Below are positions 1 to 61,784 of a stretch of 61,784 nt of DNA, one piece after another. The stretch's first letter is position 1, and the number at the start of each line of letters is the position of its first letter. The notes under the pieces were generated by a model, which was given only the letters and a program-made list of their open reading frames with translations, searched no databases and was not told the origin of the DNA. The DNA is from Flavobacteriales bacterium (GTDB taxonomy: Bacteria > Bacteroidota > Bacteroidia > Flavobacteriales_C > GCA-002722245). The DNA lies in contig JAQXEE010000022.1 of assembly GCA_029251005.1 (NCBI GenBank), positions 1 through 61,784 of the forward strand. Direction: 5' to 3'. The translations under genes were made by a program, and so were the position numbers.

Positions 1-290
1 TTGAATTAAGAGAAGTTTTACCAAAAGCTGTTTCTCTTGCACTTCAACACGCTTTTAAAGATTTTGGCAGGAAAATGCAAGGTTATTACACCAACGAAGC
101 TATTCTACATGCTACCGAATCTCGAACGAGTAGTCCTGTTAAAATACCACGTAATAATGAAACGCTAGAACACCCTCAAATTAAAGGGTTATACCCTTGT
201 GGTGAAGGTGCTGGATATGCAGGGGGGATAATGAGCGCAGCAATTGATGGGCAGAGATGTGCTGAAAAAATCGCTAATAAATTGGGATAG
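1..290 (+). CDS. FAD-dependent dehydrogenase (COG2509-like), C-terminal fragment
   Basis: This is the 3' end of a gene that begins before the window; the open frame runs in from base 3 without a stop. The visible 95 or so residues contain ESRTSSPV, GLYPCGEGAGYAGG and IMSAAIDG. These are typical of the C-terminal FAD-binding part of the uncharacterised NAD(FAD)-utilising dehydrogenase family (COG2509), where the GxGxGYAGG stretch sits near the flavin and the final SAAxDG helix caps it. The protein is presumably a cytosolic flavoprotein; its substrate is not known for the family. An internal ATG at 75 is not the start, because conserved sequence (LPKAVSLALQ) precedes it in frame. The family call is fairly safe and the reaction is unknown. 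Confidence 0.8.
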   Translation, partial: ELREVLPKAVSLALQHAFKDFGRKMQGYYTNEAILHATESRTSSPVKIPRNNETLEHPQIKGLYPCGEGAGYAGGIMSAAIDGQRCAEKIANKLG

Positions 291-437
291 ACTTTTTTGA
301 CCTACTATTGTAACAAAGTCCCTAAAACCACTTAACTTTTTTTAGTTTCAAATATTTGAATTAAAATATGAACGTAACATTACCCTTAAAATAGTAATTG
401 AAATCGTTGTCTGTATCAAATACTTTTTAGCGTTCCG

Positions 438-1346
438 CTAAAAGAGAGGAAAAGATAACTTCTCGCCTTCCTTCTCTTTAATTATGATTGTTTTAGAGCT
501 CACTAATGATGTTGAAAACCAACCAACTGCTTGGTCTTTTAACTCTGTTCCTGTTGAAATAATGTTGGTTTTCACATTAGCTGTAGGAGTTGCAAATAAA
601 GCGCCTATTCCACCGCTAATCGACTGATTTAAAACTTCGGACCAAAAACCGTTTGTTCCTTCGGTTAAACTCCAAATCTCATAAGTTGCTGTATCTTTTA
701 GCCCTAGGCTATCTTCAACATTAAACATAGGAAAAGTTGATATTGGGGGTATAAACAACTGGCCATCTGCCATAGACTCTTCGCTAAAAGATCCATCAAC
801 TGGTAGGTTTAAACCTGCTCTTCTCGTATCGTAAACTCCATTCTTTTTAAATCTAATCCAATAATAATCAGCTTGTCCAATTAAATCTCGCGCTACCAAT
901 TCAACTAAATAACCGCCATTTTCAGCACCAATGGTTTTAGGAGAATATTCCCAATTTAAACTATCGATGTCTGGTACTGGATTAGCAAAATTAATCGAAG
1001 AATATTCAACTCCGTTGCCTTTTATCATTAAAGCGTAAGTCCTTCCTTCATGCACTAAAACACTATCATCCCAAGTATAATTCCCATCATTTAATTCATC
1101 CTCAAAGAAATACATATTATTTAAGTCATCTTTAATATAAACTGAGTCTGCAATAAAAGCTTCTTGTACGACTTCGTCAAAAAACTGCTTTGTGCTCTTA
1201 AGATTAATAACTTGCGGTTCAGCGAGGTTGTTTACAAAAGCATCAACTACCAATTGAATGGCACCATCACTAACTTCAACTTCGATAACATCTTCACAAG
1301 ACGTTAAAGAAAACACAATTGCTATTGCTGAAAATATCTTTTTCAT
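438..1346 (-). CDS. DUF4249 family lipoprotein paired with a TonB-dependent receptor
   Basis: This 302-residue predicted lipoprotein has a short hydrophobic leader ending in a lipobox (LTSC, Cys17), so the mature protein should be lipid-anchored in the envelope, probably at the outer membrane. The body resembles DUF4249, a Bacteroidota family of extracytoplasmic proteins of unknown function that are usually encoded next to TonB-dependent receptors. That is the case here: the start lies 6 bases after the stop of the receptor gene, so the two are almost certainly co-transcribed. By analogy with SusD-type partners it may help capture the ligand of the receptor, but this is inference. Substrate unknown. 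Confidence 0.8.
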   Translation of the reverse strand: MKKIFSAIAIVFSLTSCEDVIEVEVSDGAIQLVVDAFVNNLAEPQVINLKSTKQFFDEVVQEAFIADSVYIKDDLNNMYFFEDELNDGNYTWDDSVLVHEGRTYALMIKGNGVEYSSINFANPVPDIDSLNWEYSPKTIGAENGGYLVELVARDLIGQADYYWIRFKKNGVYDTRRAGLNLPVDGSFSEESMADGQLFIPPISTFPMFNVEDSLGLKDTATYEIWSLTEGTNGFWSEVLNQSISGGIGALFATPTANVKTNIISTGTELKDQAVGWFSTSLVSSKTIIIKEKEGEKLSFPLF

Positions 1347-1352
1347 CTTTAA

Positions 1353-3740
1353 TTAAAATTTAAAATTATAAGTGATTGAAGGAATTACAGTTCCTACAAT
1401 AGAATATTTAATTGCTTGTGGCTCTCCATTTTCATTTTCGAAATAAACAGTAAAAGCATTCCTTCTTGCATATGTATTATAAGCACTAAAAACCCAGTCG
1501 CCATGCCACAGCTTTTTATTCCCATTCTTCTTCTCTTCATTTCCATGAATTGTAAATGATAAATCTAAACGATGGTAATCTGGTACTCTTGCATTATTTC
1601 TAACATTAGCAGGATTATGAGAAACACTTACCCCTTGAATACCATAATTAATAGATGAAGATGTGAATGGTGCACCAGTGTTGTAAACAAAATTAGCACT
1701 CATTTCGTACTTTTTGTTAAACTCGTAATTTAAAACAAGATTACTAACAACTGGTTTATCAAACCTGTTATTATAATAATCACCATTATTGACTTCATCC
1801 ATTTTAACTTCAGTCTTTGCTAGTGTTAAACTTAGCCAACCTGTTAGTTTTCCTTGGTTTTTTCTTACAAAAAATTCTGCACCATAAGCTCTACCTGATC
1901 CATAATATAAATCACCTTCATAATAATCATTCAACTGCAACGCTGCGGTTGGTATATACCCTATTTGATTTTGAAGAAACTTATAGTAACCTTCAACAGA
2001 GGTCTCCCAACCAAGATTTTTTCCAAAATTCCTAAAATAACCAAGAGCGATCTGATCAGCCAGTTGTGGCTTAACATTATTAGTTGTAGGGGAGTAAAAA
2101 TCTAACGGAGTTGAAGCAGCTGTGTTACTCATTAAATGAATGTATTGTGACATTCTATTGTAACTTGTTTTAATTGAAGAAACACTATCAATATCAAACT
2201 TTGCAGAAAAACGAGGTTCAGGATTAAAATATGTTTTTATAAACTCTCCATTATTGTATGATTTGACTTTAAGCGTGTCACGACTTTCCGTAATTGAAGA
2301 TCTTTCACCGTATATATATTCCTTACTTGGTCCTAAGTAAGAGTACATTGAATACCGTAGTCCATATTTTAAGATTATCCCTTTTTTAATTTTTTGTTCA
2401 TTTCCAATATAAATGGCATTCTCTAAGCCAAACCTATCATCTTGAGAAAAATCAAAAGTAGTATCGTTACCCGTTTGAAAGGATTGTGCATAAAATTCGC
2501 TTTCCCCTGGCGCAAACTCATAAAGAATAGATTGTCCACCAAATTGAATTGTGTTGTTGTTATTTAAGTAATAGGTAAAAGATGGTTTTACTGAGTAGTT
2601 TTTAATATTTCCTTTCCATTGAAAACCACCCTCTTCTTGATTACCTACGCCAATTTTGAAATCATAATTAGAATAATAAGTTGTCATGTTCATGAACAGC
2701 TTATTATTAAAAATATGGTTCCACCTAGCAGTAGCAGTTTGATTCCCCCAATTGAACCCAAAACCTTGAGCAAAAACATCACGTCCAAAATAACCAGATA
2801 AATAAACATTATTTTTTTCGTTAATGTCATAATTTACTTTTGCTGTTAAATCATAAAAATAAAATTTAGCATCACTAAAATTATCTGCTAGGAATGGTTT
2901 TGCTAAAATATCAGCGTAGGATCTTCTCCCTGCAATTATAAATGATGCTTTATCTTTTACTAAGGGAGCTTCAATTGCAAAACGACTAAACAGTAATCCT
3001 ACTCCACCTTGTCCGGAAACCTTTTTTTTATTTCCTTCTCTCATTCTAATATCCAATACTGACGATAATCTACCGCCATACTGGGAAGGTATCCCTCCCT
3101 TTATTAATTTTACATTTTTAACAGCATCAGCGTTAAAAACGGAAAAGAATCCAAAAAGATGAGATGAATTAAAAACAGGTGCTTCATCCAATAAAATTAA
3201 ATTCTGATCAATCCCCCCACCCCTTACATTAAAACCAGTAGCACCTTCACCTACTGAAGATACACCGGGCATTAATTGTACAGCTTTAACAACATCAGCC
3301 TCACCTAAGAGGGCAGGTATTTTCTCAATTCTCTTTACATCTAACTCGATGGTACTCATTTCAACCTTCTTAAAATTGTCTGTATTTCTTTTTCCGGTTA
3401 CAACTACCACATCAATTTCTTCAGTTTCAGCAGCAAGTTCAACGTTTAATTTCATATTACCCTCTACAATAATTGTTTTGGACAATGTTGCAAATCCGCT
3501 GTAGTTAAAAAGTAAAGTATAAGTTCCTTTTGGTAGTTCTATGCTATAATATCCATATGCATTTGTGGCCGTACCATAATTTCCATCTTCGGTGTAAATC
3601 ATGGCACTAATCATTGTTTCGCCATTCGCACCATCTTTTACCGTTCCTGAAACGTTAAATTTTTGTGCTACAGCAAGCACTGGAAGCATTAATGCTATGG
3701 AAATCCAACTTTTAATATTTTTAAAATTCATAGTACTCAT
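1353..3740 (-). CDS. TonB-dependent outer-membrane receptor with carboxypeptidase-regulatory-like domain
   Basis: An outer-membrane beta-barrel receptor of about 795 residues. From the N-terminus: a signal peptide (ending near VLAVAQ), a carboxypeptidase-regulatory-like beta-sandwich (VSGTVKDG ... GYYSIELPKGTYTL), a TonB plug (LLGEADVVKAVQLMPGV, GFNVRGGG, IKGGIPSQYGGRLSSVLDIR) and a long barrel with many aromatic strands ending in YNFKF. It takes up a ligand using TonB energy; the ligand is unknown and the partner is DUF4249, not SusD. The open frame extends to a TTG at 3755, but that triplet lies inside a TAAATTTG promoter-like element on this strand. The start is therefore the ATG at 3740 or the one at 3731, which directly precedes the signal peptide. 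Confidence 0.9.
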   Translation of the reverse strand: MSTMNFKNIKSWISIALMLPVLAVAQKFNVSGTVKDGANGETMISAMIYTEDGNYGTATNAYGYYSIELPKGTYTLLFNYSGFATLSKTIIVEGNMKLNVELAAETEEIDVVVVTGKRNTDNFKKVEMSTIELDVKRIEKIPALLGEADVVKAVQLMPGVSSVGEGATGFNVRGGGIDQNLILLDEAPVFNSSHLFGFFSVFNADAVKNVKLIKGGIPSQYGGRLSSVLDIRMREGNKKKVSGQGGVGLLFSRFAIEAPLVKDKASFIIAGRRSYADILAKPFLADNFSDAKFYFYDLTAKVNYDINEKNNVYLSGYFGRDVFAQGFGFNWGNQTATARWNHIFNNKLFMNMTTYYSNYDFKIGVGNQEEGGFQWKGNIKNYSVKPSFTYYLNNNNTIQFGGQSILYEFAPGESEFYAQSFQTGNDTTFDFSQDDRFGLENAIYIGNEQKIKKGIILKYGLRYSMYSYLGPSKEYIYGERSSITESRDTLKVKSYNNGEFIKTYFNPEPRFSAKFDIDSVSSIKTSYNRMSQYIHLMSNTAASTPLDFYSPTTNNVKPQLADQIALGYFRNFGKNLGWETSVEGYYKFLQNQIGYIPTAALQLNDYYEGDLYYGSGRAYGAEFFVRKNQGKLTGWLSLTLAKTEVKMDEVNNGDYYNNRFDKPVVSNLVLNYEFNKKYEMSANFVYNTGAPFTSSSINYGIQGVSVSHNPANVRNNARVPDYHRLDLSFTIHGNEEKKNGNKKLWHGDWVFSAYNTYARRNAFTVYFENENGEPQAIKYSIVGTVIPSITYNFKF

Positions 3741-3752
3741 TTTAAGAGGAAA

Positions 3753-3760
3753 CAAATTTA
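3753..3760 (-). promoter_or_regulatory. -7 promoter element TAAATTTG of the receptor/DUF4249 operon
   Basis: On the minus strand this reads TAAATTTG, an exact match to the Bacteroidota -7 consensus TAnnTTTG. It is 12 bases upstream of the ATG at 3740. I see no clear -33 TTG at the usual spacing, so the call rests on the -7 match and position. Confidence 0.45.
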
Positions 3761-3908
3761 AAACTTTTTCGTGTTCTTTCCCTTAAAACTTGATAAACGA
3801 ATCCTATTGTTTATAAGTGGTAACGCAAGCGCAATAAAGAACAAATTTGTCATTCTTAAATTTTAATTATATTTATGTTTTAAAAGATTAATCTTTAAAT
3901 AACCACCT

Positions 3909-4829
3909 ATGAACAACGAAAAAAAATCCAACGACAAGAAGCTAAAAGCCATCATAATTATTCTGTTACTCCTTTTAGTTGGGTCTGTGGGATACAACTT
4001 TATACAAAAGCAAGCATTTCAGGAACAATCCAAACATAATTTAAAAGCAATTGATGATCTTTCAGCTGATAATGAAAAAGTAAACCAGTTATTTGAAGAC
4101 TCAAAAGAGTTAACCCGAAAACTTGAAGGTGATGTTGCTGAACAAGATCAAGAAATACAATCAACGCTTGCTAAAATTCAGAAAATAAAAGCCGAAAATG
4201 ATTCTTTAATAGCTTCAGGAATGGAAAAAGAAGAATTAAATAGACGTTTAAGAGCTAATTTAAAGATGGTTCGTAAATTGAATAAGCAATTAGAATCTAA
4301 AGTAGACGAGCTTTTACTAGAAAACAAAAAGTTAGAGACAATTAATAATGAGCTTACTGAAAATATAGATTCTGTAAATACAATCAACAAAGACTTAAAT
4401 CAGAAAGTGGCAAAAGCATCCGAACTTATTCCTACTCAGATTACAATCAACGCCTACAAAGCTAGAGGAACTGATGGTGAAAAATGGAAAAAAACCAAAT
4501 TAGCGAGAAGAACAAACAAGTTAGAAGTTATTTTTAATATCCTCAAAAATGAAATTGCTAAAGTTGGAGACAAGAAAATTCTGTTAAAAATTATCTCTCC
4601 GGCAGGAAAAACAATCGGAACATTAAACAATGAAGGAGCCGCTACTGAAGCGCAAGCAAAAGGCGCCATCACATATGCTGCCGCAAAAACCTTCAAGTAT
4701 GCTGGTGAAGAGCAAAAAATCACCTTAGACTATATCACCAATGTAAGGGATCTTCCTGAAGGAAGCTACTTGTTTGAATTGATTATCGATGGAGAATCTG
4801 CCGCTAATCGATTATTTGACTTAAAATAA
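3909..4829 (+). CDS. Single-pass membrane protein with long coiled coil, unknown function
   Basis: 306 residues. A charged N-terminus is followed by one strong transmembrane helix (IIIILLLLLVGSVGYNF, about residues 15-31) with no cleavage site, so it is probably anchored in the inner membrane with the rest in the periplasm. Residues about 40-165 form a heptad-like coiled coil rich in E, K, N and L (e.g. ELNRRLRANLKMVRKLNKQL). The last 130 or so residues look like a compact beta-rich domain (KILLKIISPAGKTIGTL, EGSYLFELIIDGE). I do not recognise a named family. The layout (TM, coiled coil, terminal sandwich) suits a periplasm-spanning structural or scaffolding role, which is inference. It is transcribed alone and followed by a strong terminator. 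Confidence 0.8.
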   Translation: MNNEKKSNDKKLKAIIIILLLLLVGSVGYNFIQKQAFQEQSKHNLKAIDDLSADNEKVNQLFEDSKELTRKLEGDVAEQDQEIQSTLAKIQKIKAENDSLIASGMEKEELNRRLRANLKMVRKLNKQLESKVDELLLENKKLETINNELTENIDSVNTINKDLNQKVAKASELIPTQITINAYKARGTDGEKWKKTKLARRTNKLEVIFNILKNEIAKVGDKKILLKIISPAGKTIGTLNNEGAATEAQAKGAITYAAAKTFKYAGEEQKITLDYITNVRDLPEGSYLFELIIDGESAANRLFDLK

Positions 4830-4854
4830 TATAGGTTCATAAAAATTAACAATC

Positions 4855-4885
4855 AGCCATTTCATTTATTTGAAATGGCTTTTTT
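4855..4885 (+). terminator. Rho-independent terminator
   Basis: AGCCATTTCA (4855-4864) pairs perfectly with TGAAATGGCT (4871-4880), a 10-bp stem with a 6-base loop, followed by a T run. It ends the coiled-coil gene, separating it from the ABC ATPase that starts at 4897. Confidence 0.85.
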
Positions 4886-4896
4886 AATTTAGGCTC

Positions 4897-5868
4897 ATGC
4901 TTTTAAAGGTTGAAAATTTGTCCCTCTCCTATGGAGATTGGAAAGTCCTCGATAAACTTAACTTTGAAATAAATCAAGGTCAGGTGCTTTGTGTTTTAGG
5001 TGAAAGTGGTTGTGGAAAAACAAGTCTTCTAAAAGCAATTAGAGGTTTTATGGATCGGGATGAAGGAGAAATCTACTTCCAAGGAGAGCGTGTTTACAAT
5101 AAATCAGAAAAGCTTGTTCCAGGAACAAAAGGGGTTGCAGTTGTTCATCAAGATTTTCAATTAGAACCCGGATTTACTGTTTTTGATAATATCCGCCATC
5201 ATCTTATACAATATAACAGATCCTATCAACAGAGTAAAACAGAAGAAATAATTCGACTTTGTAAACTTGAAAACATTCAATTCAAGAAATCTAAGGAGCT
5301 ATCAGGGGGGCAAAAACAAAAGGTAGCGTTGGCAAAAGCTTTGATTGAAGAACCGCCTTTATTACTGCTAGACGAACCCTTTAGTAACTTAGATAACATC
5401 TCTAAAACTGAGTTTAAAGCCATTCTAAAAAACGTTGTTAAAGCATTAAATATAGGTCTACTATTTGTTACTCATGATTCAAAAGACGCTCTAACTTTTT
5501 CTGATGAAATTATGGTAATTCAAAATGGAAAACTACTAAAAAAAGACACGCCTCTTAAACTCACTACTACTCCTCCATCTGTATATGCCGCCAAATTATT
5601 AGGATTGACAAACATATTTGAAGGGAGTTTGATTAAAAGTATTACCGATAAATTCATTAAAGACTCAAGTAATTATTGGATTCCACAAAGAAATATAATT
5701 CTTTCGAAAGGAAATACTTTCAAAATTGAAACTGAAGAGTTTTTAGGCGACCAGTTCGTATACCATTTGAGTAACGGAATAATAAATATTTCTATAAAAT
5801 CTTTGGAAAGACTATCGGGTGAAAAATTAAATATTAAATTCAACAATGCAGTTGAAATTAAAGATTAA
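4897..5868 (+). CDS. ABC transporter ATP-binding protein (PotA/CysA/FbpC-like), no permease nearby
   Basis: A 323-residue ABC ATPase. It has Walker A GESGCGKTS (residues 35-43), Q-loop VVHQDFQ, signature LSGGQKQ (135-141), Walker B LLLLDEP (155-161) and H-loop histidine 193 in VTHD. About 90 further residues follow the ATPase core, as in importers of the polyamine, sulfate or iron type that carry a regulatory C-terminal beta domain, though this extension is short. It should energise an inner-membrane transporter, but neither neighbour encodes a permease or binding protein, so the partner must lie elsewhere. The start ATG at 4897 follows the preceding terminator closely. The ATPase call is certain; the substrate is not inferable. 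Confidence 0.85.
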   Translation: MLLKVENLSLSYGDWKVLDKLNFEINQGQVLCVLGESGCGKTSLLKAIRGFMDRDEGEIYFQGERVYNKSEKLVPGTKGVAVVHQDFQLEPGFTVFDNIRHHLIQYNRSYQQSKTEEIIRLCKLENIQFKKSKELSGGQKQKVALAKALIEEPPLLLLDEPFSNLDNISKTEFKAILKNVVKALNIGLLFVTHDSKDALTFSDEIMVIQNGKLLKKDTPLKLTTTPPSVYAAKLLGLTNIFEGSLIKSITDKFIKDSSNYWIPQRNIILSKGNTFKIETEEFLGDQFVYHLSNGIINISIKSLERLSGEKLNIKFNNAVEIKD

Positions 5869-5965
5869 CAGCTGTCTAACCACGAAAATCCACTATCTTT
5901 ATATCTTGAAAATACTACCAATTATCCAAAATTAATTGATAATAAACTTTGTAAACTAACATTCG

Positions 5966-6202
5966 ATGACAAAAGGAATGGAACGCATTATTAATGAATT
6001 AAAAGGCGAGAATAAAACAACAGTAATTGAGCGCCTTTATTCAGAAAATGAAACAGCCAAAGAAACACAAAAATTACGCTTAGCTTCGGATTTAAATAAC
6101 TTGATTTTTTACTTAAATAATCCTGACACAAGACCGGGAGGAGTAAAACAAGAGGATCTTTCCTTGTTTGAAGAATTAAAAATCTCATTGGATAGCCAAT
6201 AA
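5966..6202 (+). CDS. Small hypothetical protein (78 aa)
   Basis: Unrecognised 78-residue protein, charged and predicted mainly helical, with no signal peptide or membrane segment, hence probably cytosolic. A promoter-like TATCTTTA occurs at 5894-5901. It ends one base before the stop of an opposite-strand small gene (stops at 6202 and 6204), so the two are tail to tail. It is supported by being uninterrupted, starting with ATG and filling the gap; without comparison it could still be a chance frame. Confidence 0.5.
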   Translation: MTKGMERIINELKGENKTTVIERLYSENETAKETQKLRLASDLNNLIFYLNNPDTRPGGVKQEDLSLFEELKISLDSQ

Positions 6203-6203
6203 A

Positions 6204-6386
6204 CTATTCAGTGCAACTTGATTCTATAAAACTTTTTGCTGGTAACGGCATGCCCATGTAAGTTTCTACCGCCTTAATTACACCTTCAATTTCTGAATAT
6301 GAATTTTGATTAAAAACCCCCGCCTTTAGCCAATGTTGAATTTGGTTCAAAGCTGAATTGCAATCGTTTAAATCTGAAATTATCAT
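6204..6386 (-). CDS. Small hypothetical protein (60 aa)
   Basis: Unrecognised protein of 60 residues from the ATG at 6386; a GTG one codon further up is also possible. It begins MIISDLNDCNSAL and contains a likely helical pair (IQHWLKAGVF ... YSEIEGVIKAVETYM). No signal peptide or membrane segment is seen. It converges on the small gene at 5966-6202 and is divergent from the sigma factor at 6538. Function unknown. Confidence 0.5.
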   Translation of the reverse strand: MIISDLNDCNSALNQIQHWLKAGVFNQNSYSEIEGVIKAVETYMGMPLPAKSFIESSCTE

Positions 6387-6537
6387 CACTTAATTTTGTT
6401 TAAAACGTAGCACTATTTATAAAGTTGCCTTCCCAATTAATATTTTAACATATTTTACTGTTACCGATCTTGAAAACAACTAATCTAAAGCGGTTAACAT
6501 TTCGAAAATTGTTGTTTTTTTCTTTACATTAGAAGCC

Positions 6538-7107
6538 TTGCGAGCTATTGATTCCAATATAACCGACAATGAGTTACTGATTAAATATAAATCAACTGAA
6601 AACAGTGATTTTTTAGCTGCTTTATTCGAAAGACACCTCCATCTTATTTACGGAGCTTGCTTAAAAAACCTTGAAGATGAAGACAATGCCAAGGATGTTT
6701 GCATGGAGGTTTACGAATTATTATCTATTAAATTAATTCAGCACGAAGTCACACATTTTAAAAGCTGGCTATACCGAGTTACTTTTAATCAATGCATGCA
6801 GTTTCTTCGGAAAAAAAATAAATCGAAAAAAAATATTCAAGAATATCAATTAAACTACAAGGAGGATATGGAATTCTCATTAGAAACACATCCAAGTATT
6901 CAAAAAGAGGAAATATTAACCCACCTTGAAGAATGCATAATGAATTTGAAGGATAGCCAAAAACAATGTATTCAACTTTTTTATTTAAATGAACTATGCT
7001 ATAATCAAATATCAGCTCAAACAAAGCATACTTTGAAGAAAGTAAAAAGCTATATTCAAAACGGAAAAAGAAATTTAAAAATTTGTTTAGAATCGAAAAA
7101 TGGATAA
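6538..7107 (+). CDS. ECF-type RNA polymerase sigma factor
   Basis: A 189-residue sigma-70 family protein of the extracytoplasmic-function class. Region 2 spans about residues 14-90 (LAALFERHLHLIYGACLKNL, DAKDVC-like NAKDVCMEVYELL, then FKSWLYRVTFNQCMQFLRKK). Region 4 lies near residues 125-185 (CIMNLKDSQKQCIQLFYLNELCY then the HTH). It should direct polymerase to a small regulon. The start appears to be TTG at 6538, since the next in-frame Met would remove region 2. Its 3' end overlaps the next gene by 8 bases, and that gene encodes a zinc-finger membrane protein, the usual sigma/anti-sigma arrangement. The inducing signal is unknown. Confidence 0.85.
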   Translation: MRAIDSNITDNELLIKYKSTENSDFLAALFERHLHLIYGACLKNLEDEDNAKDVCMEVYELLSIKLIQHEVTHFKSWLYRVTFNQCMQFLRKKNKSKKNIQEYQLNYKEDMEFSLETHPSIQKEEILTHLEECIMNLKDSQKQCIQLFYLNELCYNQISAQTKHTLKKVKSYIQNGKRNLKICLESKNG

Positions 7108-8179
7108 ACAATTATTGCATAATATTTTTGATCATTACGATTGCTTAAGTGAGCGAAAGTTATTAGATTATGTAAATAATTCACTTTCAAATATTGAAAG
7201 AAATGAGGTTGAACGCCACACAATTAACTGTAAATTTTGCTCAGATGCTATTGATGGATTTATGGGGCAAGAGAATTCAATTGCAAATTATCAAAGCCTA
7301 AAACAAAATCCTTTCTATCGTAAACGAAAAACCAAAACAATTTTATGGTTATCTGGGATTGCAGCATCAATTTTAGCCATCTTAATAGTTAATAACTTAA
7401 ATTCCTTAAAATTAGATAACCAGTTTACTGCGGAGGGAGACAAAAAAAACTTAAAAGAGGTTACAATTCAGTATACTGTTAAAGATTCAGTAAATCTAGA
7501 CCATCAACCACAAATTAAAAAGCAGGAGAAAAATATAAGTTTAAAAAGCTCAAAAACTCATAAGAAAGAAGTTAGTTCGCCTCGCCAAAAACCCTCGGAA
7601 GTAATTAACAAAAAAAGTAAGCCTGATTTTAGTACAACTAATTTTGAAACTGATAATAACGAGGAAATTGGAGAAATAAAAATTGTTAAGGAGGTTTTTG
7701 AAACAAGAGCTGCTCAAAATAAAAGTCAAACAAAAGGTGATTTAAACAAATTAAACGAAGAAAACACAGTCGTAATTAATGAAAAAAGGAATTACCTTAA
7801 GACTCATGCAAAGCTTAAGCCTAAAGACACACACTCATTTAACTATGAAACTGATAGTGTTCCTAATTTAAACATTCAGGAAATAAATGAAGTTGAAAGT
7901 AATTTTAGAGAAAAGTTGAAAGATAAATATATCGAGCCTTTATCAGCCTTAGATAGTGGTATTACTTTTTATGAAAACAAGCAGTTTGAAAATGCAATAA
8001 AACAATTAAATACTCTAAAAAAAGCAGATCCTGATTACTTTAAAGCTCAATTATACACTGGAAAATCCCATTTAAAACTTAACAGACCGTTAGTTAGTGT
8101 GAAATTTCTAACAGAGGCCTTAAAGGGAAATAAAAAAACTAAAAAAGAAGCTAAAAGTTTATTGAAATCAATAAAATAA
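7100..8179 (+). CDS. Anti-sigma factor-like membrane protein with zinc-finger N-terminus and TPR-like C-terminus
   Basis: 359 residues. The N-terminus carries H40-x3-C44-x2-C47 (HTINCKFC), the zinc-finger signature of cytosolic anti-sigma (ZAS) domains. One transmembrane helix follows (ILWLSGIAASILAILIV, about 78-96), then a long low-complexity K/S/E-rich linker, and a C-terminal helical region resembling a TPR unit (FYENKQFENAIKQLNTLKKADPDYFKAQLYTGKS spans roughly 290-325). The ATG overlaps the sigma factor stop region (ATGGATAA), implying translational coupling. It probably holds the sigma factor inactive and senses an envelope signal through the periplasmic part; this role is inferred from the motif and gene order. 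Confidence 0.75.
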   Translation: MDKQLLHNIFDHYDCLSERKLLDYVNNSLSNIERNEVERHTINCKFCSDAIDGFMGQENSIANYQSLKQNPFYRKRKTKTILWLSGIAASILAILIVNNLNSLKLDNQFTAEGDKKNLKEVTIQYTVKDSVNLDHQPQIKKQEKNISLKSSKTHKKEVSSPRQKPSEVINKKSKPDFSTTNFETDNNEEIGEIKIVKEVFETRAAQNKSQTKGDLNKLNEENTVVINEKRNYLKTHAKLKPKDTHSFNYETDSVPNLNIQEINEVESNFREKLKDKYIEPLSALDSGITFYENKQFENAIKQLNTLKKADPDYFKAQLYTGKSHLKLNRPLVSVKFLTEALKGNKKTKKEAKSLLKSIK

Positions 8180-8203
8180 GCAATCCCTTTTCAGTTAAAG
8201 AAG

Positions 8204-8211
8204 TATCTTTA
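8204..8211 (+). promoter_or_regulatory. -7-like element TATCTTTA, 4 bases before an ATG
   Basis: TATCTTTA matches seven of eight positions in shape to the TAnnTTTG element (final G is A). It ends only 4 bases before the ATG of the 64-residue gene at 8216, which would give a leaderless or near-leaderless message. No convincing -33 TTG at normal spacing. Confidence 0.35.
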
Positions 8212-8215
8212 ACTT

Positions 8216-8410
8216 ATGATGTTTACAGAAGGAAGAAAAGTATTTGCTTTATGTTTTTTAGCCGCTTTCGCAATTGCATTAGTTTGGGGATATCGGAAAG
8301 ATAAGAAAGAGCGAACCGCTAATTACCAAGGAGCAACTAGAATTACAATTACAATCTTAATTCTTCTTGGTTTACTTACTATGCTAACCAAAGTATTAAA
8401 GTACATTTAA
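8216..8410 (+). CDS. Small two-helix membrane protein, unknown
   Basis: 64 residues with two hydrophobic helices (FALCFLAAFAIALVWGY and ITILILLGLLTMLTKVL) separated by a basic loop (RKDKKERTANYQ), so a small integral membrane protein, probably with both termini on the same side. No named family recognised. There are two consecutive ATG codons at the start. Its last 4 bases overlap the 3' end of a convergent small gene. Function unknown. Confidence 0.6.
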   Translation: MMFTEGRKVFALCFLAAFAIALVWGYRKDKKERTANYQGATRITITILILLGLLTMLTKVLKYI

Positions 8411-8613
8411 TTGATTTTAATAGGTTTACCTGCATAATATGGGGATTTACTAGTTAACACTTCGAAAACAGCTTTCACTCTAGCTAATTGTTCTCGGTAT
8501 TTTAAATACGGACTATACCAATCGGGAACACCTTTTGCAAAAAGACCTTGTGCTTTTAATCCATTTCTTTGTGCAATGTATAAAGCACGATCCACATGAT
8601 TTTTTTTACACAT
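8407..8613 (-). CDS. Small hypothetical protein (68 aa)
   Basis: An unrecognised basic 68-residue protein, probably cytosolic, with one Cys near the start (MCKKNHVDRAL) and an aromatic middle (GVPDWYSPYLKYREQL). The amino-acid composition is protein-like and the ATG start is clear. It is convergent with the small membrane protein, overlapping it by 4 bases, and lies just downstream of the deacetylase terminator on the same strand. Function unknown. Confidence 0.55.
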   Translation of the reverse strand: MCKKNHVDRALYIAQRNGLKAQGLFAKGVPDWYSPYLKYREQLARVKAVFEVLTSKSPYYAGKPIKIN

Positions 8614-8704
8614 ACGACTAATTTAACCTGTTGGTGTTTGTTTTACATTATCGTTATTATCCGAACCAAATTCCCTGTTATTAGAGGAGAAATAAAACAC
8701 AAAA

Positions 8705-8731
8705 AAAAGCCACTCAATTTGGGTGGCTTTT
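8705..8731 (-). terminator. Rho-independent terminator of the deacetylase gene
   Basis: AAAAGCCAC (8705-8713) pairs with GTGGCTTTT (8723-8731); the minus-strand transcript runs into a long U tract (bases 8708 down to 8701). It lies 22 bases past the deacetylase stop. Confidence 0.85.
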
Positions 8732-8752
8732 AATATTTATATTATTCTTATT

Positions 8753-11023
8753 TTACTTAGATTTTACAAACTTTACCATTAAAGCTGAATGATCAAGTTT
8801 GATAAAGTAAATTCCTTCTGACAAATTTCTAACATCGGTGTTTTTAGTTGAAGTCGTCTTTACTAATTTACCTGTTTGATCAAAAATATACGCTAATTTA
8901 AAATCAGTATCTATTGTTAAATTAGAGGTTGTAGGATTAGGGAAAATATTAAAAGATTGATCTTGTATAATTTCTCGACTATTCGTAGGGCTATCCAAAA
9001 TATCAATGTAGTTAACATTTACATTCCCAACAACAAAGTCTAGTTTTAATAAATGAATTCCTTTCGTTAAATATAATGCATAAGAATAATCTACAGTTTG
9101 ATAATCCCCCCAACCACTCGTATACATCATATCCTTAGCTGGCATCCAATCCGCATCATCAATTGATAATTTCACCTTACCTAAAGCATTGCTTTCTAAG
9201 GCATATTGGGCAACGTTAAACGCTACATTATACCAACCATCTGCCTGAACATCTATAGTGTACTCTAACCATTCTCCGCTAACTGTAAACCCAACACCAT
9301 AATCTGTTGAACTTGCTATTAACCCAATATCAACTGCACTATTTGCTCTGTATGGGTTATCATTAGCAGAGGGCTCCCACTCAGAATACTCTTCATTAAA
9401 AGCAACACCATCTCCGCCTTCGTCGAAATCTTCAGCTTCAACTCTTCCTGGTATACTAATTTCACTCCCTCCAAATGGAGTTTGTCCGGTAAATAAGTCT
9501 TGAACAACAAGAGAAATATTATCTGTTGCAAAAAGCCCACCTTCATCTTCAGCTTTGAAAGTAATTGTTGTCGAACCTGTCCAACTAGCTACAGGAGATA
9601 TCGTTGCTATTCCATTTAAAACACTAATCGTAACTCCAGTATAACCAGAAACAGTGAAAACTAAATTATTATCTACTGTTTCTTCATCTTCAAAAACAGC
9701 ATTCAAATCAACTGTAAATTCATCAAAATCCACTAGTAAACTTCCATAATTTGAAGCTGCGTTATCAACATAAGGACTTTGATTTCCTCCTGAACCTGTT
9801 TTATAAATCTCTAATTCCCCTTCATGCGGGTAAACATTGATGTACAATTTACCATTTGCTTGCGTAAAATCGCTTACTGGCAAACCATCTTGTTTAACAG
9901 ACCAACCTCCAGTTAATCCATCTAAATCAACAACTACAGTCACCGAAGTTTTAACAGAAAGTCCACTTAAATAAGATGCAACGTTTACATTATATTCTCC
10001 ACCAATAGTATTCCATGACACATATATTTTATCATCTTCTGCTACGTAATTTAAATTTGGAGAATACTTTAATTTTTGGATTTGGTAAGTTAAAATCTCT
10101 GATACAGTACCAACCCACAACGTTCCCTCTTCAACCTTGTCCTGTAGATAGGTAACGTGAGCTCTGTAAGACTCTTCTTTAACAGATCCCCAGCCTGTAA
10201 GACCAACATTATGTAACTCCCTATTCGCCCACATACCTGTAGCAATAGCATTATCAACTTCATTATTTAAAACGGCTATTTGATTAGCAACATCCATAGC
10301 TTGATCATCGGCATCAAAAACTTGAACCGCCGTTCTAAAAAAACCGTCAGTGTCAGGAAAAAACGAGGATTCATCAGAGTTCTCATAACCTTCTCTGTGA
10401 AAATTTGCATCTGGAGAATAAGGACCAGACCAACCTGTTCTTGATCCTATATAACCTAAATCTTTCAATTTATTATTTGCTAGCGTAGTAAAACGATCAT
10501 AAGGAAAGATATAATAAACTGGTTCAAAGCCTGTGTTGTTCGTAATTGAATTATGTGCCGTTACTAATTGTGTATTAAAATCTGGATAACTTGAGTTTTC
10601 ACCCCAAAAGGTTGGTCCGTCATCACAAGCTCCACCACCTGGCCACAAAGCATTACCTACTGCGCAATTGTGGGTATGTGAATGACTTATTATTTCATGA
10701 TTGTGTTGAGCCATCATTACATTCTTAGCGTAACTATATGGAGATAAATACCCATTTATGTTTCGTTCAATTTCACAACTACTTGCAATTGCACCAAACG
10801 TAAACTTTATTCCTCGATTACTACAAATTGTATCAGCATATTGCCAAATCCCATCAACTCCGGGATCTCCATAATCATCATGAATCATAGTATACGCACC
10901 ATCAGCATCATTCTTCCAATCAGCAATGTGAATAGTAGGGTTTTGAGAAATGAGTTCAAAAGTTGAAACACAAAATAAAAAAATGACTAAGAGTTGTGCA
11001 AAAGGAAATTTCAATTTAAACAT
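8753..11023 (-). CDS. T9SS-secreted polysaccharide deacetylase with Ig-like and CBM6/35-like domains
   Basis: 756 residues. A signal peptide (LLVIFLFCVSTFELISQ) is followed by a NodB-type deacetylase domain. Its metal-site candidates are Asp49/Asp50 in MIHDDYGD and His114/His118 in SHSHTHN. Next come a cadherin/Ig-like sandwich (about 430-510, e.g. TITFKAEDEGG), a CBM6/35-like carbohydrate-binding module (PGRVEAEDFDEGGDGVAF ... GEWLEYTIDV) and a type A T9SS sorting domain in the last 66 residues (FNIFPNPT ... LSEGIYFIKL). It is therefore exported by the type IX system and probably surface-bound or released, removing acetyl groups from an unknown polysaccharide. The gene stands alone with its own terminator. 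Domain calls are firm; the substrate is not known. Confidence 0.85.
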   Translation of the reverse strand: MFKLKFPFAQLLVIFLFCVSTFELISQNPTIHIADWKNDADGAYTMIHDDYGDPGVDGIWQYADTICSNRGIKFTFGAIASSCEIERNINGYLSPYSYAKNVMMAQHNHEIISHSHTHNCAVGNALWPGGGACDDGPTFWGENSSYPDFNTQLVTAHNSITNNTGFEPVYYIFPYDRFTTLANNKLKDLGYIGSRTGWSGPYSPDANFHREGYENSDESSFFPDTDGFFRTAVQVFDADDQAMDVANQIAVLNNEVDNAIATGMWANRELHNVGLTGWGSVKEESYRAHVTYLQDKVEEGTLWVGTVSEILTYQIQKLKYSPNLNYVAEDDKIYVSWNTIGGEYNVNVASYLSGLSVKTSVTVVVDLDGLTGGWSVKQDGLPVSDFTQANGKLYINVYPHEGELEIYKTGSGGNQSPYVDNAASNYGSLLVDFDEFTVDLNAVFEDEETVDNNLVFTVSGYTGVTISVLNGIATISPVASWTGSTTITFKAEDEGGLFATDNISLVVQDLFTGQTPFGGSEISIPGRVEAEDFDEGGDGVAFNEEYSEWEPSANDNPYRANSAVDIGLIASSTDYGVGFTVSGEWLEYTIDVQADGWYNVAFNVAQYALESNALGKVKLSIDDADWMPAKDMMYTSGWGDYQTVDYSYALYLTKGIHLLKLDFVVGNVNVNYIDILDSPTNSREIIQDQSFNIFPNPTTSNLTIDTDFKLAYIFDQTGKLVKTTSTKNTDVRNLSEGIYFIKLDHSALMVKFVKSK

Positions 11024-11450
11024 AGTAATACTTAATAGTTTTATTCTGAATCGTAAATTAATAGTTCAAAATCTTATTGAACTGTAAATACGATAAAAAA
11101 TCTTAGGCTTGAAAGATTAATTCAACATACAATATAATTATTTTTTAAACACAATAAAAGTCGAATTTAAAACTCTTAAATATGATATGCCTTTAAAAGG
11201 TTAAAACTTAGCATTTTTAAAAAAATGTTTCACAATACTTAAAAAGTATTTTAGGAAATCACCATTTATTAAGATGCATTTGATAGACTGATCGAATTCG
11301 AACACCTATACTGAAGAGGTTAAATACATACTTATTCGGTTAAAAATGAAAACCATTAAAAACAAACTCAATCTTATTTAAAGAGTGAGTCAAAACATAA
11401 AAAAGGCCAACCCACAATTGGATTAGCCTTTTTTAAAATATTTTTTATTT
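11024..11450. other. Non-coding 427 bp between two minus-strand genes
   Basis: AT-rich with no convincing gene. It holds the terminator of the Bax1-type gene at its right end (11399-11434) and a short perfect hairpin AATACTT/AAGTATT with a 3-base loop at 11234-11250, of unknown role. The upstream region of the deacetylase occupies the left part, but I see no clear promoter. Confidence 0.6.
11399..11434 (-). terminator. Rho-independent terminator of the Bax inhibitor-1 family gene
   Basis: AAAAAAGGC (11399-11407) pairs with GCCTTTTTT (11426-11434), with a further AA/TT pairing inside a longer loop. The minus-strand transcript ends in a U run. It lies 17 bases after the stop at 11451. Confidence 0.7.
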
Positions 11451-12152
11451 TTAGTCTCTACTCATGAAAATTTGAAGAACATAGTAGAACAACAACATAA
11501 ACGAAGCAAACAAGCCTAATGCAGCAGCAACGTGTTGAGTGCTATGGTAATCATGTACCAGTCTCGATGTTTGAAATAAAATTGAGCCACCAGCCAGCAA
11601 TACCATCGCAGCACTAAACCACAATCCTAAATCAAAGCCAAATAGAGAGCCTGCAATGATCATTGCAAAAGCGACACCAAATCCTACCATTAAAATACTT
11701 CTCAAGAAAGAAAAATCTTTTCCTGAAAAAATTGCAATACCTGACAAAGCTGTAAAAAGTCCAGCGCTCACAACTCCTGCTTGACCAATTATTTGAGTTG
11801 CTTCTCCTTGAAACTGCTCACTATATAAAACGATCATAAACAATGGTAAAAAAATCAAAGCTTCAAGAAAAGCATACAGAAATAGACCAATATATTGCTT
11901 TTGGATATTACCGGGTTCCTGTGCCCATTTATTAGCAATCCAAGTTCCTCCCATAAATAATAAGATAACAATTATCCAATTATTCGCCATTGAAATTCCA
12001 AGTTCAATACCAATTTCAGAATTGAGCAACAAAGCCTCAAAACCAACAAATGCTAAAATAGCTAACGCTACGTGGGCATAAGTTCTCTTGATAAAAGTAA
12101 CTCGATCCACCTCGGTTACATTATAAATATTAAAGTTAAATCCTTGTTCCAT
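11451..12152 (-). CDS. Bax inhibitor-1 / YccA family membrane protein
   Basis: 233 residues with about seven hydrophobic helices and a family-typical start (FIKRTYAHVALAILAFVGFEALLL). Bax inhibitor-1 (UPF0005/YccA) proteins are inner-membrane channels or protease modulators; YccA inhibits FtsH in E. coli and BsYetJ leaks calcium. The C-terminal part (LLAGGSILFQTSRLVHDYHSTQHVAAALGLF) carries the Asp-containing helix typical of the family. It has its own promoter-like element and terminator, so is monocistronic. The family is certain; the role in this organism is not. Confidence 0.9.
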   Translation of the reverse strand: MEQGFNFNIYNVTEVDRVTFIKRTYAHVALAILAFVGFEALLLNSEIGIELGISMANNWIIVILLFMGGTWIANKWAQEPGNIQKQYIGLFLYAFLEALIFLPLFMIVLYSEQFQGEATQIIGQAGVVSAGLFTALSGIAIFSGKDFSFLRSILMVGFGVAFAMIIAGSLFGFDLGLWFSAAMVLLAGGSILFQTSRLVHDYHSTQHVAAALGLFASFMLLFYYVLQIFMSRD

Positions 12153-12171
12153 TTTGTTAAGTTTTGTGATA

Positions 12172-12179
12172 CAAATATA
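12172..12179 (-). promoter_or_regulatory. -7 promoter element TATATTTG
   Basis: Read on the minus strand this is TATATTTG, an exact TAnnTTTG match, 19 bases before the ATG of the Bax inhibitor-1 family gene. No clear -33 TTG. Confidence 0.5.
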
Positions 12180-12223
12180 TTAATTCATCTTTTAAAATTA
12201 ATCTTAAAAATACTTAAAAAAGA

Positions 12224-12252
12224 TTGTAGCTCTTTTTTAAGTAATATCTTTA
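12224..12252 (+). promoter_or_regulatory. Promoter: TTG (-33) and TATCTTTA (-7), 18-base spacer
   Basis: TTG at 12224-12226 and TATCTTTA at 12245-12252 are separated by 18 bases, within the range known for Flavobacterium-type promoters. The element ends 13 bases before the ATG at 12266. Confidence 0.5.
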
Positions 12253-12265
12253 TGAAAAAGGTTTG

Positions 12266-12703
12266 ATGAATCAACTCTGGCTTATATTAGGAATCTTTTG
12301 CCTTAGTGCTCTTAAGCTCTTAATAACACCATCTATTGCTGTTATAGAGGGTGAAGTATCTCTATTCATAATTGCAATATCCTCCAGTTTAGGAGCATCA
12401 TTTGGATCAATCTTATTTTTCTTTTTAGGAAAAAAAATCATTAAAATAATTGAAAATAAATTTTCTAAAAAATTAAAAAAAATACCTTTTACAAAAAATC
12501 GAAAAATAATATCTTTTAAAAATAAGTTTAATGTTTTTGGTGTTAGCATGAGTATTGGAATTTTATCTGTTCCGATTGGATCAGTTTTAGTTGCAAAATA
12601 TTTTTCAAAAAATAAAAAAGCAATACCATCTTTAATAGCAGCCTCTTTCATTTGGGCCTTTTCATTAACCTACTTCACAGCACTTGTAAGTTTAATATTT
12701 TAA
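12266..12703 (+). CDS. Small multi-pass membrane protein, unknown
   Basis: 145 residues from the ATG at 12266 (a TTG one codon earlier is in frame but less likely). Four hydrophobic segments flank a very basic loop (KKIIKIIENKFSKKLKKIP), so the loop should face the cytosol. It loosely resembles small export or VTT-type membrane proteins (GASFGSILFFFLGKK; GILSVPIGSVLVAKYF), but I cannot assign a family. It is expressed from its own promoter and divergent from the Bax1-type gene. Confidence 0.65.
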   Translation: MNQLWLILGIFCLSALKLLITPSIAVIEGEVSLFIIAISSSLGASFGSILFFFLGKKIIKIIENKFSKKLKKIPFTKNRKIISFKNKFNVFGVSMSIGILSVPIGSVLVAKYFSKNKKAIPSLIAASFIWAFSLTYFTALVSLIF

Positions 12704-13014
12704 TCAATTCCTTACATTATTTGGAGCTGCAAATACTCTTATTTTAGGTTAGCTTGATGGAATTAAACTTATTTTAATTCTTTGCACACTAGATCGTCAA
12801 CCTTTACCTGAGCTTAAAACCTTTTAAAAGTTTAAAATGCATGAACCCCATCATTTTGTAATACCAACAAGTAAAGTAAATAACATATACCACTTACAGT
12901 CAGGTTTTTAGGTTAAAAATAAGCATTTTTTTCACAAAAAGATACAGGAAACTTTAACGCAAAAAAAAGGTACTATTTAAAGCACCTTTTTTTATTTTGA
13001 AATAAAATAAAAAA
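12704..13014. other. Non-coding 311 bp between convergent genes
   Basis: AT-rich spacer between the small membrane protein and rpe. Apart from the terminator at 12962-12993 I see nothing. Confidence 0.6.
12962..12993 (-). terminator. Rho-independent terminator of rpe (probably bidirectional)
   Basis: A-run plus GGT (12962-12971) pairs with ACC plus T-run (12984-12993), with an inner CT/AG pair. A runs of A and T on both sides let it act on either strand; its position 21 bases after the rpe stop marks rpe as the main user. Confidence 0.75.
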
Positions 13015-13686
13015 TTAAATACTTTTTACAATCGTCTCCAATCTTTTTAATTGAGCAACAGCTTCTGATGGATTTTCAGCTTTAAAAACGCTACTTCCCG
13101 CGACCAATACATCTGCACCACATTCAACTAATAACTTAGCATTATCAGTACCAACACCACCGTCAATTTCGATTAAAGCATTAGATTCAGACTCAACAAT
13201 AAGCGCTTTTAGTTCCTGCACTTTATTAAAAGTATTTCTGATGAAGCTTTGACCTCCAAAACCAGGATTAACACTCATTATACAAACCAAATCAAGATCA
13301 GCTATTACATCTTTTAAAAGGTGAATAGGCGTATGTGGATTTAAAGCAACTCCAGCTTTCATACCTTCAGCCTTTATAGCCTGTATTGTTCTGTGTAAGT
13401 GATCACAAGCTTCATAATGCACAGTTAATACATCAGCACCTGCCTTTTTAAACGTAGAAATATATCTATCTGGTTCTACAATCATTAAATGAACATCTAA
13501 AGGTTTTTTAGCATGTTTCTTAATCGCTTCCATCACTGGAAATCCAAAGGAAATATTAGGAACAAAAACACCATCCATAATATCAATATGAAACCAATCA
13601 GCTTCACTATTATTAATCATTTCAACGTCTCTCTGAATGTTCGCAAAATCTGCGGCTAGTACTGAAGGTGCAATCTTATGGTTCAT
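13015..13686 (-). CDS. rpe: Ribulose-phosphate 3-epimerase
   Basis: Interconverts ribulose 5-phosphate and xylulose 5-phosphate in the cytosolic pentose phosphate pathway. The 223-residue length is normal. TIM-barrel motifs are present in order: IAPSVLAADF, HIDIMDGVFVPN (metal ligands His33 and Asp35, catalytic Asp), DVHLMIVEPD, MSVNPGFGGQSF and ALIEIDGGVG. It is monocistronic, with a terminator behind it and a promoter-like TAATTTCG ahead. A transaldolase of the same pathway lies far away at 55.3 kb. Confidence 0.95.
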   Translation of the reverse strand: MNHKIAPSVLAADFANIQRDVEMINNSEADWFHIDIMDGVFVPNISFGFPVMEAIKKHAKKPLDVHLMIVEPDRYISTFKKAGADVLTVHYEACDHLHRTIQAIKAEGMKAGVALNPHTPIHLLKDVIADLDLVCIMSVNPGFGGQSFIRNTFNKVQELKALIVESESNALIEIDGGVGTDNAKLLVECGADVLVAGSSVFKAENPSEAVAQLKRLETIVKSI

Positions 13687-13702
13687 TTTAAAAAATTTAA
13701 CA

Positions 13703-13736
13703 CGAAATTAGTTACTTTAAAGGAGTTTTGCATCAA
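13703..13736 (-). promoter_or_regulatory. rpe promoter: TTG and TAATTTCG, 23-base spacer
   Basis: On the minus strand TTG (13734-13736) is followed after 23 bases by TAATTTCG (13703-13710), a one-base variant of TAnnTTTG. The ATG is 16 bases further on. The same TAATTTCG appears before the phosphohexomutase. Confidence 0.4.
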
Positions 13737-13827
13737 AATTATACAGGAGGTTATAAACAATAGTAGTTAATAAACATTTTCATTCCTCCTTTAAAAAACC
13801 ATTAGATTAAGATAATTTAGCAATGGA

Positions 13828-14559
13828 ATGCTCGCAATTGTAAAAAAAGAAATACGATATTTTTTCAGCTCATTGATAGGACCAATTGTTTTGGTTTTAT
13901 TTCTAGTAACCAACTCTTTGTTTTTATGGGTGGTTCCAATCAATGATTATTTACATGTTTTAAACTCTGGGTTCGCCTCACTCGAGCCTTTATTTTCACT
14001 AGCACCTTGGATGTATCTTGTTTTAATCCCAGCAATGACTATGAGAGGATTTGCTGAAGAAAAATCGAATGGTACTATCGAATTATTACTTACAAGACCT
14101 TTAACCGAACTGCAAATTATTCTCGGTAAATTCCTAGCTTATTTCACATTACTACTTCTTACACTTGTTCCAACCTTAATTTATTACTTCTCCATTCAGT
14201 ATTTATCTAATGGAAGTATCGATCAAGGTGCAACTTGGGGTTCTTACTTAGGATTAATCCTTTTAGGAGCAAGTTTTATATCAATTGGTTTGTTTTCATC
14301 GGTGGCTACTAGCAATCAAATTATTGCTCTTTTGATCAGCATACTTCTTTGTTTGTTCTTCTACTTCGGTTTTTCATTAATTGGAGATTCAACACCAGAT
14401 TCTTCCTTTAGCTATATCATACAACAGTTTGGAATAGAAGAGCATTATTATAGTATTAGTAGAGGTTTGATTGATTCAAGAGATATTGTCTACTATTTCT
14501 GTCTAATGAGCATTTTCACATTATTAACAAAGTTGGCATTAGTTAGTCGAAAATGGTAA
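13828..14559 (+). CDS. gldF: Gliding motility ABC transporter permease GldF
   Basis: 243 residues with six hydrophobic segments of the ABC-2 permease type. Characteristic sequence includes MLAIVKKEIRYFFSSLIGPI, LFSLAPWMYLVLIPAMTMR, the coupling-helix motif FAEEKSNGTIELLLTRPL and LGKFLAYF. GldF is the inner-membrane permease that with GldG and the ATPase GldA is needed for gliding in Flavobacterium johnsoniae. gldG follows 4 bases later; gldA is not in the window, as is usual. Start ATG at 13828, with a promoter-like TAATTTAG at 13813-13820. Confidence 0.93.
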   Translation: MLAIVKKEIRYFFSSLIGPIVLVLFLVTNSLFLWVVPINDYLHVLNSGFASLEPLFSLAPWMYLVLIPAMTMRGFAEEKSNGTIELLLTRPLTELQIILGKFLAYFTLLLLTLVPTLIYYFSIQYLSNGSIDQGATWGSYLGLILLGASFISIGLFSSVATSNQIIALLISILLCLFFYFGFSLIGDSTPDSSFSYIIQQFGIEEHYYSISRGLIDSRDIVYYFCLMSIFTLLTKLALVSRKW

Positions 14560-14563
14560 AATA

Positions 14564-16273
14564 ATGATTAAACACAAGTTAAAAGATATCACTAACTTTT
14601 TATCAGGAGCAATCATTTTAAGCCTGGTACTTATCTTCAGTTATTTTTCATTTTTTAAAATTGATTTAACTGAAGATGATCGATTCACATTAAACGATTC
14701 TACAATCGAATTGATATCAAACTTAGATGATGTTGTTGAATTTAAAATTTACTTAGATAGTGAGCATTTACCAGCCAATTTGACCCGTGTTAAAACCTCA
14801 ATTATTGAGACTATTGAGGAGTTTTCAGACCTTTCTGATGGTGACATTGAATATGAATTCATAGATGTTTATAAAGATATAGAAGACCCAAAAGCACGTG
14901 AAAAAGAATTACTGCGTTTACAGAAAAAAGGGTTACAACTTAAAATCATCGCTGTTCCTAATTTAAACGGACAAGTCGAACGAATTTACATTCCATTAGG
15001 TGCTATTGCTTTTCATAACGGTCGCTCTATAACAGTGCCTTTTACTAGACAAAAAAAAGGAAACAACCCAACTAGTTACGAAAAAGAAATTGAAGAATTA
15101 GAATTTGAAATCACCAACGGTATAAGGAAACTAAGGCAAGACACGATGAAAAACGTAGCGTTTCTTCAAGGCCATGGAGAACTAGGAAGATATGATGTTG
15201 AAGATTTTTCAAAAGCACTTTATGAATATTATCAGACAGGCCCCGCATACTTAACTGATAAAGAAGGAAACTCTAAAATAAATGCACTTGATGGAGTTGA
15301 TTTGTTAGTTATCGCTAAACCAATGAATAAGTTCACACAGAAGGAACAATTTATTTTAGATCAATTTATAATGAAAGGTGGTAAAGTCCTTTGGATGTTA
15401 GAAGGAGCTAGAGGAGCTGAATTAGACAGTATGCAAACGCAAGGCTTGCTTTTTCCATATCCTTTAGAAACTGGACTTGATGCAATGCTCTTTAAATATG
15501 GAGTACGAGTTGATAAAAATATTGTTGAGGATTTACAATGTTCTAAAATCCCAATACAAACTACCGCAAATGGTGAAGGGAGAGGTTTTAAATTATACAA
15601 ATGGATATATAATCCAGTTTTAACATCAAATAACAAGCACCTAATCACCAAAAATTTAAATCCTATTAAATTAGAGTTTGCAAGTAGTTTAGATTCTGTT
15701 CCCGTAAAAGGTGTTTCACATTTAACCTTATTGGAGACATCAGGGAACAATAAATATAAGAAACTTCCTTCAAGAATTACATTTAACGAAACAGCAAATA
15801 GAGAAATCAAACCTCATACTTTTACAGCCGGAAAGAGACCCATAGCAATGCTTTTAAAAGGTAATTTTAATTCTTACTTCAAAAACAGAATTGCACCTAG
15901 TTTCGCCAATCATCCTTCAATTAGTTTTAAAACAAAAAGTGAATTTACAAACATGATTGTAATAAGCGATGGAGATATTTGTAAAAACTGGTTTTCGAGT
16001 AAAAATGAAATTATTCCTCTAGGAACAGATCAGTTCACTAAAGTGCATTATGACAATAAAAAATTCTTAGTGAATTGCGCCAATTTCTTATTGGACGATG
16101 AAGAATTAATTGAAGTAAGATCTAAGAAGATTAAAATGAGATTATTAGATCCTAAATTGGTGAAAGGTGAAAAGTCGTTTATGCAATTACTAAATGTTGG
16201 TCTTCCAATTGCCCTTATTTTACTGTTTAGCTTTGCTTTCATATTTTTTAGAAAAATGAGGTTTTCAAAATAA
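14564..16273 (+). CDS. gldG: Gliding motility ABC transporter component GldG
   Basis: 569 residues. An N-terminal membrane helix (GAIILSLVLIFSYFSFF) leads to a large extracytoplasmic region starting with the GldG motif (DDRFTLNDSTIELI). Near residue 200 begins a GIFT-like/DUF4350-type domain (VAFLQGHGELG, VDLLVIAKPMNKFTQKE). A C-terminal membrane helix (VGLPIALILLFSFAFIFF) ends in a basic tail. GldG works with GldF in the gliding-associated ABC complex. It lies 4 bases after gldF and 6 bases before the DUF4340 gene, so all three should be co-translated. The assignment is firm from sequence and synteny. Confidence 0.93.
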   Translation: MIKHKLKDITNFLSGAIILSLVLIFSYFSFFKIDLTEDDRFTLNDSTIELISNLDDVVEFKIYLDSEHLPANLTRVKTSIIETIEEFSDLSDGDIEYEFIDVYKDIEDPKAREKELLRLQKKGLQLKIIAVPNLNGQVERIYIPLGAIAFHNGRSITVPFTRQKKGNNPTSYEKEIEELEFEITNGIRKLRQDTMKNVAFLQGHGELGRYDVEDFSKALYEYYQTGPAYLTDKEGNSKINALDGVDLLVIAKPMNKFTQKEQFILDQFIMKGGKVLWMLEGARGAELDSMQTQGLLFPYPLETGLDAMLFKYGVRVDKNIVEDLQCSKIPIQTTANGEGRGFKLYKWIYNPVLTSNNKHLITKNLNPIKLEFASSLDSVPVKGVSHLTLLETSGNNKYKKLPSRITFNETANREIKPHTFTAGKRPIAMLLKGNFNSYFKNRIAPSFANHPSISFKTKSEFTNMIVISDGDICKNWFSSKNEIIPLGTDQFTKVHYDNKKFLVNCANFLLDDEELIEVRSKKIKMRLLDPKLVKGEKSFMQLLNVGLPIALILLFSFAFIFFRKMRFSK

Positions 16274-16279
16274 ATAACA

Positions 16280-17275
16280 ATGAGAAAGCAACTCATTATT
16301 TTAGTAACATTACTAACTTCCCTAATTATTGGTTTGATATATTTTTTCAATTCAAACACCAATAACTTATCTCAAAAAGAGGAAAGAGAATTTGCGATTA
16401 AAAACACTAGTAAAATCACTAAAATTTTTTTGGTAAACGCTGAAGGAAAAAGAATTACGCTTGAGAAAGTTAATAATCATTGGCTCATAGACAACAAATA
16501 CGTTGCTAGACCATCAAGAGTTGATTTATTGCTAAAAACAGCGAAAGGCATACAAGTACAACAAAGGGTTCCAAAAGCTCAAACTCAGCAAGTTTTCAAA
16601 AATCTTACTACAAACCATATTAAAGCTGAATTTTATGAAAATGAACAACTAGTAAAAGCCTACTTTATTGGCAGTGCCGACAGGAATTCAACAGGAACTT
16701 ACGCCCTACTTATCAATCCAGAAAACTATAAAAATGCCTCCACACCATTTATCACGCACCTACTCGGTTTTCAAGGTTATTTAACACCACGATTCGAACC
16801 AACCTTAAATACGTGGAGAGATTTAAAAGTATTTTTTTTTCCTAAAAATGCGATTCAATCGATTAAGCTAGAGTACCCCAATTCACCCAAAGATAACTTC
16901 ACAATTACTTTAACAAATGGAAGCTATAAGATAACACAAAACGGAAAGTCAAAAGCAACAAATCAAGTAGCCATAAAAAAGTATTTGTTAAATTTTAAAT
17001 CTGTTGCTGCCGAAAGACTTGTTGAGAGCCCCGAAACAATTTTAAAGTTCAAGAAAAAACAACCTTGGTTTAAATTATCAGTAGAAAATCTGTTAGGGAA
17101 AACGATAAAAGTTATTGGGTACAAGAAAGAAATGCCTAAAGGGTCTACTAATGCACTAGGGCTTCCTTTAAAATTTGATCCCGATCGGTTTTATGGAGCT
17201 TGCTTTAACCAAGATTTTTGCATTTTACAGCATTACGTTTTTGATCCCATATTAACTAAATACGCGGATTTTTAA
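16280..17275 (+). CDS. DUF4340-like membrane-anchored protein, probable partner of GldFG
   Basis: 331 residues. One N-terminal membrane helix (LIILVTLLTSLIIGLIYFF) is followed by a beta-rich extracytoplasmic part: ITKIFLVNAEGKRITLEKVNNHWLI (read as two motifs around residues 45-70) and a second similar repeat (SIKLEYPNSPKDNFTITL ... GSYKI). This double pattern is typical of DUF4340. In many bacteria DUF4340 proteins are encoded behind GldG-like and ABC-2 permease genes. Here the gene follows gldG by 6 bases. It is probably a third envelope component of the complex, which is inference. Confidence 0.75.
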   Translation: MRKQLIILVTLLTSLIIGLIYFFNSNTNNLSQKEEREFAIKNTSKITKIFLVNAEGKRITLEKVNNHWLIDNKYVARPSRVDLLLKTAKGIQVQQRVPKAQTQQVFKNLTTNHIKAEFYENEQLVKAYFIGSADRNSTGTYALLINPENYKNASTPFITHLLGFQGYLTPRFEPTLNTWRDLKVFFFPKNAIQSIKLEYPNSPKDNFTITLTNGSYKITQNGKSKATNQVAIKKYLLNFKSVAAERLVESPETILKFKKKQPWFKLSVENLLGKTIKVIGYKKEMPKGSTNALGLPLKFDPDRFYGACFNQDFCILQHYVFDPILTKYADF

Positions 17276-17276
17276 T

Positions 17277-18182
17277 ATGAAATATGGATATTTAGAAGAT
17301 GTTAGTGGAATTGATTTCCAACTACCTGAAGCCCCTTTATTTTCCCGAAAATATTTAAAAGGTGAGAAGGCTAGTCAGCCTTCAATTTATATTGGAAGTT
17401 CCGTTTGGTCGGATAAAGATTTTAAAGGCAATTTTTACCCTGAAAAAACACCTCAAAAAAACTTTTTAAAAGAATACAGCAAACAATTCAATACCGTAGA
17501 AGTTAATGCTACGAGATACGGAACACCTCGAACATCAACTCTGAACACCTGGAAAGGCAATGCAAACGAAGGATTTAAGTTTTGTTTTAAAATGCCGCAA
17601 ATCATTACTCAACGTAAAAACCTTCTAGCGCTAGATGTTTTAGAAAGATTAGAGCAATTTATTTTGGCAATGGATAGTATGGATGGTAAATTAGGAACAA
17701 CTTTTATCCTCTTACAAAACAGTTTCAATAAGGAGAGGCTATATGAGTTAAGAGGTTTTTTAGAACAATTACCGGTTTCCCAAAAATTCGCTATCGAAGT
17801 AAGAAACTCCAATTTCAATCAATCGGAAGCGTTTTGCGATTTACTTCACGAGTTTAATATTTCGAATGTAATAACAGATACTGCGGGGGAAAGATCAATA
17901 ATTCACAAAACTGTCACCTCTAATTCTGCTTTTATTCGATTTGTAGGAAATGGCCTAATAGAGACTGATTATAACAGAATTAACGCTTGGATTGATCAAA
18001 TAGAAATATGGGTTAACCAAGGTGTTAATGAATTTTTCTTTTTACACCATCAACCAAATCAAGCAAGACGGCTTTCTGGTTTTGCCGCAAAATATATGAT
18101 TGATCAAATAAATTTAAGGTTACCCAATTTAAAAATAAAATCTCCTCATGATTATTCATCAATTACCTCGTCTGAAAATTAA
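17277..18182 (+). CDS. DUF72 family protein (YecE-like)
   Basis: 301 residues, no signal peptide. It contains the DUF72/YecE hallmarks: YIGSSVWSDKDFKGNFYP, FNTVEVNATRYGTP, FKFCFKMPQIITQ, FAIEVRNSNF and FFFLHHQPNQA. The fold is a TIM barrel resembling endonuclease IV; activity is unproven. It begins one base after the DUF4340 stop, which places it at the end of the gldFG transcription unit, followed by a terminator. The role of this linkage is unclear and may be only shared transcription. Confidence 0.88.
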   Translation: MKYGYLEDVSGIDFQLPEAPLFSRKYLKGEKASQPSIYIGSSVWSDKDFKGNFYPEKTPQKNFLKEYSKQFNTVEVNATRYGTPRTSTLNTWKGNANEGFKFCFKMPQIITQRKNLLALDVLERLEQFILAMDSMDGKLGTTFILLQNSFNKERLYELRGFLEQLPVSQKFAIEVRNSNFNQSEAFCDLLHEFNISNVITDTAGERSIIHKTVTSNSAFIRFVGNGLIETDYNRINAWIDQIEIWVNQGVNEFFFLHHQPNQARRLSGFAAKYMIDQINLRLPNLKIKSPHDYSSITSSEN

Positions 18183-18602
18183 ACTACAAAAGAGAAGTTA
18201 AACAACATCTAAAATTGAACTTCTTTTTCTCAAAAATTTAGTACGTCCAAGTTAATTTCATTAAAAAAACTCATCAATTCAAAAGAAGCAATTATCATAA
18301 ATATTGAGAAAATAAATCTCTATTCTCTTTTTTTAATGTACAAATAGAGAACTATTAATGGTTGAGAATATTTACAAATTATAACAAAAAAACTGATAAA
18401 CACGCTTTATATTTTAAAGATTTAAGGGTTAAGGTTATCTATGTTCAACACAAAAAATCAATATATTTTCATAATAAGCCGATTGATTCGATTAGTACAC
18501 CTCACATCTTTAAATAAAAACCCACTATTCACTTTAACCTAAATGTATTTTTTTTTACTCAACTTATAGTATTTGTTAGTATTTTCGTATTAAATAATAA
18601 GC
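18183..18602. other. Non-coding 420 bp
   Basis: It contains the terminator at 18193-18230 and then AT-rich sequence with no gene I can support. A TATTTTCG element at 18580-18587 could serve the repeat-protein gene at 18603 but lacks a properly spaced -33 TTG. Confidence 0.55.
18193..18230 (+). terminator. Probable terminator after the gldFG/DUF72 unit
   Basis: AGAAGTT (18193-18199) pairs with AACTTCT (18218-18224) across an 18-base loop, followed by TTTTCT. The stem is short and the loop long, so the call is moderate. Confidence 0.5.
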
Positions 18603-20567
18603 ATGAGTAAATCAATATTCAATACCCTATTCTCGTTTTTAATCTTAACATTCCCAGCCTACGCTCAGCCTTATGTTGTAAACGAACAACTTGAAAAAAT
18701 TTTTTCAGAAGGTTTTACAGATGTAAACTCAAGCTTTCCTATTACCTCAAGTAGTAATCCTAAGTTTTGGGCTACCTATGGTGATGGTTATTATTACATG
18801 GAAAGAAAAATAACATCCCCAAGAGCTATTGTTGCTGACTTTAAGGCTATTTCAAAAAACCTAGCCATCAAAACAAAAATACAATTAGGACCAGTAAGGA
18901 GTAGCGAAAGTAGTGTTGGTGTTATGTTCTTAGTTCAGCCTGGAGGAAAAGGCGGGTTCTTGTTTGAAATAAACAGAAAAAAAAGTTTTAGAATTAAAGA
19001 TTTATCTAATGGTGCTTTTATCACAAAAGAAGGTGAAAACGGCTGGATTAAATCAAAAGTAATAGCTCCTGCAACTCGGAGTAATACTATTGAAATAAAG
19101 GGCTTCAGAGGTAAATTCGACATTTACATCAATAATCTATACCTGTATTCGTTTATAAACAACTCATATCAATCAGGGAAATCAGGAGTTTATTTGGGAC
19201 AAAATGCTTCGGCTAGAATGTATTATTTTAATTTATACGAATTATCAATTCCTGGAGCTCCTGTTGAAGTGAACTTAGAGAACTTACAAAGAGAAATTCT
19301 CTTACTTAAAGAAGAGAACGATAGCCTCAAAACACTTGAAATCCAAGCAAGGTTTGGAGGGAATAATAAAGGAATGATTTCCGCAATAAAAATTTTAGAA
19401 GAACAAATAAGTTCAGTTAATGAAGAAAAAAGTCAGTTAAATAAAATTTTAAAAGAATATAAAGACAGCCTACCTTCATCAGAAATTAAGGATTCTGCAA
19501 TAATTCCTAATGCAGCCATTGAAAAAATCAGTTCATTGTCTTCTGAACGAGATTCATTAAAATTTAACAATGAAAGTCTCAACCTTGAATTAACTTCCAC
19601 TCAAAAAGAAAAGGACTCAGTTAGTTTTGCCCTTGAGCAGATGAAGTCAAAAATGAAATTTTTAGAATCTCACTTAGAGGAAGTTAAAGATCAAATACTT
19701 GAAATTAAAAGCCATGAAGAAAAATCTTTAGTGAAAGATCCATCTAAACCATCAGAACCACCAAAATCTCCAACGATTTCTTCATCAATAGATGAAAACA
19801 TAGAAAATACAAAAGATATTATAAATGGCACTAAATTATTAAATACAGATTCAACCTATGAAATTGGGGGAAATATTGATGCAGAAGTTAAATTTTACAA
19901 TAGTAAAAAAGCGTCAATGAAAGAACCATCGAAACCATCAACACAACCAAAATCTGCAATATTACCTTTACCAATTAATAAAACTTTAGACAGTATAAAA
20001 AACATTGATACTAGTGTTGAAATATTAAAATCAGATTCAGTCTATGAAAATGCAGTAAATATTGATGAGAAAATTAGAGTTGAGTCTGATAATGAAGCCT
20101 TAGTCAAGGAACCGTCTAAGACTTTAGCACAACCAGTACTGCCAGCATCCCCCTCCTCTGTAAACGAAAAGATAGACAATACGAAAAAGACTATTAATAG
20201 CACAAAATTATTAAAAGTAGATTCAACCAATGAAAATGTGGTGAATATTGATGAGGAAATTGGATTTGAAAATAATAAAGAAGCCTTAGAGAAAAATTCA
20301 TCTATACCAGAAGCGCAACCAGTATTACCAGCATCGCCATCATTAATAGATGAAAATATAGACAATACACAAGAGGTTACAAATGGTGCTGAATTATTAA
20401 AAGCAGATTCAACCTATGAACATACTATAGATATTGATGAAGAAATTGGATTTGAAAATAATGATAAAGAAGACGGATTGTTAGATGAAAAAAAATCTTC
20501 TTTAACTCCCCTTAAATCACAAGTAATTAAAGTAAAAAAAGCTGTTAAAGCTGAATTTAAAGATTAA
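18603..20567 (+). CDS. Secreted protein: lectin-like domain, coiled coil and four 62-residue repeats
   Basis: 654 residues. A signal peptide ends near FPAYAQ. Residues about 25-225 form a beta-rich domain resembling LamG/concanavalin-like folds (SVGVMFLVQPGGKGGFLFEI, NTIEIKGFRGKFDIYINN, SGVYLGQNASARMYYF). Residues about 230-370 are coiled coil with repeated E/K/L/S. Residues 377-624 are four tandem units of exactly 62 residues, then a basic tail. No T9SS sorting domain is seen, so it is probably periplasmic or outer-membrane associated. I do not recognise a named family. It ends 6 bases before panB, so it may be co-transcribed with an unrelated enzyme. Confidence 0.8.
   Translation: MSKSIFNTLFSFLILTFPAYAQPYVVNEQLEKIFSEGFTDVNSSFPITSSSNPKFWATYGDGYYYMERKITSPRAIVADFKAISKNLAIKTKIQLGPVRSSESSVGVMFLVQPGGKGGFLFEINRKKSFRIKDLSNGAFITKEGENGWIKSKVIAPATRSNTIEIKGFRGKFDIYINNLYLYSFINNSYQSGKSGVYLGQNASARMYYFNLYELSIPGAPVEVNLENLQREILLLKEENDSLKTLEIQARFGGNNKGMISAIKILEEQISSVNEEKSQLNKILKEYKDSLPSSEIKDSAIIPNAAIEKISSLSSERDSLKFNNESLNLELTSTQKEKDSVSFALEQMKSKMKFLESHLEEVKDQILEIKSHEEKSLVKDPSKPSEPPKSPTISSSIDENIENTKDIINGTKLLNTDSTYEIGGNIDAEVKFYNSKKASMKEPSKPSTQPKSAILPLPINKTLDSIKNIDTSVEILKSDSVYENAVNIDEKIRVESDNEALVKEPSKTLAQPVLPASPSSVNEKIDNTKKTINSTKLLKVDSTNENVVNIDEEIGFENNKEALEKNSSIPEAQPVLPASPSLIDENIDNTQEVTNGAELLKADSTYEHTIDIDEEIGFENNDKEDGLLDEKKSSLTPLKSQVIKVKKAVKAEFKD
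19731..20474 (+). repeat. Four in-frame tandem repeats of 186 bp (62 aa each)
   Basis: Units start at 19731, 19917, 20103 and 20289, each exactly 186 bases. Each runs from a (V/M)K(D/E)PSK-type start, through SI/VNEKIDNTK and LLK-DS-Y/NE, to NIDEEIGFEN-like ends. Units 3 and 4 are closest, sharing QPVLPASPS and IDEEIGFENN, which suggests the most recent duplication. Unit 2 is the most diverged in the middle. Confidence 0.9.
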
Positions 20568-20573
20568 CCAACC

Positions 20574-21392
20574 ATGCCGGTTCATTTTAACGATAAGAAA
20601 AGAATTACCACTAAGACACTTCATGAGATGAAGAAGTCTAACCACAAAATTAGTATGCTAACAGCATACGATTATACAATGGCAAAAATAATTGATGCTG
20701 GTGGAGCTGATGTTATTCTTGTTGGAGATTCGGCCAGTAATGTTATGGCAGGCCATGAAACGACACTTCCCATTACATTGGATCAAATGATTTATCATTC
20801 AGCCTCTGTTGTTAGAGGTGCTGAAAGAGCTATGGTTGTAACTGACTTACCTTTCGGGTCTTACCAAGGAAACTCTAAAGAAGCACTCTCTTCAGCGATT
20901 AAAATAATGAAAGAATCTGGTGCGCATGCTGTTAAACTTGAAGGAGGAAATGAAGTATTGGAATCTGTAAAACGCATTTTAACTGCTGGAATCCCAGTTA
21001 TGGGACACTTGGGTTTAACCCCCCAAAGTATTTATAAATTTGGCACCTACTCTGTACGTGCTCAAGAGGAAGAAGAAGCAAAGCAATTAATGAATGATGC
21101 TATTGAACTTCAAGAAGCAGGTGTTTTTGGTATTGTTTTAGAAAAAGTTCCTGCACATTTGGCAGAGAAAATTTCAAGGAAATTAAGAATTCCTGTAATT
21201 GGTATTGGAGCCGGAAACAGTTGTGATGGTCAAGTTTTAGTATCTCATGACATGTTTGGAATGACGCATGAATTTAGTCCTCGCTTTTTAAGAAGATATT
21301 TAAACCTTTATGACGAAATGAAAAATGCGGTTAACCAATACTGTTTGGATGTTCAAATTGGTGACTTCCCTAATGATAAAGAGCAATATTAA
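20574..21392 (+). CDS. panB: 3-methyl-2-oxobutanoate hydroxymethyltransferase
   Basis: The first committed step of pantothenate synthesis: transfers a hydroxymethyl group from methylene-tetrahydrofolate to alpha-ketoisovalerate, giving ketopantoate. The 272-residue length is normal. Motifs are [60 protein letters not shown] and [15 protein letters not shown]. The Mg ligands correspond to Asp52, Asp91 and Glu123. The next gene's ATG overlaps the stop (TAATG). A ketopantoate reductase-like gene, the next pathway step, lies at 25.3 kb on the other strand. Confidence 0.95.
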
Positions 21393-22048
21393 TGCTTGAG
21401 GTTCTTTTTGAAGACAATCATATTATTATCGTAAATAAAAAATCCGGTGAAATTACACAAGGTGATAAAACTGGAGATACACCTCTTTCAGAAAAAGTGA
21501 AAGAATACATAAAACACAAATACAATAAACCAGGAAATGTTTTTATTGGAACGGTTCATAGGTTAGATCGTCCAGTTACGGGCGTTATCGTTTTTGCTAA
21601 AACAAGCAAAGCCTTAACTAGGCTTAACAAAATGTTTCAAGATAAAAAGATGCAAAAAACGTACTGGGCATTGTGTAGTCAAGCCCCTAAAGTTAAACAT
21701 CAAAAGCTTTCTCATTATTTAGTTAAGGATACTCAAAAGAATAAAACAAAGGCACATTTGAGAGAAATTCCGAATGGGAAAAAATCTGAATTGATTTATA
21801 CACATCTCAAAAATAACAAACTCAAAAACTTAATTGAAGTAAAACCCTTAACAGGAAGACCGCATCAAATTAGGGTGCAACTTTCAAGTATGGGTTGCTC
21901 AATTTTGGGTGATTTAAAATATGGAGCAAATAAACCCAACCCTGATAAATCCATTTGTTTACACGCTCGAAACATCGAATTTATTCATCCAGTTAGCAAG
22001 GAGGTTATTAATGTAACAGCCCCCCTACCTAATCATAACTGGAAGTAA
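21392..22048 (+). CDS. RluA-family rRNA/tRNA pseudouridine synthase
   Basis: 218 residues, without an S4 domain. The catalytic motif is HRLDRPVTG, with Asp59 as nucleophile. Other family motifs are FAKTSKALTRLNKMF, KTYWALC and the uridine-binding LTGRPHQIRVQLSSMG followed by GDLKYG. It isomerises uridine in a structural RNA; the short form resembles Bacteroidota homologues of RluC/RluD/RluA, but the target site cannot be told. Its ATG overlaps the panB stop, indicating translational coupling. Confidence 0.9.
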   Translation: MLEVLFEDNHIIIVNKKSGEITQGDKTGDTPLSEKVKEYIKHKYNKPGNVFIGTVHRLDRPVTGVIVFAKTSKALTRLNKMFQDKKMQKTYWALCSQAPKVKHQKLSHYLVKDTQKNKTKAHLREIPNGKKSELIYTHLKNNKLKNLIEVKPLTGRPHQIRVQLSSMGCSILGDLKYGANKPNPDKSICLHARNIEFIHPVSKEVINVTAPLPNHNWK

Positions 22049-22453
22049 ATGAAGCAATTTGAAATCACGCTTCCTGTATTTAAAAGAGGATTCCATATAG
22101 TAACCGAAGAAATATTATGCCAAATTGATACTTTACCCAAAATCGGGATATGCTCCATTTTTATAAAACATACCTCTGCAGCAATAACAATTAATGAAGC
22201 TGCTGACCCTTCTGTTTTAACCGATTTTGAATCCAGTTTTAACTTATTAATACCTGAAAACGCACCTCATTACATTCATACCTACGAAGGAATTGATGAT
22301 ATGCCAGCCCATTTAAAAACTTCGATAATTGGAACAAGCGTGACAATCCCAATTACAAATCACAAATTTAACCTTGGAATTTGGCAAGGAATTTACTTAT
22401 GTGAGTTCCGCAATTTTGCATCACCAAGATCGTTAGTTATCACCGTATATTAG
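22049..22453 (+). CDS. YjbQ (UPF0047) family protein
   Basis: 134 residues matching the UPF0047/YjbQ family: KIGICSIFIKHTSAAITINE (His41 in KHTSA), DPSVLTDFE, DDMPAHLKTSIIG (His88), LGIWQGIYLCEFRN. The family forms a small beta barrel and is described as a secondary thiamine-phosphate synthase in databases because E. coli YjbQ can replace ThiE weakly; its real role is unclear. It begins at the base after the RluA-type stop, so panB, the pseudouridine synthase and yjbQ form a tight run. Confidence 0.9.
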   Translation: MKQFEITLPVFKRGFHIVTEEILCQIDTLPKIGICSIFIKHTSAAITINEAADPSVLTDFESSFNLLIPENAPHYIHTYEGIDDMPAHLKTSIIGTSVTIPITNHKFNLGIWQGIYLCEFRNFASPRSLVITVY

Positions 22454-22498
22454 TTAAAATTCCCTTAATGGAAACCAACATTTCAAATTTGATCTTTT

Positions 22499-22506
22499 TA
22501 CCTTTA
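22499..22506 (+). promoter_or_regulatory. -7-like element TACCTTTA, 5 bases before an ATG
   Basis: TACCTTTA resembles TAnnTTTG with the last base changed and ends 5 bases before the flippase start at 22512. No -33 TTG at normal spacing. Confidence 0.3.
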
Positions 22507-22511
22507 TTATA

Positions 22512-23990
22512 ATGGGGATTATAGCCAAACAAACTTTACGCGGAAGTGTTTTCATTTATATGGGAATTGCGCTTGGTTTTTTAACTACAGGACTATTATT
22601 CCCGCGCTTTTTATCGGTTGGTGAAATTGGAGCTATAAACTTAATTTTAAAATATGCAGCACTTCTGTCTATTATAGCCAACTTAGGTTTCACAAGTGTT
22701 GGTGCAAAGTTATTTCCCTTTTTTAGGGACAGGAATAATGGCAACAATGGTTATTTAAAGCTAAATCTCCTTGTTAGTTTATTTGGGTTCTTGATCTGCT
22801 GTTTAATCTTTGTCATCTTTCAGGATTTCCTTATCGAACAAAACCAGAAAAAATCCCCTATATTTTCACAATACCTCTATTATATTTTACCATTCACACT
22901 AAGTGTAACTTTATTTAATATTCTTAACACTTACAATAGAGGATTATACAATGCTGTAGCGGGAACTTTTTTGAAAGAACTTGTCCAGAGAATATTTATC
23001 CTTATCGGAATTCTGTTAATCATCTTTAATCTAATTTCTTTTCAGTTTTTTATTCCAATTTATTATTTAGCAACTCTTGTTCCTATAATTGGTTTATTGT
23101 GGATTCTTAACCAGAATAAGGAGTTACAATTAACACCTTACAAGCACAAGTTAAAAGGTCAGTTTAAAAAAGAATTGATTGCTGTAAGTCTATTTGGAAT
23201 TTTAAATAACGCAGGAGCTACAATAGTGACTGCAATTGACACAATTATGGTTAACGAAAATTTAGGTGAAAGTCAGGCTGGAGTTTACGCAACTGTTGCG
23301 TTATTTAGTACTGTTATTATCGCTCCATCCAGACCCTTAATTAGTATTGCAACAACATTTTTAGCAGATGCATGGAAAGCCAATGACATGAATAAAATCA
23401 AAGAACTATATGCCAAAAGTAGTATCAATCAACTTTTATTTGGCTCTTTAATATTTATAGGGATTTGGGCCAATATTGACAATATCTTCAACTTAATTCC
23501 TAAAAATTTCAGCATCGGAAAAGACGTTGTTTTCTTTTTAGGTTTGGGAGCATTAATAAATATGATAATGGGACTTAATAGCTCTATCATTGCTGTTTCT
23601 AAGTTATTTAAATGGCAAGCATACTTTATAGTCGCTTTTACTATTTTAATAATCTTCACCAACTACCTCCTTATTCCTCAATATGGAATTATTGGAGCTG
23701 GGATAGCGAGTTTAATTTCTATTACAATTCATAATTTACTAAAGTTAATCTTTGTTCTTGTTAAGTTTAAAATGCAACCTTTTACAAGGAAAACTGTTTT
23801 AATGATTGTTATTGGGATTGTTGTATTCTTTATTCAGAAACTAATTCCTTCGCTAATTTGGACCATCGATTTACCAATTCGAAGTGTATTAATCACATTG
23901 GTTTTCACTTTCGTTGTTTATCTTTTTAAAATATCAGAAGACTTTAACAGACAAGTTGACAAAATTTTAAAGTTTATTCTTAAAAAATAA
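22512..23990 (+). CDS. Polysaccharide/lipid-oligosaccharide flippase (MOP superfamily)
   Basis: 492 residues with about 14 hydrophobic helices and a start typical of Wzx-type proteins (AKQTLRGSVFIYMGIALGFLTTGLLFPRFLSVGEIGAINLI). A central ATIVTAIDTIMVNENLGESQAGVYATVALFSTV-like region (read around residues 240-272) is characteristic of the MATE/Wzx group. It probably flips a lipid-linked glycan across the inner membrane for surface polysaccharide. No glycosyltransferases are adjacent. Promoter-like TACCTTTA occurs 5 bases before the ATG. Confidence 0.88.
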   Translation: MGIIAKQTLRGSVFIYMGIALGFLTTGLLFPRFLSVGEIGAINLILKYAALLSIIANLGFTSVGAKLFPFFRDRNNGNNGYLKLNLLVSLFGFLICCLIFVIFQDFLIEQNQKKSPIFSQYLYYILPFTLSVTLFNILNTYNRGLYNAVAGTFLKELVQRIFILIGILLIIFNLISFQFFIPIYYLATLVPIIGLLWILNQNKELQLTPYKHKLKGQFKKELIAVSLFGILNNAGATIVTAIDTIMVNENLGESQAGVYATVALFSTVIIAPSRPLISIATTFLADAWKANDMNKIKELYAKSSINQLLFGSLIFIGIWANIDNIFNLIPKNFSIGKDVVFFLGLGALINMIMGLNSSIIAVSKLFKWQAYFIVAFTILIIFTNYLLIPQYGIIGAGIASLISITIHNLLKLIFVLVKFKMQPFTRKTVLMIVIGIVVFFIQKLIPSLIWTIDLPIRSVLITLVFTFVVYLFKISEDFNRQVDKILKFILKK

Positions 23991-24451
23991 TATCTAGAGC
24001 TCTTATCTATAGAACATATTCTAAGTTCCTTTTTGTTATTTAATATGCAATTGAGTTTTAATAGTATATTTTATTGGGTAGTACTTTACCTATTTCTCAA
24101 CACCCTCTTTTTATGTTGTAAAACGAAATATATTCCTTAGCTTTTTCATATCTCAATCACTTCATATTTTTATAAAACTTAAAACAGTAAATGCAACTAT
24201 GTAGTTACTTAGTTGTATTTTAAAATGCTATTCGGATAACTCAACAGAAATAATTTTTTCTAACACTGTTTTTATTTTAGCACCTTTGTTTTTATTAAAA
24301 ATAATAATAAAATTTTTCGTTTGCTTTAGTGCTTTGATTTTGAGCACACAACTGCCATTAACAATAAAACGCCCCAATACTTTGAGCTTTGTAAACCCTT
24401 ATATCTCCTGAAATATCCGAGGAAATAATTACCTTTTTAAGGAGGACTGTA
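23991..24451. other. Non-coding 461 bp between convergent genes
   Basis: No supported gene or terminator. Small palindromes occur (TCTATAGA near 24006; CAACTA at 24194-24199 facing TAGTTG at 24210-24215), none with an evident function. Confidence 0.5.
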
Positions 24452-25174
24452 TTATGCTCCAAAAACCTTTTTCAAAAGATCAGAAACTCTTGCCGAAGGC
24501 TCCTCTCTAATTTTTTTCTCTTCCAATTCTAAAAGTTTGAAAAGACCTTCCATAGCCTTCTCTGTTGTATAATCTTCCAAATCAAGATTAACCTTTGTAG
24601 TTAATGGAATTTTATTATATCCAGAAGCTAATGGAGACCAATACTTTGTAATGTTAACGGTTTGTAACGCTTTCTCAACAATCGGTCTAAATGTAGCGTA
24701 TAAAGAATCTTTTGTACTTGCCTCTAAATAACTTGTAGCCGCATTGTCTTCACCTTTGAGAATTGACAAACCATCTTTTACAGTCATTGATTTAATTGCT
24801 AATAAAAACAATGGAGCAGCCTCCTTTGCGGCCTCTTCAGCAGCTCTGTTTAAAACAAGCTCAAATTCGTCTACCTGCTTTCCCATTCCTACTTTACGCA
24901 AACTTTTTTGCATTTTATCAGCCTCTGCTGGAAAAGGAATTCGAATTAGACCGTTTTTATTAAACCCATCCATCATACTAGCTGACTTACCTGCGTTATC
25001 TACTCCAACACTTAAGGCTTCTTTTAATCCACTTATCACTTCATCGTTCGTTAATTTCGATGCTGTTGGTGTTTCAACTTGAGTTTTAACAGAATTTTTA
25101 AGTTTATTTAAGTTCAGTTGTGCATTTACACCAGTTGAGGCGAAAATTACTACTCCTATTAATATTTTTTTCAT
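24452..25174 (-). CDS. DUF4197 family exported protein
   Basis: About 240 residues from the ATG at 25174, which precedes a clean signal peptide (KKILIGVVIFASTGVNAQ); the longer frame to 25201 begins with TTG and adds nothing plausible. The body matches DUF4197: LTNDEVISGLKEALSVGVDNA, IRIPFPAEADKMQKSLRKVGMG, LNRAAEEAAKEAAPLF, MTVKDGLSILKG, AATSYLE and ending VSDLLKKVFG. The family is common in Proteobacteria and Bacteroidota, periplasmic and of unknown function. The gene is monocistronic. Confidence 0.88.
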   Translation of the reverse strand: MKKILIGVVIFASTGVNAQLNLNKLKNSVKTQVETPTASKLTNDEVISGLKEALSVGVDNAGKSASMMDGFNKNGLIRIPFPAEADKMQKSLRKVGMGKQVDEFELVLNRAAEEAAKEAAPLFLLAIKSMTVKDGLSILKGEDNAATSYLEASTKDSLYATFRPIVEKALQTVNITKYWSPLASGYNKIPLTTKVNLDLEDYTTEKAMEGLFKLLELEEKKIREEPSARVSDLLKKVFGA

Positions 25175-25337
25175 TTTGTAATTTTTAAAGATTCCCTTCA
25201 ATTACTATTCCAAAAATATACAACTATTTCATTTAAATGGAGTGAAAAATGAAAACACTTTTGCAAATTGTAAAAAAAGCTTTGTTAATTGAAGTTGAAA
25301 AATTCACCTGAAATACATTACCTATTTATTCAGTAAA

Positions 25338-26198
25338 CTAGAGGGTTAATTGCCTAATTATCCCTGATAGGAAATCACTTTTCAATTCTTTATTAATAAC
25401 ACCTAAAATTGAATCAATTTCAGTGCCTCTCCCCGAATCCAAATCTGCCCACATACTATTTTTGTTTTCACTTGTAGCTTTCGCTATTTTATTTAATAAA
25501 TCTTCGTATTCCGAAAATTCACTAAACAAACCTCGTGTTAAAAAATAAGGAAAGACCTCTCTCGCTATTTTTTTTAAATACATTCCAGCTTCACCATTAA
25601 CAACCTCTCCATTTTTGACTTTAAAAATTGCGGCCGTTGGATTTATAGCAGCATTAATTGCTAATTTCTTTAAAATACTCTTTCCTATTTTCTCTTCAAA
25701 TTGAATTGTAGGAAGTGTATTCTCAAAAAACGATTGTAAAAATTCATTAGACTCCAAAATTAGGTTTCCCTCACCTGTATTTTCAACATTTCCAGGACCT
25801 TTCAATTTAGCTCCTTGTGTAGTTGTTCCTAAATAAATTTTTTGCTCTGCGTTTAAAACCGACTTAAAAAGTTCTTTTTGCCCTGATCCGTTTTGAAGAA
25901 TCAAAATTGGACTTTGCCAGTTCAACTTTAAATACTCTTTAAGAGCATTTGTGTTTTTATAGCCTTTTGTTAACCAAACCACCAAATCGGGTTTTTTAGA
26001 ATCAAGCCAATTAGTGGTTGCAAATATGTTTTCAACGATAACCTCATTATCGCTTTCAACTAAAACAGCTTTCTCGTTAAGCGCATTTATACCTTCTTGC
26101 CAACTTCCCAACATTGTGACATTAAAGTAATCAGAAAACCTTATTGCGTACAATGTTGCTAATGCACCTGAACCAACTACAACTATATTTTTAACCAT
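25338..26198 (-). CDS. panE: 2-dehydropantoate 2-reductase (PanE/ApbA family)
   Basis: 286 residues, slightly shorter than E. coli PanE (303). N-terminal Rossmann motif VVVGSGALATLYA (Gly9 and Gly11 region), mid-domain LILQNGSGQKELF (the NG motif before the inter-domain hinge) and C-terminal KLAINAAINPTAAIF, whose first Lys corresponds to the catalytic lysine. It would reduce ketopantoate to pantoate with NADPH, following PanB, encoded 4 kb away. ApbA-family members can act on other keto acids, so the substrate is probable rather than proven. Confidence 0.82.
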   Translation of the reverse strand: MVKNIVVVGSGALATLYAIRFSDYFNVTMLGSWQEGINALNEKAVLVESDNEVIVENIFATTNWLDSKKPDLVVWLTKGYKNTNALKEYLKLNWQSPILILQNGSGQKELFKSVLNAEQKIYLGTTTQGAKLKGPGNVENTGEGNLILESNEFLQSFFENTLPTIQFEEKIGKSILKKLAINAAINPTAAIFKVKNGEVVNGEAGMYLKKIAREVFPYFLTRGLFSEFSEYEDLLNKIAKATSENKNSMWADLDSGRGTEIDSILGVINKELKSDFLSGIIRQLTL

Positions 26199-26340
26199 TT
26201 GATCTTCAACAACTTTGATTTAACATAAATATAGGGTCTTTTTGTCATGATTATTTACGCTTCAGTTTTATTTTCGCACATTTTAACAGTTAAATAAATC
26301 GTTTTAGCAACTACTAAAATAATAAAGACCTCAACTAGTT

Positions 26341-26430
26341 TATCTTTACACCTGTTAGAAAAGACTCCTAAACAATCTGATATAACAAAATGATTATAAA
26401 GCCTCGAGAAATCGGGGCTTTAGTGTTTCT
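26341..26430 (+). ncRNA. Candidate small RNA: promoter-like element plus GAAA-capped hairpin
   Basis: TATCTTTA (26341-26348) would start transcription near 26355. A perfect 10-bp stem with one G-U pair, AAAGCCTCGA (26398-26407) and TCGGGGCTTT (26412-26421), is closed by a GAAA tetraloop. It is not followed by a good T run, so termination is uncertain. No protein gene explains this hairpin. The implied RNA would be about 70 nt. Confidence 0.3.
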
Positions 26431-26904
26431 AATAATTTGTCAATGCATTCCAAATACTCCTTAAACGTTGATCAACACGAAAAACTTTTCACAAGTAATA
26501 CTTTTTAATCCGGTAATTATTTTAATGAAAAGAGTGAGAACAATCAAAATTATTATTGGCAGCAAAAAAATACTTTTCCTTGAGGGAATTCAAACATGAC
26601 CAATATTATCTCATTAATAAATGCGATAATACTTGTGGGAAATAGAAGTGAACATGCAAAGAGAAAAACTAGAGAATAAAAGCTATTATTTACAAACAGT
26701 ATTGGGAAATTAATGAATATTTTTTTTTAGTTCCTTTTTACTCAAAACGTTAATATCAATGACAAAAAAGGAGTTAATAGGAGGGAGTTTGTATTCGATT
26801 TACTTTATAATTCACCAAGATTTAATGTTATTTGATAGTTTAACGAAATACATAATAGATTTAACTAATAACAGAACTTAAATAATACAACCATTTCCTA
26901 TTGC

Positions 26905-26931
26905 TTGTATTACTAAGTCGTTATATCTTTA
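26905..26931 (+). promoter_or_regulatory. Promoter of the NUMOD4 gene: TTG and TATCTTTA
   Basis: TATCTTTA at 26924-26931 is preceded by TTG at 26905-26907 (16-base spacer) and another at 26901-26903 (20-base spacer). The expected start lies about 50 bases before the ATG at 26988. Confidence 0.45.
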
Positions 26932-26987
26932 CAAAATAGCTTTTGAATGCTAAACTTTTAGGTTAGCCAAGCAAAACTCTAATAACA

Positions 26988-27761
26988 ATGTCAAAAATAA
27001 TCATCAACCAAGAGGAAGCTAAATTAATACCTAGATTTAGTTCCTACCATATTAGTGAATCAGGACGTGTTTACAAAACAAGTTCGCCAAAGAGAAAAAT
27101 TAAACCAAAAAAAAACGAGAATTACCTAAAGGAAATAAAATTACATTTTAAAAAAGATAATATTTCATCTCATGGAAGGGTAAGTTTGGTAGATGATAAA
27201 GGGAAACTTCAAAATTTATGCGCAGGTCTATTGGTTGCTTTAACTTTTAAACTTTTTGATACTAATTCAAAAATCACCAAAAAAGATATAAGCTACAAAG
27301 ATGGCAATAGACATAACCTTCATGTATCTAATTTAACACTTGTTGATAAAACTTACCCCAATAGTAAGTTAAAACCTAATCAAATCAAATTAATAAAAAA
27401 GCTAATAAAGAAAGGAGATTCTTTAAGAAAAATAAGTTCGCTTTTCAGTGTTTCTGAAATGCAAATAAATAGAATAAAAACTGGAGAAAATTGGGGTAAC
27501 GGCAAAAGAAAAATCAAAGCTCCTGTAGCACCTTTTATAATCGAAGACGGTAGCATGAGGAAGTATATTGCCACTTTTGAAAGTCAGAAATTAAACTTAA
27601 AAATTAAGAAGCCATTCATCATTAAAAGAAATCCTGAAAATCCCACAGAAAACATAATCCAAGGGATAGTAAAAGGGTTTAAACTTTCACGAAAACACAC
27701 GAATATAACTAGAGCAAAAAAAAGTGTAGAAAGGTTAAATAATTTTTTTTTCAAAACATAA
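26988..27761 (+). CDS. NUMOD4/HTH DNA-binding protein, apparent dead HNH homing endonuclease
   Basis: 257 residues, very basic. Residues about 14-35 match NUMOD4 (IPRFSSYHISESGRVYKTSS). Residues about 60-120 align with the HNH part of free-standing homing endonucleases, but the first catalytic His (normally in VHRLVA) is Gly80 in CAGLLVALTF and the Asn-His of NHxDGN is Ser102-Tyr103 in ISYKDGNRHN. Residues 127-169 form a resolvase-like HTH (LKPNQIKLIKKLIKKGDSLR, then VSEMQINRIKTGENW). The last 70 residues are unassigned. It probably binds DNA without cutting; target unknown. It has its own promoter and sits 9 bases before an SDR gene. Confidence 0.7.
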   Translation: MSKIIINQEEAKLIPRFSSYHISESGRVYKTSSPKRKIKPKKNENYLKEIKLHFKKDNISSHGRVSLVDDKGKLQNLCAGLLVALTFKLFDTNSKITKKDISYKDGNRHNLHVSNLTLVDKTYPNSKLKPNQIKLIKKLIKKGDSLRKISSLFSVSEMQINRIKTGENWGNGKRKIKAPVAPFIIEDGSMRKYIATFESQKLNLKIKKPFIIKRNPENPTENIIQGIVKGFKLSRKHTNITRAKKSVERLNNFFFKT

Positions 27762-27770
27762 CCAAATAGA

Positions 27771-28775
27771 ATGAAAAACATTTTTGTAACTGGAGCTACC
27801 GGCTTTGTAGGAAAATATTTAGTATCCAAATTGATAGAGAACCCAAATAATAGGGTTTTCTTACTAATTCGGAGCAAAAAAAACTTATCTGCAGTTGATA
27901 GGTGTAAGAAACTTTTTGTTGAAAATTCTGATTTAATACTGGATCGTATTGTTCCAATAGAGGGAGAATTAACGAAACCAATGTTTAACTTAAATCAGCA
28001 TGATTTTGAAGAGTTAGCAACTAAAATAAATACGATTTACCATACTGCTGCAACTATAAAGTTTAACCTACCTTACAAAACAGCACATTCTATTAACGTT
28101 GAAGGAACCAAAACATGTATGCTTTTGGCGAAAAAAGCAGGTGAACATTTTGAGCGCTTTCATCATATTAGTACAGCCTATGTTAGTAGGGTTATGGAAG
28201 GTGAGGAAAGAGGTTTCAACAATACCTATGAACAAACTAAATTTGAAGCTGAATTACTGTTTAAGGATATTAAATACACAATTTACAGACCTTCAATAAT
28301 ATCAGGAAGCTCTGAAACTGGTGAAATTTCCTCTAGTAGTGTTATTTACAAGTTCATTATTTTACTTTCGAGACAAATTTTAAGTGCTTTACCAGTTGAT
28401 AATTCCTTTTCCATAAACATTATACCAGTAAATAATTTCGTAGATAAAATGCTAGCAATTGGAGGTGAGCAAAGTTCTGTTGGTAAAACATACCAAATAA
28501 CACATCAAGAAAACACCAATTTCAAGGATTTACTTATTCACGCATCCAAACTTTTGAAGGTTCCACCACCACAATTTATTTCTTCAGATCAAACAAGTGC
28601 TATTCCATTAAAAGTGATGAAACATATTGATGTTTTTATGCCCTACATAATCCAATCACAACAATTTAAACTAAATCACCACGAATTAAACTCTGCTGCC
28701 AAAATACCAAGCGACAATGTAATAAATACTTTCAATCATGTTGTTGACAATTATTTAGCTTTTCAACGAAATTAG
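27771..28775 (+). CDS. Extended SDR, thioester-reductase/fatty acyl reductase-like
   Basis: 334 residues. Rossmann motif TGATGFVG (7-14), the NADP-type LLIRSKK after the second strand, and the catalytic set Ser134/Thr135 (HHISTAYVS), Tyr153 and Lys157 (YEQTK). Sequence such as IVPIEGELTKPMFNL and IYHTAATIKFNLPYKTAHSINVEGTK is typical of the NAD_binding_4 (male-sterility/thioester reductase) group, which reduces acyl thioesters on CoA or carrier proteins. Unlike NRPS terminal reductases it is free-standing. A phosphopantetheinyl transferase lies convergently 190 bases away. Substrate unknown; an epimerase-like role is possible. Confidence 0.78.
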   Translation: MKNIFVTGATGFVGKYLVSKLIENPNNRVFLLIRSKKNLSAVDRCKKLFVENSDLILDRIVPIEGELTKPMFNLNQHDFEELATKINTIYHTAATIKFNLPYKTAHSINVEGTKTCMLLAKKAGEHFERFHHISTAYVSRVMEGEERGFNNTYEQTKFEAELLFKDIKYTIYRPSIISGSSETGEISSSSVIYKFIILLSRQILSALPVDNSFSINIIPVNNFVDKMLAIGGEQSSVGKTYQITHQENTNFKDLLIHASKLLKVPPPQFISSDQTSAIPLKVMKHIDVFMPYIIQSQQFKLNHHELNSAAKIPSDNVINTFNHVVDNYLAFQRN

Positions 28776-28964
28776 TCATGTTATCACATATTTAATTAAA
28801 CAAATAGTACTGCACTATTTAATCACTGTAAAGTAAAAAAATTACGCCAACACAGTTATTATTTAGATATTAGAATTTAACTAAATGGTTTGAAATCGTA
28901 ACCAAAATAAGTATTTAACAAAGGCAGCACTAAGTCCATTTCCTCATATAAGAGAGAGGCTCTT

Positions 28965-29591
28965 TTATGAACTAAATAAATCAGGTATATCAATGGCTTC
29001 AATATCTAACTTTACGTTCCGATAAGTGCTTAAATGGCAAATGTAATTTGGTATTGGTACTTTTTGAATAATAACTTTACTGTTAAAAGCTTTTATGCAA
29101 TCTTCAAGGGCAGAAAACGTTGTTAATCCCATAGAAATTCCCCCGCCAAAAAGTTTAACAACTGATTCTTTCCTTGTCCATAATTGAGTGAATTGACTTA
29201 CTTTATCATTTGCGTCTTCAATAGATTGGATTTCACTCTCAGTAAATACTCTTTGATAGATAATTTCGCGAGGTTCTCGCAACTTTTCGACATCCACTCC
29301 TACTCTTTCGCTACCGATAGCCAATGTAACAATGTTTTTTGTATTTGAAATATTGAAGTACAAATCTGAATTTTGAGAAAAAGGCTTTCCTTTTTCTTCA
29401 AAATCTATGGTTTTCAAAAAGTTAAATGAAGTAACATTTTTAAGTAAGTGCCAACCTATTAAACTCAGCATTCTTTTAATTGAATTGTTATCGCTTAACC
29501 TTGAAGTAATATTTTCAGGTAAACCATCTAATAGCTCCTTTTGATTAATAGAATCAAAACCATCAGGTAATATGGCATAATACACTTTCAC
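28965..29591 (-). CDS. 4'-phosphopantetheinyl transferase (Sfp-like)
   Basis: Transfers phosphopantetheine from CoA to a carrier-protein serine. 208 residues with the Sfp-type motifs GVDVEKLRE (Asp100 and Glu102, Mg ligands) and WTRKESVVK (Glu142, Lys146). The upstream FNxSHS motif reads FNISNT here, replacing the His with Asn83. The start is GTG overlapping the ABC-F stop by one base (TAGTG), so it is translated from that operon. No carrier protein, NRPS or PKS gene is nearby; it may serve the acyl carrier protein of fatty-acid synthesis, or a secondary pathway elsewhere. Confidence 0.88.
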   Translation of the reverse strand: MKVYYAILPDGFDSINQKELLDGLPENITSRLSDNNSIKRMLSLIGWHLLKNVTSFNFLKTIDFEEKGKPFSQNSDLYFNISNTKNIVTLAIGSERVGVDVEKLREPREIIYQRVFTESEIQSIEDANDKVSQFTQLWTRKESVVKLFGGGISMGLTTFSALEDCIKAFNSKVIIQKVPIPNYICHLSTYRNVKLDIEAIDIPDLFSS

Positions 29592-31462
29592 TATACCTCT
29601 TGTTTCTCAGCAAGTTCCATCCAAATCATCGTCACCTCATCGATCTTTTCCATCAATTTCCCCAAATCAACAGAAACATCATTTATCTCTTGTCCTGATA
29701 AATCACCAGATGACAGTTTGAATTCCAATTTAGATTTATCGGTTTCTAATTTTTCTAATTCTTCAGCCGCCTTTTCCATCTCAATCTTCTCCTTATAAGT
29801 TAACCTACTCACTTTAGTCTTTATTTCTTGACTAGTGGCCTTATGTTCCTTTTTAGCCTTAGCTGTCTCATTAACAGGATTTAACCTCTCATACTCTCTA
29901 TACTCGGTATAATTCCCTGGGAAATCTCTTACTTTACCTTGTCCTTCAAAAACAAATAAGTGTTCACATATACGATCTAAGAAGTATCTATCATGTGATA
30001 CGATTATTACACATCCGTTAAAATCTAATAAATAATTTTCTAATGCTGTTAACGTGCCTAAATCAAGATCGTTAGTAGGCTCATCCAAAATTAAAAAGTT
30101 TGGATTCTCCATCAATACGGTGACCAAATACAATCTTTTCTTTTCTCCTCCAGATAATAATTCAACATGCGTGTGTTGTTTTTTAGGCTCAAATTGAAAA
30201 TGCGTTAACATTTGACTAGCCGTAATTTTCGAACCATCTTTTGTTTGAACAATTTCAGCAATATCCTTAACAACATCAATTACCTTCATGTCGTCTCGAA
30301 ACGTCAATCCTTTTTGATTGTAATAACCAAACTTTACTGTGCTTCCAACTTCAATAGAACCTTTGTATTCTGGATCCTTACCTGTAATAAGATTTAAAAA
30401 AGTTGATTTCCCAGTACCGTTTTTTCCAATTATTCCAACCTTCTCTCCTCTTTTAAAGAAATAAGTAAAATCTTTTAATATTTTTAAATCTCCGTATTCT
30501 TTATTCAGTTCCTCAATTTCAATAATCTTACTTCCCATTCTGGTCATTACTGAAGAAATCTCAAGGTTAGAGTTAACCCTAACATTTTTTGATTTTTTCT
30601 CTAACTCATAAGCAGCATCAATCCTACTTTTACTTTTTGTCCCCCTAGCCTTTGGCTGTTTTCTTAACCAATCCAACTCTGTTTTAAATAAGTTTTTAGC
30701 CTTATTCGCAACAACAACTTCATTATGTTCTCGTTCAGCCTTTTTGGTTAAATAGTATTCATAATCACCTTTGTAATTATAAATACCTTCAGGGCTTAAC
30801 TCGATTATCTCACTACATACATTATCTAAAAAGTATCTATCATGCGTAATTAGTAATAATGTTAAATTACTATCTGCTATATATTTTTCAAGCCACTCCA
30901 CCATATCAAAATCAAGGTGGTTGGTTGGCTCATCTAAAAACAAAACATCCGGCTCATCAATTAAAGCTTTAGCTAATGCTAGTCTCCTAGCTTGACCTCC
31001 ACTTAATTTAACAACAGACATCTTTTTATCTGGAAATTTTAAACTTGTTAAGACTTCGTTTATTTTAACATCTACTCCCCATGCGTTTTGCTCGTCTATT
31101 TTTTCAATTACTTCTGTAAATTCATTACTCTCAGTGTCACCACTTTCCAATAATTGCTCGTATCTATGGATTAATCGAATGGCGGGATTTTGTGAATCAT
31201 TAATATAATCTTCGATTGTTGTTGCATCTCCAAAAGAAGGTTCTTGCTCCAATAAGCAAACACTTAATTCATCTTTAAAAACAACCTGACCTTCATCTTG
31301 AATATCTTTACCCAATAAAATATTTAAAAGAGTTGATTTTCCAGCACCATTTTTGGCTACAAGTCCAACTTTTTGCCCTTTTTCTAATCCAAAAGAAACA
31401 CCTTTAAAAAGTTTAAACTCTCCAAATGATTTTGATAAATCTGACACTGATAAATAATTCAT
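29591..31462 (-). CDS. uup: ABC-F family ATPase, Uup-type
   Basis: 623 residues with two ATPase domains and no membrane segments. Domain 1: KNGAGKSTLL, LSGGQARRLALA, LFLDEPTNHLDFD. Domain 2: GKNGTGKSTFL, LSGGEKKRLYLV, LILDEPTNDLDLG. The linker and a C-terminal charged coiled coil of about 90 residues (ending WMELAEKQ) match Uup rather than EttA. ABC-F proteins act on ribosomes; Uup is linked to ribosome function and to suppression of transposon excision in E. coli. It leads a two-gene operon with the phosphopantetheinyl transferase. Subfamily assignment is probable. Confidence 0.88.
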   Translation of the reverse strand: MNYLSVSDLSKSFGEFKLFKGVSFGLEKGQKVGLVAKNGAGKSTLLNILLGKDIQDEGQVVFKDELSVCLLEQEPSFGDATTIEDYINDSQNPAIRLIHRYEQLLESGDTESNEFTEVIEKIDEQNAWGVDVKINEVLTSLKFPDKKMSVVKLSGGQARRLALAKALIDEPDVLFLDEPTNHLDFDMVEWLEKYIADSNLTLLLITHDRYFLDNVCSEIIELSPEGIYNYKGDYEYYLTKKAEREHNEVVVANKAKNLFKTELDWLRKQPKARGTKSKSRIDAAYELEKKSKNVRVNSNLEISSVMTRMGSKIIEIEELNKEYGDLKILKDFTYFFKRGEKVGIIGKNGTGKSTFLNLITGKDPEYKGSIEVGSTVKFGYYNQKGLTFRDDMKVIDVVKDIAEIVQTKDGSKITASQMLTHFQFEPKKQHTHVELLSGGEKKRLYLVTVLMENPNFLILDEPTNDLDLGTLTALENYLLDFNGCVIIVSHDRYFLDRICEHLFVFEGQGKVRDFPGNYTEYREYERLNPVNETAKAKKEHKATSQEIKTKVSRLTYKEKIEMEKAAEELEKLETDKSKLEFKLSSGDLSGQEINDVSVDLGKLMEKIDEVTMIWMELAEKQEV

Positions 31463-31596
31463 ACTTTAAAGTTACGTTAAACTAAATACACAAAGGCTTT
31501 TTGATACTTATTAATCTTTTTGAAAATCACTTAAAAACCTATGCGAAAATCCTGTTATTTCTTTTAATTTCAACTCATTTTTGGAAATTTAAGCTT

Positions 31597-31604
31597 TACA
31601 TTTG
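31597..31604 (+). promoter_or_regulatory. -7 promoter element TACATTTG
   Basis: Exact TAnnTTTG match 20 bases before the ATG of the DUF4836 gene. A TTG at 31581-31583 is only 13 bases upstream, shorter than the usual spacing. Confidence 0.45.
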
Positions 31605-31624
31605 ACCTTCCTAAAGTAAAAATC

Positions 31625-33235
31625 ATGTTTAAAAAATATTTTTTAATTACAAGTGTAGTTTACTCGGCAGTCTTTTTTGCATCATGCTCTAATACTCCAG
31701 CCCACCTTAAAGCAATCCCTAAAGAAAGTGGTTTAGTTCTACAACTAAATCCATTTAATTTAGCGGTCAAAGCAAGGGTTGATCAATTATCTGAATATCA
31801 ATTCATCAAAGACTTGAAAGACAACAATAACGATTCTATTTCTAAATATTGGGAAGAAGTCGCTTCTAACCCATTTGCAACAGGAATTAGCTTGACCGAT
31901 GATGTTTACATTTTTACAACTACCGAAGACTTAACATCTGGTATTTCGGGTGGATGTATTAAATTATCAGATGCGAATTCATTTGAAAATTTTATCACTA
32001 AAATATCAGGAAAAACAAAATACGAAGAGAGTGGTTTGAATTTCATGGATGGTTTTGAAGGTTTTATGTTCGCTTGGAATAGCGAATTTGTAATTGCTTT
32101 AAACTCAGAAAATCTAAACAAACGAAATGAAGTAAAGGAGAAGTTGATTGAATTATTTAATTTATCTCAAGAAAATCAACTGGTAAACACAGAATATTTT
32201 AAAGTTTTTGATCAAAGTAGCGAAGATGTCAGCTTCATGCTTTCCCAAAATGCTATTTTAGCTAGTAATTCAATATCTACACTTCCTACAAGCGAATTAA
32301 TCGATCAATTAGAAGGACTTTATTCAATTGGTCATATTACTTTTAATAATGACCAAATTAAGGTTAAGATTGAAAACTTTAAAAATGAAGCTTTTAATGA
32401 TTACAAAGATCGAAATAACAAAATCGTTCAAAAATACAACACGGAAATAAATAAAGTTATTCCTGCTAAACATTTAGGATTAACTACGTTTTCCTTCAAT
32501 ATGGAACATCTGTTAGATTCTTTACAGAATGTGCCTATACAAGCTCAAATGATACTTGCTTCTGCAAAACCGGTATTATCTTGTTTTGGAGGAAGTTTTT
32601 GCGTCAATTTTTCAGATTTAGGAAGTAAAACTGAACAAAAAATGGTTTATTCCGATTCCGGATTTGTTTCTGTTCCCTACAAAAAGATGGTTCCTAAAAT
32701 GACTTTGGGTTTTGATTTAAAAGACTTTGAATCATTAAAAACTATTCTTGCACAATTTTCAGGTTCTCCGTTCTTAAAAAAAGAAAACGAATATTTTGTA
32801 ATTCAAAGCCAAAGAGCAATTGGTATTCCAATGTACTTATACTTCAACGATAAGATTGGGGTAATTACATCTGAAAAATCCCTAGCATCAAACCTTTCTC
32901 AAGGACTATATGCCTCTAAGTCTTTAGCTAACACTTCAAAAAACTCTAAAATAGTAGCTTCTAATAATTACGTTTTCATTGATGCAAACCTCAAAAACTA
33001 TCCTTCTATCCTTAAGGAAAAAGTACTTGAAAATGATCGTTTTGGAAAAAAGGCTAAAAGATTTGCAATTATTGAAAAAGTTATGGAAAATATTGAGATA
33101 CAAACTAAAAATACTTTTGATGTTACTTTAGACTTTAACTTTCAAGAAAAAGAGGGAAATGTTTTGAAAAACATACTAAACACGATTAATCAATTATATT
33201 TAATTGATAATGAAGACAATACTTCTGCTTTTTAA
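31625..33235 (+). CDS. DUF4836 family lipoprotein
   Basis: 536 residues. Lipobox-type leader ending SVVYSAVFFASC (Cys21), then the DUF4836 pattern: IPKESGLVLQLNPFNLAVKARVDQLSEY (read around residues 31-58), ISLTDDVYIFTT, and a second similar half (MTLGFDLKDFESLKTIL, GIPMYLYFNDKIGVIT). The family is found in Bacteroidota envelopes and its function is unknown. It is transcribed alone from a TAnnTTTG-type promoter. Confidence 0.85.
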   Translation: MFKKYFLITSVVYSAVFFASCSNTPAHLKAIPKESGLVLQLNPFNLAVKARVDQLSEYQFIKDLKDNNNDSISKYWEEVASNPFATGISLTDDVYIFTTTEDLTSGISGGCIKLSDANSFENFITKISGKTKYEESGLNFMDGFEGFMFAWNSEFVIALNSENLNKRNEVKEKLIELFNLSQENQLVNTEYFKVFDQSSEDVSFMLSQNAILASNSISTLPTSELIDQLEGLYSIGHITFNNDQIKVKIENFKNEAFNDYKDRNNKIVQKYNTEINKVIPAKHLGLTTFSFNMEHLLDSLQNVPIQAQMILASAKPVLSCFGGSFCVNFSDLGSKTEQKMVYSDSGFVSVPYKKMVPKMTLGFDLKDFESLKTILAQFSGSPFLKKENEYFVIQSQRAIGIPMYLYFNDKIGVITSEKSLASNLSQGLYASKSLANTSKNSKIVASNNYVFIDANLKNYPSILKEKVLENDRFGKKAKRFAIIEKVMENIEIQTKNTFDVTLDFNFQEKEGNVLKNILNTINQLYLIDNEDNTSAF

Positions 33236-33297
33236 AAACAGCATAAAAAATAGCGTACAAGTAAATTGAAGGCGTTTATTGTTGCCTCTAGTAAAAA

Positions 33298-34614
33298 CTA
33301 TTTTAAAGGATAGTACTTTTTGTTCTTTCCAAGTTCCATTATGGATCGCTCAACAAACATATGCAATACTATGTCTGGTTTTTCTATCTGTATAAAATCC
33401 TTACGAAAATCATGAGACCAAACATATACACTTCGACTAAAATAATCTCCTAGAAACCCATGTATATAACTTATGAACGAATCATTAAACACCAATAGTT
33501 TAGGAGCATTAATGTCTCTTTCATGAATAAAGGTATGCTTATATTCTATTTTATAAATTCCGTACTTAGGTTCTACTATGTTTTTCTTTGGATTACTTTT
33601 ATCTTTTAATTTATAATCAAATCTCTTTCCTGGCAAGAAATCGTACAAACCTAACAGATTGGATAAATCACCACCTCTTTTTTCCTTTTCAGTTATCTCG
33701 TAATCTTCAGACGAGTATGGCTTTCTAATAGTCTTCATCTTTTTTTTGATATTATCTATTATAACTTGAGAAGCGATTAACCCACCGTTTTTATTCCAAT
33801 GAGAGTCGTTTTTTTGATAAAGTTGTTTTCCAGATTTAGCTGCTTTTAAGAACTGAGATCTTACATCTATTATTTTGATGCCCTTATCGGCTATAAAATC
33901 TATTAATTGATCTATCCTAGTAGTATCAACCGTATTGTATTTAGCAGGTAAATCGGAAGAGTAAACCCCCATTTTATCGGGTAGAAATGCGACAAAATAC
34001 TCAATCCCTCTTGCTTTTAAATACGCCTTACGTTTTAATAGATTCAAGCTAATTTTATTCAATTGACCATCAGATAGGCTAATATTGCCTAAGTGATCTT
34101 GTAAGCTATTACAATCATTGTAAAATAACCAATCATTGCCACCTAAAATAACCTTCTTTGTAGAGGAAATTCCAAAATTTACTGTTTTCACATAATTATT
34201 GGTAGAAATAAACATACTTCTTAAACCAAAATGGTCATTGAAAAAATTGGTAAACATGTTCGGAAATGAATCTATCTCATCAAATTCTAACGACTCATAT
34301 CTTGATAATATTCTTTTCTCATTCATTTTAAACTCGAATTTCGAATCTTTCGACATGCTTGTTAGTTGATCAATTAATGGGAAACAAATAATGACGAAAA
34401 AAACAAAAACAAAAACAAGTTTTCCTATCTGGTCCTTTTTCAACTCTCTCAACTTCAATTTTAAAATTCTCCAAAAAATTAAAGGAAGAGAAATAAAAAG
34501 AATTAAGCCAATATTAGCACAGTAAAACAAAGGTGACTTATCTAAAAGGAAGTATAGTCCTAAAGAAGCTAAAAACGCAAGTACGAGGACTAGTATTGAA
34601 TTAACTTTATCCAT
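33298..34614 (-). CDS. AlgJ/AlgX/DltD-like SGNH acetyltransferase of polysaccharide O-acetylation
   Basis: 438 residues. Two or three N-terminal membrane helices (to about residue 80) anchor a periplasmic SGNH-like domain. Motifs seen: GGNDWLFYND (family signature near residue 158), DSHW with Asp270 and His272, and the nucleophile-type FNDSF (Ser379). This matches the AlgX/AlgJ family that transfers acetyl from an MBOAT partner onto glycans. Its ATG overlaps the MBOAT stop (TAATG). It is the last of three coupled genes and probably performs the final acetyl transfer in the periplasm; the acceptor is unknown. Confidence 0.85.
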   Translation of the reverse strand: MDKVNSILVLVLAFLASLGLYFLLDKSPLFYCANIGLILFISLPLIFWRILKLKLRELKKDQIGKLVFVFVFFVIICFPLIDQLTSMSKDSKFEFKMNEKRILSRYESLEFDEIDSFPNMFTNFFNDHFGLRSMFISTNNYVKTVNFGISSTKKVILGGNDWLFYNDCNSLQDHLGNISLSDGQLNKISLNLLKRKAYLKARGIEYFVAFLPDKMGVYSSDLPAKYNTVDTTRIDQLIDFIADKGIKIIDVRSQFLKAAKSGKQLYQKNDSHWNKNGGLIASQVIIDNIKKKMKTIRKPYSSEDYEITEKEKRGGDLSNLLGLYDFLPGKRFDYKLKDKSNPKKNIVEPKYGIYKIEYKHTFIHERDINAPKLLVFNDSFISYIHGFLGDYFSRSVYVWSHDFRKDFIQIEKPDIVLHMFVERSIMELGKNKKYYPLK

Positions 34615-36041
34615 TAAAATCTAAAATAAATAAAAGGATTGTAAGTGTTGTTCGCTATTTCGGATACACTAAAATAGAACGCAATAAAAACAACAAATAA
34701 AAACAACTTTATTTTGGTCTTTTTGTATAGTTTACTTTTAATTAAGTTCAGCTTATTTTCAATTATTAAAACTTTCTCATTCAAATTTATCGAAAACAAC
34801 AGCCCTATTAACAAAGTAAAAGTTGTGTAGTTATTCATATAATCATGCCAAATAAATGACTCCATCCCCCTGAAACTAAACATACTAAAAACGTAAGATG
34901 AGGCATCTGAAAAGTCCTCTACTCTAAAATAAACCCAACCTATTAATACCAAGATTAAAACGTACAAGTGCTGAAAAGGAGCATACAGCTTTTTTAGGAA
35001 GTTATCTAAACCTAGCTTTTCAAGAACCAAAAATCCACCATGAAATAATCCCCAAAAAATAAAGCTCCAACTTGCTCCGTGCCAAATTCCTGTTACTAGA
35101 AATACAATAAAAAGATTAAAATAAGTTCTTAAATTTCCTTTTCTACTTCCTCCTAATGGAATATACAAGTAATCTCTAAACCAAGTAGATAAAGATATGT
35201 GCCATCGTCTCCAAAATTCTTTTATTGACTTAGATACATAGGGAAAATTAAAATTCTCTTCAAAATCGAATCCTAATATTTTACCCAAACCAATCGCCAT
35301 GTCGGAATACCCTGAAAAATCAAAAAATATTTGCAGAGCATAGCATATTATACCTAGCCAAGCCAAAGGTGAAGAAATCTCATCTATTTCGGTAACAAAA
35401 ATTGAATCTGCAACTTGAGCTAAAGAATTCGCAATTATTATTTTTTTAGAAAACCCTATAGCAAAACGTAATACTCCCTCATAGACTTTTTCGAAAGAAG
35501 TAGTTCGATCTTTTATTTGATCCATTATAGTATTATATCGGACGATAGGACCAGCTATCAACTGGGGAAATAAAGCTACATATAAACCAATATTAATTGG
35601 GTTTATTTCTGCCTTGGCCTCTTTTCGGTAAACATCTATGACATAAGAAACTCCTTGAAATGTGAAAAAAGATATCCCCATCGGTAAACGCACTCCTTGA
35701 AGAACAAGCATTTCATTACCTTGGTACCCAAATATACCGTTGATATTATCCAAAAAAAATTGAAAATATTTATAGTAAAACAACATTAAGAAGTTAGCTA
35801 AAATTCCAATAATTAAGATCAGCTTTGCTTTTGATCGTACTTTATCAACCCCTATTCCTATTATATAATTAATTAAAATCGAAATAATGATCACAAAAAT
35901 CAATTCAATTTCTCCCCAGAAATAAAAAAACAGACTAGCGAACAATAGGAAACAATTCCTTAAGTATTTCGGTAAAAAAGCATTTCCTGCTAGAACAAGC
36001 GGTAAAAACAAAAACAGAAATACTACCGAGCTAAATACCAT
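34614..36041 (-). CDS. MBOAT O-acyltransferase (AlgI/DltB-like)
   Basis: 475 residues with about 11 membrane helices. MBOAT motifs: LFPQLIAGPIVRY, DFSGYSDMAIGLG, FNFPYVSKSIKEFWRRWHISLS (His281) and TGIWHGASWSFIFWGLFHG (His321, His334). These match the AlgI active-site region that moves acetyl groups from cytosolic acetyl-CoA across the inner membrane. It is fused by one-base overlaps (TAATG) to an upstream lipoprotein gene and a downstream AlgJ-like gene. It would acetylate an exopolysaccharide or other envelope glycan. Confidence 0.93.
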   Translation of the reverse strand: MVFSSVVFLFLFLPLVLAGNAFLPKYLRNCFLLFASLFFYFWGEIELIFVIIISILINYIIGIGVDKVRSKAKLILIIGILANFLMLFYYKYFQFFLDNINGIFGYQGNEMLVLQGVRLPMGISFFTFQGVSYVIDVYRKEAKAEINPINIGLYVALFPQLIAGPIVRYNTIMDQIKDRTTSFEKVYEGVLRFAIGFSKKIIIANSLAQVADSIFVTEIDEISSPLAWLGIICYALQIFFDFSGYSDMAIGLGKILGFDFEENFNFPYVSKSIKEFWRRWHISLSTWFRDYLYIPLGGSRKGNLRTYFNLFIVFLVTGIWHGASWSFIFWGLFHGGFLVLEKLGLDNFLKKLYAPFQHLYVLILVLIGWVYFRVEDFSDASSYVFSMFSFRGMESFIWHDYMNNYTTFTLLIGLLFSINLNEKVLIIENKLNLIKSKLYKKTKIKLFLFVVFIAFYFSVSEIANNTYNPFIYFRF

Positions 36042-37312
36042 TAGTTACAAATTATATTTTTCCTAATTAACCCTGCACACATATCTTTTAGATAAATTTT
36101 ATGATCTGAATCATTTTTAAAATAAAACATAACCCTATCATGGACATTTACATTTTTAGATATTTTTATAGATAGGCTTTCCTTCTTCCATGATCTTGAT
36201 TCGCCAATTTTCTTTATTGTTTCATCCTTTAAATCAGAGTTTTCATTGAAAATTTTTAGAACTAGGAAAATAGAATCAGATTCTATTTCATTTTGATATT
36301 GAAAATCAAATACAAACTCATCCTCAACCTCTAACGAATTTAAAGCTATGCTACTTGAAAAATGTACTCCAGTATGTTTTGGTTTAATTTCTCTACATTT
36401 AAATCCATCCTTAGTGCTCCATAAAGATGATTTCTGCCATTTTTGATTTTTTAAGTTAATACTATGTGAATTACTCCAAATAAGCTCCCCGTTAAATCTT
36501 GATTCTCCACGATATGGATCTATGACATTAATCTCAAAATGTTTGATTTTATAAGGGGTTCTTTTACTATTGGAAAAAAAGATTTTTTGTTTATCGGATT
36601 TAACATAATTATCCATTTTCTTCAAATCAAAAGAATAGTCAGTCCATAAAGAGGTATCTCTAAAATTAATCACATTTTTTTTAAAATATAAGGAAATGCT
36701 TTCTTCAGACATAAAGTTATTAATCAAACTTGCTGAAGTTCCAGAAATATCTCCTTTAATCTTAAATCGACATTCAGCTAGATTAGTTTTACCAACAATT
36801 GAATTTAAATTTTCCCCAAGAGTAAAAGGAAAAATTATATCTGGGTTAATTTGATAAAAAGAATTTTTGCCACTTCTCTTCCCGTTAAACTTAATAAGCC
36901 CATTTAATAAACTATAAGTACTTATTTTCCCGATTTCTCCATAATTACGCGATAGAAATCGATCCCTTTTTTGGTAAAGAAAAAAGTGCTTATTTTCAGC
37001 AATGTATGCTACATCGATAGCCTTTAGTTTTGACTCATCTCTCAATCTCAACAATATTGATTTGGAAAAAAGTAGAAATTCACCAGCTTTCACCTTACCT
37101 AACGCGAACTCGCTTTCCTTCATAAATTCCATAGAATAATCAAAGTCAGAAAAATCAATTGAATTTTGCACACAAAGGTGAATTTTATACTTAAAATCTA
37201 TATCCAAATCTGATAGAAAACAATAAACGTCCTTTAAAGACTGTGATTTAGTACAACTAGAAATAGATGTTACCAAGAATAAAAAAAAGTAAAAGCATAA
37301 CTTTCTAAACAT
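36041..37312 (-). CDS. Unknown lipoprotein heading the O-acetylation operon
   Basis: 423 residues, not recognised. Lipobox leader FLVTSISSC (Cys20) predicts lipid anchoring. The middle (about 60-300) is rich in aromatic and charged residues; the C-terminal 130 residues alternate in a beta-strand pattern (EDEFVFDFQYQ, DSIFLVLKIF, DRVMFYFKND) like a jelly-roll carbohydrate-binding module, which is inference. Its stop overlaps the MBOAT start (TAATG), so the three genes form one coupled unit. It may recruit the glycan acceptor or guide the acetylated product. A TATTTTTG element lies 4 bases before the ATG. Confidence 0.75.
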   Translation of the reverse strand: MFRKLCFYFFLFLVTSISSCTKSQSLKDVYCFLSDLDIDFKYKIHLCVQNSIDFSDFDYSMEFMKESEFALGKVKAGEFLLFSKSILLRLRDESKLKAIDVAYIAENKHFFLYQKRDRFLSRNYGEIGKISTYSLLNGLIKFNGKRSGKNSFYQINPDIIFPFTLGENLNSIVGKTNLAECRFKIKGDISGTSASLINNFMSEESISLYFKKNVINFRDTSLWTDYSFDLKKMDNYVKSDKQKIFFSNSKRTPYKIKHFEINVIDPYRGESRFNGELIWSNSHSINLKNQKWQKSSLWSTKDGFKCREIKPKHTGVHFSSSIALNSLEVEDEFVFDFQYQNEIESDSIFLVLKIFNENSDLKDETIKKIGESRSWKKESLSIKISKNVNVHDRVMFYFKNDSDHKIYLKDMCAGLIRKNIICN

Positions 37313-37316
37313 GATG

Positions 37317-37324
37317 CAAAAATA
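37317..37324 (-). promoter_or_regulatory. -7 promoter element TATTTTTG, 4 bases before the ATG
   Basis: Exact TAnnTTTG match on the minus strand, ending 4 bases before the lipoprotein start at 37312. It implies a leaderless or near-leaderless operon message. Confidence 0.45.
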
Positions 37325-37419
37325 AGGATTTCAACTTTCACTGTGAAATATTTATACAGAGATAAAAAAAACGCCTAAAAATTTAGCTTACACACAACTG
37401 TTAATAAGTATTATGCAAT

Positions 37420-37438
37420 ACCAATTGATATTATTGGT
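37420..37438 (+). promoter_or_regulatory. Inverted repeat ACCAAT-N7-ATTGGT over the fur -33 region
   Basis: Perfect 6-base arms (37420-37425 and 37433-37438) with a 7-base spacer. The right arm covers one of the candidate -33 TTG triplets, so a bound protein would block polymerase. It is a possible autoregulatory site for the adjacent Fur-family gene. Confidence 0.35.
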
Positions 37439-37464
37439 TGTACTTTTCTTTTTTGCTATTTTCG
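37434..37464 (+). promoter_or_regulatory. fur promoter: TTG and TATTTTCG
   Basis: TATTTTCG at 37457-37464 with TTG at 37434-37436 (20-base spacer) or 37438-37440 (16-base spacer). A one-base variant of TAnnTTTG. It should drive fur and probably purA and the ostA-like gene. Confidence 0.45.
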
Positions 37465-37478
37465 TAGCCTAATATCAT

Positions 37479-37940
37479 TTGGTTAAAGTGAGTGTTGAGA
37501 TTCAAGACAAGGTAACTGCAATATTTACCGAGTTTCTAGAAAAAAATAGTCACAGGAAAACTCCTGAACGCTACGCCATACTTGATGAAATCTATTCCTA
37601 CAAAAATCATTTCGATATTGAAACACTTTATGAAAACATGAAGGCAAAAAACTATCGAGTTAGTAGGGCAACACTTTACAATACTTTAGATCTACTAATG
37701 GATTGTAATTTGGTAGTAAAACATCAGTTCGGTTCGAATCACGCTCAGTTTGAAAAAGCGTTTGGAAATGCCAATCACGATCATTTAATTTGTCAGAATT
37801 GTGGGAAAGTTATTGAATTTTGTGACCCACGATTAGGACAAGTAATGGAAAATTTAAAAAAATTTACCGAGTTTGAAATTAAAAGCCACTCCTTAATAGT
37901 TTACGGAGTTTGCAATAACGAAAAATGTATTAAATCATAA
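37479..37940 (+). CDS. Fur-family transcriptional regulator
   Basis: A metal- or peroxide-responsive repressor of about 150 residues. Winged-helix region: [15 protein letters not shown] and [20 protein letters not shown]. The dimerisation part has [16 protein letters not shown] (Cys-x2-Cys) and a second pair near the end (CNNEKC), the structural zinc site of Fur/PerR/Zur. Which metal it senses cannot be told. No ATG fits; the start is TTG at 37479 or GTG at 37488. It lies 32 bases before purA, apparently in the same unit, with a palindrome over its promoter that may be its own operator. Confidence 0.88.
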
Positions 37941-37972
37941 TTGCTTTACAAAAAAGCTATACAACACATAAA

Positions 37973-39256
37973 ATGAAAGTAGACGTATTATTAGGATTAC
38001 AATGGGGAGACGAAGGAAAAGGTAAAATTGTTGACGTTTTCACCCCTAAGTATGATATCATCGCACGTTTTCAAGGTGGACCAAATGCTGGTCATACTTT
38101 AGAATTTGATGGTATTAAACATGTTTTACATACTATTCCTTCTGGAATTTTTCATGAGGACACAATAAACATTATTGGAAATGGTGTTGTAATGGACCCT
38201 ATTATTTTCGAAAGGGAAATAAACGAACTTAAAACATTAAATGTAGACGTTAGTAATAAATTAGTTATTTCAAGAAAAGCACACTTAATTCTCCCTACTC
38301 ATAGAGTTTTAGATGCTGCATCTGAAGCTGCCAAAGGAAAAAATAAGATTGGTTCAACTCTAAAAGGAATTGGACCAACTTATATGGATAAAACTGGCAG
38401 AAACGGGTTAAGAGTTGGCGACTTAGAGTTAGCTGATTTCCAACAGCGTTATGATGCTTTAGTTGCTAAACATGTTGAAATGTTAAAGCAATTTGATTTC
38501 GAATATGATTTCAAAGAAGAAGAAGAAAAATGGATGGCTTCTTTAAGCACACTCAGAGAATTAAATTTCATCGATAGCGAGCATTATATTAGTGAAGCAA
38601 TGAAAGCCGGAAAAACAATTCTAGCTGAGGGAGCTCAAGGTTCACTCTTAGATATCGACTTTGGTTCTTATCCATTTGTTACTTCATCAAATACTGTTTG
38701 TGCAGGTGCTTGTACTGGTTTAGGAGTTGCTCCAAACAAAATTGGTAAAGTTTATGGAATTTTCAAAGCTTACTGTACTCGTGTTGGTAGTGGACCATTC
38801 CCTACCGAATTACATGATCAATTTGGTGAAGATTTAAGAAAAGCTGGTCACGAATTTGGAGCTACTACCGGTAGACCAAGAAGATGTGGTTGGTTAGATT
38901 TACCTGCTCTTAAGTATTCTATCATGTTAAATGGAGTTACTGATTTGATCATGACTAAAGCTGATGTTTTATCTGCTTTTGGAGAATTAAAAGTTTGTAC
39001 TTCTTACCAATACAAAGGTGAAAAGGTTGAACATTTCCCTTATAACATTGATGAAGAAAATATTTCCGCGAACTTCAAATCATTACCAGGCTGGGATAAA
39101 GATTTAACAGAGCTATCTGACATAGCTGAATTACCTCATGAATTAAATGATTACATCGAATACTTAGAAGGAGAATTAGAAGTTCCTATCACTGTTGTTT
39201 CCGTAGGTCCAGACAGAACTCAAACTTTAATGCGTGGTTTAAAAATAAATGCGTAG
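37973..39256 (+). CDS. purA: Adenylosuccinate synthetase
   Basis: Condenses IMP and aspartate using GTP in AMP synthesis; cytosolic homodimer. 427 residues, normal length. Motifs: LLGLQWGDEGKGKIVD, GGPNAGHTLEFDG, TLKGIGPTYMDKTGRNGLR, LAEGAQGSLLDIDFGSYPFV (read in parts) and TTGRPRRCGWLDLP. The final 8 bases overlap the ATG of the OstA-like gene (ATGCGTAG), so translation is coupled to a lipopolysaccharide-transport type protein, an odd functional pairing. Confidence 0.97.
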   Translation: MKVDVLLGLQWGDEGKGKIVDVFTPKYDIIARFQGGPNAGHTLEFDGIKHVLHTIPSGIFHEDTINIIGNGVVMDPIIFEREINELKTLNVDVSNKLVISRKAHLILPTHRVLDAASEAAKGKNKIGSTLKGIGPTYMDKTGRNGLRVGDLELADFQQRYDALVAKHVEMLKQFDFEYDFKEEEEKWMASLSTLRELNFIDSEHYISEAMKAGKTILAEGAQGSLLDIDFGSYPFVTSSNTVCAGACTGLGVAPNKIGKVYGIFKAYCTRVGSGPFPTELHDQFGEDLRKAGHEFGATTGRPRRCGWLDLPALKYSIMLNGVTDLIMTKADVLSAFGELKVCTSYQYKGEKVEHFPYNIDEENISANFKSLPGWDKDLTELSDIAELPHELNDYIEYLEGELEVPITVVSVGPDRTQTLMRGLKINA

Positions 39257-40748
39257 TAAACTTTTACTCTTCTTAATATTACTTAACAACCTCCTTTTAG
39301 CTCAAAAAGAGGTTGTTGAGATTTTAGGGGCAAATGAATTAAGACCGGGACGCACTAATGATCATCAAAAACTTGTAGGTAACGTAATTTTAAAATTTGA
39401 CGACACGAAGCTATTCTGTGACAGTGCTGAAGTAAATGGAAAAACACATGATTTCAATGCTTGGGGACAGGTTTTTATAAATCAAAACAATACCACTAAA
39501 GCTTGGGGTGATTCTCTTATTTATGACGGTTTAAAAAAAATTGGGAAATTAATAGGGGACGTTAAAATGAAAAGTGAAAAATCACTTTTAAAAACAAATA
39601 CATTATTTTTTGACAAAGAAAATAACATCGTGTACTACATCAATGGTGCAAACACTAAACAAGATGAATCTCAAATATTTTCTAAAAAAGGGTTTTACAA
39701 TACTAAAACCAAATACCTAAAACTTAGTGATTCCGTTAGAATTAAAAACCCAGAATACACTATTAAATCAGACACACTCGAATATTCAACAAACTCAAAA
39801 ACATCTTACTTTTTAGGACCTACAAATATTCAATTAAAAGAGGAAAAAGTATACTGCGAAGCTGGATTCTATAATCAGACATTAGAAATCGGGCAATTTG
39901 AACAAAATGCCATTCTTCAGAAAGACCAACAATCCCTGAGCGCTGATAGTATCTATTTTAACAAATCAAAGAACATTTCTGAAGCTTTTTACAATGTTGT
40001 TCTTGTGGATTATAAAGAACATTTAAAAGTTAGTGGAGAAAAAAGTTATTTTGATCGCGAAAATAATTTCTCATATATTACTGAAAATGTGTTATTTGCT
40101 CAAGGATCTGAAGATGATACTCTCTATTTAGTTTGTGACACTTTACTTTTAAGAGAGGATGAGCAAAATAAAAAAAGCTTTTTTGCTTATCGAAATGTTA
40201 AATTATTTCAAGCAGAAATGCAGGGGAAATGTGATTCTCTTGCATATAATTTTTCGGATTCATTAATTAAACTCTTTGATGATCCTATAATTTGGAATGG
40301 AGAAAGTCAATTAACTGGTGACTCAATCGACATACTTAATTATGATAATAAAATTCAAAAACTGTTTATCAAAAATAACGGGTTTATTGTTTCTATTACC
40401 GATTCTACTCCAAATCGATTTGATCAAATTAAAGGAAGAGATTTAATTGGTCATTTTAAAAAGGGAAAATTAAATATGATTGATGTTTTAGGAAATGGAC
40501 AAACTATTTATTTTGCAAAAGAAGACGACGGTAAATTTACAGGGGTAAACAAAGCTATTTGTAGCAATATTAAAATAAAATTTAATAATGGTAAAATTGA
40601 CAGAATAAAGTTCCTTTCAATGCCTGAAGCAACCTTCTATCCCCTTTTTGACTTCCCTGAATCAGAATCTATTTTAAAAGGATTCAATTGGCGTCCCGAA
40701 GAGCGACCTTCTTCATTAAAGAACCTACTTATGAAAAGTGATTTGTAA
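39249..40748 (+). CDS. OstA/LptA-like periplasmic protein
   Basis: 499 residues with signal peptide (LLLFLILLNNLLLAQ). Multiple LptA/OstA-like beta repeats: LVGNVILKFDDTKLFCDSAEVN (near residues 42-63), AWGDSLIYDGLKKIGKLIGDV, ADSIYFNKSKNISEAFYNVVL and a later FAYRNVKLFQAEMQGKCDSL. LptA-type proteins form the periplasmic bridge for lipopolysaccharide export; this longer OstA-like form is typical of Bacteroidota. It overlaps purA by 8 bases and the convergent SpoU gene by 20 bases at its 3' end. Role inferred from the family. Confidence 0.85.
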   Translation: MRSKLLLFLILLNNLLLAQKEVVEILGANELRPGRTNDHQKLVGNVILKFDDTKLFCDSAEVNGKTHDFNAWGQVFINQNNTTKAWGDSLIYDGLKKIGKLIGDVKMKSEKSLLKTNTLFFDKENNIVYYINGANTKQDESQIFSKKGFYNTKTKYLKLSDSVRIKNPEYTIKSDTLEYSTNSKTSYFLGPTNIQLKEEKVYCEAGFYNQTLEIGQFEQNAILQKDQQSLSADSIYFNKSKNISEAFYNVVLVDYKEHLKVSGEKSYFDRENNFSYITENVLFAQGSEDDTLYLVCDTLLLREDEQNKKSFFAYRNVKLFQAEMQGKCDSLAYNFSDSLIKLFDDPIIWNGESQLTGDSIDILNYDNKIQKLFIKNNGFIVSITDSTPNRFDQIKGRDLIGHFKKGKLNMIDVLGNGQTIYFAKEDDGKFTGVNKAICSNIKIKFNNGKIDRIKFLSMPEATFYPLFDFPESESILKGFNWRPEERPSSLKNLLMKSDL

Positions 40749-41211
40749 TCTGATAAAGCCCAGCAGACAAGGCATTAGTGACATTCATAGAACTGTTATT
40801 CCCAAACATTTTAATATAAAAGCTAGGAAATTTTTGGAGCCAAATTTCGCTAACACCTGTATTCTCATTACCAATTATCACTCCTACTTTTGAAGAGCTA
40901 AGTTTTAAATCAGACAACGGAATACTATTTTTAGTTAGCTCAATGCAAATCCACTCTCTATCCTCCAAGTCCATACCTTCCAACTTAGCTTTAAATTCAT
41001 AGTTTACATAATTCTGTGTCCCCCTAGCTACAGATTTAGCTCTAGGTGTAATTTTTTTATCACTACCTAAGAAAACTACTTTTAACACACCATAAGCATC
41101 AGCCAATCTTAAAACACCTCCTATATTGGCTGGAGAAGATAATCCGTCACATAAAATAACAATATCTAACGCATGTTTTTCACATATAAATTCGGAATGA
41201 TTGCTTTGCAT
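40729..41211 (-). CDS. SpoU/TrmH-family RNA 2'-O-methyltransferase
   Basis: 160 residues containing the three SPOUT motifs: SPANIGGVLRLADA (motif 1), KVGVIIGNENTGVS (motif 2) and SSMNVTNALSAGLYQI (motif 3). SPOUT methyltransferases form a trefoil knot and methylate a ribose in tRNA or rRNA using S-adenosylmethionine. The short length lacks an N-terminal substrate-binding domain, so the RNA target cannot be told. The last 20 bases overlap the 3' end of the OstA-like gene on the other strand. Confidence 0.88.
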   Translation of the reverse strand: MQSNHSEFICEKHALDIVILCDGLSSPANIGGVLRLADAYGVLKVVFLGSDKKITPRAKSVARGTQNYVNYEFKAKLEGMDLEDREWICIELTKNSIPLSDLKLSSSKVGVIIGNENTGVSEIWLQKFPSFYIKMFGNNSSMNVTNALSAGLYQITNHFS

Positions 41212-41261
41212 GGGATAAAATTAATATAATGGCATAACTAAGAAGATTTTTAAACACAAAA

Positions 41262-41287
41262 AAAAGGCTACCCATTGGTAGCCTTTT
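41262..41287 (-). terminator. Rho-independent terminator of the PDH operon
   Basis: AAAAGGCTACC (41262-41272) pairs perfectly with GGTAGCCTTTT (41277-41287), 4-base loop, with a U run on the minus-strand side. It lies 18 bases after the E2 stop. Confidence 0.9.
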
Positions 41288-41304
41288 AAATAAAAAAATC
41301 ATTT

Positions 41305-42561
41305 TTACAACTCATACATTAAAACAGGATTCTCAAGAATCTGCTTAAATGTTAAAAGGAATGCAGCTCCTACAGCTCCATCAACAGCTCTATGATCACA
41401 AGACAAAGTGACTTTCATTATGTTCCCAGGAACAATTTCATTGTTTTTAACAACAGGAACTTGCTTAATACCACCTATTGCCATAATAGCAGCATCTGGT
41501 GAATTGATAATTGAAGTGAAGGATTCAATTCCAAACATCCCTAAATTAGATACTGTAAAAGTTGATCCAGCCCAATCATCTGGAGTTAATTTATTATCTT
41601 TTGCTCTAACTGAATAGTCTTTAACTTCTGCAGAAATATCTTGTAGAGACTTCTGATCAGCAAAACGAACTACGGGAACCAATAAGCCGTTTTCAACAGC
41701 CATAGCAACTCCGATATGAACATGATCATTATACCTTACTCTATCTCCTAAGAATGAGCAGTTCACTCCAGGATGTTTCTTTAAAGCTTTAGCTGTTGCC
41801 TTAAGTACCATATCGTTAAAGGAAACCTTAGTTCCTTTAGCTTCTATAATCGCCTTACGCGCAACCATTGCGTTATCCATATCAATAGACTGAGTCAAGT
41901 AAAAATGTGGTGCGCTAAATTTAGATTCTGATAAGCGCTGCCCTATCACCTTTCTCATAGAGTTTAAGCCCTCCTCGTAAAAGCTCTCTGATGTGTTAAC
42001 AACTCCTCCAGGAATAAAGTTCTCTATATCTCTTTTTACTATTCTTCCTCCATCCCCTGACCCAGGAACTTGAGATAATGGAATATTTTTTTCTTCTGCT
42101 AATTTTCTAGCTAATGGCGAAGCAACTATTTTACCGTCGTTCAAAACAGCAGGAGCTGATGAAGCAGTCTTTGGAGCTGAGCTTTCAACTGGCGCAGGAA
42201 TAGGTGTTGGAGCAACAGGTGTTTTGGGAGCAACAGGTGCATCAGCTTTCGGAGTCGCTTCTATCTTGTCGCTTTCAGCAGGTTTCTTCTTAGCCTCTTC
42301 TAAGATGGCAGTAACATCTTCACCCTCATCGCCTAAAATGGCAAGAATAGAGTCGACTGGAGCAGTCGCTCCTGCTTCTATTCCAATATGAAGTAAAACG
42401 CCTTCTTGAAAGGATTCAAACTCCATAGTAGCCTTATCAGACTCTATTTCAGCCAGTAAATCTCCGCTTTCAACTTTATCTCCAACCTTCTTATGCCATT
42501 CAGCTACGACTCCTTCAGTCATCGTATCACTTAATTTAGGCATTAAAACTATTTCAGCCAT
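41305..42561 (-). CDS. Pyruvate dehydrogenase E2, dihydrolipoamide acetyltransferase
   Basis: The E2 core of the pyruvate dehydrogenase complex, moving acetyl from lipoyl to CoA. 418 residues: one lipoyl domain (lipoylated Lys43 in ESDKATME), a Pro/Ala-rich linker (VAPKTPVAPTPIPAPV), an E3/E1-binding domain (ASPLARKLAEEKNIPLSQVPGSG) and the catalytic domain ending with SCDHRAVDGA (His390, Asp394). It follows the E1-alpha gene by 26 bases, and a terminator follows. It could serve a branched-chain complex, but the neighbour and overall sequence favour pyruvate. Confidence 0.92.
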   Translation of the reverse strand: MAEIVLMPKLSDTMTEGVVAEWHKKVGDKVESGDLLAEIESDKATMEFESFQEGVLLHIGIEAGATAPVDSILAILGDEGEDVTAILEEAKKKPAESDKIEATPKADAPVAPKTPVAPTPIPAPVESSAPKTASSAPAVLNDGKIVASPLARKLAEEKNIPLSQVPGSGDGGRIVKRDIENFIPGGVVNTSESFYEEGLNSMRKVIGQRLSESKFSAPHFYLTQSIDMDNAMVARKAIIEAKGTKVSFNDMVLKATAKALKKHPGVNCSFLGDRVRYNDHVHIGVAMAVENGLLVPVVRFADQKSLQDISAEVKDYSVRAKDNKLTPDDWAGSTFTVSNLGMFGIESFTSIINSPDAAIMAIGGIKQVPVVKNNEIVPGNIMKVTLSCDHRAVDGAVGAAFLLTFKQILENPVLMYEL

Positions 42562-42587
42562 AATTGCTTATTCTTTTATTTAGTTTT

Positions 42588-43598
42588 CTAAATTTCTTTA
42601 ATGAATGGGTAATCTTTTTGAGCGTAGATACCGTCATAAATATCGCCTGCTTGAGGAAAATCTCCAGCTTCAGCAAATTCAACACACTCTTCAATAGTTT
42701 GTTTGATTTTTGACTCAATTGCTTTCAATTCATCTTCAGAAGCGTAATTGTTCTCATTGATTGTAGAAAGTACGGATGCAATCGGATCTCTATCCTTGTA
42801 AGAATTTAATTCTTCTTTAGTTCTATACTTTGCTGGGTCAGACATCGAATGCCCCTTGTATCTATAAGTTCTAATTTCCAACAAAGTTGGTCCGTCACCA
42901 TTTCTTGCTCTTTCAACAGCTTCTTCAAATGCATCAGCACAATCTTCAACACTCATACCGTTAACTGCAAAAGAAGGCATTTCGTATGCATGACCTAATT
43001 TAAATAATTCAGTAACGTTGGAAGTTCTTTCTACAGAAGTTCCCATAGCGTACATATTATTTTCTATGACAAAAATAGAAGGTAACTTCCAAGTCATTGC
43101 CATATTTAACGCTTCATGGAATGCCCCTTGACGAACAGCACCGTCACCCATTAAACAAATATTAACATTCTTTGTTCCTTTATATTTTTCAGCAAAAGCA
43201 ATACCCGCGCCTAAAGGAATATGTCCTCCAACTATTCCATGCCCTCCAAAGAAACCTTTTTCTTTATCAAACATGTGCATAGACCCACCTCTTCCTTTGG
43301 AAATACCAGACGTTTTACCAAAAAGCTCAGCCATAATAATCTTAGGGTCAGTTCCTCTTCCGATTGGTTGACAATGATCACGATAAGTCGTAATAACACT
43401 ATCTCCTTTACCTAAAACAGTTTCGTACCCAGCAACAATTGCTTCTTGACCAATGTATAAATGACAGAAACCACGAATCTTTTGCTGAATATAAGAAGCA
43501 GAGGCCTTTTCCTCAAACTTACGGTATAAAAGCATTTCTTCATACCATTTTAAGTACTGTTCTTTCGAGTACTTTTTAGACTTAAGATCTTTTGACAT
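42588..43598 (-). CDS. pdhA: Pyruvate dehydrogenase E1 alpha subunit
   Basis: Thiamine-diphosphate-dependent decarboxylase subunit. 336 residues with RGFCHLYIGQEAIVAG, ITTYRDHCQPIGRG, GRGGSMHMFDKEKGFFGGHGIVG, the TPP motif GDGAVRQGAFHEALNMA ... IENN, and the phosphorylation-loop-like RYKGHSMSDP. It leads a two-gene operon with E2. The E1 beta gene is not in the window; alpha and beta genes are separate in some Flavobacteria. A TACTTTTG element lies 25 bases upstream. Confidence 0.95.
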   Translation of the reverse strand: MSKDLKSKKYSKEQYLKWYEEMLLYRKFEEKASASYIQQKIRGFCHLYIGQEAIVAGYETVLGKGDSVITTYRDHCQPIGRGTDPKIIMAELFGKTSGISKGRGGSMHMFDKEKGFFGGHGIVGGHIPLGAGIAFAEKYKGTKNVNICLMGDGAVRQGAFHEALNMAMTWKLPSIFVIENNMYAMGTSVERTSNVTELFKLGHAYEMPSFAVNGMSVEDCADAFEEAVERARNGDGPTLLEIRTYRYKGHSMSDPAKYRTKEELNSYKDRDPIASVLSTINENNYASEDELKAIESKIKQTIEECVEFAEAGDFPQAGDIYDGIYAQKDYPFIKEI

Positions 43599-43623
43599 AA
43601 AATGAATTATTTTATTCTACTTA

Positions 43624-43631
43624 CAAAAGTA
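43624..43631 (-). promoter_or_regulatory. -7 promoter element TACTTTTG of the PDH operon
   Basis: Exact TAnnTTTG match on the minus strand 25 bases before the pdhA ATG; no clear -33 TTG. Confidence 0.45.
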
Positions 43632-43872
43632 ATAAAGTCCGCTTTAATATACGATACATAAATAGTTTTTTCGTAGAATTAAAAATTAACAATTCAGCGT
43701 ACAAAGTAAGATAAATGGAATTTACAGCATCAAAAAAAAATATAAAAAACTAATAATGAATAAGATAGGAAGACAACGGAGATTATAGAGAGTTCTTAAA
43801 TACAACTAAAAAATATACACTATTCAAAGGATTTTTCAGGAAATTTATTTATCCTCATATTTTAACTAAAAA

Positions 43873-45138
43873 TCACAAGAAATCAACTACTTTTTCAAGT
43901 TCAATACTTCGAGAACCTTTGATTAAAATTTGAGTTTTTGAAATATTTTTTAAAAATCCATCTTTAATTAAATCATTAACAGACTCAAAAACGTTTACCT
44001 TTTCACTCTTTATTGACATAAACTCATCGCCTACAAAAACTGAATTTTCATCACTTAATTTTGCTAAAATAAGCTCATGTTCTTTCTTCGAGATATTTCC
44101 AAGTTCTTTCATACTACCAATGATAAAAAGCTTGCCACCAGACATAGATAATAATTCATCAATTGCTAAATTTAAGCTTGAAGGATTAGCATTATAAGCA
44201 TCTAATATTAAATGATTGCCCCTTTCTGTAATTTTTAATTGACTTCTATTATTTCTTGGTTTATAGTTTTCTATTGATTTCTTGGAATCCTCGTATGGGA
44301 CTTGAAATTCTTTACCTACAGCAAGAGCTGTTAAAACATTACTACCGTTGTATTTACCAAAAAGATTCGTTTTGAGGGAATCCTTATTTATTATCATCTC
44401 TAATTGATATGACTTTTCAATTACATCAAAATCAAAACCAGTACCCTTTCCATATTCAATTACATGAGAATAACTACGCGTTAGAGCAATCAAATACTCC
44501 TCACTTTTATTAACAAATAAAATACCTTGTTTATTAATTATATAGTCATATAATTCAGTCTTTGTTTTAATAACTCCTTGTGCACTGCCAAAGCCTTCAA
44601 TATGTGCAGTACCAATATTTGTAATTAAACCGTAATCAGGTTCAGCTATTTCACAAAGCTCCAATATATCTCCCGGCTTATTTGCTCCCATCTCTATTAT
44701 TGCAAAATCATGTTCTTTCCTTAGCTTCAATAATGTTAAAGGAACACCAATATGATTATTTAAATTACCAAGAGTATAAAGTAAATTAAACTTCGTTGAT
44801 AATGCACAGGCTAGCAATTCTTTTGTTGTTGTCTTCCCATTTGTACCTGTTATCGCTAAAACAGGAATCTTAAATTGACTCCTGTGATAATTTGCTAATT
44901 CTTGCAGAGCGATTAAAGTATTCTCTACATAAATAACATTCTCTTTCTTTTTGTTCTCTGGATTGTCTGAAATAGCAATTTTACAACCATTTTCAATTGC
45001 CGTATTAATAAATTTGTTACCGTCAAAATTATCTCCACTTAAGGCAAAAAACAAAGAATTCCTTTCTATTGATCTCGTATCTGTACAAATATTTTGACCA
45101 CATTGATTAAAAGCCGAATAGAGTTGCTGAATATCCAT
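43873..45138 (-). CDS. murF: UDP-N-acetylmuramoyl-tripeptide:D-Ala-D-Ala ligase
   Basis: Adds D-Ala-D-Ala to the UDP-MurNAc tripeptide in the last cytosolic step of peptidoglycan precursor synthesis. 421 residues. ATP loop GTNGKTTTK (98-106), IIEMGANKPGDI, LITNIGTAHIEGFGS and LDAYNANPSS are MurF features; the N-terminal DTRSIERNSLFFAL motif binds the UDP-substrate. It lies downstream of gldJ on the same strand, as in Flavobacterium, but a strong terminator stands between them. Confidence 0.94.
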   Translation of the reverse strand: MDIQQLYSAFNQCGQNICTDTRSIERNSLFFALSGDNFDGNKFINTAIENGCKIAISDNPENKKKENVIYVENTLIALQELANYHRSQFKIPVLAITGTNGKTTTKELLACALSTKFNLLYTLGNLNNHIGVPLTLLKLRKEHDFAIIEMGANKPGDILELCEIAEPDYGLITNIGTAHIEGFGSAQGVIKTKTELYDYIINKQGILFVNKSEEYLIALTRSYSHVIEYGKGTGFDFDVIEKSYQLEMIINKDSLKTNLFGKYNGSNVLTALAVGKEFQVPYEDSKKSIENYKPRNNRSQLKITERGNHLILDAYNANPSSLNLAIDELLSMSGGKLFIIGSMKELGNISKKEHELILAKLSDENSVFVGDEFMSIKSEKVNVFESVNDLIKDGFLKNISKTQILIKGSRSIELEKVVDFL

Positions 45139-45151
45139 ATTATAAAAATAA

Positions 45152-45181
45152 AAAAGCCCTCTGAAAAATCAGAGGGCTTTT
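45152..45181 (-). terminator. Rho-independent terminator between gldJ and murF
   Basis: AAAAGCCCTCTGA (45152-45164) pairs perfectly with TCAGAGGGCTTTT (45169-45181) around an AAAA loop: 13-bp stem followed by U-rich sequence. It lies 19 bases after the gldJ stop and 13 bases before the murF start. Confidence 0.92.
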
Positions 45182-45200
45182 AAAATAAGTTTTCATTATT

Positions 45201-46688
45201 TTATTCCCAAGCAGTTGGACTACCAACTCTGTGCATTGCACAACGGAAACCTAAATTATCTTGATCTTGATCCTCATCGAGGAATCTTCTTGTTCCTGGA
45301 GCCATCCAATAAACTCTATCTTTCCAATTTCCACCTTTGTAAACTCTAGTTCTGTTTGATTGTAAAGAATGTGTTGCTGTTTCATACATCAGTTTTCCTG
45401 CTGGAGCTGTAGCTTTAGCACCGTCATTGTAGAAAACAGAAGAAGAAAATTCACCATCCAAGAAATCAATATTTTGAGATTTCTTATAGTTTCTTCTTTT
45501 CTCTAATTCATCTTCTGGATTCTTAATATCAACGCCTCTCATAACCATTTTCCCTAATGAATCTTTTTCTAAATAATAACCATCCACATCTTTTTCATAG
45601 GTTTCAAAAACATTACCTCTAAAAGATCTAAATTCATTGTTATCCTCGAGTGAAAGAGGTCTGTAAACATCCATTACCCATTCAGAAACATTCCCTGCCA
45701 TTTGGTATAAACCATAATCATTTGGCCAATAAGATCTAACTGGAGCGGTTATATCAGCGGCATCATTCAAACGAGAAGCAACCCCCATATAATCTCCTTT
45801 AGCTCGTGTAATATTGGCCATCATTTCTCCTTGCCAATTATCATCTTTATTACGAACCCAATGTCCATTCCAAGGATAAATCCTTCTGTCTAATATTCTT
45901 TCGTCAATTGTATTTCCAATTAATCCCAATGCAGCAAACTCCCACTCTGACTCAGTTGGTAAACGATAACGAGGTAAAAGAATACCATCTTCAACTCTAA
46001 CTTTTCTAAATTCATTATTAGGGTTAAGGTCAATCATTTCATCTTTAACCAAACCTTCATATTGCCCTTTCAAATAAGTGTCCAAGTTAAAGTTATCTTC
46101 ATTTGCCTGATTAGGATTTATTTTAAGAATTCCTTCTCTAATTAAAATCCACTCATTAACTCTATCAGTTCGCCAAACAGCATAATCAGTTGCTTGTAAC
46201 CAAGTTACTCCAACTACTGGATACTCAGAATAAGCAGGGTGTCTATAATATAATTCAACATAGGGTTTAGTGAAAGATAATTCGTCTCTCCACGCTAATG
46301 TATCAGGTAAAGCATTTACAAATACTTGTGGATAATCAGCTCCATATACTCTTCTTAACCAATGAACATACTCCCTCCAATCAACATTTCTAATTTCAGT
46401 TTCATCAAGATAAAAGGAAGAAACTGATTGAGTCCTAGGAACATTGTTCCATTGGTGAACAACATCTTGTTCGATCGCGCCCATTGTAAAACGACCACCT
46501 TCAACTAAGATTAAACCGGGACCAGTCTCTTGCTCGTAAAATGGAACAACTTCAAATCCACCATTTTTAGGAGTATTAACCCCCCATCCAGTTGTACCCG
46601 AAACTTCTTTTCGACATGAACTTAGGAATACTGTCCCAATAAATATTAGAACAGCAACTTTGAAGCACTTTGCAATTAACTTTTTCAT
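45201..46688 (-). CDS. gldJ: Gliding motility lipoprotein GldJ
   Basis: 495 residues. Lipobox leader (VFLSSC, Cys25). The body is a formylglycine-generating-enzyme (SUMF1)-like fold: FTMGAIEQDVVHQW, SSFYLDETEIRNVDWREYVHWL, YPVVGVTWLQATDYA, RLPTESEWEFAAL, YGLYQMAGNVSEWVMDVYRP and NLGFRCAMHRV. This layout with the extended insert is GldJ, an outer-membrane lipoprotein of the gliding/T9SS machinery related to GldK. The order PorP/SprF-gldJ-murF with porU alongside matches the known Flavobacteriales locus. Confidence 0.93.
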   Translation of the reverse strand: MKKLIAKCFKVAVLIFIGTVFLSSCRKEVSGTTGWGVNTPKNGGFEVVPFYEQETGPGLILVEGGRFTMGAIEQDVVHQWNNVPRTQSVSSFYLDETEIRNVDWREYVHWLRRVYGADYPQVFVNALPDTLAWRDELSFTKPYVELYYRHPAYSEYPVVGVTWLQATDYAVWRTDRVNEWILIREGILKINPNQANEDNFNLDTYLKGQYEGLVKDEMIDLNPNNEFRKVRVEDGILLPRYRLPTESEWEFAALGLIGNTIDERILDRRIYPWNGHWVRNKDDNWQGEMMANITRAKGDYMGVASRLNDAADITAPVRSYWPNDYGLYQMAGNVSEWVMDVYRPLSLEDNNEFRSFRGNVFETYEKDVDGYYLEKDSLGKMVMRGVDIKNPEDELEKRRNYKKSQNIDFLDGEFSSSVFYNDGAKATAPAGKLMYETATHSLQSNRTRVYKGGNWKDRVYWMAPGTRRFLDEDQDQDNLGFRCAMHRVGSPTAWE

Positions 46689-46770
46689 AATAGTAACCAG
46701 TTTACTTACAATTAATAACGATTTTTTTCAAAAACGTAACATTTAAACACAGCTTTTTATTTCACACACG

Positions 46771-47781
46771 TTAAAAAGAAGGACAACTAACAGGAGTAAA
46801 CTTCTTCTTTTTTGGTCTACAGTTAAACTGAAAAGTCATCGACAATTCATGAGAACCTGCACTAGCATTACTAAGTTTAGAAACTGTAACATCATAACTG
46901 TAACCAAATCTAAAATTTGTAGTTTGTAATCCTACTAAAACAATGAATGCATCTTCATTTCTATACCAAAGACCTCCTACTATTGGACCTTTTGTAACGT
47001 ATACACCAAGATTTAATTGTTGAAAATCTTGTTGTTTTTGATATAAAATATTTGGAGAAATTGAACTTTCTGGTAAAGTATTTGGATTTCTTCTTCTTCT
47101 TCTTTTATGCCTGGTACTTGCTGAACCAATTGGAATTATTGCTCCAGTATGAGCGGTTATTTTCATAGGTAAAGGACTTGAACCTGAACTTATAAAAGCT
47201 TCATCTGGTTCAAGTAAATGATGAGCAGCACCTCCAATGAAGAAGGATGAGCTATATCCTAAAATACCCGCTGAAAAATCAACATTAGTAACTGTCCTGT
47301 TTGGATTTCGTTCACTTGTTTGACTAATAAACCCTAGTTTGTTGTCAATCATATCTCCAAAAGTCAACTTGGTCCAATCAACACTTTTTTGAGCAAATGC
47401 CGCTTGAACACCTGCTTTAACAGAGAAACTATTTGTAACGGGTAAATAATACGAATACATCACAGCTGCATTTGTTGTATTGATAGTCCCGTTACCTGCT
47501 TGATCATTTGTAACTAAAATACCTAAACCCCCTGACATTGCGTCTACATGCTGGTCATAAGATGCGCTGTAGGTTATGTATGTTCTATTTATACCAGGCC
47601 ATTGATTCCTGTAATTCATTACCATCCGTGGACACCTAGAACTTCCGGCAAATGCAGGATTTAAATACAAAGGATTAGCGTAAAACTGCGTAAATTCAGG
47701 ATCCTGAGCTTGCACTCCACCGTTAAAAAAAACGGTTCCAAATACTGCTACACATGTTAAAAGCAAGATTCTATTAGCCAT
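46771..47781 (-). CDS. PorP/SprF family type IX secretion membrane protein
   Basis: 336 residues: signal peptide (FFNGGVQAQ), then the hallmark DPEFTQFYANPLYLNPAFAGS, MNYRNQWPGI, GGLGILVTNDQAGNGTI and a C-terminal beta-barrel ending NCRPKKKKF. PorP/SprF proteins are 8-stranded-type outer-membrane barrels that work with PorK/GldK-type rings or with specific cargo such as SprB. A run KHKRRRRRN-like (Arg-rich, residues 226-231) is unusual in an outer-membrane protein. It is upstream of gldJ on the same strand with an 82-base gap, and divergent from porU. Confidence 0.9.
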   Translation of the reverse strand: MANRILLLTCVAVFGTVFFNGGVQAQDPEFTQFYANPLYLNPAFAGSSRCPRMVMNYRNQWPGINRTYITYSASYDQHVDAMSGGLGILVTNDQAGNGTINTTNAAVMYSYYLPVTNSFSVKAGVQAAFAQKSVDWTKLTFGDMIDNKLGFISQTSERNPNRTVTNVDFSAGILGYSSSFFIGGAAHHLLEPDEAFISSGSSPLPMKITAHTGAIIPIGSASTRHKRRRRRNPNTLPESSISPNILYQKQQDFQQLNLGVYVTKGPIVGGLWYRNEDAFIVLVGLQTTNFRFGYSYDVTVSKLSNASAGSHELSMTFQFNCRPKKKKFTPVSCPSF

Positions 47782-47947
47782 ACTTAAAACTTTTCAAGTT
47801 ACAATATTAATGAATATTTGCTTAAATATACAATTCACTGCTATCATACATCATAATTCTAATAACTATTTAATGTTAAAAAAGTAACATTGAATACCTA
47901 TAGTTCAACTAAATCACTTAAATTTAAGAGACTAATTTATTTTTTTA

Positions 47948-50900
47948 ATGCGTCGTTTCCTAACATATTTACTGATTTTATTTGAATTTACTTTAATTGG
48001 AGGTAATACAACCGTCTCATTTAATTTTAATAACTACAACATATCTGAATTGAACCCTGAAAAAATGGTGTTACACTTCAGTCAAGCGCAATATACTGAA
48101 GACTACATACCATTTCTTCAGAAAATCTTGCACGAGAATTTAACCAAAACCTACTCTATTATATCTTTAACAACAGAAAACTGCTCGTTTGAAGAGCGGG
48201 AATTATTAAAAGAACTACAAGACACAATTCCAAAAGTAACAATTACTAGTGGTATTACTAGAGGGAAATTCAATAGTCATGTAAGTGTTTTTCCGTTTTT
48301 TATACAATCGGGTAACTACAAAAAAATAACATCGATTTCTGTTCGCATTCCAATCACTGAATCTTCCAACATATCTTTTCGGGAATTCACTACAGTAACG
48401 AGTTCAGTTTTATCCTCTGGAAACTGGTACAAGTTTAAAATTCCTAAATCAGGGATTTACTCAATTTCATTTGCAGAATTAAATAATTTAGGGATTCTTC
48501 AAAACGAAATCAACCTTACAAAAATTAGTGTTTGGAGTAACAAATCTGATATGCTTCCCTTTCAAGTTGGCGAACAGGCCATGGATGATTTAGTTCAACT
48601 ACCGCTTAAATTTGAAAACATAAACGATAATTTATTTTCGGAAAATAGTAGATTTCATTTTTACGCGGAAGCTGGAGCAAAAAAGACATACAACGAATCT
48701 AATCAAGAATTTCAAAATGAAACTAACCTTTATTCTGATACAAATTTTGTTTTTCTTAATCTTAGCAGCTCAGGATCAAAAGAAATAGTTGGTACAAACT
48801 TAACTCTACCCACAACCATAAGATATGATTATATTAACTATCAACACCATGAAAATGAATGGTTGAATTTTATAAAGAGTGGAAAAAATTGGGTTGGAGA
48901 GCAATTTTTAGAAAACAACCTAACCTTTCCTTTCACGTACCATCATCCGATTTCAAAACCTGAAAAAGTAAATATACATTATTCAGTGTGCGCACGAAGT
49001 TTTAACTATGCAACAAACAAAATATCATTAATACTTAATAAGGACACTATTAAAACTTCTCAAATAAGTAAAGTAAGTAGTGTTTATTACAATGATTATG
49101 TGAAGTTTTCTAATAACAAAATAGCCTACGAATCTACTATCCAAAACGATAGTATTACACTTAACTTCCATTATCATCAATTAAATAATCAACTTGCTTG
49201 GCTAGACTACTTCAGCATTAACTCTAATGAAAGAATTGTAGCTGAAGAAAAACAATTCCAATTTAAGCTTACGGAACCGGTATTTAAAATTGAAAGTGTA
49301 AACGTTAAATGTAACCTTGACATCCAAGCAATATGGGATGTAACTTATATTGGTGAAGTTAAAGAACTTGCTATTGAGCCAAATGATACTGGTTTTGCTT
49401 TTAATTACTTTTCTGATACAATCAGAAGCTTCGTTAATTTCAATTCATCACATTCATTGACGCCTATTTTTGAAAGCATAATTCCTAATCAAAACCTACA
49501 TGCTAAAAATTCATCAAATTATTTAATTATATCAACGCCTGAGTTTGAACCTCAAGCGAGGAGGTTAATAGACTTACATAAAAGAAAAGATAACCTAACT
49601 GGACAACTTGTATTTGCAGAAGATATATATAATGAATTCTCCTCAGGGAGACCTGAAGCCACAGCAATTAGAAATTTTATAAAGCTAATTTATCAAAAAG
49701 GTTTAAATACATCTGACTCTTTAAAATATGTTTTACTTCTAGGAGATGGTAGTTACGACTCAAAAAACAGAGTATCAAGTCAGAAAAACTTTATTCCTAC
49801 ATTTCAATCAGACAACTCCACTAAATTAACTAGTTCTTATGTTACTGATGATATCTATGGTTTAATGGATACTGGTGAAGGTGAATACAAAAATGGAGAT
49901 TTATTAGATTTATCTATTGGTCGGATTCCAGTCTCATCAGGCTATGAGGCAAAAAATGTTGTTGATAAAATTTTTGAATATTACGATGAATACGATATAA
50001 GCTCAGTTAATGGGTACGAAGCAAAACTGCTAACTTCAAAAGGTTCCTGGAAGAACAATATACTATTCATGGCGGACGATGAAGACTCTAATGAACATAT
50101 GAGACAATCTAATTCTCTAACTAAACTAGTAGATACTTCTATTAAAAAACTAAATATTAAAAAGTTATTTATTGATTCCTATGAAGAAAAAAGAACGAGT
50201 AGTGGATTTACTAATTCAGACGCAAATACAGCATTAAAAGAAAAATTAGAAGACGGAGTATTATTAATCAATTACACTGGCCATGGCGGAGAGTTAGGTT
50301 GGACAGAGGAACAGGTTTTTACAATTAATGACATAAAGAAAATGACGAATAGGAATCGTCTTCCATTATTTATGACTGCTACTTGCGAATTTAGCCGATT
50401 TGACAATCCTGAGCATAAAAGTGCTGGAGAATATCTGCTAACACAAGCTCAAGGTGGGGCAATAGGCCTATTTACTACTGTTCGTCTTGTCTTTTCTATT
50501 CCTAACTTCAAACTTAACGAAACATTTTATAAAGTATTAGCATCCTCAATAAACAATTCAGAAATAAGACTTGGGGACGTCTTCAAACGAACAAAAGTAA
50601 CCAACAATGGAGGTACAAATGACAGGAACTTTACACTTTTAGGTGATCCTGCTTTGAAACTTACATTTCCTTTAAACAATAGTGTTGTGGATGACATAAT
50701 AATTAACAATCAACAATCAGACACTATAAAATCGCTCAACGAAGGTGTTATTAGAGGGCATATTTCAAATATTAACAATGATCTTGTAGAGAACTTCAAT
50801 GGTTGGGCCGAGATTTTAATTTTTGACAAAGTAAAAGCCTTAGAAACATTAGATAATAACAATTCAGGAAATCCATTTTCATTTAGTACACAAGAGGATA

Positions 50901-51751
50901 TTCTATTTAGAGGAAGAGCAGAAGTTATTGATGGATTATTTAATGCTAAATTTTATTTACCAAAGGACGTGAGGCAAGATTATGATTTTGGAAGGATTAG
51001 TATTTATGCAAATGACTCTGCGTTGGGTGACGCTTCAGGTGTATTTGACGACATAATAATTGGTGGTACCTATTCACTTGCTCAAGAAGACACTAAAGGA
51101 CCTAGTATCCAAATATTTTTGGATGACTCTACATTTGTTTTCGGAGACAATGTTACTAATACTCCAATTCTTTTTGCAGATTTAAAAGACTCTTCAGGTA
51201 TTAATTTAATTCCCACAGATATTGGTCGAGACATCACATTAATTATTGATGGGAACCCTGAATTAAACTACAATTTAAATGAATTTTATATACCATCAAA
51301 TAACACTTTTAAGGAAGGAAAAATAATTTTCCCGTTGGACAAACTAAAAGACGGTAGACATTCTATGATTCTTAAGGCTTATGACAATCAAAACAACCCA
51401 TCTGAGGCATATACTGAATTTATTATAGTTGAATCACCTGAACTTGCTTTAAACCACATTTTAAATTACCCTAACCCCTTCTCTTCAAGTACTGGGTTTT
51501 ATTTTGAACATAATCAATCCGGAAATCAACTTAAAGTTATGATTCAAATTTATTCCGTTTCAGGGAAATTGGTGAAAACGATTAATACTGATGTATCTGC
51601 TGAGAACAAAAGGGTTGGTCCTATAAAATGGAATGGAAAAGATGATTTTGGAGACAATATTGGAAGAGGTGTTTATATCTATAAAGTAAAAGTCCAACTT
51701 GAAAACGGAGAATTTGAAGAGGAACTTCAAAAGCTTGTTTTAATTAAGTAA
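47948..51751 (+). CDS. porU: Type IX secretion system sortase PorU
   Basis: A 1267-residue C25 (gingipain-like) cysteine peptidase that cleaves the C-terminal sorting domain from cargo at the cell surface. The N-terminal leader (FLTYLLILFEFTLIG) is followed by beta domains, then the catalytic C25 domain with His779 in NYTGHGGELGW and Cys813 in FMTATCEFSRFD. Later sandwich domains follow, and the C-terminus resembles the FlgD-like/T9SS type (NYPNPFSSSTGFYFE ... KWNGKDDFGDNIGRGVYIYKV). It is divergent from the PorP/SprF and gldJ genes. Its usual partner gene porV is not adjacent. The stop abuts that of a convergent gene. Confidence 0.95.
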   Translation: MRRFLTYLLILFEFTLIGGNTTVSFNFNNYNISELNPEKMVLHFSQAQYTEDYIPFLQKILHENLTKTYSIISLTTENCSFEERELLKELQDTIPKVTITSGITRGKFNSHVSVFPFFIQSGNYKKITSISVRIPITESSNISFREFTTVTSSVLSSGNWYKFKIPKSGIYSISFAELNNLGILQNEINLTKISVWSNKSDMLPFQVGEQAMDDLVQLPLKFENINDNLFSENSRFHFYAEAGAKKTYNESNQEFQNETNLYSDTNFVFLNLSSSGSKEIVGTNLTLPTTIRYDYINYQHHENEWLNFIKSGKNWVGEQFLENNLTFPFTYHHPISKPEKVNIHYSVCARSFNYATNKISLILNKDTIKTSQISKVSSVYYNDYVKFSNNKIAYESTIQNDSITLNFHYHQLNNQLAWLDYFSINSNERIVAEEKQFQFKLTEPVFKIESVNVKCNLDIQAIWDVTYIGEVKELAIEPNDTGFAFNYFSDTIRSFVNFNSSHSLTPIFESIIPNQNLHAKNSSNYLIISTPEFEPQARRLIDLHKRKDNLTGQLVFAEDIYNEFSSGRPEATAIRNFIKLIYQKGLNTSDSLKYVLLLGDGSYDSKNRVSSQKNFIPTFQSDNSTKLTSSYVTDDIYGLMDTGEGEYKNGDLLDLSIGRIPVSSGYEAKNVVDKIFEYYDEYDISSVNGYEAKLLTSKGSWKNNILFMADDEDSNEHMRQSNSLTKLVDTSIKKLNIKKLFIDSYEEKRTSSGFTNSDANTALKEKLEDGVLLINYTGHGGELGWTEEQVFTINDIKKMTNRNRLPLFMTATCEFSRFDNPEHKSAGEYLLTQAQGGAIGLFTTVRLVFSIPNFKLNETFYKVLASSINNSEIRLGDVFKRTKVTNNGGTNDRNFTLLGDPALKLTFPLNNSVVDDIIINNQQSDTIKSLNEGVIRGHISNINNDLVENFNGWAEILIFDKVKALETLDNNNSGNPFSFSTQEDILFRGRAEVIDGLFNAKFYLPKDVRQDYDFGRISIYANDSALGDASGVFDDIIIGGTYSLAQEDTKGPSIQIFLDDSTFVFGDNVTNTPILFADLKDSSGINLIPTDIGRDITLIIDGNPELNYNLNEFYIPSNNTFKEGKIIFPLDKLKDGRHSMILKAYDNQNNPSEAYTEFIIVESPELALNHILNYPNPFSSSTGFYFEHNQSGNQLKVMIQIYSVSGKLVKTINTDVSAENKRVGPIKWNGKDDFGDNIGRGVYIYKVKVQLENGEFEEELQKLVLIK

Positions 51752-52690
51752 TTAGTACTGAATTAAAACACCATTTAATTTCTTGTTGTAAAGTCTTAGT
51801 GCAGGAAAAGGCATCTTAACAAATGACAAACCTCTAATTACGGTATTCAAAAAATACGACTTTGTTCTTATTGAACTCCAATTAATGTCTAACGATAAGA
51901 AAAACTCGGACTTCCTATCAAAATAAGGTAAGAAATCTCCTTCTTCATTTTCTCTTGGATTAAACTTTCCACCAAGCATACCATCTGCACCATATCCCAA
52001 AGAAACACTTAACCATTTTGGAAAAAGAAAGCTCTCTAAACCTAATGCGCTAGGATTAATTGAAAACCAATAAGTTTGTCCATTATAATCTTTCAACCAT
52101 CTATTCCAGTGTGTTGATCCTAGTATATCAGGCCTATACTTAGCGAAATTTGTAGGCCAGTACGAGAATTTGGGAACTATAGCCTGTTTGCCCAACAAAA
52201 ACTCTTGCCCCATAAAGAGCAGACTCCCTAATCCATTTGCAACTAAATCCGACGGAGAAGCACCCCAACCAGAGGAATAGCCGTCCATAATTTCAGTCGT
52301 AAGCAAAAAAGAAAATCCATAAACTCCCCCTAGTAATAAAGCCTTATTCTTTCGAATACCTGTCCAACGTAAAGCCGTATAACCATACAAACCCCCATAA
52401 TATGAAGTCAATCCATGTCCCAACTTATCCATATAAAGCCAATCACCTTCATCATTAAACCAATGAAAAGGAACAGGTTTATCCTTGGAATACCATTGTT
52501 GACTTAACAAGTAAATTGTTAGGCTACTGCCTGAAAAGGCAACAGATGACATTCCCCACACCCTGTTTTTTTTTAACGAATCTGAAGGCTCAAACAATTT
52601 ACTCGCCTGTAACGGGAGACAAAAACAAAAAAGTCCGATTATTAAAAAAATCGGACTCTTAAATGTTTTATTTATAAAAATATTATTCAA
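51752..52690 (-). CDS. DUF2279 family envelope protein
   Basis: 312 residues beginning with TTG (TAATTG directly behind the phosphohexomutase stop); the next Met would remove the signal peptide (FLIIGLFCFCLPLQA), so TTG is favoured. DUF2279 features: HWFNDEGDWLYMDKLGHGLTSYYGG, TEIMDGYSSGWGASPSDLVANGLGSLLF and SYWPTNFAKYRPD. The family is predicted to be outer-membrane or periplasmic and has no known function. It is probably co-transcribed behind the mutase. The 3' end is immediately adjacent to that of porU. Confidence 0.85.
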   Translation of the reverse strand: MNNIFINKTFKSPIFLIIGLFCFCLPLQASKLFEPSDSLKKNRVWGMSSVAFSGSSLTIYLLSQQWYSKDKPVPFHWFNDEGDWLYMDKLGHGLTSYYGGLYGYTALRWTGIRKNKALLLGGVYGFSFLLTTEIMDGYSSGWGASPSDLVANGLGSLLFMGQEFLLGKQAIVPKFSYWPTNFAKYRPDILGSTHWNRWLKDYNGQTYWFSINPSALGLESFLFPKWLSVSLGYGADGMLGGKFNPRENEEGDFLPYFDRKSEFFLSLDINWSSIRTKSYFLNTVIRGLSFVKMPFPALRLYNKKLNGVLIQY

Positions 52691-54094
52691 TTAATTTAAC
52701 AATTGCTTATGAGTCGCTTTAAGTATTTTAACAGCTTCATCACTAGAAAAAGACTCACAATACGTTCTTAAAACAGGCTCAGTTCCAGATGGCCTAATCA
52801 TCAACCATTCATCGTCATTAAAAAAGAATTTAAATCCATCAGTTTCATCAACACGAACAATAGCTTTTCCTGCCAATTCTGAAATTGTACCAGAAGCACA
52901 ATCTTTTAGCACCTCTTGTTTTTGCGCCTCTGTTAGATGTAAATCAATTCTTTCAAAAGCAAATGGACCTACAATATCATAAACCTCAGCGATTAAGTCT
53001 TCTAAAGTCTTACCGCTTTTCACCATATACTCCCAAATTGTTAATCCAATCCAAACTCCGTCTCTTTCAGGAATATGACCTTGAATTGCCATCCCTCCAG
53101 ACTCCTCTCCTCCTAGTAAGAAGTTACCTTCTAACAAAAATTCACAAACATATTTAAATCCAATCTTAGTTGTAATTTGATTCAAATCATAATGTTTACA
53201 AAGCTTACTCACTTTTTCTGAACAACTAAAGGCAGTAATTACGTCACCTGAATAGTTTTTCTCTTCTTTTAAATATTTAATTAGTAGAAGAATAATATGA
53301 TGCGCATCTACAAAATTTCCTTTTGAATCAAATAAACCAATTCTATCCGCATCTCCATCTGTAGCTACAGAGCAATCTATATTCTCACTCAACTTAATAA
53401 CTTCGGCCATTTCGCCAAGGTTTCTTAAAATTGGCTCTGGAGCAACTCCTTCAAAACCTGGATTATCGTCGGTATGCATGAATGTTATATCAGGCAATAG
53501 CTTTCTCATTACATCTCTCCCTGCTCCGTACATTGCATCATATGCAAAGTTCATATTTGAATTACGAATAGCCTCCAAATCAAAAGCAGATTCAGCATGC
53601 TTTATATACATATCTTCCAAATCAAGGTATTCTACTAAGCCACTTTCTAAATATTGTTCGAAAGATGAATTGATATCAAACCCCGAAACATCTGGAATTA
53701 TATTTTCTATTTCTTCTACATCACTTGTCAACATTGGACCACCATAACTACCTTTCAGCTTATATCCGTTATATTCTGGTGGATTATGAGAGGCTGTGAT
53801 AACAACTCCTACCGAGGCCTTCTTGTTAACTACTCCCAATGAAACCATTGGAGTTGACGCAAATGCAGGAGAAAAATAAACCTTAACTCCTTTTGAAGCA
53901 AGAACTTTCGCAGTAGTTTCGGCAAACATCTTACCTCCAAATCTACAATCAAAACCAAGAACAACACTTGGATTTTCAAATTTTGCTTTTGTCCACTCAG
54001 CTGTAGCTAGAGCAACACGTGCAACATTCTCAACAGTATATTCTTTAGCAATAATTGCTCTCCATCCATCTGTTCCAAATTTGATTTTTGTCAT
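52691..54094 (-). CDS. Phosphoglucomutase/phosphomannomutase family phosphohexomutase
   Basis: 467 residues. The phosphoserine loop is VVITASHNPPEYNGYKLK (Ser102), the Mg loop ATDGDADRIGLFD, the sugar loop LLGGEESGGMAIQGH and the phosphate-binding loop MIRPSGTEPVLRTY. It interconverts hexose 1- and 6-phosphates, feeding nucleotide-sugar synthesis for envelope glycans or glycogen. Which hexose is preferred is not clear; the GEESGG loop is seen in PGM/PMM enzymes. Cytosolic. It leads a two-gene unit with the DUF2279 gene, with a TAATTTCG promoter-like element 14 bases upstream. Confidence 0.92.
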   Translation of the reverse strand: MTKIKFGTDGWRAIIAKEYTVENVARVALATAEWTKAKFENPSVVLGFDCRFGGKMFAETTAKVLASKGVKVYFSPAFASTPMVSLGVVNKKASVGVVITASHNPPEYNGYKLKGSYGGPMLTSDVEEIENIIPDVSGFDINSSFEQYLESGLVEYLDLEDMYIKHAESAFDLEAIRNSNMNFAYDAMYGAGRDVMRKLLPDITFMHTDDNPGFEGVAPEPILRNLGEMAEVIKLSENIDCSVATDGDADRIGLFDSKGNFVDAHHIILLLIKYLKEEKNYSGDVITAFSCSEKVSKLCKHYDLNQITTKIGFKYVCEFLLEGNFLLGGEESGGMAIQGHIPERDGVWIGLTIWEYMVKSGKTLEDLIAEVYDIVGPFAFERIDLHLTEAQKQEVLKDCASGTISELAGKAIVRVDETDGFKFFFNDDEWLMIRPSGTEPVLRTYCESFSSDEAVKILKATHKQLLN

Positions 54095-54634
54095 CGTTAA
54101 TTTTTTTACGAAATTAAGAGTTTTAACTAGATAATAGAAATAAAATATTCAATTGAATGGATAAATTTCGTTAACGATTTCCTGCAACACTGCCCACTCT
54201 AGTTTTCTCACCTACTATTGCATTATAATTCACCCCCATCTTACTGAACCTCAGTTGAAAACTTCATTTAATTCAAATCTAAAAATTCTCTTAAAATAGG
54301 GCACTTCCGAAATTTATTGTCCACATCGATTTTAAAAAAAAACAAATAAAGTATCAATATCTATCCATATAATCATCCAAATATTGGGTAAACAAATTAA
54401 ATAATTAAAGGTGTGACGGAAAACATCCCTGAACCACAACCCAAGATATAGTTGTATTAACGAAACCAGTATATCTCAAATCAGTATTTATTAACTTAAT
54501 AACAAACAGCTTGAACACGAAGAATAATGATATAAAAAAGCTAAAATCGAAGGGAAATATAAGCTTTTCAACAAAGCAAATAGAACTGGATGATAATCAA
54601 GAATATAATATTTACAACTAAATCAATTGTTGCT
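54095..54634. other. Non-coding 540 bp
   Basis: AT-rich spacer between two minus-strand genes. It contains the promoter-like TAATTTCG (minus strand, 54109-54116) of the phosphohexomutase. I see no other feature or gene. Confidence 0.55.
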
Positions 54635-55255
54635 TCAAATCACTCCTTTTAAGTCTCCTAAACCTTCTCTAATAACAACTGGATCACCTGAAGTACAATC
54701 AACAACAGTGGAAGGCGCGTTATTTCCGTAACCTCCAGCTAAAACTAACTCTACAATCCCTTCATAGCGCTCATAAATACTTACGGGGTCAGTAGTATAT
54801 TCAATAACTTCATCTTCATCCTTCAAAGAAGCACTCATGATAGGATTCCCTAATTGCTCAACTAAAGACTGAGCAATAGCATTATCAGGAACTCTAATAC
54901 CTACAGATTTCTTTTTCGATTTGAATAATTTAGGCACCAATGCACTTGCATTTAAAATAAATGTAAACGGTCCAGGCAAAACGCTTTTCATAACCCTAAA
55001 CGTAGGTGTACTAACCTGTTTTGCATATTCTGACAATTGAGAAAGATCATTACAAATGAAAGAAAAATTGGCTTTATCAGGCTTAATCCCTCTTAATTGA
55101 CAAATTTTCTCAACTGCATTTTTAGAGTTGATGTCACATCCAAAAGCATAAACAGTATCCGTAGGGTAAATAATTACGCCTCCTTTCTTTAAAACTTCAA
55201 TTGCCTTCGCAATATTTCTTGGGTTGGGGTTATCTGGGTGAACGTCTAAAAGCAT
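54635..55255 (-). CDS. Sua5/YciO/YrdC family protein, YciO-like
   Basis: 206 residues from the ATG at 55255. A further ATG at 55279 is in frame but sits inside the upstream terminator, so it is not used. YrdC-type fold: GGVIIYPTDTVYAFGCD, KANFSFICNDLSQLSEYA, LPGPFTFIL, VGIRVPDNAIAQ, MSASLKDED and STVVDCTSGDPVVIREG. Sua5/TsaC proteins make threonylcarbamoyl-AMP for tRNA t6A; YciO paralogues are less active. The overall sequence resembles YciO more. Cytosolic. Confidence 0.85.
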   Translation of the reverse strand: MLLDVHPDNPNPRNIAKAIEVLKKGGVIIYPTDTVYAFGCDINSKNAVEKICQLRGIKPDKANFSFICNDLSQLSEYAKQVSTPTFRVMKSVLPGPFTFILNASALVPKLFKSKKKSVGIRVPDNAIAQSLVEQLGNPIMSASLKDEDEVIEYTTDPVSIYERYEGIVELVLAGGYGNNAPSTVVDCTSGDPVVIREGLGDLKGVI

Positions 55256-55265
55256 GGTGTAAAAA

Positions 55266-55297
55266 GAAAAAAAGCCCATGAATCAAAAAGTTCATGG
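55266..55297 (-). terminator. Rho-independent terminator of the transaldolase gene
   Basis: CCATGAA (55276-55282) pairs with TTCATGG (55291-55297); the minus-strand transcript then reads GC followed by a U run (55273 downward). It lies 20 bases after the stop at 55318. Confidence 0.75.
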
Positions 55298-55317
55298 ACC
55301 AATTAAAATAATATTTT

Positions 55318-55974
55318 TTAAGCGTTAACCTTAGCATGATCTGCTAGGAATGTTGCTAAACCACTCTCCGTCAACGGGTGTTTTAACAAGCTTAAAATCA
55401 CACTTAAAGGACCAGTCATAACGTCTGCTCCAATTTTTGCACAATCTAATAAATGAGATGAATGACGGACAGACGCTGCTAAAATTTCAGTTTTAAAGTT
55501 GTAATTATCATAAATTAGTCTGATCTCATCAATCAAACCTACTCCACTATGTGAAATATCATCTAATCTTCCTAAGAAAGGAGAAACGTATGAAGCGCCA
55601 GCTTTTGCTGCTAAAAGTGCTTGACCAGCTGAAAAAACTAAAGTACAGTTTGTTCTAATTCCATTATCAGTAAACCACTTAATCGCCTTAATTCCATCTT
55701 TAATCATAGGAACTTTAACAACGATATTAGGATGTAGATCAGCTAGTATTTTTCCTTCTTTTATCATTTCTTCGAAATTCGTAGAAATAACTTCAGCACT
55801 AACATCACCATCAACGATATTACAAATATCTAAATAATGTTGTTTTACTTTTTCATCACCGCTAATACCTTCTTTGGCCATTAATGATGGATTCGTAGTT
55901 ACTCCGTCTAAAACTCCTAAATCTTCCGCTTCTTTAATTTGCTCAAGATTTGCTGTATCGATAAAAAACTTCAT
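55318..55974 (-). CDS. Transaldolase / fructose-6-phosphate aldolase (small type)
   Basis: 218 residues, the short MipB/TalC class. Motifs: [46 protein letters not shown] (Schiff-base Lys87), [18 protein letters not shown] and [12 protein letters not shown]. It exchanges dihydroxyacetone units between sugar phosphates in the pentose phosphate pathway, or cleaves fructose 6-phosphate. Sequence alone does not separate these, but the short Bacteroidota forms are usually annotated as transaldolase. It has its own TATTTTTG promoter element. Confidence 0.93.
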
Positions 55975-55996
55975 AGTGGGTTGAATTGTGTTTCAC

Positions 55997-56004
55997 CAAA
56001 AATA
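55997..56004 (-). promoter_or_regulatory. -7 promoter element TATTTTTG of the transaldolase gene
   Basis: Exact TAnnTTTG match on the minus strand, 22 bases before the ATG at 55974; no clear -33 TTG. Confidence 0.45.
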
Positions 56005-56045
56005 GCCATCTCAGTTGATTTATTTCATACTATTAGTAAGCACTT

Positions 56046-58109
56046 ATGAACATTTTCAACTTGAAGTATAAACAAGATCTACTCACCCGAAACAAGTTAA
56101 AGATTTCATTCGTAATGAATAAAAACCAAACCTTTATGGCGTCACCTAAAATCCTTTGGAGCCCTTCTAACAAACTAAAGAATGAATCCAACATGAATAA
56201 TTTTATGGTTTGGGTAAACGAATCTTTTGATTACAACTTTAAAAACTATCAAGATTTATGGAATTGGTCTGTAAATAAAGAAGAACAATTTTGGGAATCA
56301 ATTCTAAAATTTTACAAAATTGAATATTCAGGAAGTTATAATAAAGTAAAATCTCAAGCTAATAAAATGTTTGAGACTAGATGGTTTGAAGGAATACAGT
56401 TAAACTACACTGAACATATTTTCAGAAACTATTCCGATAAATTACAAGCGATTACTTTTAAAAAAGAAAGTGGTAAATTAATTAATATATCTTGGAATGA
56501 ACTAAAACAAAAAACAGCCAAGGTAGCTCAATACCTTAAAAACAATAACATTAAAAAAGGCGATAGAGTTTGCAGCATGCTCCCTAACTGTCCTGAGGCC
56601 ATTTTTTCTTTTTTAGCAGTTAATTCAATAGGTGCTATTTGGTCGAGTTGCTCACCCGACTTTGGAACTAAGAGTATAATTGATCGTTTTCAACAAATTA
56701 AACCTAAAGCTTTTATCGCTACAAACGGCTATCAATATAACGGACGAACTTTTGATAAAACCGAAGAAATAAATAAAATTACAGAAACAATTTCATCAAT
56801 AAAATCTACTCTTGTTTTAGAATACATTTCCGAAATTGAACCTTCATATAAAACTGATCTCTGGTCAGATATAATGAAGCAACCAGAACAAGAATTAACA
56901 TTTACAAGAGTTGATTTTTCTGACCCTATTTGGATTCTATACTCAAGCGGAACAACGGGGAAACCAAAAGCTATAACCCATTCTGTCGGTGGAATTACCA
57001 TAGAGCACTTTAAAGCATTAAGTCTTCATCAAAACGTTAAGCCAGGAGATAAATTCTTTTGGTATTCGACTACAGGCTGGATGATGTGGAACTATGCAAC
57101 TTCCGCTTTATTGGCAGGAGGAACAATCGCGATGTACGACGGGTCACCAGCATATCCTAAAGCTGATATTTTATGGGAATTTGCAGAAGAAGCTGAAATC
57201 ACACATTTTGGAGCCGGAGCTAGCTACTATATTTATTGCATGAAAGAAGGAATGAACTTTACTAATTCGAAGGCAATACAAAACATACAATCGTTTGGTT
57301 CAACAGGCTCACCTCTACCGCCCGAAACTTTCGATTGGTTTTATAAAAGTGTAAACAGAAACGCTTGGGTTATTTCATTAAGTGGAGGCACCGACATTTG
57401 CAGTGGTTTTGTGGGAGGAAATCCATTTGAATCGGTTTATGAAGGTGAAATACAGTGCAGAATGCTTGGTGTAAACCTTCAGGCTTATTCTGAAGAAGGT
57501 AGTTCTGTAGAGGACAAATTAGGAGAGATGATAATTGAAAACGCTCTGCCGTCTATGCCGATTTATTTCTGGAACGACCATGGGAACAAACGATATAAAT
57601 CGAGCTATTTCGAAATGTACCATGGTAAATGGAGACATGGAGATTGGATTAAAATTACCAATAGAAAAACGGTTATTATTTACGGCAGATCTGACGCAAC
57701 CCTAAACCGTGGTGGTGTACGTATTGGCACAAGCGAAATTTATAGCGCTACAGAAAGTGTTAAGGAAGTTAAGGATTCTTTAGTTGTTTGCATAGATCAT
57801 TCTGACGGAACGCAATCCATGCCGATGTTCATTAAACTGCATGATGAGATTCAACTAGACATGAAACTAAAAAGAGAAATAAAAAAAGCAATTAAAATTC
57901 AATTTTCACCAAGGCATATACCTGATCAAATTATTCAAGTATTAGATATTCCTTATACAATAAGCGGCAAAAAGATGGAAGCTCCTGTTAAGAAAATCCT
58001 TTCAGGAATTCCAATTGAAGAAGCAGTAAGTAAAGATGCTATGAGAAACCCTGGGGCATTAGATTTCTTTATTAATTTTCATTTAAAACAAGCACTAAAA
58101 AAGGGCTGA
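56046..58109 (+). CDS. Acetoacetate-CoA ligase
   Basis: 687 residues of the acyl-adenylate-forming superfamily. AMP-binding motif YSSGTTGKPK (Tyr299 on), KPGDKFFWYSTTGWMMWNYATSALLAGGT (read in parts), QSFGSTGSPLPPETFDWF, and the C-terminal GRSDATLNRGGVRIGTSEIY and ISGKKMEAPVKKIL with the catalytic Lys. It activates acetoacetate to acetoacetyl-CoA for ketone use or polyhydroxyalkanoate and lipid synthesis. Three starts are possible: 56046, 56115 and 56136; homologues usually begin near the last two, with KILWSPS close to the N-terminus. Confidence 0.93.
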   Translation: MNIFNLKYKQDLLTRNKLKISFVMNKNQTFMASPKILWSPSNKLKNESNMNNFMVWVNESFDYNFKNYQDLWNWSVNKEEQFWESILKFYKIEYSGSYNKVKSQANKMFETRWFEGIQLNYTEHIFRNYSDKLQAITFKKESGKLINISWNELKQKTAKVAQYLKNNNIKKGDRVCSMLPNCPEAIFSFLAVNSIGAIWSSCSPDFGTKSIIDRFQQIKPKAFIATNGYQYNGRTFDKTEEINKITETISSIKSTLVLEYISEIEPSYKTDLWSDIMKQPEQELTFTRVDFSDPIWILYSSGTTGKPKAITHSVGGITIEHFKALSLHQNVKPGDKFFWYSTTGWMMWNYATSALLAGGTIAMYDGSPAYPKADILWEFAEEAEITHFGAGASYYIYCMKEGMNFTNSKAIQNIQSFGSTGSPLPPETFDWFYKSVNRNAWVISLSGGTDICSGFVGGNPFESVYEGEIQCRMLGVNLQAYSEEGSSVEDKLGEMIIENALPSMPIYFWNDHGNKRYKSSYFEMYHGKWRHGDWIKITNRKTVIIYGRSDATLNRGGVRIGTSEIYSATESVKEVKDSLVVCIDHSDGTQSMPMFIKLHDEIQLDMKLKREIKKAIKIQFSPRHIPDQIIQVLDIPYTISGKKMEAPVKKILSGIPIEEAVSKDAMRNPGALDFFINFHLKQALKKG

Positions 58110-58124
58110 CAAACGCCAACCCTT
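58096..58124 (-). terminator. Rho-independent terminator of the GH18/ROK kinase unit
   Basis: AAGGGCTGAC (58101-58110) pairs with GCCAACCCTT (58115-58124), including G-U pairs, around AAAC; on the minus strand a U run follows. It overlaps the 3' end of the acetoacetate-CoA ligase gene on the other strand. Confidence 0.7.
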
Positions 58125-58146
58125 CTTAATCTTTTAAAATACACTT

Positions 58147-59067
58147 TTAATATGTTTCTAATTCGTTTAATACTAAGGAAGCCGCTCCTATTAGTCCGGT
58201 ATCAGCTTCACATCCTGCAGGTAATATTTCAAAATCAGCTTTATAATAAGGTGAGAAGTATGAATTTGCAGTTTCAACGGCAGCTCCTTTAAATAGCTCA
58301 TAAGCTTTACCTACTCCTCCACCAATTACAAATTTAGTGATATCATAAGCATGTGCTAATCCAACAACAGTTTCTCCAATTAAAGTCCCTACATAATCCC
58401 ATACACCTTGTGCAAATATATCTCCTGCCTTTGCAGCTAAGAATACTTTTTCAACGGTTAACTCTGCTTCAAGCTTTAATGAACTGCTTGCATTTTCAGG
58501 CTTTAATAATTCGCCTTTAACATAGTTAGCCAAATGTCTTTGCCCTAAATAATTTTCCAACACCTGACGCTTCGGACCTACAACCAAGAAACCAACTTCT
58601 CCTGCATTCCCTTTTGATCCAATAAATAACTTTCGGTGAACAATAACACCACCTCCAACGCCTGTACCTAAAGCAATCATAATAAAGTCATCTTTATCAT
58701 GTCCACCAAAATACATTTCACCTAAAGCAGTACAATTAGCATCATTCTCCATTCTAACAACTAAATAAGGAAATGCCTTTTTTAATTGGGGAACAACATC
58801 TGTTCCATTTAGTGATTCTAGATTATTTGCTTGAACTAAAGTTTGGCGATCTAAAGATAATTGACCAGGTATCCCAATCCCGATACCTTTTAGTCCATCA
58901 TGCTTATTTGTATATTTAGTACAAACTGAAATTAACAATTTAATAAAATCTTCTGGTGATTTTGAATACTCCAACGTATCGTGTCGTTCTGTCTCCAAAA
59001 TCTCTCCTTTGTCTGATACTATTCCAAATTTAACGGTAGTACCGCCAATATCAATTCCTAAAATCAT
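58147..59067 (-). CDS. ROK-family sugar kinase lacking the zinc motif
   Basis: 306 residues. ATP-binding DIGGTTVKFG (Asp6), MENDANCTALGE (catalytic Asp109) and IALGTGVGGGVIV. In ROK kinases an ExGH motif and a CxCGxxGC zinc site follow; here the sequence is EVGF (Glu157 ... Phe160) and no Cys occurs between residues 160 and 180. So this is a ROK variant without the usual zinc ligands. It probably phosphorylates glucose or an amino sugar. It follows the GH18 gene by 21 bases and is followed by a terminator, forming a two-gene unit. Confidence 0.88.
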   Translation of the reverse strand: MILGIDIGGTTVKFGIVSDKGEILETERHDTLEYSKSPEDFIKLLISVCTKYTNKHDGLKGIGIGIPGQLSLDRQTLVQANNLESLNGTDVVPQLKKAFPYLVVRMENDANCTALGEMYFGGHDKDDFIMIALGTGVGGGVIVHRKLFIGSKGNAGEVGFLVVGPKRQVLENYLGQRHLANYVKGELLKPENASSSLKLEAELTVEKVFLAAKAGDIFAQGVWDYVGTLIGETVVGLAHAYDITKFVIGGGVGKAYELFKGAAVETANSYFSPYYKADFEILPAGCEADTGLIGAASLVLNELETY

Positions 59068-59072
59068 AGTAT

Positions 59073-59080
59073 CAAATTTA
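59073..59080 (-). promoter_or_regulatory. -7-like element TAAATTTG just before the ROK kinase
   Basis: Exact TAnnTTTG match on the minus strand in the 21-base gap between the GH18 and kinase genes, 5 bases before the kinase ATG. It could give a separate leaderless transcript. No -33 TTG seen. Confidence 0.35.
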
Positions 59081-59088
59081 GCATTTTT

Positions 59089-60276
59089 TTACATTTTTAC
59101 TAGCCTATGCGTAAAACTAGTTTTCTCATTTTGAATTTGTAATATATAAAAGCCCTTTTTTACAGAAGACATATCTATTGAGCCCTGCTTAATGTCCCCT
59201 GTTTTAACTACGCTTCCTGCTGGGTTATAAAGTCTAAACACACCTTCCAAAATCCCTGCAATATGAACATGCTTTGTTACAGGATTGGGATAGACACTCA
59301 AATTAAAGGCTAATTCATCTTGGTTCAAATGAATTTTATTCGATTTTAATTTAGCGTCAATAACATTTAGTAAAGAATTTTCGCCAAAACAATCTTGTCC
59401 TAATTCCCAAATCATCACTCCTCCAGCTCCATTATCAATAGCGTATTGTACTTTATCTTCAATCGTTGAAATTCCGTTAAAATAAAGTAGTCCTTCATCG
59501 GTCATAATTTCATCTTGATATAAACTATCTGGGTATGCAGATACAATTTCACACCAAGTCCATGCAGGAACTTCAGCAACTTGAAATTCATAACCGTAAA
59601 AAGGTAAACCAATAATAATATTCTTTTTGTAAGCACCTCTACCGCTCCAATAATTAAAATCACCTGTTGTTTGCGACATAGGAGAATGTTGTCCTGGATT
59701 TGACAATGTCCAGGGTCCGGTATTATCATAAGACATTAAATTCAAAAGATCATAATCTTCAACTGTTTCTCTCTCAATAGAGCTTCCAGTCCATTTAGCT
59801 AAAGCAGCACTAACTTCAATATTATGAACTTTTGCCGAATCCATTAAATCTTGAACAAAATCGTCATAGGTTGACATTTGTACCATCGATCCTTCTAAAT
59901 CAACATCTACTCCATCCAAATTATTCTCTAAAACAAAACTCATTAAGGAATGAATTAATGCAGGACGATTGGCCTCATCCGTTTTATTACGGTAAGTATC
60001 TTCAGCAACAGTTGATAATCCACCACCTCCAATTGAAATAAACACTTTACAATTCGCTAAGTGTGCTTTTTCAACTAAAGGCTCTAAATTTTGAGAAAAA
60101 ATAAATTCTCCCTCTGAACCTGGATTGGCAAAAGAGGCACAAACATGTGTGATTTTTGAGAAATCAATATTATTTAACATTTCAAATCTATAAGTTGGTA
60201 AATATCCAACTACTTTAAAAGCCTGAGCTTGATTTATAAAAACTGTAAAAATTAAAAGAGCTAAAATTCGTTTCAT
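59089..60276 (-). CDS. T9SS-secreted glycoside hydrolase family 18 protein (chitinase-like)
   Basis: 395 residues from the ATG at 60276, which starts a clear signal peptide (RILALLIFTVFINQAQA); the upstream ATG at 60306 lies within a TATGTTTG promoter element. GH18 features: VVGYLPTYRF, KVFISIGGGG and the catalytic DGVDVDLEG (DxxDxDxE, acid Glu128), then SAALAKW, LMSYDNTGPW and GGVMIWELGQD. The last 72 residues are a type A T9SS sorting domain (YPNPVTKHVHIAG ... GFYILQI). It should hydrolyse chitin- or GlcNAc-containing glycans outside the cell. A sugar kinase follows in the same unit. Confidence 0.92.
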   Translation of the reverse strand: MKRILALLIFTVFINQAQAFKVVGYLPTYRFEMLNNIDFSKITHVCASFANPGSEGEFIFSQNLEPLVEKAHLANCKVFISIGGGGLSTVAEDTYRNKTDEANRPALIHSLMSFVLENNLDGVDVDLEGSMVQMSTYDDFVQDLMDSAKVHNIEVSAALAKWTGSSIERETVEDYDLLNLMSYDNTGPWTLSNPGQHSPMSQTTGDFNYWSGRGAYKKNIIIGLPFYGYEFQVAEVPAWTWCEIVSAYPDSLYQDEIMTDEGLLYFNGISTIEDKVQYAIDNGAGGVMIWELGQDCFGENSLLNVIDAKLKSNKIHLNQDELAFNLSVYPNPVTKHVHIAGILEGVFRLYNPAGSVVKTGDIKQGSIDMSSVKKGFYILQIQNEKTSFTHRLVKM

Positions 60277-60299
60277 AAGTTTTGTGTTAAGGATTGAAA

Positions 60300-60307
60300 C
60301 AAACATA
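60300..60307 (-). promoter_or_regulatory. -7 promoter element TATGTTTG of the GH18/kinase unit
   Basis: Exact TAnnTTTG on the minus strand, 23 bases before the ATG at 60276. A TTG lies 28 bases upstream, longer than the usual spacing. Confidence 0.45.
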
Positions 60308-60467
60308 AGTTAATATAGCACATACTACTAAATCCCAATGCAGACAGGAACAGGACAAAGTAGAAGACAGAATAAAGACTTCCTAAGAAGTTAATTTTCC
60401 TTAATATGCTATTTATAGGTACAGATTCCCTAAAGATGTAATAACTTTATGTTTTAAGATAAGCATT

Positions 60468-61088
60468 ATGAAACAGCTATTAATCCTCCTTACTTTAATA
60501 CCATTTCTTTCATTTAGTCAAAAAGACACAACTCGAAAAATTGTTAAAATAACCGGAATCACAGTAAGTAGTGATAGCCTAAAACCGGTGCCCTTTGCAA
60601 ATATAATGGTTAAAGGAAATTACACGGGAACAATGGGAGATCACTCTGGCTTTTATAGTATTGTAGCCACAACAGGTGATACATTAATATTTTCAAGTAT
60701 TGGTTTTAAAAATGAAGAATATATCATTCCTGACACTTTAGAAAACAAGCAGTACTCCCTAATTCAAATTTTACTTCAGGATACAATAGAACTTCCTGAA
60801 ACTCGCATAAGCGTCTGGCCTAGTTATGACCAGTTTAAACAAGCTTTCTTAAACACTGAAGTTAAAGATGATGAATTAGCAAGAGCTAAGAGGAATCTTG
60901 ATAGCGATATATTAAAAGAACAGGCCATTAATTTGACACTTGGTGCAGGTGGGAATCAAAAATACATGCAAGACACTTATAATGCTAGGTTATATTACAG
61001 TGGTCAGCTCCCCCCTAACAACTTGCTCAATCCTGTTGCTTGGACTAAGCTAATTAAGGCTTGGAAAGATGGCAAATTTGATGACTAA
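60468..61088 (+). CDS. Carboxypeptidase-regulatory-like domain envelope protein
   Basis: 206 residues: signal peptide (LLTLIPFLSFSQ), then a CarboxypepD_reg-like beta sandwich (PVPFANIMVKGNYTGTMGDHSGFYSI ... GDTLIFSSIGFKNEEYIIPD, read in parts), then a helical C-terminus of about 100 residues unlike a receptor plug. Stand-alone proteins of this kind are common in Bacteroidota and have no known role. The gene is divergent from the GH18 gene. A promoter-like TAACTTTA occurs at 60442-60449. Confidence 0.82.
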   Translation: MKQLLILLTLIPFLSFSQKDTTRKIVKITGITVSSDSLKPVPFANIMVKGNYTGTMGDHSGFYSIVATTGDTLIFSSIGFKNEEYIIPDTLENKQYSLIQILLQDTIELPETRISVWPSYDQFKQAFLNTEVKDDELARAKRNLDSDILKEQAINLTLGAGGNQKYMQDTYNARLYYSGQLPPNNLLNPVAWTKLIKAWKDGKFDD

Positions 61089-61153
61089 AACATTATGTCA
61101 ACTTCACCAAGTAAACCGTTCTACCTTACTGAATAAAGTCGAACGACTTATCT

Positions 61154-61459
61154 TCATCCAACTTTTTTGATTAAAACTTGTTTTGGAAACTGCGGGAGCA
61201 ACAACTCGATATGAGCTTTAAAAACAGACTCTTTCCACTTTAATTGAAAAAGGTATTTTTCTTGCTTTAAAAAATAAACATAATGAAAGTCATTATCGAT
61301 TTGAGTAACTAGCCTTGTTATATCAGATAAATACGAAGCTTTTGACTTTGCAAATTGAGCAACAAAAAACGATGGTGAAATATCCTCTAATAAACTGAAA
61401 AATTCGTTTATTGATCGAACATTAATATAATTCTTGAGTTTACTGTTTGAATAAGTCAT
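61154..61459 (-). CDS. Hypothetical protein (101 aa)
   Basis: An unrecognised 101-residue protein with no signal peptide, mixed helix and strand, ATG start and protein-like composition (SINEFFSLLEDISPSFFVAQ; HYVYFLKQEKYLFQLKW). It lies downstream of the gene that enters from the right edge on the same strand, with an 83-base gap that contains a palindrome. Function unknown. Confidence 0.55.
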   Translation of the reverse strand: MTYSNSKLKNYINVRSINEFFSLLEDISPSFFVAQFAKSKASYLSDITRLVTQIDNDFHYVYFLKQEKYLFQLKWKESVFKAHIELLLPQFPKQVLIKKVG

Positions 61460-61498
61460 AGCTTCTTTATTTGATTATTTTCAAATATACCAGACCAA

Positions 61499-61517
61499 AC
61501 CGTAACCAGTTTACGGT
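61499..61517. promoter_or_regulatory. Palindrome ACCGTAA-N5-TTACGGT
   Basis: Perfect 7-base arms (61499-61505 and 61511-61517) with spacer CCAGT, located 40 bases upstream of the 101-residue gene's ATG and downstream of the right-edge gene. No T run follows on either strand, so it is more like an operator or RNA hairpin than a terminator. Confidence 0.3.
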
Positions 61518-61542
61518 GCTTTAATTTCACACAAAAACCTAA

Positions 61543-61784
61543 TTATTTAAACAAAGACTGAAGAGCTCTTTTCTTCAAATCGTTTGAAATAATTTCTTTT
61601 TGATGACTCTTACTCATTGCAAATACAACATCATAAGTAAAACTTGCAGTTTCTACTTTAGTATCAATGATATAAAATCTTCGAGGATAGTAAAAAGATG
61701 TTTCCTTTGGTAATTCATAAAATGCCTTAATCTCACCAGACTCAATATCGTAAAAAGCATACTTTCCTTTTTTAACATCAAACT
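61543..61784 (-). CDS. C-terminal fragment of an unknown protein (enters from right edge)
   Basis: An open frame on the minus strand runs from the right edge to a TAA at 61543-61545, encoding the last 79 residues. It contains YAFYDIESGEIKAFYELPKE and ends KKRALQSLFK. The strand-rich, aromatic pattern resembles repeat or beta-propeller-like segments, but no family is recognised. It is partial: the start lies outside the window. Confidence 0.65.
   Translation of the reverse strand, partial: FDVKKGKYAFYDIESGEIKAFYELPKETSFYYPRRFYIIDTKVETASFTYDVVFAMSKSHQKEIISNDLKKRALQSLFK

Follow-up and report, generated by a model that had tools for sequence, protein, structure and literature searches.

The window analysed here, a stretch of 61,784 nucleotides of Flavobacteriales DNA, carries on its forward strand an open reading frame (26988–27761) of 257 codons with no internal stops, so that the full-length frame of the original prediction is intact. 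The encoded protein comprises an NUMOD4-like part, a catalytically dead HNH-derived part, a helix-turn-helix (HTH) and a novel C-terminal domain. Upstream of it is a 789-bp intergenic region, beyond which lies a divergent PanE-like gene, and 9 bp 3′ of its end there begins a gene for an NAD-dependent reductase-like protein (NAD_binding_4; 27771–28775, forward strand). This reductase neighbour is common only to the window and to locus L002 of genome G001, and the reductase gene was not found in genomes G002–G009 at E ≤ 1e-20; it may thus have been gained jointly with the dead-HNH gene, and co-transcription of the two is possible.

The intergenic region contains an 89-bp block (26843–26931, forward strand) that is 95.5% identical between the window and L002, against a synonymous divergence (dS) of 0.44 for the gene, while the remaining intergenic DNA varies. 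Inside the block is an inverted repeat, TAATACAA/TTGTATTA (26883–26890 and 26905–26912), adjoined by TATCTTTA (26924–26931), which is near to the Bacteroidota −7 motif TAnnTTTG; because the repeat stands beside a −7-like motif, we regard the block as a candidate promoter or operator. The suggestion that the gene has its own promoter is thus supported indirectly, by the conservation of this candidate between the two loci. A sigma-70 promoter scan gave 15 matches, which is not above the 13.7 obtained in shuffled sequences, and in the search for RNA families the upstream terminator hairpin alone gave a match, one below threshold and due to chance. Comparison of the upstream regions of all copies revealed no shared operator beyond a Bacteroidota −7-like TATCTTTG, and with no motif common to all of them autoregulation is unsupported.

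The window gene is related to the NUMOD4-HNH homing endonucleases of the I-HmuI type. The Pfam matches of its product (P0001) are marginal, with E-values of 0.05 for NUMOD4, 0.08 for HNH_3 and 0.0011 for HTH_7, all under the curated cut-offs, and the NUMOD4 and HNH domain calls therefore needed support from PHROG, profile alignment and fold. Although sub-threshold by Pfam, the predicted relationship is upheld by matches to the PHROG HNH endonucleases phrog_59 and phrog_959 (E 1.3e-9 and 3.8e-8), and by comparison of an AlphaFold model of the protein (mean pLDDT 83.7) with viral proteins, which gives 194 matches at E ≤ 1e-3, the best of them (E 3.3e-9) being HNH homing endonucleases. A fold search of the PDB with the whole model gives zero matches at E ≤ 1e-3; for two members of a sister family the connection to I-HmuI (1U3E) is direct, as it is the top PDB match of the L037 model (E 2.9e-6) and is aligned by sequence to L025 (E 3.2e-7). 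The NUMOD4-like N-terminal part spans residues 14–46 (27027–27125, forward strand) and includes an invariant YHxSESGR; the Pfam NUMOD4 profile finds 13 of the 14 family members, every match being weak or under the cut-off (E 0.0038 at best), and the PHROG and fold matches speak for a module that we call NUMOD4-like. An origin in a phage or plasmid was considered and rejected, as P0001 is unmatched in 50,697 phage records, 72,556 plasmids and IMG/VR; the window family looks chromosomal.

The sister family (alignment A3, loci L017–L077) consists of chromosomal, widespread Flavobacteriia NUMOD4-HNH-HTH proteins of about 190–270 amino acids, which keep the H-N-H residues, most of them without an Asp or Asn ahead of the first His. 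Within one large genus-level group (g53) the conservation of this family is strong, and it thus may have a host role of its own.

To place the active-site positions we used a residue frame running from the window protein through an intact sister to I-HmuI, with 16 intact family sequences set against 29 Flavobacteriia sisters. In the HNH fold a His is the general base, with metal ligands on either side, and in I-HmuI Asn87 supports the base (PMC2816704). The corresponding segment of the window protein (27168–27362, forward strand) has model strands at residues 99–103 and 116–120 and is helix-free until residue 130. Ser102 and Tyr103 (27291–27296, forward strand) correspond to I-HmuI D74, a metal ligand, and to H75, which from the work on 1U3E we take to be the general base, consistent with the alignment; at this latter position the family has a Tyr in 15 of 16 sequences and a Phe in the other, whereas all 29 sisters have a His. 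Gly80 (27225–27227, forward strand), which had been proposed to replace the catalytic His, corresponds instead to I-HmuI His56, a His that is conserved in VHRLVA but is not catalytic, in a column that is A, S or G in 16/16 family members and H (25/29) or Y (4/29) in the sisters. The proposal that both catalytic residues are replaced is thus correct as regards the substitutions, but it is Tyr103, not Gly80, that stands in place of the catalytic His75.

The HNH Asn is retained as Asn115 (27330–27332, forward strand; I-HmuI N87) and is invariant in all 45 sequences, 16 from the family and 29 from the sisters, and the DGN scaffold is intact as predicted (D105–N107). Residues 121–122 (27348–27353, forward strand) form a deletion junction at the site of the sisters' HNH alpha helix and final His: a deletion has removed the helix of the ββα motif and the last HNH residue from 16/16 family members, while the final His is present in 27/29 sisters. 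In the sister model this helix occupies residues 115–123, and it is absent between residues 121 and 129 of the window model. We found no member of the window family with an intact H-N-H among the homologues identified, and since the loss is common to all 16 intact sequences and the 29 sisters keep H-N-H it is ancestral to the family and does not reflect decay in the window genome. The central claim of the original prediction, a lost nuclease site on a retained DNA-binding scaffold, is consistent in all of the orthologues found, and this conclusion is stronger than was claimed. We are therefore highly confident that the protein is dead as a nuclease.

It could nonetheless be argued that the protein is an active nuclease with a rearranged active site, and the gene still a selfish homing element; such an element would account for the mobility described below and the solitary copies at many sites, and alignment A1 does contain invariant residues (H21, E24, E49, D69, D105, N110, H112, and N115) from which a new site might be built. 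We consider this unlikely, because the protein has neither the general base nor the HNH alpha helix, and because the end of the single insert examined fits an attC-like site. Moreover, in the intact sisters, too, the loop positions of D105 and H112 hold D/N or, often, H, and these residues thus look structural.

The predicted HTH is likewise intact. It spans residues 126–169 (27363–27494, forward strand), matches HTH_7 at the E-value given above, and has model helices at residues 130–142, 146–153 and 157–165; it includes the near-invariant SEMQINRIKTGENWG block, and SEMQINRIKTGENWGNGKRKIKAP is almost invariant across the family. Beyond it is a domain that the original prediction did not mention, at residues 177–257 (27516–27758, forward strand), which is modelled with a pLDDT of about 86–94 from residue 181. 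This C-terminal alpha/beta domain of ~80 residues has the order alpha-beta-beta-beta-beta-alpha, is conserved in the window family, is missing from the sister family, and has no Pfam match. It also has the lowest dN/dS of any region of the protein (0.07), and it could act in dimerisation or DNA binding.

The family is rare. Genomes of 84,980 species were scanned and yielded 15 near-full-length loci in 14 genomes, with homologues of 47–91% identity in the Flavobacteriales, the Cytophagales (Cyclobacteriaceae) and relatives in the Bacteroidales or Marinilabiliales such as Saccharicrinis; the 16 intact sequences are 46–95% identical to one another. Full-length copies are present in 1/396 and 3/395 sampled genomes, all within the genus of the window, where the gene occurs in the window genome (G000), G001 and G004 and is absent from G002 (91% complete) and G003 (77%); it was not found in five sampled genomes of the other genus of the same taxonomic family. 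Several homologues are in metagenome-assembled genomes (MAGs), for which misbinning is possible, notably for L004. The literature we searched, which is incomplete, yielded no paper on this family.

In the window/L002 lineage the gene is functional. The two copies have a dN of 0.044, a dS of 0.435 and a dN/dS of 0.10, well below 1 as predicted for a gene under purifying selection and within the range of five neighbouring genes on the same contigs (0.09–0.28); the other family pairs give values of 0.05–0.34, with all domains constrained. These values contradict the reading of the gene as a pseudogene on its way out that is intact by chance, and with sixteen intact sequences in hand we regard that reading as extremely improbable, although frameshifts do interrupt two loci, L015 and L016 (both in MAGs), and the second of two tandem copies in genome G733 has an altered HTH motif. 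Of the possibility that the gene is sporadic and decaying, the first part is accurate, as it is rare and found in varied contexts, but decay in sister strains does not apply to the window lineage.

The gene is also mobile. Except in two close pairs, window/L002 and L008/L010, the neighbouring genes vary from locus to locus, and within the genus of the window the copy in G004 is at a different location from the others; presence is sporadic, and outside the close pairs we see no vertical inheritance at a conserved locus. There are several copies in G733, including a tandem pair. The tandem copies lie in L101 (G733:C212) at 321–1100 and 1569–2348, and it is the second of these that has the degraded motif, SEIQINRIITRENQNN. 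The synonymous divergence between G738 and G741 shows recent horizontal transfer, with a dS of 0.42 for the family gene and 45 of 69 four-fold sites identical, against a saturated panB with 27 of 93; G733 and G734 resemble this pattern, with the qualification that G733 is a MAG in which misbinning is possible, while the divergence between G737 and G739 looks vertical. For the window copy we found no empty site with a clean junction in G002 or G003, in which synteny ends at the PanE-like gene just to the left. We also examined terminal inverted repeats and cassette R′ and R″ boxes, which are convincing by eye at L004, L007, L012 and L016; when compared with shuffled sequences only L009 (1/200) and L004 (8/200) beat the controls to any degree, and we have not used these repeats as evidence.

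This distribution bears directly on the proposal that the gene has been domesticated as a settled host regulator, that is, a chromosomal transcription factor with a fixed regulon in the manner of WhiA, a known homing-endonuclease-related transcription factor (PMC3781837). The WhiA precedent, the purifying selection, the conserved upstream block and the synteny between the window and L002 are all in keeping with such a role, and it is possible for that lineage. It does not fit the family, which is rare, mobile and sometimes multicopy or tandem, with differing contexts and recent horizontal transfer evident from dS; the gene was moreover not found in the nearly complete G002 or in the five sampled genomes of the other genus, and is differently located in G004. 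The domestication suggested in the original prediction is therefore not sustained, and we give a fixed chromosomal regulator a rather small chance of being the correct explanation.

A clue to how the gene moves comes from Zobellia, in which it is present in one of nine genomes (G735, Zobellia uliginosa C3R17; locus L006). In genome G750 the flanking sequences are 43 bp apart, and G735 has an insert of ~1.1 kb at that place (L006, about 5891–6990); since the 43 bases of G750 are opposed by 46 diverged ones in L006, the left junction is possibly as far in as 5937. Elsewhere in the same genome, contig C2 contains at about 62–98 kb (loci L151, L152, L123) an integron-like array of ~30 mostly co-oriented cassettes separated by attC-like hairpin spacers of 130 or 190 nucleotides. 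A DNA profile of these spacers matches L006 at 6848–6990 (E 5e-5), ending at the insert boundary, and also L012 at 5793–5892, on the minus strand upstream of the gene; it has no match in the control loci, and detects no attC-like site near the window copy. The Zobellia copy thus most likely arrived as a single cassette placed outside the array. Direct support for this mechanism comes from one locus, and the second is suggestive.

The tyrosine recombinase of the array scores 237 bits with NF040815 and 207 bits with TIGR02249, the latter under the 265-bit cut-off, and we refer to it as XerA/IntI-like; it has ~100 extra N-terminal residues ahead of the SAM-like domain. Beside it in the G735 array is a divergent treble-clef gene, and in four genomes an IntI-like recombinase gene has next to it a divergently oriented gene for a small CxxC treble-clef protein (C-x-x-C...GRSDK.FCS; L151 5324–5704 and L153 5296–5655, minus strand; L154 1444–1866 and L156 3248–3607, plus strand), possibly as part of the integron-like platform. 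The one complete integron that IntegronFinder 2.0 reported for the Bacteroidetes proper is that of Salinibacter ruber (PMC9024848), and the class of XerA/IntI-like cassette arrays in Flavobacteriia to which the Zobellia copy points may thus have been overlooked.

Nine to ten of the homologue-bearing genomes have an IntI-like recombinase of the same class as that of the array (96–126 bits), and the only true IntI observed is that of G733 (470 bits); in G000, G001, G004 and G736 the matches are weaker and Xer-like, at about 80 bits or less, and under 80 bits in the window genome. Most family copies lie outside cassette arrays, and the fold and HTH class are shared with apparently intact relatives in other Bacteroidota. 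One could conclude from these observations that the protein occupies DNA as a protector or competitor, blocking a related active homing endonuclease or an invading element at its target, or that it aids integration of cassettes at non-array sites. This seems distinctly doubtful to us, as no linkage to a nuclease or integrase gene was seen, the window genome has no recombinase of this kind, and PADLOC gives only weak 'HEase' model matches; it is for the weakness of these matches that we have also rejected a role as a defence system. A broader conjecture, that this unnamed nuclease-dead family is one of mobile integron-like cassettes in Bacteroidota encoding a DNA-binding factor that steers the integration or expression of mobile DNA, a selfish cutter having in this way become a mobile DNA-occupying tool, is one we put forward tentatively, and think improbable in that full form.

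The interpretation that we favour, and consider reasonably probable, is that of a mobile, non-cleaving, DNA-binding accessory protein derived from a homing endonuclease. An I-HmuI-like NUMOD4-HNH-HTH homing endonuclease gave rise to a distinct family of Bacteroidota proteins, with cutting lost through replacement of the general-base His by Tyr and deletion of the metal-binding helix, the NUMOD4-like and HTH DNA-binding parts kept, and the C-terminal alpha/beta domain gained. The product would most likely be a sequence-specific DNA binder that does not cleave, for example a regulator or a site-occupying factor, and the gene persists as a mobile accessory gene that spreads horizontally and has travelled as an integron-like cassette on one occasion or more. 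The data above establish the descent from homing endonucleases, the loss of the active site throughout the family, the added domain, the purifying selection and the horizontal mobility, whereas the binding of DNA and its purpose are inferred. The DNA-binding accessory role itself, suggested by the retained parts, we favour only slightly over its negation.

Decay is the usual fate of a homing endonuclease that can no longer cut. In this case an entire family has lost its active site, the catalytic helix with it, and is nevertheless under purifying selection and moving between species. Mobility is thereby separated from self-cutting, and it becomes a testable question what selective benefit a non-cutting homing-endonuclease scaffold confers.

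A comparison with known systems places the family as follows. Because two defining HNH features, the general-base His and the alpha helix, were tested and are both lacking, we do not assign the protein to the HNH nucleases, although its mode of action may resemble that of a homing endonuclease's DNA-binding scaffold. Its sisters share the NUMOD4-HNH-HTH order and the HTH motif SEMQxxRIKxGENWG, but they retain H97-N109-H121 and the helix, have no C-terminal domain, and are 22–31% identical to the window protein. I-HmuI, the HNH homing endonuclease of a phage SPO1 intron, resembles it in the NUMOD4-like strands, the HNH beta hairpin, the D-G-N loop, N87 and the presence of a DNA-binding part C-terminal to these; the window protein departs from it in having S/Y for D74/H75, in deletion of the HNH alpha helix, and in the 80-residue alpha/beta domain after the HTH, and the family has no known intron or homing site. 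The phage HNH endonucleases phrog_59 and phrog_959 are the best family-level sequence matches, while P0001 itself is unmatched in phages. The Zobellia copy resembles an integron cassette in being an insert of one gene with an attC-like hairpin end that matches the hairpins of the array in its own genome; it differs in that the recombinase there is XerA/IntI-like and under the IntI cut-off and the copy lies outside the array, and the window copy is without attC. WhiA differs in belonging to the LAGLIDADG fold class and in its conservation among Gram-positive bacteria, and is not homologous to the window protein; the likeness is a functional one, between predicted or established DNA-binding proteins that derive from homing endonucleases and carry an HTH.
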